15,331 nucleotides of DNA, taken from Clostridia bacterium (GTDB lineage Bacteria; Bacillota_A; Clostridia; Oscillospirales; CAG-272). Shown one piece after another: positions 1-15,331 of this stretch. Positions within the stretch are counted from its first letter, which is position 1. Every line of letters starts with the position of its first letter. The notes below the pieces were generated by a model. That model was not told the origin of the DNA. It did no database searches and saw only the letters and a list, made by a program, of their open reading frames with translations. Position numbers and translations under genes: made by a program. The stretch is taken from positions 1 through 15,331 of the forward strand of contig JAGBRZ010000232.1 in the NCBI GenBank assembly GCA_017632155.1, given 5' to 3'.

Positions 1-661
1 CGCCGAAGCCGGATGCGCTCTCGGTGATCTTATCACACATATTCTTTGCCATATCCTTTTCCTTGAGGGAGATATAGCCGCCGCAGCACTCGTTGCGGTA
101 GGGGTAGATCACGGGAGTTGCGCCGAGAGCGCGGATGAAGTCCTCCATGATCTTGGGATTCTCGGGATCGTCGAATGCGAGGATGCCCGAGGGGCGAAGG
201 AGCAGACAGCCGTAGTATGCGCCGATCTTCTTGCCGGTGAGGGGCTTGACAACGCGCTTCTTGAGCTCGTCAAAGCCGATGGTATCGCGAAGAAGCTCGA
301 GGAAGTGAACGACGTTTGTCTCACCCGCATAGGGAGTGTCGAGCTTGAGGTAGTTGTTTGCTCTGAAGCGGATGTCATCAACGTTCTTCATATCGTCATT
401 GACGCGCTTGATAACGTGATGGCAAGCGGAACAGAGGGTTACGAGATCCTGACCCTTTGCCTTTGCTTCTGCGAGAGCACGTACGGAGGAGAGCTTGGTT
501 GCGATCTCGTCACTGCCGAGGGGGTATACACCGCCGCAGCACTGCCAGTTCTCGATCTCTTCAAGCTCGAAGCCAAGTGCCAGCGCGGAAGCTCTTGCAT
601 AAGCGTCGAGATCCTTTGCCTTGTTCTTCAGAGTACAACCGGGATAGTAACTGTACTTCAT
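1..661 (-). CDS. hdrB: HdrB-like CCG-domain iron-sulfur subunit (partial, C-terminus off the left edge)
   Basis: The visible 220 residues begin MKYSYYPGCTLK and carry one complete cysteine-rich CCG domain: C9, the C41-C42-G-G pair and the C77-S-A-C80 pair. A second domain starts with C152 and C192-C193-G-G. Its closing CxxC would lie beyond base 1. Two CCG domains are the signature of heterodisulfide reductase subunit B, which binds noncubane 4Fe-4S clusters; related folds occur in SdhE, GlpC and LutA-type proteins. In bacteria without methanogenesis, HdrB-like subunits usually act in cytoplasmic electron-bifurcating or disulfide-reducing complexes. The start is supported by AAAGGATAAAG just upstream. 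It follows ldh by 33 bases on the same strand and probably shares its transcript. The partner hdrA/hdrC genes are not visible, so the exact complex is inference. Confidence 0.85.
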   Translation of the reverse strand, partial: MKYSYYPGCTLKNKAKDLDAYARASALALGFELEEIENWQCCGGVYPLGSDEIATKLSSVRALAEAKAKGQDLVTLCSACHHVIKRVNDDMKNVDDIRFRANNYLKLDTPYAGETNVVHFLELLRDTIGFDELKKRVVKPLTGKKIGAYYGCLLLRPSGILAFDDPENPKIMEDFIRALGATPVIYPYRNECCGGYISLKEKDMAKNMCDKITESASGFG

Positions 662-694
662 TATCTTTATCCTTTCAAAAATAATTTCCAAAAA

Positions 695-1642
695 TTAAAA
701 TTCCAGCTTTGAAATAACCGATTTAAGCGATTCTGCACTTGCGTGGAGCTGTCTGATCTCCTCGTAGGTCAGATCCATCGGGACCTTACCGTTCATTCCG
801 TGAGGTCCGACAAGAGTCAGAGTGGAGAGGCAGACGTCCTCGATGCCGTACTCGCCGTGCATCATGGAGGATACCATAAGCAGCGAGTCGGAGGATGCGA
901 GAAGCATCGAGCAAAGCTGGCAGACCGTCTGTGCGATCGCATAGAAGGTCGCGCCCTTGTTCTTGATGATGACGCCGCCCGAGTTGCGGACGTAGTCGAT
1001 CATATATTCCTTGTCAAGGGGTTTGATTTCGGGATTCTTCTGCGACATAAGTCTGTGATACTCGTCGATGTGTACGCAGGATACGAATGCTCTTGACCAG
1101 GGAACGAAGGAAGTGTCACCGTGCTCGCCGAAAACGTAAGCGTGGATGCTTCGCTGGGAAACACCGTAGTGCTCGGAAAGCGCGTAACGCAGACGTGCGG
1201 TGTCGAGAAGGGTTCCCGAACCGATTATCTGATTTTCGGGAAGTCCCGAATACTTGGTGAACGCATAGGTCATAATATCCATCGGGTTGCTTACGATAAT
1301 GTAAAGCGCATCGGGACATACCTTGACGATCTCGGGGGTAATGCTCTTCATGATATTGAGGTTGATCTGAGCGAGATCGATTCTTGTCTGACCCGGCTTG
1401 CGCGCCACACCCGAGGTGATGACAACGATATCCGAGCCCTTTGCATCCTCATATTCACCCGCAATGATCGAGATGGGCTGACGGAAGAAGGTACCCTGGG
1501 CAATATCCATTGCCTCGCCCTCCACCTTATTCTTGTTGATGTCGATCAGGACTATTTCGGACGCAATATCCTCGTCCGAAAGTGCAAACGCGATTGTTGA
1601 GCCGACGTTACCGGCTCCGATGATGGTGATCTTTGCTCCCAC
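695..1642 (-). CDS. ldh: L-lactate dehydrogenase (lactate/malate dehydrogenase family)
   Basis: A 315-residue cytoplasmic NAD-dependent 2-hydroxyacid dehydrogenase of normal family length. The N-terminal Rossmann motif G-A-G-N-V-G-S spans residues 9-15, and D34 should bind the NAD ribose. Catalytic residues are present: R87 in the mobile loop, D147 and R150 (DTAR), and H174 in GEHGD. T232 (KGAT) is lactate dehydrogenase-like. The loop reads ARKPGQTR, which puts Arg81 at the substrate-specificity position (Gln102 in standard numbering), where lactate dehydrogenases have Gln and malate dehydrogenases have Arg. I keep the lactate call because the overall sequence and T232 resemble clostridial Ldh, but the substrate could be oxaloacetate. 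The start codon is GTG, seven bases after AAGGAGG. It is transcribed from a consensus sigma-A promoter and continues into hdrB. Confidence 0.85.
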   Translation of the reverse strand: MGAKITIIGAGNVGSTIAFALSDEDIASEIVLIDINKNKVEGEAMDIAQGTFFRQPISIIAGEYEDAKGSDIVVITSGVARKPGQTRIDLAQINLNIMKSITPEIVKVCPDALYIIVSNPMDIMTYAFTKYSGLPENQIIGSGTLLDTARLRYALSEHYGVSQRSIHAYVFGEHGDTSFVPWSRAFVSCVHIDEYHRLMSQKNPEIKPLDKEYMIDYVRNSGGVIIKNKGATFYAIAQTVCQLCSMLLASSDSLLMVSSMMHGEYGIEDVCLSTLTLVGPHGMNGKVPMDLTYEEIRQLHASAESLKSVISKLEF

Positions 1643-1712
1643 GGCAAATCCTCCTTGTGAATACTTTGTCTTTGAATAAAGGCGTTTTCATAGGAAGTCG
1701 AATCGCGGCATT

Positions 1713-1734
1713 TTGCCCCGACTCATTCGGGCAA
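1713..1734 (-). other. Hairpin in the ldh leader RNA
   Basis: TTGCCCGA and TCGGGGCAA (minus-strand sense) form an eight-pair stem with one bulged base around a five-base loop. It lies about 28-50 nucleotides into the predicted 120-nucleotide ldh leader. There is no U-tract after it, so it is not an obvious terminator. Function unknown. Confidence 0.4.
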
Positions 1735-1768
1735 TTTCACAGAAACTACCCAATCTACGACATTTTAC

Positions 1769-1797
1769 ATTATAGCACAAATCGGTTTTCTTGTCAA
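1769..1797 (-). promoter_or_regulatory. Consensus sigma-A promoter for ldh-hdrB
   Basis: In minus-strand sense the sequence is TTGACA, 17 bases, TATAAT, with an extended -10 TG one base upstream of the hexamer. Both hexamers are perfect, so basal transcription should be strong. The start point should be near 1762, giving a leader of about 120 nucleotides. Apart from this promoter, the leader hairpin and the divergent promoter at 1932-1960, I see nothing else clear in the 1643-2030 gap. Confidence 0.85.
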
Positions 1798-1931
1798 TAT
1801 AATTAATACATATTCGGCAAGTTAACCTACAATTAATATAAGTAATTACATAGAAAATTTGCACTTTGCTCAAAAGAATTTCCGACTTTTTGCGGCAAAA
1901 TTCCTCAATTGCGGATTTTTGCCTGTTTTGC

Positions 1932-1960
1932 TTGATTCCGCGTTGGTTTTATGATATAAT
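1932..1960 (+). promoter_or_regulatory. Sigma-A promoter for the beta-propeller gene
   Basis: TTGATT, 17 bases, TATAAT, with the predicted start near 1967, about 64 bases before the gene. The same TTGATT/17/TATAAT form occurs before the antiporter at 4318-4346. Confidence 0.75.
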
Positions 1961-2030
1961 TTAATCGTCAATGATATGTTTAAAACATCATCATTTTCAA
2001 TCATAACAGAAACGGCAGGGAATGTGTTTT

Positions 2031-3461
2031 ATGAGCTCTCTTTATAAACAATTCAAGCGGAAATTTTCTTTGTCAATGTATAAAAATATGCAGATCCCGA
2101 TGGGTGGAATGGACTTCTTTAAGGATTTCGTCCACGACACGCGCGGTAATCTTTATCCCGCCGTGGAGATCGGCGAAAGCTGCGCCGAATCCGTCGGTGA
2201 AAACAAATACAAAATCTCGGGCGGAAGCGCAGAGCGTGTCTTTTGCCAATTCTTTCCCTTTGCGACCTATGAGGCAGAAGCCGAAAGCCTTTGCGGTGAG
2301 ATGGGATTTGTTTTCCGTCTGCCCGACCTGACCGCTTCGCTTACTGTTGACGGCTCCTCTCTTCTCTACCTCTGCGAGGATCACCGCGAGGAGATCCCTC
2401 TCCCCAAAGCCTTTGCGGAAAACACCGCGTGGCTTGTCAGCTGCCGACCGGGCGCGTTTGACGTATATTATAAAGTCAACGGCAAAGCGGAATTTTTCAT
2501 AACCGTTGAAGAGCCGAAGTTCAACGAGTCAAACCGATATGCATCTTTCAGCGACGGATACGTTTCTCTGTTCGCCGCGGGTGAGGTCAGTGTCACGCGC
2601 GTTTCATCTTATCTTGACAACGGCGTTTCGATCGCCGATTTCCGCCCCATCCGCTACGAGGACGGAAGCGTGATGACCGAAAACGGAAAGGTTTTCTTCA
2701 CCGCCACCGTCCGTTTGCAGGCGGGAAATTATCAGGCGATATTCTCGTGGGTTCCCGGCACGATGAAGTTCGAGATGACGGGTGCGCTCTTTTTCGACTG
2801 CGGCGACTCTTTTTGGCGCGGCTGGCTTGCCTCTTGCTTGCTTTATCACAGGGATAAAAAGCAATGGTACGTCTGGGTCAGCTCATTTGAGCACGAACAC
2901 ATCCTCGCACACGGCGCATTCGAAGGCGACCCGCGCTTCGGCGTGAACCTTGCCGACGTCACCCTTATGCAAAAGGCTGATGACAGCTCCGAAATGACCG
3001 ACTTCGTCGGCTTCAAGGGCGACGAAGACCCCGATCTGATCTATGATGCCGTCACCGACCGTTGGCTGCTCGCCATCTGCCGCCTCGATCACGAAACACG
3101 GAAGTACATTTACGTATTTTTCGAATCGAACGATCCATTCGAAGGCTTCAAATACATCGGCAAAGGCGTCGAAGGAGCATCCGAAACGGGCGGAGTTTTC
3201 GTCCGCGAAAAGAATGACCTATTCTTCGTTTGCGGAAACGATTTCCGCAAACGCTCCGAATACCGCATCTACTCAAAGGACGGAATGAAGACCGCAAAAT
3301 TCAACTATCCCGACGGCGGATTCCGCGGATGGGGCTGCGTGATGCCCCTGAAACTCGGCTCGAGAACGCGATATTTCTGGCTCACCTTCGACCGCCACAA
3401 CGGAAGCGATTATAATTGGAGCTACGGAAATATTTATTGCTTTGAGGCGGACGAAATGTGA
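2031..3461 (+). CDS. Glycosidase-like five-bladed beta-propeller protein, family uncertain
   Basis: A 476-residue protein with no signal peptide and no membrane segment, so probably cytoplasmic. It is rich in aromatic residues and short beta-strand patterns. The C-terminal half contains D-E-D-P-D-L-I-Y-D (residues 331-339) followed by a W-L-L-A-I-C-R strand, and an S-E-T-G-G-V-F segment near 384-390. These resemble the acidic blade motifs of GH43/GH32-type beta-propeller glycosidases. The N-terminal 200 residues look like a beta-sandwich but I do not recognise them. An in-frame ATG lies nine bases upstream at 2022. I chose 2031 because the weak ribosome binding site CAGGGA ends about nine bases before it, whereas it abuts the earlier ATG. 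The gene is single, with its own promoter and a weak terminator. Carbohydrate processing is an inference from motif resemblance only. Confidence 0.6.
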   Translation: MSSLYKQFKRKFSLSMYKNMQIPMGGMDFFKDFVHDTRGNLYPAVEIGESCAESVGENKYKISGGSAERVFCQFFPFATYEAEAESLCGEMGFVFRLPDLTASLTVDGSSLLYLCEDHREEIPLPKAFAENTAWLVSCRPGAFDVYYKVNGKAEFFITVEEPKFNESNRYASFSDGYVSLFAAGEVSVTRVSSYLDNGVSIADFRPIRYEDGSVMTENGKVFFTATVRLQAGNYQAIFSWVPGTMKFEMTGALFFDCGDSFWRGWLASCLLYHRDKKQWYVWVSSFEHEHILAHGAFEGDPRFGVNLADVTLMQKADDSSEMTDFVGFKGDEDPDLIYDAVTDRWLLAICRLDHETRKYIYVFFESNDPFEGFKYIGKGVEGASETGGVFVREKNDLFFVCGNDFRKRSEYRIYSKDGMKTAKFNYPDGGFRGWGCVMPLKLGSRTRYFWLTFDRHNGSDYNWSYGNIYCFEADEM

Positions 3462-3479
3462 TTTTTTGCATCACTTTTT
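3458..3479 (+). terminator. Weak intrinsic terminator overlapping the stop codon
   Basis: GTGAT and ATCAC form a five-pair stem with a seven-base loop, directly followed by TTTTT. The stem begins inside the stop region of the upstream gene. Short stem, so moderate confidence. Confidence 0.45.
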
Positions 3480-3501
3480 ATCAAAAACCGCAAGAATATT
3501 T

Positions 3502-3528
3502 TTAGCAATCCATCTAATCGTTTGCCAA
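3502..3528 (+). promoter_or_regulatory. Possible degenerate second CIRCE element
   Basis: TTAGCAATC, nine bases, GTTTGCCAA. It matches the CIRCE half-sites at 8 of 9 and 6 of 9 positions with the exact nine-base spacer, 66 bases upstream of the perfect element. It may be an auxiliary or decayed HrcA site. Confidence 0.35.
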
Positions 3529-3567
3529 GAATTCACCCCAAAATCAACCTCATAATTCAAAATATTT

Positions 3568-3594
3568 TTAGCACTCTCCGCGCGAGAGTGCTAA
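3568..3594 (+). promoter_or_regulatory. CIRCE element (HrcA operator) upstream of hsp20
   Basis: TTAGCACTC, nine bases, GAGTGCTAA: a perfect match to the CIRCE inverted repeat bound by the heat-shock repressor HrcA. It lies 140 bases before the hsp20 start codon and predicts HrcA repression relieved by heat. I could not identify convincing -35 and -10 hexamers around it. In this phylum CIRCE usually controls groESL and dnaK, so use on hsp20 places this chaperone in the same regulon. Confidence 0.95.
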
Positions 3595-3600
3595 TGTTTT

Positions 3601-3614
3601 CTGTTTAGAAACAG
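3601..3614. other. Short perfect palindrome in the hsp20 upstream region
   Basis: CTGTTT, two bases, AAACAG, starting seven bases after the CIRCE element. The two-base centre is too tight for a stable RNA loop, so a protein-binding site is more likely than a hairpin. No known regulator recognised. Confidence 0.35.
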
Positions 3615-3733
3615 ATTTGTCATTAATAGTTCACATATCAGGTGTATCATAATAGTGTCAAAAACAGGCGCCGAAAGACACAAAATAACACAAAAAATTT
3701 ACTCGATATAGAACCTAAAAGGAGGATTCTGTT

Positions 3734-4159
3734 ATGTTTGGACTTACACCCTTTAGAAGCAATTTTTACGTTTCTGCTTACGACCCGTGGAAAGAAATGG
3801 AGGAGTTTGAAAAACGCTTTTTCGGACAGCGGACTCCTGCCATGAAAACCGATATCCGCGAGGCTGACGGAGCATATATTCTTGAGGCGGAACTGCCCGG
3901 ATTCACCCGTGAGGACATCCACGCCGAGATCAAAAACGGCTATCTCACCATCCGCGCCGAGCGCAAATCGGAGAGCGAAGATAATAAGGAAAACTACCTC
4001 CGCCGCGAGCGCAGCTTTGGCTCTTTCTCCCGCACCTTCGACCTTGAAGGCATCGATGCAGATGCTATCTCCGCATCCTTCAAAAACGGAGTTCTGACCC
4101 TCGAGCTTCCCAAGCTTGCGCCGAAGGCGGAGGAAGCAAAGAAGCTTGAGATTAATTAA
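3734..4159 (+). CDS. hsp20: Small heat shock protein, Hsp20/alpha-crystallin family
   Basis: A 141-residue ATP-independent holdase that binds unfolding cytoplasmic proteins and forms oligomers. After a short N-terminal arm (residues 1-35, with the motif DPWKEMEEFEKRFF) comes a complete alpha-crystallin domain. It includes D-I-R-E-A-D-G-A-Y, the E-A-E-L-P-G-F strand, and the diagnostic A-S-F-K-N-G-V-L-T-L motif near 110-120. The tail ends K-L-E-I-N, matching the I-x-I-type C-terminal anchor used for oligomerisation. AAAAGGAGG lies eight bases before the ATG. Length is typical. A CIRCE operator precedes it and a strong terminator follows, so it is a single-gene heat-inducible unit. Confidence 0.93.
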   Translation: MFGLTPFRSNFYVSAYDPWKEMEEFEKRFFGQRTPAMKTDIREADGAYILEAELPGFTREDIHAEIKNGYLTIRAERKSESEDNKENYLRRERSFGSFSRTFDLEGIDADAISASFKNGVLTLELPKLAPKAEEAKKLEIN

Positions 4160-4187
4160 GTTTTAGTTGTTAAACGATAGTTGCAGT

Positions 4188-4235
4188 TGAAGGCTGAGCT
4201 CCGCCCAAGCGGGTGGAGCTCAGCCTTCATTTTTT
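4188..4235 (+). terminator. Strong intrinsic terminator after hsp20
   Basis: Perfect 15-base arms TGAAGGCTGAGCTCC and GGAGCTCAGCCTTCA, with further pairing inside, followed by six T. It ends hsp20. Confidence 0.92.
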
Positions 4236-4317
4236 CTTTTGTCAAAATAACCAACCATTGCCCACTCTTTTCCTCAAAAGATTGTCGCATATTTTATGAC
4301 AAAAAACTCCAAAAGTC

Positions 4318-4346
4318 TTGATTATCCCACCTATTTATGATATAAT
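4318..4346 (+). promoter_or_regulatory. Sigma-A promoter for the antiporter
   Basis: TTGATT, 17 bases, TATAAT. The predicted start near 4353 gives a leader of about 40 nucleotides, too short for a riboswitch. Confidence 0.8.
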
Positions 4347-4391
4347 ATGGACTTGTGAAATTCAAAAACATAAAGAAAGAAGATAATCAAA

Positions 4392-5681
4392 ATGACATCA
4401 ACCATTTTTATCACGCTGTCTATCGCACTCCTTTCGGGTCTTCTTCTCTCGCGTGTTGCGAAGAAGGTCGGACTCCCGGCGGTAACCGCATATCTCGTTG
4501 CGGGCGTTCTCATCGGTCCCTATCTCCTCGGTCAGTTCGGCATCGGCTTTGACCACGAGGCAAACTCCCCCGAAAAGTACAAGATCCTTTGCGATCTTGC
4601 GCTCGGATTCATCGCATTCGCGATCGGTAACGAATTCCGCCTTGAGCAGCTCAAAAAGATCGGTAAGCAGGCGACCATCGTCGGTATCGGTCAGGCGATC
4701 GTCACCACCATTGTCGTTGACGCAGGACTTATTGGCCTTTCCTTCATCCTTCCCGAGGGATGCCTTCCCATTCCCGCGGCAATCATCCTTGGCGCAGTTG
4801 CAACCGCAACAGCTCCCGCGGCAACCCTTATGGTCGTTCGTCAGTACAAGGCGAAGGGTCCCGTAACCGACATTCTCCTTCCCGTTGTTGCTCTTGACGA
4901 TGCAGTCGGACTTGTCATCTTTGCGATCTCCTTCGGCGTTGCGGGTGCTATCAACACCGGCACCATCGACCCCATCTCCATGATCGTTAACCCCCTCATT
5001 GAGGTCGTTCTCTCGCTCATTCTCGGCGCAGTTATGGGCTGGCTTTTCTCCTTCACCGAGAGATTCTTCTTCTCCCGTTCGAAGCGTATGGCAGTTTCGG
5101 TTACCTTCGTAATGCTCACCGTTGCGATCTCCTCTCTCAAATTTGAGGTTGGTCATTTCCACATCGCATTCTCGAGCCTTCTTGCTTGCATGATGCTCGG
5201 AACCGTATTCTGCAACATCTGTGACTTCTCCGAGGAGCTTATGGAGAGAGCCGACAGATGGACCGCCCCCCTTCTCATCCTCTTCTTCGTTATCAGCGGC
5301 GCAGAGCTCAACCTTGGCGTTTTCACCAACTGGGTATTCGTCGTTATTGGCGTTGCTTACATTGCATTCCGCTGCATCGGTAAGTATTTCGGCGCACGCT
5401 GGAGCGCAAAGATCTCGGGCTGTGACGAAAATATCGTAAAATACCTTGGCATCACCCTCTTCCCGCAGGCGGGCGTTGCACTCGGTATGGCAGCTCAGGC
5501 TCTCACCTTCGGCGGTGACATCGGCGTGCTTGCGCAGTCGATCACCCTCTTTGCAGTACTTATTTACGAGCTTGTAGGTCCCGCACTCACCAAGATCGCA
5601 CTCACTAATGCAGGCGACATCAAGGCAGAAGGCAAGACCAATGCACGTGAGGAAGCAAAGAAAGCGATGGCACAGAAATAA
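4392..5681 (+). CDS. Kef/CPA2-type cation:proton antiporter, membrane domain only
   Basis: A 429-residue integral membrane protein with about 12 hydrophobic segments, beginning at the first residues (TIFITLSIALLSGLLLS). It belongs to the Na+/H+ exchanger (CPA2) family that trades Na+ or K+ for protons. Residues 137-145 (T-A-T-A-P-A-A-T-L region) match the unwound-helix motif. D169-D170 in the next helix (V-A-L-D-D-A-V-G-L) match the double-aspartate ion-binding motif typical of electrogenic members. There is no C-terminal TrkA-N/RCK domain as in KefB/KefC; the tail is a 30-residue charged segment ending KKAMAQK. The ribosome binding site is weak (AAAGAAAGAAG). Neighbouring stress genes fit a role in pH or Na+ homeostasis. 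Ion selectivity cannot be told from sequence. Confidence 0.85.
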   Translation: MTSTIFITLSIALLSGLLLSRVAKKVGLPAVTAYLVAGVLIGPYLLGQFGIGFDHEANSPEKYKILCDLALGFIAFAIGNEFRLEQLKKIGKQATIVGIGQAIVTTIVVDAGLIGLSFILPEGCLPIPAAIILGAVATATAPAATLMVVRQYKAKGPVTDILLPVVALDDAVGLVIFAISFGVAGAINTGTIDPISMIVNPLIEVVLSLILGAVMGWLFSFTERFFFSRSKRMAVSVTFVMLTVAISSLKFEVGHFHIAFSSLLACMMLGTVFCNICDFSEELMERADRWTAPLLILFFVISGAELNLGVFTNWVFVVIGVAYIAFRCIGKYFGARWSAKISGCDENIVKYLGITLFPQAGVALGMAAQALTFGGDIGVLAQSITLFAVLIYELVGPALTKIALTNAGDIKAEGKTNAREEAKKAMAQK

Positions 5682-5704
5682 GTTACTAGTTGCTAGTTAA
5701 AGGT

Positions 5705-5735
5705 AAAAATCCCGCCCGAAATGGGCGGGATTTTT
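5705..5735. terminator. Bidirectional terminator between the antiporter and the sigma array
   Basis: AAAAATCCCGCCC, five bases, GGGCGGGATTTTT. The stem is GC-rich with A/T tracts on both sides, so it can stop the antiporter transcript on plus and the converging anti-sigma 1 transcript on minus. Confidence 0.9.
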
Positions 5736-5785
5736 CGATTTTATCAAAACAAAAAACAACAGTAGCGAGAAAGTTTTTGAGAATT

Positions 5786-5951
5786 CTTAAGGAACTTTTT
5801 TCAAAAAGTTCCTTAAGTCGCCGTCCGCAGACGGCGAAACTCTTCCTTGTGCTTCGGAATGGCGGCGCCCCGCCGACATTCCGGAAGGAGTAAAATCTTC
5901 CCTTCGGGGAAGATTTTCGCTCCTTCACCCCGCGCGCCCGCAGGCGCGCGG
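5786..5951. repeat. Cluster of five consecutive palindromes
   Basis: Five adjacent inverted repeats fill most of the 291-base gap between two convergent genes. (1) 5786-5817: CTTAAGGAACTTTTT, two bases, then its perfect complement. (2) 5818-5837: TCGCCGTC/GACGGCGA with loop CGCA. (3) 5856-5882: GGAATG-g-CGGCG/CGCCG-a-CATTCC. (4) 5884-5926: GAAGGAG plus AAAATCTTCCC, closed by a TTCG loop. (5) 5930-5951: CCGCGCGCC/GGCGCGCGG with loop CGCA. None has a clear U-tract for the minus-strand gene. It looks like a composite, MITE-like intergenic repeat, but no coding or transposase remnant is visible. Confidence 0.75.
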
Positions 5952-5972
5952 CTTTTCTTTGCACTAAATGCG

Positions 5973-7187
5973 TCAATCAATAAGATTTCCGCGTGAGTCG
6001 AACTTTAACTCAACAACTCCGTCCGAGCAGGTTACTTGAGTCAGCGAGGTATCTCTTATCCAGTCACCCCAATTCTTGCTCATAGTCGTCCACTGTTTTA
6101 CGGTACCTGCAAACTTAAATTCCGTCAGAACAGGGTTATCTCCGAACGGCACAAACAGTGTTTTAATGGTCGATGGAAGAGATACACTTACAAGCTCATC
6201 GTTTTCCAAAAAAGCGCTGTTCATAATTCTGATAACGCCCTCCGGGATAACGACTTTTGTCAAACCGGGCTTGTTGAAAAACGCAACGGATCCGATAATC
6301 TCAACGCTTCCGTCATCGGGAATGACGCTGTTTGCAAATCCGCAAAGGAGAACTTTATCCTTGATGCGGATAAGACAGTTGCCCTTCTCGGTGTAAAACT
6401 TGTTTTCAGGCGAAACCGTGATGCGCGAGAAGTTGCGTCCGCGGTCACCGTTGTAATAAACACTTCCGTCTATTTCGGTTACACCAGCACCGATATGAAG
6501 ACTTTCGAGATTTGTGCACTGGTCGATAACCTGCGCTTTGACATACTCAATACTGTCCGGAATTATGATGTGTCTGATAGCCGGATAACTGAAATCGTCG
6601 GCAGTAATCGTGGCTTCCTTGTAATCAGGATTAGTAAGACGAATCTCCTCGATTCTCTTTTGCTGTTCGATCTGTTCAATAAAAATTATCTTTGTAACCG
6701 GAAGACCTTCGTAAACCGAGCCGATATAGGCGGTTTCATCAGTGCAAGTACCCCAACCTATGAAGGATGCACTCTTGCCATCCTCATTTATCATATAGAG
6801 CAAGCCCTCACTTCCGTGCTCATCGGGCACAAATTCGGTCTCTTCGGGTTCTGTGACGGGCGGCTCGGTTTGGGCGAGTGCCTCTGTGGCTTCGGGTTTC
6901 GGCTCGGTCTCCTCAACTCCGGGATTAGCACCCGCGCCGAAGCCGCCGAACGGGTTCGTGTTCTTCGACACAAAGCTTATGACGGGGATGATCGCGCCGA
7001 GAAGCAGCGCGCAAGCAGCCAAAACTGCGATCTGTTTTACCCAGATAACATGCCTTTTGCCCTTCGACGGCATTCCCGCCGTGACCGCGTCGGTCCTGAC
7101 GCGTGACATGGTATCCGAGATCATCGCGTCGTCGATATACTCGATCGACTCAAGCAGACGTCTTTTTTGATTCATATTAAGGCTCAT
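5973..7187 (-). CDS. Anti-sigma-like membrane protein 1 with BspA-type LRR ectodomain
   Basis: 404 residues, starting at the ATG that overlaps the sigma 1 stop (ATGA), ten bases after GGAGGG. A longer in-frame start at 7313 lies inside the sigma gene and is not used. The cytoplasmic part (1-47) has the motif L-L-E-S-I-E-Y-I-D-D-A-M-I-S, shared with the three paralogs downstream of other sigma genes and inferred to contact sigma. One TM helix spans about 48-73, preceded by basic residues (inside-positive). A Pro/Glu/Thr-rich stalk (90-122) leads to an ectodomain opening G-S-E-G-L-L-Y-M-I-N-E-D-G-K. It carries LRR_5 strands such as V-V-I-P-E-G-V-I-R-I and V-S-L-P-S-T-I-K-T-L, and ends near C-S-D-G-V-V-E-L. 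No classical zinc anti-sigma domain is present. Sensing an extracellular ligand or cell-wall state is inference. Confidence 0.8.
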   Translation of the reverse strand: MSLNMNQKRRLLESIEYIDDAMISDTMSRVRTDAVTAGMPSKGKRHVIWVKQIAVLAACALLLGAIIPVISFVSKNTNPFGGFGAGANPGVEETEPKPEATEALAQTEPPVTEPEETEFVPDEHGSEGLLYMINEDGKSASFIGWGTCTDETAYIGSVYEGLPVTKIIFIEQIEQQKRIEEIRLTNPDYKEATITADDFSYPAIRHIIIPDSIEYVKAQVIDQCTNLESLHIGAGVTEIDGSVYYNGDRGRNFSRITVSPENKFYTEKGNCLIRIKDKVLLCGFANSVIPDDGSVEIIGSVAFFNKPGLTKVVIPEGVIRIMNSAFLENDELVSVSLPSTIKTLFVPFGDNPVLTEFKFAGTVKQWTTMSKNWGDWIRDTSLTQVTCSDGVVELKFDSRGNLID

Positions 7188-7741
7188 TTTGTAATACCCT
7201 CCTTTTTGAGTTCCGCGGCTATCTTCTTCCGCGTTCTGTGAAGCGATACCTTTATCTTGCTCTCGCCGTAGCCCGTCTGCGCCGCGATCTGTGCGAGGCT
7301 GAGCCCAAGCCAATAGCGCAAAATAAAGATATCCTTGTTTGTTCTTCCGACGGTTGCAAGCACGGAATTTATGATCTCACCGGCGCGCCGTGCCTCAAAT
7401 CCCGAGGCGAGATCGGTTCCGTCTTCAACCATATCGAGGAATTCCTCCCCGACTATCGCAATTTTTCCGCCGCGTTTCCAGGCGTTTTCGTTCCTTGAGA
7501 TCTCGCGGGCACGGTTGCGCACCATTTTGCAGATATAGGCACGAAGATCGCGTGGATTTTCGGGCGGAACAGCGTTCCAAAGCGCGAGTATGACGTCGCT
7601 GACGCATTCCTCGGCATCCTCACGGAAGGTGAGAATGCTCAGAGCGATATAATGGCAAAGAGGACCGTATTTCTTCTCGACCTCCGCCAAAGCCTGCTCA
7701 TCCCGCGCAAAGAACAATTCGATAATTTTTTCATCTTTCAT
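7184..7741 (-). CDS. ECF RNA polymerase sigma factor 1
   Basis: 185 residues. Region 2 covers roughly 10-85, with the DNA-melting/-10 helix around E-E-C-V-S-D-V-I-L-A-L-W-N-A. Region 4 is about 120-180, with a helix-turn-helix near L-S-L-A-Q-I-A-A-Q-T-G-Y-G-E-S-K-I-K-V-S-L. Between them is a linker with R-G-G-K-I-x-I-V-G-E-E-F-L and D-G-T-D-L-A, conserved in all four paralogs here. I start it at 7741 (MKDEKIIELF), seven bases after AAAGGAG. A start 12 codons upstream lacks a ribosome binding site and breaks alignment with the paralogs. Its stop overlaps the next gene by four bases, so the membrane partner is translationally coupled. Confidence 0.92.
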   Translation of the reverse strand: MKDEKIIELFFARDEQALAEVEKKYGPLCHYIALSILTFREDAEECVSDVILALWNAVPPENPRDLRAYICKMVRNRAREISRNENAWKRGGKIAIVGEEFLDMVEDGTDLASGFEARRAGEIINSVLATVGRTNKDIFILRYWLGLSLAQIAAQTGYGESKIKVSLHRTRKKIAAELKKEGITK

Positions 7742-7797
7742 TTGAGCGCTCCTTTCGATTGTCCTTTCATTAAACAAGAAGCAATCTATTAAAAAAG

Positions 7798-7803
7798 GTT
7801 ACA
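7798..7803 (-). promoter_or_regulatory. TGTAAC box before sigma 1 (candidate ECF -35)
   Basis: TGTAAC followed by CTTTTTT, 56 bases before the start codon. A related box (TGTTAC or CGTTAC) sits 46-64 bases before each other sigma start. TGTAAC-like hexamers are typical ECF -35 elements, so autoregulation is plausible. The matching -10 is not clear. Confidence 0.4.
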
Positions 7804-7825
7804 CCATATAGCAAAGTTTTTTGAA

Positions 7826-7866
7826 TTTTGTCGGATTGCACAAACCAAGAGGGTATAATTTGTGCA
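7826..7866 (-). promoter_or_regulatory. Conserved leader element of the sigma 1 operon
   Basis: In minus-strand sense: TGCACAAA, 14 bases with a pyrimidine-rich core (ACCCTCTT), TTTGTGCA, 3 bases, CGACAAAA. The inverted repeat is perfect over eight pairs and begins 13 bases after the -10 hexamer, so it lies at the very 5' end of the transcript. The same geometry occurs before sigma 2 and sigma 3. It could be an RNA hairpin or a protein operator. Confidence 0.7.
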
Positions 7867-7879
7867 TCTTGACTTGTTT

Positions 7880-7908
7880 ATTGTATCATATTTTTCATCA
7901 TAAATCAA
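7880..7908 (-). promoter_or_regulatory. Sigma-A-type promoter of the sigma 1 operon
   Basis: TTGATT, 17 bases, TACAAT in minus-strand sense, start near 7873. The -10 context TATGaTACAAT is shared with sigma 2 and sigma 3. Confidence 0.7.
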
Positions 7909-7930
7909 TATATCCGTACTTAAATAAATC

Positions 7931-7956
7931 AGCCGAGCACGGGGTGCGCTCGGCTT
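7931..7956 (-). terminator. Terminator-like hairpin after anti-sigma 2
   Basis: AGCCGAGC and GCTCGGCT arms, A/T-rich on both sides. On minus it is followed by GATTTATTT; on plus by six T, where there is no gene to end. It is closely related to the hairpin ending anti-sigma 3 at 10147-10174. Confidence 0.6.
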
Positions 7957-7973
7957 TTTTGCATTACATTCTG

Positions 7974-9239
7974 TTATGGGGTTGGTGCGCCAACGTGAAC
8001 CTCGGGCGGGCGGGTGGTTTCTCTGTACTGTCGTTCGGGCATAAACTCACCGCGCCGCTCTTTCCAGTACATTTCAAATTCGGGCAGGAGCATCCACTGA
8101 TATTGGCTCTGATTTCCCGCATTCGAAAGCGATTCTCCGTCGGTGCAGATAACGGGGATCGATAACGGATGATTTGAATTCGATGGCTTTGCCACAGCTT
8201 CCCACTCTGCCACAGTGCCTTTATAATACAGTTTCGGGCAATACATATTGTGGAAAACCATCTGATTGAAAGCCTTCAAATTTGTGCCAAGCTCAAGAGT
8301 TTTCAGCGATTGGCAAAAGTTGAATGCAGATAACTCAATAACCTCCAGGCTGTCGGGAAGAGTGACACTTTCAAGATCCATGCAACCTTTGAATGCACCG
8401 TGATCTATGACCTTAACCCCCTCGGGAATTACTATCGAGGTAATAGACTTAGCGGATGCAAATGCCATCCAACCGATTATCTCAACACTTCCGTCATCGG
8501 GAATAACGGTAGTCGGGGTTGCAACAACAAGAGTTTTTGTTCTCAAATCAACAATACAGTTGCCCTTATCCGAGAAATTAGGGTTATTGGGAGATACCTC
8601 TACCTTGGAAAAGTTTTGTCCGTAACCTCCATTGAATGGGAGTTCGTGTATGCGCGCTACGCTTGCGCCGTAATATACGCTTTCAATATTCGGGCATTGA
8701 CGGATGCATTCAAAATCAACGATCTGCACGGTATCCGAGATGACCAATCTTTTGACGTATTTGCTGTTGAAACCGTGATCTGCGGGAATATAATCTGCTT
8801 CCCAATACGCCACGTTGTGCATTTCGGTCACGGGCATTCCGTTATATGTCGATGCGATATACACAACCTCGTCGGTGCAGGTTCCGAAGCTGACAAAGGA
8901 CACGGTCTTACCGTCCTCGTTGACCTCGTAAATAAGGCCCTTGCTTCCGTCATGCTCGGGCGAGGATTCGACCTCAACGCCGCTGTTCTCCGCGCCGACG
9001 GTGGGCGGGGTGTATTCTCCGTGCTCGATCACTATTGTCGCTGTGGGAACTGCCACGGCAAGGAGCACAAGGCACGCCGCGACTGCGACGGCTATTTTTA
9101 TACCTCGGTTCATTTTGGCAAAACGGTTTTGGGTGACACTCTTTTTCGCCTCGTATTTTTCGAGGACTTCCGAGATCAGGTCATCATCAAGATGCCCGGA
9201 TGCCTCGAAAATGAGTTTATCATTCCTATTCTTACTCAT
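7974..9239 (-). CDS. Anti-sigma-like membrane protein 2 with LRR ectodomain and odd tail
   Basis: 421 residues. The start ATG overlaps the sigma 2 stop by four bases. The cytoplasmic segment (1-46) has I-F-E-A-S-G-H-L-D-D-D-L-I-S, the variant of the shared motif with His-Leu in place of Tyr-Ile. The TM helix (about 48-71, K-I-A-V-A-V-A-A-C-L-V-L-L) and juxtamembrane stretch are identical at DNA level to anti-sigma 3. The ectodomain opens G-S-K-G-L-I-Y-E-V-N-E-D-G-K and has LRR_5 units such as I-V-I-P-E-G-V-K-V-I-D-H-G-A-F-K-G-C and V-T-L-P-D-S-L-E-V-I. After the family end point C-T-D-G (365-368) an extra 53-residue hydrophilic tail continues, absent from the paralogs. Its codons include a GTTGG/CCAAC inverted repeat at 7981-7994. 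The tail looks like read-through into former intergenic DNA. Confidence 0.8.
   Translation of the reverse strand: MSKNRNDKLIFEASGHLDDDLISEVLEKYEAKKSVTQNRFAKMNRGIKIAVAVAACLVLLAVAVPTATIVIEHGEYTPPTVGAENSGVEVESSPEHDGSKGLIYEVNEDGKTVSFVSFGTCTDEVVYIASTYNGMPVTEMHNVAYWEADYIPADHGFNSKYVKRLVISDTVQIVDFECIRQCPNIESVYYGASVARIHELPFNGGYGQNFSKVEVSPNNPNFSDKGNCIVDLRTKTLVVATPTTVIPDDGSVEIIGWMAFASAKSITSIVIPEGVKVIDHGAFKGCMDLESVTLPDSLEVIELSAFNFCQSLKTLELGTNLKAFNQMVFHNMYCPKLYYKGTVAEWEAVAKPSNSNHPLSIPVICTDGESLSNAGNQSQYQWMLLPEFEMYWKERRGEFMPERQYRETTRPPEVHVGAPTP
8980..9095 (-). repeat. 116-bp block identical to 11186-11301 (copy A)
   Basis: Base-for-base identical to the matching part of anti-sigma 3 by direct reading, while sequence on both sides diverges. 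It encodes the TM helix and about 17 residues after it. Confidence 0.9.
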
Positions 9240-9790
9240 AACGTAAATCCTTCCTTTCTTAGTTCTTCTTCAAGTTTTTTCTTTGTGCGTGCAAGTGACA
9301 TTTTGACTTTGCCGAGAGTAAATCCCGTTTTTTTCGCTATTGCCTCGTGCCTCATTCCGAGAAAATAACGCATAACGAAGAGCTCTCTTTGTTCCTCCTC
9401 GATCCTCCGAAGAAAATCGCTGATCAGCTTGCCCATTCGCTTCGCCTCGAATTCGGATAAAAGGTCGGTGCCGTCATCAACGAAGAAGAGGCACTCGTCG
9501 CCGACGATCTTTACCTCGCCGCGGCCACGGGCGTTCGAGTCGCGAAGTATTGCAAGCGCGCGGTTTCGCGCCGCCTTGGCAATATATGCGCGCAGATTCT
9601 CGGGAATCTCGGGAGGAATGGCGTTCCAGAGGGCGAGAAGAACGTCGTTTACGCATTCCTCGCGGTCCTCGTGGCGGGCAAGAATGTTTGAGGCAACGTG
9701 GTAACACAAGCCGCCGTATTTCTTCTCGACAGCCCGAATGGCGTTCTCGTCTCGAGCCAAGAACATTTCGATGATTTTCTTGTCGTCCAT
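9236..9790 (-). CDS. ECF RNA polymerase sigma factor 2
   Basis: 184 residues beginning MDDKKIIEMFLARDENAI. Region 2 includes D-R-E-E-C-V-N-D-V-L-L-A-L-W-N-A. Region 4 includes F-V-M-R-Y-F-L-G-M-R-H-E-A-I-A-K-K-T-G-F-T-L-G-K-V-K-M-S-L. The linker has R-G-E-V-K-I-V-G-D-E-C-L and D-D-G-T-D-L-L, slightly diverged from the other three (Cys for Phe, Leu for Ala). AAAGGAGG lies eight bases before the ATG, making the start secure. The stop overlaps the anti-sigma 2 start as ATGA. It should recruit RNA polymerase to its own target promoters when its membrane partner releases it. Confidence 0.92.
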   Translation of the reverse strand: MDDKKIIEMFLARDENAIRAVEKKYGGLCYHVASNILARHEDREECVNDVLLALWNAIPPEIPENLRAYIAKAARNRALAILRDSNARGRGEVKIVGDECLFFVDDGTDLLSEFEAKRMGKLISDFLRRIEEEQRELFVMRYFLGMRHEAIAKKTGFTLGKVKMSLARTKKKLEEELRKEGFTL

Positions 9791-9836
9791 GTGGATCTCC
9801 TCCTTTCACCCTATAAGAATCCAAAATTCCGAAAAA

Positions 9837-9842
9837 GTAACA
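9837..9842 (-). promoter_or_regulatory. TGTTAC box before sigma 2 (candidate ECF -35)
   Basis: TGTTAC followed by TTTTT, 46 bases before the sigma 2 start. It is similar in sequence and position to the boxes before the other three sigma genes. Confidence 0.4.
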
Positions 9843-9863
9843 AGATTCGGAAAACTTTTTCAG

Positions 9864-9905
9864 TTTTGTCGAACTGCACAAATATGGAAGGAGGGATTTG
9901 TGCAG
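9864..9905 (-). promoter_or_regulatory. Conserved leader element of the sigma 2 operon
   Basis: CTGCACAAA, 14 bases, TTTGTGCAG, then CGACAAAA in minus-strand sense, again 13 bases after the -10 if measured to TGCACAAA. The loop contains CCTCCTT, which is complementary to all seven bases of the AAGGAGG in the sigma 2 ribosome binding site. Confidence 0.7.
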
Positions 9906-9917
9906 GGTGACATAATT

Positions 9918-9946
9918 ATTGTAGCATATATTGGTGAAAAATGCAA
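9918..9946 (-). promoter_or_regulatory. Sigma-A-type promoter of the sigma 2 operon
   Basis: TTGCAT, 17 bases, TACAAT in minus-strand sense with the TATGcTACAAT context, start near 9911. Confidence 0.65.
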
Positions 9947-9970
9947 GTCTCGCGTTGCTCGAATGATGAT

Positions 9971-10132
9971 CCGCCTGCGGCGGAATGATAGTCGCGCAAA
10001 GCGCGAATGATAGTTCGCCTGCGGCGAAATGATGGTGAATTTCCGCTTTGCGGAAATTTTCCTATTAATTTCACGTTCGCCTTTGGCGAACATATCGTGC
10101 CGCATATCGTATGAGCGGAGCGAATATATCGT
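9971..10132. repeat. Array of short hairpins joined by conserved linkers
   Basis: This fills most of the 9947-10146 gap. Stems on plus: CCGCC-tgc-GGCGG (9971-9983), TCGCGC-aaa-GCGCGA (9992-10006), TTCGCC-tgc-GGCGAA (10014-10028), AATTTCCGC-ttt-GCGGAAATT (10038-10058), GTTCGCC-ttt-GGCGAAC (10075-10091). The first four are separated by ATGATA or ATGATG linkers. After the fifth come three copies of ATATCGT (10092, 10104, 10126) around decayed stems. The stems differ in sequence but keep perfect pairing and three-base loops. Not a CRISPR array, since units are 13-21 bases and palindromic. No gene is seen here. Confidence 0.75.
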
Positions 10133-10146
10133 GTTTACTAATTAAA

Positions 10147-10174
10147 AAAGCCGAGCGCGGGTGCGCTCGGCTTT
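10147..10174 (-). terminator. Intrinsic terminator of the sigma 3/anti-sigma 3 operon
   Basis: AAAGCCGAGCGC, four bases, GCGCTCGGCTTT, with six T following on the minus strand. It lies just after the anti-sigma 3 stop. Confidence 0.9.
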
Positions 10175-10179
10175 ATATT

Positions 10180-11445
10180 TTATTTGCCTGTTAATTTGAT
10201 GACTCCGTCGGTGCAGTTGACTGTGATGAGCCAGCTGTTGCTCTTCCAGTTTTCTGCCTTTTCGATGGCGTTCCATTCTGCCATCGTTCCTGCGAAATTG
10301 ATCACGGCCTCACCGTTCCTGTAAAGAAACGCGAAGGCGTATTCGTCTATCTTTTCAAGCGCCGGAGTGAGATTGATTGTCAACGAGGTACAGCCTTGAA
10401 ATGCCAAGGTATCGATATACGTGATCTTTTCACTGCCTTTGATCTCTTTCAGGGAAGAACAAGCCTGAAACATAGTTGGCGGTATTTCCGTATAACCGTT
10501 AAGATCAACACTTTCGAGATTTATACAATTATGGAAGGTGCTTCCCCATATTTTTTCAAGAGTACTCGGCAGGCGGAGATTCACAAGTCCGTAACAATAA
10601 GCAAATGCAGTCGGTTCAATTATTTTTATACCCTCCGGCAGATAATCCGCGCTGAAGTGCTCGGCATTATAGAATGCGCCCACGCTGATAGATTCAATGC
10701 TTCCGTTATCCGGAATAATCGATGTGTTGCATCCCCAAACGAGGCGTTTGTCGCGAAGATCAACAAGACAGTTTCCTTCTCCGGAATAATTTTTGTTTTC
10801 GGGAGAAACCTTGATACTAACCACCTTTGAGGGAAAAGCAGGCAACGGAACTTGAAATGCTTCAACCGATGCGCCGATATAAACACGCTCAAGATCGGGG
10901 CATTCATCGATTATCGCGCCGAGGACGCGCTTTACGGTATCCGAAATGGTTATGCTCTTGGCATATTTGCTGCCATAAGCAAAGTCGTTGTAATGATGAT
11001 CCTCATCGTAATACGGCTGATTTCTCATCTCGACGACGGGCAAGCCCTCATAATAGGACGCGATGACGATATCTTCATCCGTGCAGCTTCCGAAGCCTAC
11101 GAAGGATGCCGTCTTTCCGTCCTCGTTGACAACATATTGCAGTCCGCGGCTGCCGTCATACTGGGGCGGGAGTTCGAGTTCAACACCGCTGTTCTCCGCG
11201 CCGACGGTGGGCGGGGTGTATTCTCCGTGCTCGATCACTATTGTCGCTGTGGGAACTGCCACGGCAAGGAGCACAAGGCACGCCGCGACTGCGACGGCTA
11301 TCTTCAGCATTCTGTTTCGCCTTGCAAATTTTTCGGATATGCGGTTTGCGGGGGTAACTTTGTAATACTTCTCTGCTCTAGCGATGTATTTTTCATCGAT
11401 ATAGTCAAGAGAATCGAGAAGTCTTTCGTCTTTCGTCTTTTTCAT
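10180..11445 (-). CDS. Anti-sigma-like membrane protein 3 with BspA-type LRR ectodomain
   Basis: 421 residues starting at the ATG of the ATGA overlap with sigma 3. The cytoplasmic part has L-L-D-S-L-D-Y-I-D-E-K-Y-I-A (residues 9-22), then a basic run R-R-N-R-M-L-K before the TM helix (about 48-71). The ectodomain opens G-S-R-G-L-Q-Y-V-V-N-E-D-G-K. It has the longest LRR series of the set, with recognisable A-F-x-x-C units: P-T-A-F-A-Y-C-Y-G-L, S-T-F-H-N-C-I-N-L, T-M-F-Q-A-C-S-S-L, L-A-F-Q-G-C-T-S-L. It ends N-C-T-D-G-V-I-K-L-T-G-K, the usual C-terminal cap. The extra repeats compared with anti-sigma 1 suggest that repeat number varies between paralogs. Extracellular sensing and sigma sequestration are inferred from architecture and gene pairing. 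Confidence 0.82.
   Translation of the reverse strand: MKKTKDERLLDSLDYIDEKYIARAEKYYKVTPANRISEKFARRNRMLKIAVAVAACLVLLAVAVPTATIVIEHGEYTPPTVGAENSGVELELPPQYDGSRGLQYVVNEDGKTASFVGFGSCTDEDIVIASYYEGLPVVEMRNQPYYDEDHHYNDFAYGSKYAKSITISDTVKRVLGAIIDECPDLERVYIGASVEAFQVPLPAFPSKVVSIKVSPENKNYSGEGNCLVDLRDKRLVWGCNTSIIPDNGSIESISVGAFYNAEHFSADYLPEGIKIIEPTAFAYCYGLVNLRLPSTLEKIWGSTFHNCINLESVDLNGYTEIPPTMFQACSSLKEIKGSEKITYIDTLAFQGCTSLTINLTPALEKIDEYAFAFLYRNGEAVINFAGTMAEWNAIEKAENWKSNSWLITVNCTDGVIKLTGK
11186..11301 (-). repeat. 116-bp block identical to 8980-9095 (copy B)
   Basis: Second copy of the identical TM-coding block, offset by 2206 bases from copy A. The identity stops abruptly on both sides (an A for G at the low-coordinate edge, a C for T at the high-coordinate edge). 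Confidence 0.9.
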
Positions 11446-11999
11446 ACTATAAAACCTTCCTTTCTTAATTCGTCTTTCAGCTTCCCCTTCATCCGCGAGA
11501 GCGTCATTTTCACCTTGCCCTCGCTAAATCCCGTCAGCTTGCAGATTCGGGGATAGCTTTCGTTGAAGTAGAAGCGCATTACAAAGAGATCTCTTTCGGT
11601 TTCGGTGGAGCGCTCGAGGAAGGAGTTGATGACCTTGCCTGCGCGGCTTGCCTCGAACTCGGCGGCGAGATCGCTGCCGTCATCGAGAATGGTAAGAAAT
11701 TCCTCGCCCACTATCTGCACCTCTCCGCCGCGTTTTTGCGCCAAAGCAGCCCTTCTGCGGCTTTTGGCGAGATTGCGGACGATTCCCGAAAGATAGGCAA
11801 AAAGGCTTCGCGGCGACTCGGGCGGGATAGTGTTCCAAAGGGCGAGCAGAGCGTCATTCAAGCATTCCTCTCTGTCCTCGCGGCTTTGAAGATACGTACC
11901 CGCAAGGCGGTTGCAATGCTCGCCGTATTTCGCCTGCGTTTCGCTGATCGCGCGCTCATCGCGGATGTTGAATAATTCAATTATCTGTTCATCCTTCAT
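11442..11999 (-). CDS. ECF RNA polymerase sigma factor 3
   Basis: 185 residues starting MKDEQIIELFNIRDERAIS, seven bases after AAGGAGG. The same frame is open a further 48 codons upstream to an ATG at 12143, but that stretch lies in the leader and is not similar to the paralogs. Region 2 shows D-R-E-E-C-L-N-D-A-L-L-A-L-W-N-T. Region 4 shows F-V-M-R-F-Y-F-N-E-S-Y-P-R-I-C-K-L-T-G-F-S-E-G-K-V-K-M-T-L-S-R. The linker has R-G-G-E-V-Q-I-V-G-E-E-F-L. The helix-turn-helix differs more from the others (NESYPRICKL), so its promoter specificity may differ. Coupled to anti-sigma 3 by a four-base overlap. Confidence 0.92.
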   Translation of the reverse strand: MKDEQIIELFNIRDERAISETQAKYGEHCNRLAGTYLQSREDREECLNDALLALWNTIPPESPRSLFAYLSGIVRNLAKSRRRAALAQKRGGEVQIVGEEFLTILDDGSDLAAEFEASRAGKVINSFLERSTETERDLFVMRFYFNESYPRICKLTGFSEGKVKMTLSRMKGKLKDELRKEGFIV

Positions 12000-12063
12000 C
12001 GGTCTTCCTCCTTCCGGCGTTTCGGGGCCCTTCACTAACAAAGTTGCGGTTTCGAACCCAACC

Positions 12064-12069
12064 GTAACA
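12064..12069 (-). promoter_or_regulatory. TGTTAC box before sigma 3 (candidate ECF -35)
   Basis: TGTTAC, 64 bases before the sigma 3 start. The T-run that follows the other boxes is replaced by GGTTGGG here. Confidence 0.35.
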
Positions 12070-12101
12070 GATTTTCGAAAAATATTTTCTAAAAGACGAA
12101 T

Positions 12102-12142
12102 TTTTGTCATTTCACACAAACAGGGAAGGCTCTTTTTGTGCA
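12102..12142 (-). promoter_or_regulatory. Conserved leader element of the sigma 3 operon
   Basis: TGCACAAA, 14 bases, TTTGTGTG, 3 bases, TGACAAAA in minus-strand sense, 13 bases after the -10. The right arm differs from TTTGTGCA at two positions, but both changes give U-G or G-U pairs, so all eight RNA pairs survive. The loop contains CCTTCC, complementary to GGAAGG at the sigma 3 ribosome binding site. Confidence 0.65.
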
Positions 12143-12155
12143 CATCGACATATTA

Positions 12156-12184
12156 ATTGTAGCATATTTTTTATTACAAGTCAA
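12156..12184 (-). promoter_or_regulatory. Sigma-A-type promoter of the sigma 3 operon
   Basis: TTGACT, 17 bases, TACAAT in minus-strand sense with the TATGcTACAAT context, start near 12149. Confidence 0.7.
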
Positions 12185-12194
12185 TAAATATGAA

Positions 12195-12218
12195 AATTTC
12201 CGCCCAAGGGCGGAAATT
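12195..12218. other. Eleven-base inverted repeat between dfx and sigma 3
   Basis: AATTTCCGCCC, two bases, GGGCGGAAATT. The outer arms match the AATTTCCGC/GCGGAAATT stem at 10038-10058, so it may be a solitary member of the same hairpin family. It lies directly upstream of the sigma 3 -35 box. Confidence 0.6.
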
Positions 12219-12256
12219 CACCGAAACTCTTCACTCTCCACTTTTCACTTTACAAT

Positions 12257-12284
12257 AAAAATGACCGCCAAAGCGGTCATTTTT
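12257..12284 (-). terminator. Terminator of dfx
   Basis: AAAAATGACCGC, four bases, GCGGTCATTTTT. It begins two bases after the dfx stop in the transcript. Symmetric A/T tracts could let it work in both directions. Confidence 0.9.
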
Positions 12285-12285
12285 A

Positions 12286-12669
12286 TTAAAGCTCCTGCTT
12301 CCAGAGTCCGTGGAGATTGCAGTAAGCATAAACTGCGACGGGCTTTTCATCGGCAAGTGCGAAGACTGCCTCGGGTGCCGCGCCTACCTCAAGATGCTTG
12401 CGGTAGAGGCCCTTATCACTCTCAAGAGCTACCCAAAGGATGCTGTGCTCCTCTGCCATGGGATGCTCGACCGATCCGACCGCTACCTTGACAAGGTTGC
12501 CCTCGACCTTTGCGACGGGGATGTGCTTTTCGTGGCTTGCCTCAACTACGCCGGGGACGAGCTCGGTCATCTTCTTGCCGCAGCACATAAGCGGTACTTT
12601 CGCGTCGTGAACCTTCTCAACAAGGTTGCCGCAATGCTCACAGATATAAAACTTAACGTTGTTCTTCAT
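12286..12669 (-). CDS. dfx: Desulfoferrodoxin (superoxide reductase)
   Basis: 127 residues. The enzyme reduces superoxide to hydrogen peroxide without making oxygen, a typical defence of strict anaerobes, in the cytoplasm. The N-terminal desulforedoxin-like domain has all four iron ligands (C10, C13, C29, C30; center I). The catalytic domain has E47-K48-H49, H69, H75, C117 and H120, matching the Fe(His)4(Cys) center II and the Glu-Lys pair. It is therefore a complete two-iron enzyme of usual length. GGAGG lies nine bases before the ATG. It is monocistronic, with its own promoter and terminator, placed between two sigma/anti-sigma operons. Electrons probably come from rubredoxin, though no rubredoxin gene is in the window. 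Confidence 0.95.
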   Translation of the reverse strand: MKNNVKFYICEHCGNLVEKVHDAKVPLMCCGKKMTELVPGVVEASHEKHIPVAKVEGNLVKVAVGSVEHPMAEEHSILWVALESDKGLYRKHLEVGAAPEAVFALADEKPVAVYAYCNLHGLWKQEL

Positions 12670-12712
12670 TATTAAAATCCTCCAAATAGGTGTTTTGTTT
12701 TGTTGTGACTAT

Positions 12713-12754
12713 ATTATACCATAATTTTTCCCGAGTTTCTGTGATTTGATCACA
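12713..12754 (-). promoter_or_regulatory. dfx promoter with TGTGA-N5-TCACA operator
   Basis: In minus-strand sense there is a TATAAT at 12713-12718 with an upstream TG, but the -35 position reads CAGAAA, far from consensus. A perfect inverted repeat TGTGATxxxATCACA (12740-12754) is centred 31.5 bases upstream of the -10 centre, overlapping the -35. That is where class II activators of the CRP/FNR family bind. The same arrangement precedes trxB. Confidence 0.65.
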
Positions 12755-12782
12755 TTTCTGCTGTTTTGCGATAATAATATTT

Positions 12783-13556
12783 TTATCCGTATTTATTTAC
12801 ACTATAAAGATGCTCATAGTGTATTTCAGATAGTTCCTTTATCTCGTTTTCGTTCAGCAAACCGCTGTTATACGCTTGTGTCAATGATAAAAACTCTTTA
12901 TCTTTATACACCCATATCTCCTCCATCTGGGGCAGCGTAAACAAACATCCTGCTACAGTCATTTCACCATACCAAGTTACACTGCTATGAATGCAAAATA
13001 CTAAAATATCATCCTTTTTCATATAAACGCACACAAAGCCTTGGCACGGATAATAATACGAAAATTCTTCATAAGTTCTTGTAATATAAGCTTTATCATT
13101 ATTTCGGAACTTTTTCCAAGCCTCTGTCATTTCATCGAATTCTTCACGAGAGATCACATACTGAAAAACCGGCTCAGTATAAACCGATTCCGTTGAGAGG
13201 TTGGGCTGTTCAGTTTCAAGTGACTCGGTCGTGAAATGCTGATCGGTCTCGTCGGTATCTATTAATTCCGAGCTTATTGCTTCCGTTGACTCGCTTCCCG
13301 CGCTACCGGTGAGATTACTGATAAATACCGCAACGTAATTGAACAGCGGGAAAGCTATGGAAAGCAAGAGCAGACACGCCGCCAAAGCCAGATACTGTCG
13401 CCAATGCTTCAGTGGCGTCCTCCATGTCATTACCGGCTCGGCAACACGGTAATCGTCAGGGGTTATCTTCTTCACGGTACTTGAAATAATATCGTCATCG
13501 ATATAGTCGAGCGCTTCGAGCATTCTTTTTTTCCTCAGTTTGTTTTCGAGCTCCAT
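12783..13556 (-). CDS. Anti-sigma-like membrane protein 4 with non-LRR ectodomain
   Basis: 257 residues. The cytoplasmic motif M-L-E-A-L-D-Y-I-D-D-D-I-I-S (12-25) matches the other three partners. The TM helix is about 55-80, after K-H-W-R-Q. A Ser/Thr/Glu-rich stalk (84-128) follows. The ectodomain (129-257) has no LRR: it holds Y-V-I-S-R-E-E-F-D-E-M, a two-cysteine segment (Y-P-C-Q-G-F-V-C-V), and a C-terminal part resembling a motif common in clostridial surface proteins (W-V-Y-K-D-K-E-F-L-S-L-T-Q-A-Y-N-S-G-L-L). I do not recognise the domain by name. The ectodomain DNA looks more AT-rich than its neighbours, which could mean separate origin. The start ATG follows GGAGGG by about eight bases and overlaps the sigma 4 end by 22 bases. 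Confidence 0.75.
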   Translation of the reverse strand: MELENKLRKKRMLEALDYIDDDIISSTVKKITPDDYRVAEPVMTWRTPLKHWRQYLALAACLLLLSIAFPLFNYVAVFISNLTGSAGSESTEAISSELIDTDETDQHFTTESLETEQPNLSTESVYTEPVFQYVISREEFDEMTEAWKKFRNNDKAYITRTYEEFSYYYPCQGFVCVYMKKDDILVFCIHSSVTWYGEMTVAGCLFTLPQMEEIWVYKDKEFLSLTQAYNSGLLNENEIKELSEIHYEHLYSVNKYG

Positions 13557-14110
13557 TTTGTGAATCCCTCCTTTCTGAGTGCCTCGGCGAGCTTTTCACG
13601 GGTACGCTTGAGTGACATCTTGATCTTGCCCTCGCTGTAACCCGTTTGCTGCACGATCTGCGCGTGACTCATTCCAAGCCAATAGCGCATAACGAAAATG
13701 TCTTTATTCGCTTCTCCGACGCGTCGGAGAAGATCGCTTATGACCTTACCCATCCGTTTCGCTTCAAAATCGGATGCAAGATCGGTGCCGTCGTCAAGGG
13801 TTGACATAAATTCTTCACCCACAACTGTTACATTGCCCCCACGCTTCCACGCATTCGCGCTGCGTGAGATCTCATACGCACGGTTACGAACCGTCTTACT
13901 GAGGTAGGCGCAAAAATCCTCCGGATCCTTGGGAGGAATCGCGTTCCAAAGCGCAAGCATAACGTCGCTGACACATTCCTCAACGTCCTCGCGCGAAGCG
14001 AGAACGTTTCCGGCTATGTAACGGCATAGGGCGCCGTATTTCTTTTCGGTCTCCGAAATTGCACGTTCATCACGAGCGAAAAAAAGTTCTATTATCCTTC
14101 TATCGTCCAT
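13535..14110 (-). CDS. ECF RNA polymerase sigma factor 4
   Basis: 191 residues starting MDDRRIIELFFARDERAIS, with AAGGAGG five bases before the ATG. Region 2 shows D-V-E-E-C-V-S-D-V-M-L-A-L-W-N-A. Region 4 shows F-V-M-R-Y-W-L-G-M-S-H-A-Q-I-V-Q-Q-T-G-Y-S-E-G-K-I-K-M-S-L-K-R. The linker has R-G-G-N-V-T-V-V-G-E-E-F-M and D-D-G-T-D-L-A. It is closest by eye to sigma 1. At the 3' end, where sigma 1 has ACAAAATGA, this gene has ACAAAATGG. The stop is lost and the protein runs on six residues (WSSKTN) into the anti-sigma 4 gene. No terminator separates it from trxB upstream. Confidence 0.92.
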   Translation of the reverse strand: MDDRRIIELFFARDERAISETEKKYGALCRYIAGNVLASREDVEECVSDVMLALWNAIPPKDPEDFCAYLSKTVRNRAYEISRSANAWKRGGNVTVVGEEFMSTLDDGTDLASDFEAKRMGKVISDLLRRVGEANKDIFVMRYWLGMSHAQIVQQTGYSEGKIKMSLKRTREKLAEALRKEGFTKWSSKTN

Positions 14111-14165
14111 AGGAACCTCCTTCGTAACGTCCTTTCATATATCATAATGCATTTTATGCCAAAAA

Positions 14166-14171
14166 GTAACG
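14166..14171 (-). promoter_or_regulatory. CGTTAC box before sigma 4 (candidate ECF -35)
   Basis: CGTTAC followed by TTTTT, 55 bases before the sigma 4 start, like the boxes before the other sigma genes. Confidence 0.35.
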
Positions 14172-14193
14172 CATATTTGGGCTCAATCAGATA

Positions 14194-14257
14194 TTTTCGG
14201 CGATTTGCACATATTCAAAGAAGTCTTTTGGTCATAACTGACAAACCAAAAGACTTC
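14194..14257 (-). promoter_or_regulatory. Divergent leader of the sigma 4 operon with a 13-pair hairpin
   Basis: GAAGTCTTTTGGT, 12 bases, ACCAAAAGACTTC (14220-14257) forms a long perfect hairpin in the leader. Immediately downstream is ATGTGCA, 3 bases, CGCCGAAAA, a recognisable remnant of the TTTGTGCA-N3-CGACAAAA half seen in the other three leaders. There is only a weak U-run after the stem. It may also serve as the 3' end of trxB. Confidence 0.6.
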
Positions 14258-14280
14258 AAAACGAGTGAGCGTTATATATT

Positions 14281-14309
14281 ATTATATCATAATTTTACAT
14301 TCATTTCAA
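14281..14309 (-). promoter_or_regulatory. Sigma-A promoter of the sigma 4 operon
   Basis: TTGAAA, 17 bases, TATAAT in minus-strand sense. The -35 begins nine bases after the trxB stop. The predicted leader is about 160 nucleotides. Confidence 0.7.
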
Positions 14310-14317
14310 CAGCGTGA

Positions 14318-15223
14318 TCACAGTCCCGAAAGATATTCTTCCGCGAAATGAACCGCTACCGCGCCGTCGCCGACTGCCGTGACGACCTGGCGCAGGGGCT
14401 TCGTTCTGACGTCGCCGACTGCGTAAACGCCCGCGATGTTCGTCCTCGTCGATTCGTCGGCGATGATGTAGCCGCCGGCGTCGAGATCGAGCTGTCCGCG
14501 GAATATCTCTGACGCGGGCTTGCGGCCGATGCTGACGAAAAGACCGTTTACCTCAAGCTCTCTGCCGTCAGACAGACGGATGCCCGTCACTCTTTCGTCC
14601 GCGATGAGTTCCGAAACCGAACTGTTCGCGAGGAATTCGATATTTTCGGATTTCTCGAGGGCATCGACGTATATCTTCGACGCGCGGAAGGAGTCGCGGC
14701 GGTGGATGAGGTAGACTTTTGAGGCAAGACGCGAGAGATACAGCGCATCTTCAAGCGCCGAGTTGCCTCCGCCGACTACGGCGACGACCTTGTTCTTATA
14801 AAATCTGCCGTCGCAGTGCGCGCAGTAGTGAACACCGCGGCTGACGTATTCCTCTTCCCTCTCGATCCCAAGCTCACGCGGACCCGCACCCGTCGCGACT
14901 ACGACCGTGCGCGCGAGCCACTCTCCCGAAGAAGTTTTGACCTTTTTGATCTTTCCTTCAAGCTCGACCGAGATGACCTCGCCGTATTTCGTGACCGCAC
15001 CGAAGCGCTCCGCTCCCGCCTGCATCTTCATTCCGAGCTCCCACCCGGGGATGCCCTCATCGAAGCCCGAATAATTGTCTATCGTATCGGTGACCGCCAT
15101 CTGACCGCCCGCCGACATTCTTTCTATAACGAGAGCGTCGAGTCCCGCGCGCGCCGCATAAAGCGCCGCCGTGTACCCCGCAGGCCCGCCGCCTATAACT
15201 ATCATATCGTGTATGTGTTCCAT
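14318..15223 (-). CDS. trxB: Thioredoxin-disulfide reductase
   Basis: 301 residues, the normal length for a low-molecular-weight thioredoxin reductase. The cytoplasmic flavoenzyme passes NADPH electrons to thioredoxin. FAD site: I-G-G-G-P-A-G-Y near residues 10-17. Redox-active pair: C-A-H-C-D (commonly C-A-T-C). The NADPH domain has G-G-G-N-S-A-L-E-D and H-R-R-D-S-F-R-A, so it should use NADPH rather than ferredoxin. The C-terminal FAD motif is Y-A-V-G-D-V-R. The ribosome binding site is weak (AAGAAAGCGAGA), and the first ATG is chosen because the next (six codons later) has none. Its promoter shares an operator arrangement with dfx. Confidence 0.95.
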   Translation of the reverse strand: MEHIHDMIVIGGGPAGYTAALYAARAGLDALVIERMSAGGQMAVTDTIDNYSGFDEGIPGWELGMKMQAGAERFGAVTKYGEVISVELEGKIKKVKTSSGEWLARTVVVATGAGPRELGIEREEEYVSRGVHYCAHCDGRFYKNKVVAVVGGGNSALEDALYLSRLASKVYLIHRRDSFRASKIYVDALEKSENIEFLANSSVSELIADERVTGIRLSDGRELEVNGLFVSIGRKPASEIFRGQLDLDAGGYIIADESTRTNIAGVYAVGDVRTKPLRQVVTAVGDGAVAVHFAEEYLSGL

Positions 15224-15254
15224 TTTGATTCTCGCTTTCTTTTATTACATTTAT

Positions 15255-15296
15255 ATTATATCTCTTTTTTCGCAGTTTTTCCGTGACAACATCACA
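15255..15296 (-). promoter_or_regulatory. trxB promoter with TGTGA-N5-TCACG operator
   Basis: In minus-strand sense: TGTGATGTTGTCACG (15282-15296), 21 bases, TATAAT (15255-15260). The -35 position reads CGGAAA, close to the CAGAAA of dfx and equally poor. The operator-to-minus-10 distance, 31.5 bases centre to centre, equals that of dfx. Confidence 0.6.
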
Positions 15297-15304
15297 AAAA
15301 GCGG

Positions 15305-15325
15305 AAAAGTTTTGATCAAACTTTT
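15305..15325. repeat. Palindrome at the right edge
   Basis: AAAAGTTT, five bases, AAACTTTT, followed by T and TCAAAA. It resembles the start of an intergenic palindrome element continuing beyond the window, or a terminator for an unseen plus-strand gene. Confidence 0.4.
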
Positions 15326-15331
15326 TCAAAA

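Follow-up and report, generated by a model that had tools for sequence, protein, structure and literature searches.

Overlapping genes for ECF sigma factors and single-pass membrane proteins in a ruminant-gut Clostridia bacterium: putative signalling units with exchangeable ectodomains

What links an ECF sigma factor to the membrane protein encoded beside it, when the same arrangement recurs four times within a few kilobases? The window (the whole stretch of 15,331 nucleotides analysed here) derives from an uncultured ruminant-gut Clostridia bacterium close to MAG RGIG1801 (G001), and it carries four such pairs, all on the minus strand and placed as an earlier note on this DNA had described. 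The ECF sigma genes are located at 7184..7741 (op1, 185 aa), 9236..9790 (op2, 184 aa), 11442..11999 (op3, 185 aa, with its ATG at 11999), and 13535..14110 (op4, 191 aa); Sigma70_r2, Sigma70_r4_2, and TIGR02937 all score over cut-off in all four, so that both region 2 and region 4 are present, and pairwise protein identity among the four is 49-65%. The partner genes occupy 5973..7187 (op1, 404 aa counted from ATG, the 446-aa ORF beginning at an upstream TTG), 7974..9239 (op2, 421 aa), 10180..11445 (op3, 421 aa), and 12783..13556 (op4, 257 aa), and overlap their sigma genes by 22 nt in op4 and 4 nt in each of the other three. Each partner has one hydrophobic helix within residues 46-79 (TM 55-73 in op1, 46-64 in op2 and op3), and its N-terminus would be cytoplasmic, judging from the basic N-terminal segments. 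An overlapping co-directional gene with a single TM helix is what a transmembrane anti-sigma factor should present, and the partners are putative members of that kind. The serial array once proposed needs one correction, as a desulfoferrodoxin gene (12286-12669) sits between op4 and op3 and splits it into 1 + 3 operons.

The pairing extends far beyond this locus. Sigma factors of this type number 21-30 per genome in four relatives. A first set of 80 loci represents the best 80 of 187 relatives; of 175 unique sigma records, 162 full-length ones with E <1e-50 were kept, 13 being dropped before counting. The same kind of partner lies beside 104 of 105 full-length sigmas from the window and five related genomes, which exceeds chance, with a 4-nt overlap in 98 and a TM helix in 103 of these 104 close-clade pairs. 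All 53 more distant sigmas with enough downstream DNA also have a partner, 43 of them with a 4-nt overlap. The expansion of sigma/partner pairs is genome-wide. One genome (G004) has a single sigma only and may represent a mis-binned contig.

The ectodomains are diverse. LRR_5 scores over the Pfam cut-off in op1 (6e-14), op2 (3e-21), and op3 (3e-27), and the op4 ectodomain has neither an LRR_5 match in Pfam nor a fold match, in agreement with the three BspA-like LRR ectodomains and one unrelated ectodomain previously noted. AlphaFold2 models the op2 ectodomain as a solenoid (pLDDT mostly >90), and its best PDB matches in Foldseek are PcpA, TpLRR, and LRR surface proteins of Eubacterium and Faecalibacterium, at low TM-scores of 0.25-0.33 over the query. 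LRR is the commonest Pfam-detected sensor type among the partners, and beta-propeller, serpin, alpha-2-macroglobulin-like, and other domains also occur (Pfam counts on distant partners used 53 of 54, one cut at a contig end being left out). On the other side of the membrane, the TM helix starts at residue 29-67 (median 44), and two helices are predicted in the cytoplasmic tail at low confidence (pLDDT about 36-57). Among 157 partners, a set that takes in the four of the window, none has the zinc anti-sigma (ZAS) motif HxxxCxxC in its first 80 residues, which bears out the view that no classical zinc anti-sigma domain is present.

Promoter sequences suggest that each sigma transcribes its own operon. 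ECF promoters are reported to feature an AAC triad and a T-tract (PMC6056542). The R1 motif was built from 53 of 63 promoter sequences, seven near-duplicates and three atypical sequences being set aside, and at E<=1 it matches exactly four sites in the window, one ahead of each sigma: 7760..7804 (op1, 27.1 bits), 9801..9842 (op2, 22.4 bits), 12026..12069 (op3, 21.9 bits), and 14129..14172 (op4, 17.9 bits, E 5.9e-5), all on the minus strand. R1, like R2, matches its own training sequences by construction; the op3 and op4 sites belong to the training set, and those of op1 and op2 lie outside it, with the RGIG1801 ortholog of op1 inside. By sequence, each window sigma thus has its own candidate promoter with an AAC-like -35 element. 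Across paralogs, promoter distance tracks sigma distance in all four genomes (rho 0.33-0.56, permutation p <=0.011). A simple promoter anchor was missing from 28 of 105 close upstream regions and from 31 of 56 distant ones, its control being one shuffle, and some anchors may coincide with the ribosome-binding site, with 63 of 77 at 24 nt or more. Predicted sigma targets are few and comprise, for some paralogs, lipoproteins, anchored surface proteins, and a lipid-kinase-like gene; none was identified for the window's own sigmas.

A second element, a 32-bp dyad, lies upstream of these promoters, at 7836..7867 (op1, 1 mismatch, spacing 81), 9874..9905 (op2, 2 mismatches, spacing 80), and 12112..12143 (op3, 3 mismatches, its centre 92 bp from the promoter anchor) on the minus strand. 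A degenerate copy at 14205..14236 (op4, minus strand) has 5 mismatches in 18 positions, above the cut-off of 4, and a spacing of 82 measured by hand; a partial R2 match (14192-14229, 14.1 bits) overlaps it. The dyad is 71-72, 80-82, or 92 bp upstream of the ECF promoter in 36 of 39 cases, in steps of about one DNA turn, whereas weak-match dyads used as control occur at those spacings in 0 of 52. It was found in none of 56 distant upstream regions, and it also precedes some predicted targets and spo0A. This phasing by the DNA turn, together with the presence before targets and spo0A, points to a second regulator, and a second DNA-binding protein probably acts at the dyad, in helical register with many ECF promoters. 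Further upstream in three operons lie minus-strand sequences that resemble sigmaA promoters: TTGATT-17-TACAAT at 7880..7908 (op1), TTGCAT-17-TACAAT at 9918..9946 (op2), and TTGACT-17-TACAAT at 12156..12184 (op3).

Since the dyad in ops 1-3 comes after these promoters, it might instead form an RNA hairpin in a sigmaA-driven leader, for instance with an anti-Shine-Dalgarno loop, and be no DNA site at all. On the sigma strand its spacer is indeed rich in pyrimidines, and CCTCC-like words occur in 20 of 43 cases against 2 of 43 when reversed. However, loop-to-SD pairing (25/38) is no better than in shuffled loops (404/760), Rfam gave no match within the window, and the quantised spacing to the ECF promoter fits a DNA-binding protein, so that the hairpin reading is unlikely, although it survives better than the other alternatives considered below.

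Whether the tail belongs functionally to its sigma can be approached by asking which part of the partner follows the sigma between species. Among 97 reciprocal-best sigma pairs from four genomes, the best match of the tail was the tail of the sigma's ortholog in 79, and that of the ectodomain was the corresponding ectodomain in only 32; ordered counts gave 177 of 203 for tail with sigma versus 87 of 203 for ectodomain with sigma. The ectodomain score was below 40 bits in 41 pairs, 35 count as swaps under a strict rule, and in 14 counter-cases another tail matched better by more than 10%. The window offers an example: the sigma and tail of op4 are nearest to G002_L009 (86% and 66%), its ectodomain is nearest to G005_L107 (66%), and the G002_L009 ectodomain is 61% identical to that of op1. 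Co-duplication of linked genes alone would yield a correlation between tail and sigma, and what matters is therefore how the tail differs from the ectodomain. The co-segregation of tail and sigma is evident from these comparisons and lends indirect support to the view that the short cytoplasmic segment serves its sigma, because the tail stays with the sigma between species and the ectodomain often does not.

Ectodomains, in turn, appear to have been exchanged between units like interchangeable heads. Ectodomain class broadly follows the sigma tree, requiring 22 changes where shuffling gives about 45, in a coarse test whose single-linkage clusters put the unrelated-looking op4 domain in the LRR group; swapping is thus frequent, yet not free. 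Exact intra-genome tracts of at least 25 nt fall at the TM zone in 15 of 28 cases, the longest being 116 bp shared by op2 (8980..9095) and op3 (11186..11301) on the minus strand, which corresponds to nt 144-259 of both partner genes and encodes the TM and juxtamembrane part.

Two other readings of these patterns were weighed. The membrane proteins could be mainly surface adhesins or binding proteins whose expression the sigma merely controls, with the gene overlap reflecting operon economy; LRR_5/BspA domains are best known in surface proteins, as the matches to PcpA and TpLRR recall, and the sigma promoter also drives the partner gene. Retention of the tail when ectodomains change, and the variety of ectodomains behind one type of tail and TM helix, would be hard to explain if the ectodomain alone mattered, and we regard this reading as quite improbable. 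Slightly less credible still is that no exchange took place and the mismatched ectodomains are artefacts, produced by ectodomains that evolve fast and by orthologs assigned wrongly: the MAGs are fragmentary and may be incomplete, repeats are prone to mis-assembly, and reciprocal-best pairs fall short of proven orthologs, but in the 35 strict cases a same-genome match beside another sigma exceeds 100 bits and twice the ortholog's score (e.g., 470 vs. 24 bits and 314 vs. 0), and exact tracts of DNA recur at the TM zone in three genomes and the window.

As for the origin of the array, 38 sigmas in a tree of 104 descend from the common ancestor of the window's four, and the earlier suggestion of expansion by tandem duplication is not supported. 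The hypothesis that recent local duplication made the array, which would then have no special role, can draw on the adjoining position of the four paralogs and on op2 and op4 falling within one 7-member clade, but it is very improbable given the modest sigma identities, nearest relatives outside RGIG1801 that belong to other species and, in the case of op2, op3, and op4, occupy other loci, and the differing sets at the same site in relatives (G005 has two operons and G003 one, and in G002 only op1 precedes the contig end). The four are not one another's closest kin; they are old paralogs, for which recent tandem duplication is not supported.

Taken together, we consider it highly likely that sigma and partner form a transmembrane signalling unit in each pair, in which the tail inhibits its own sigma, the ectodomain is an exchangeable sensor head, and a second regulator works at the dyad. 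In this model, the tail, which is some 30-55 residues long with two predicted helices and lacks a zinc site, would keep its own ECF sigma inactive, and the ectodomain would sense something outside the cell; the signal would free the sigma, most likely via stepwise proteolysis; and the released sigma would transcribe its own operon from the promoter that matches it and, in certain paralogs, a small number of envelope genes as well. Tail and sigma would be a specificity pair kept together, and recombination at the conserved TM/juxtamembrane segment would have moved sensors between units, while the second DNA-binding protein would act at the dyad phased with the ECF promoters. The intramembrane metalloprotease family PF02163, expected of a site-2 protease, is present in all four related genomes, although presence alone is no proof of action on the partner proteins; the site-1 protease PrsW was not found in any of the four, which leaves the first cut of the proposed proteolysis without explanation.

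A broader and more tentative picture, possible but somewhat less probable than its negation, is a receptor repertoire that recombines within a free-living bacterium. Here, each cell would have 20-30 ECF sigma/tail lines, insulated and serving as fixed outputs, with heads shuffled at the conserved TM segment; one dyad-binding protein would gate many loops and targets together with spo0A, so that switching of the sensor network follows developmental state; and in distant relatives, the heads that are serpins or macroglobulin-like bait proteins would turn protease attack into the signal. The system amounts to a natural domain-swap experiment, in which dozens of sigma-tail pairs stay matched while sensors change, and it would allow direct tests of how paralogous ECF systems are insulated, where the inhibitor resides, and how new sensing functions spread. 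Should the phased dyad be a site for an activator, autoregulation of the ECF sigmas would come under a second, global control, which to our knowledge would be unusual.

Open-literature titles and abstracts on ECF and anti-sigma factors, whether in connection with LRR, serpins, the rumen, or domain shuffling, gave no account of this system, and the combination of ECF sigma factor, serpin, and anti-sigma returned no match. BspA-type surface proteins share the LRR_5 domain with three of the four ectodomains, along with the fold matches named above, but here the LRR is the outer part of a single-pass membrane protein that has a sigma as its counterpart. Class I anti-sigma factors, including the zinc type, are likewise cytoplasmic domains of membrane proteins encoded beside ECF sigmas; their domains are reported to measure 101 +/- 33 residues (PMC7406223), longer than the segment here, and the zinc motif of that class is missing from the partners. 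In class II (CnrY type), according to the same source, a short inhibitor segment of <50 aa wraps the ECF with two helices; two helices are predicted in the tail here as well, at low pLDDT. Bacillus sigmaV/RsiV (ECF30, DUF4179) also joins an ECF sigma with a one-pass membrane partner, and its inhibitor's outer part is described as a direct receptor, with release by signal peptidase and the intramembrane protease RasP (PMC6066255). The window's partners do not reach the DUF4179 cut-off (op3 alone gives a match, at E 0.14, 13.0 bits vs. 30.1), and DUF4179 at E<=0.01 was found in 1 of 75, 0 of 29, and 3 of 53 partners. A further parallel is SigI/RsgI of cellulolytic clostridia, where a genome likewise encodes numerous paralogous pairs of sigma and membrane inhibitor, whose ectodomains vary and which are reported to show autoregulation and to use promoters specific to each paralog (PMC4711584, PMC6056542), with 16 SigI paralogs in P. 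cellulosolvens (PMC6056542) compared with 21-30 ECF sigmas per relative here. Unlike SigI, described as having no sigma region 4 (PMC4711584), all four window sigmas have it; the RsgI domain is not among the Pfam matches listed for the partners, and RsgI is reported to sense polysaccharides, whereas the partners here carry LRR, propeller, serpin, and other domains by Pfam. By these comparisons, the sigma/partner pairs are best assigned to the ECF sigma/transmembrane anti-sigma kind and would work much like SigI/RsgI.

Four minus-strand operons, op1 (5973-7741), op2 (7974-9790), op3 (10180-11999) and op4 (12783-14110), each consist of an ECF sigma gene overlapping the gene of a one-pass membrane partner, which confirms the pairing described in the earlier note for 4/4 operons of the window. 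The LRR ectodomains claimed there for three partners, with another type on the fourth, also hold, as LRR_5 was found in 3/4; the exception, op4, has an ectodomain of 120 residues that is predicted with good model confidence to be alpha/beta and gave no match in the fold search. The flanking genes are ordinary (lactate/malate dehydrogenase, HSP20, Na+/H+ exchanger, desulfoferrodoxin, and pyridine-nucleotide reductase), and a 479-aa ORF at 2022-3461 has no Pfam match at E<=0.01.

The window is about 84-95% identical in DNA to contigs of MAG RGIG1801 (G001, goat cecum), and other relatives, among the best 80 of 187, come from yak, cattle, and goat colon. The sigma profile (E<=1e-25, fragments counted) found 29, 26, 21, and 30 places in G001 and the related genomes G002, G003, and G005, respectively, and 0-5 in the remaining nine genomes of the same genus (at least one in 7/9). 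The sigma was also present in 43/58 other genomes of the family sample (1-19 copies) and 26/58 of the order sample (1-9 copies). In the window and five genomes there are 105 full-length close-clade sigmas, and 104 of them have a partner, with an ATGA-type 4-nt overlap in 98 pairs and a TM helix in 103 partners; all 53 distant sigmas with room downstream have a partner, 43 with the 4-nt overlap.

As judged from sequence comparison, the cytoplasmic tail of the partner goes with its sigma, and the ectodomain often does not. The near-identical G001 copy aside, the op4 sigma is nearest to G002_L009 (86%), as is its tail (66%), but its ectodomain is nearest to that of G005_L107 (66%), which belongs to a different sigma; the G002_L009 ectodomain is 61% identical to that of op1. 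Likewise, sigma and tail are nearest to G003_L022 in op2 and, G001 aside, to G003_L099 in op3, while the ectodomains are nearest to G003_L108 and G003_L022, respectively. Among 97 reciprocal-best sigma pairs from four genomes, the best match was the ortholog's tail in 79 and the ortholog's ectodomain in 32. Under a strict definition of a swap, in which some other ectodomain had to exceed 100 bits and score over twice as high as that of the ortholog, 35/97 pairs qualified, and the ectodomain scored below 40 bits in 41/97. Counted by direction, window included, the figures were 177/203 for the tail, 93/204 for the TM part, and 87/203 for the ectodomain. Against this, a different tail scores better by more than 10% in 14/97 pairs, and ectodomain class broadly tracks the sigma tree, with 22 changes vs about 45 when shuffled. 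Tail and sigma distances are correlated within each of the four genomes (rho 0.57-0.71), a correlation that, taken alone, could arise from co-duplication; however, co-duplication could not account for the contrast between tail and ectodomain within one gene.

Exact DNA tracts point to the TM zone as the probable place of ectodomain exchange. The op2 and op3 partner genes have in common an exact 116-bp tract spanning the TM and juxtamembrane part; 5' of it their identity is 45-56%, except in one interval overlapping the tract, and past it identity drops via 70% to about 40-60%. Paralogs within single genomes have 28 exact tracts of 25 nt or longer in common; the TM zone holds 15 of them, the ectodomain eight (six from one pair, G002_L009/G002_L002), and the sigma or tail five. 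Short tracts may owe something to conservation of the TM part at the protein level, but this does not explain exact DNA of 50-116 bp.

Tandem duplication, which had been proposed as the origin of the array, is not supported, since the smallest clade that contains all four window sigmas takes in 38 of the 104 close sigmas in the tree. The same chromosomal site holds two operons in G005, one operon and a 770-aa ORF in G003, and op1 followed by the contig end in G002. The reductase and desulfoferrodoxin genes, which adjoin in G002, G003, and G005, are separated by op4 in the window and G001. The array site gains and loses units.

The ectodomains are diverse. In the Pfam scan of two close sets (75 and 29 partners) and a distant set (53), LRR_5 was found in 21/75, 9/29, and 0/53, beta-propellers in 8, 2, and 1, and serpins in 1, 0, and 8, respectively, and many partners gave no match. 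The distant serpin ectodomains (L037:8555-10111:+ and seven others) stand beside an ECF sigma on a tail and TM helix of the same type, and the one close partner with a serpin ectodomain is in the G001-G004 set; serpin-headed partners are possible protease sensors. The alpha-2-macroglobulin bait domain of one distant partner occurs in a protein of 1816 aa (L065:4727-10174:+), together with a bacterial Ig-like domain, adjoining an ECF sigma.

The promoter anchor RTGARRG was found in 77/105 close upstreams (vs 2 in a shuffle) and 25/56 distant ones (vs 6), within an aligned element in which the -35 is of AAC type, a T-tract is common, and the start region is conserved. The promoter model R1, trained with the op3 and op4 promoters and the ortholog of op1 but not op1 and op2 themselves, gave four sites in the window at E<=1 (filters off), one before each sigma. 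Sigma and promoter distances correlate within the four genomes (rho 0.41, 0.33, 0.56, and 0.54; permutation p 0 of 2000, 0.011, 0.003, and 0 of 2000). In these genomes 115 matches to R1 reached E<=10, of which 11 of at least 20 bits had no sigma downstream by comparison with the sigma locus list; ten of these and four weaker matches were inspected. Recurrent predicted targets were tandem genes for anchored secreted proteins (G002, G005), clusters of lipoprotein genes (G002, G003, G005, also G001), two members of which have an MG2 match below cut-off, and a gene resembling lipid kinases (YegS_C 5e-24, DAGK_cat 7e-10; G001, G002, G003). The secreted-protein promoters in G002 and G005 best match one sigma promoter of the same genome, at 21/21 compared positions; sigma assignments for the other predicted targets are weaker.

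Upstream of many sigma operons lies a 32-bp dyad, TTGCACAAA-N14-TTTGTGCAA (inner gap 14), present at up to 4 mismatches in 39/105 upstreams vs about 0.3 in shuffles; 26 of its 33 exact copies in four genomes precede ECF sigmas on the sigma locus list. From dyad centre to promoter anchor the distance is 71-72, 80-82, or 92 bp in 36/39, and the other three (202, 202, and 225) lie between divergent sigma pairs; 0/52 weak-match controls fell within the three former spacings. In G002:C129 and G005:C61, the two sigmas of a divergent pair are separated by a single intergenic region, in which each sigma has its own dyad. Between orthologs, spacing agrees within 2 bp in 18/27 pairs and differs by 9 or 11 bp in 9/27, with none of the 27 differing by 3-8 bp. 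Such a pattern is what would be expected of a putative DNA-binding protein required to face RNA polymerase. Dyad presence is labile: both orthologs carry it in 27 of 107 pairs, one ortholog alone in 21, and neither in 59. At the 14 predicted target sites, a dyad was found at 92-93 in five and at 168 in one, and was absent at up to 4 mismatches from eight. It also precedes spo0A in 4/4 genomes (L225, L226, L227, and L228), in copies more palindromic inside than those of sigma operons. Two further G002 dyads (G002:C128:210-239 and G002:C43:6876-6905), near contig ends with nearly identical surroundings, precede a 227-aa membrane protein with no sigma nearby. The degenerate dyad upstream of op4 is overlapped by another inverted repeat, this one perfect, AAGTCTTTTGGT...ACCAAAAGACTT (14221-14256).

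A sensing role of the pairs is plausible on indirect support; sigma binding, inhibition, proteolysis, and ligands are what we infer for them. Intramembrane metalloproteases were found in 4/4 genomes and PrsW in 0/4, and sigmaV/RsiV and SigI/RsgI are established parallels; on these grounds we propose that the sigma would be freed by stepwise proteolysis. The system is a variant of ECF sigma/transmembrane anti-sigma signalling, unusual in its sensor exchange and phased dyad.
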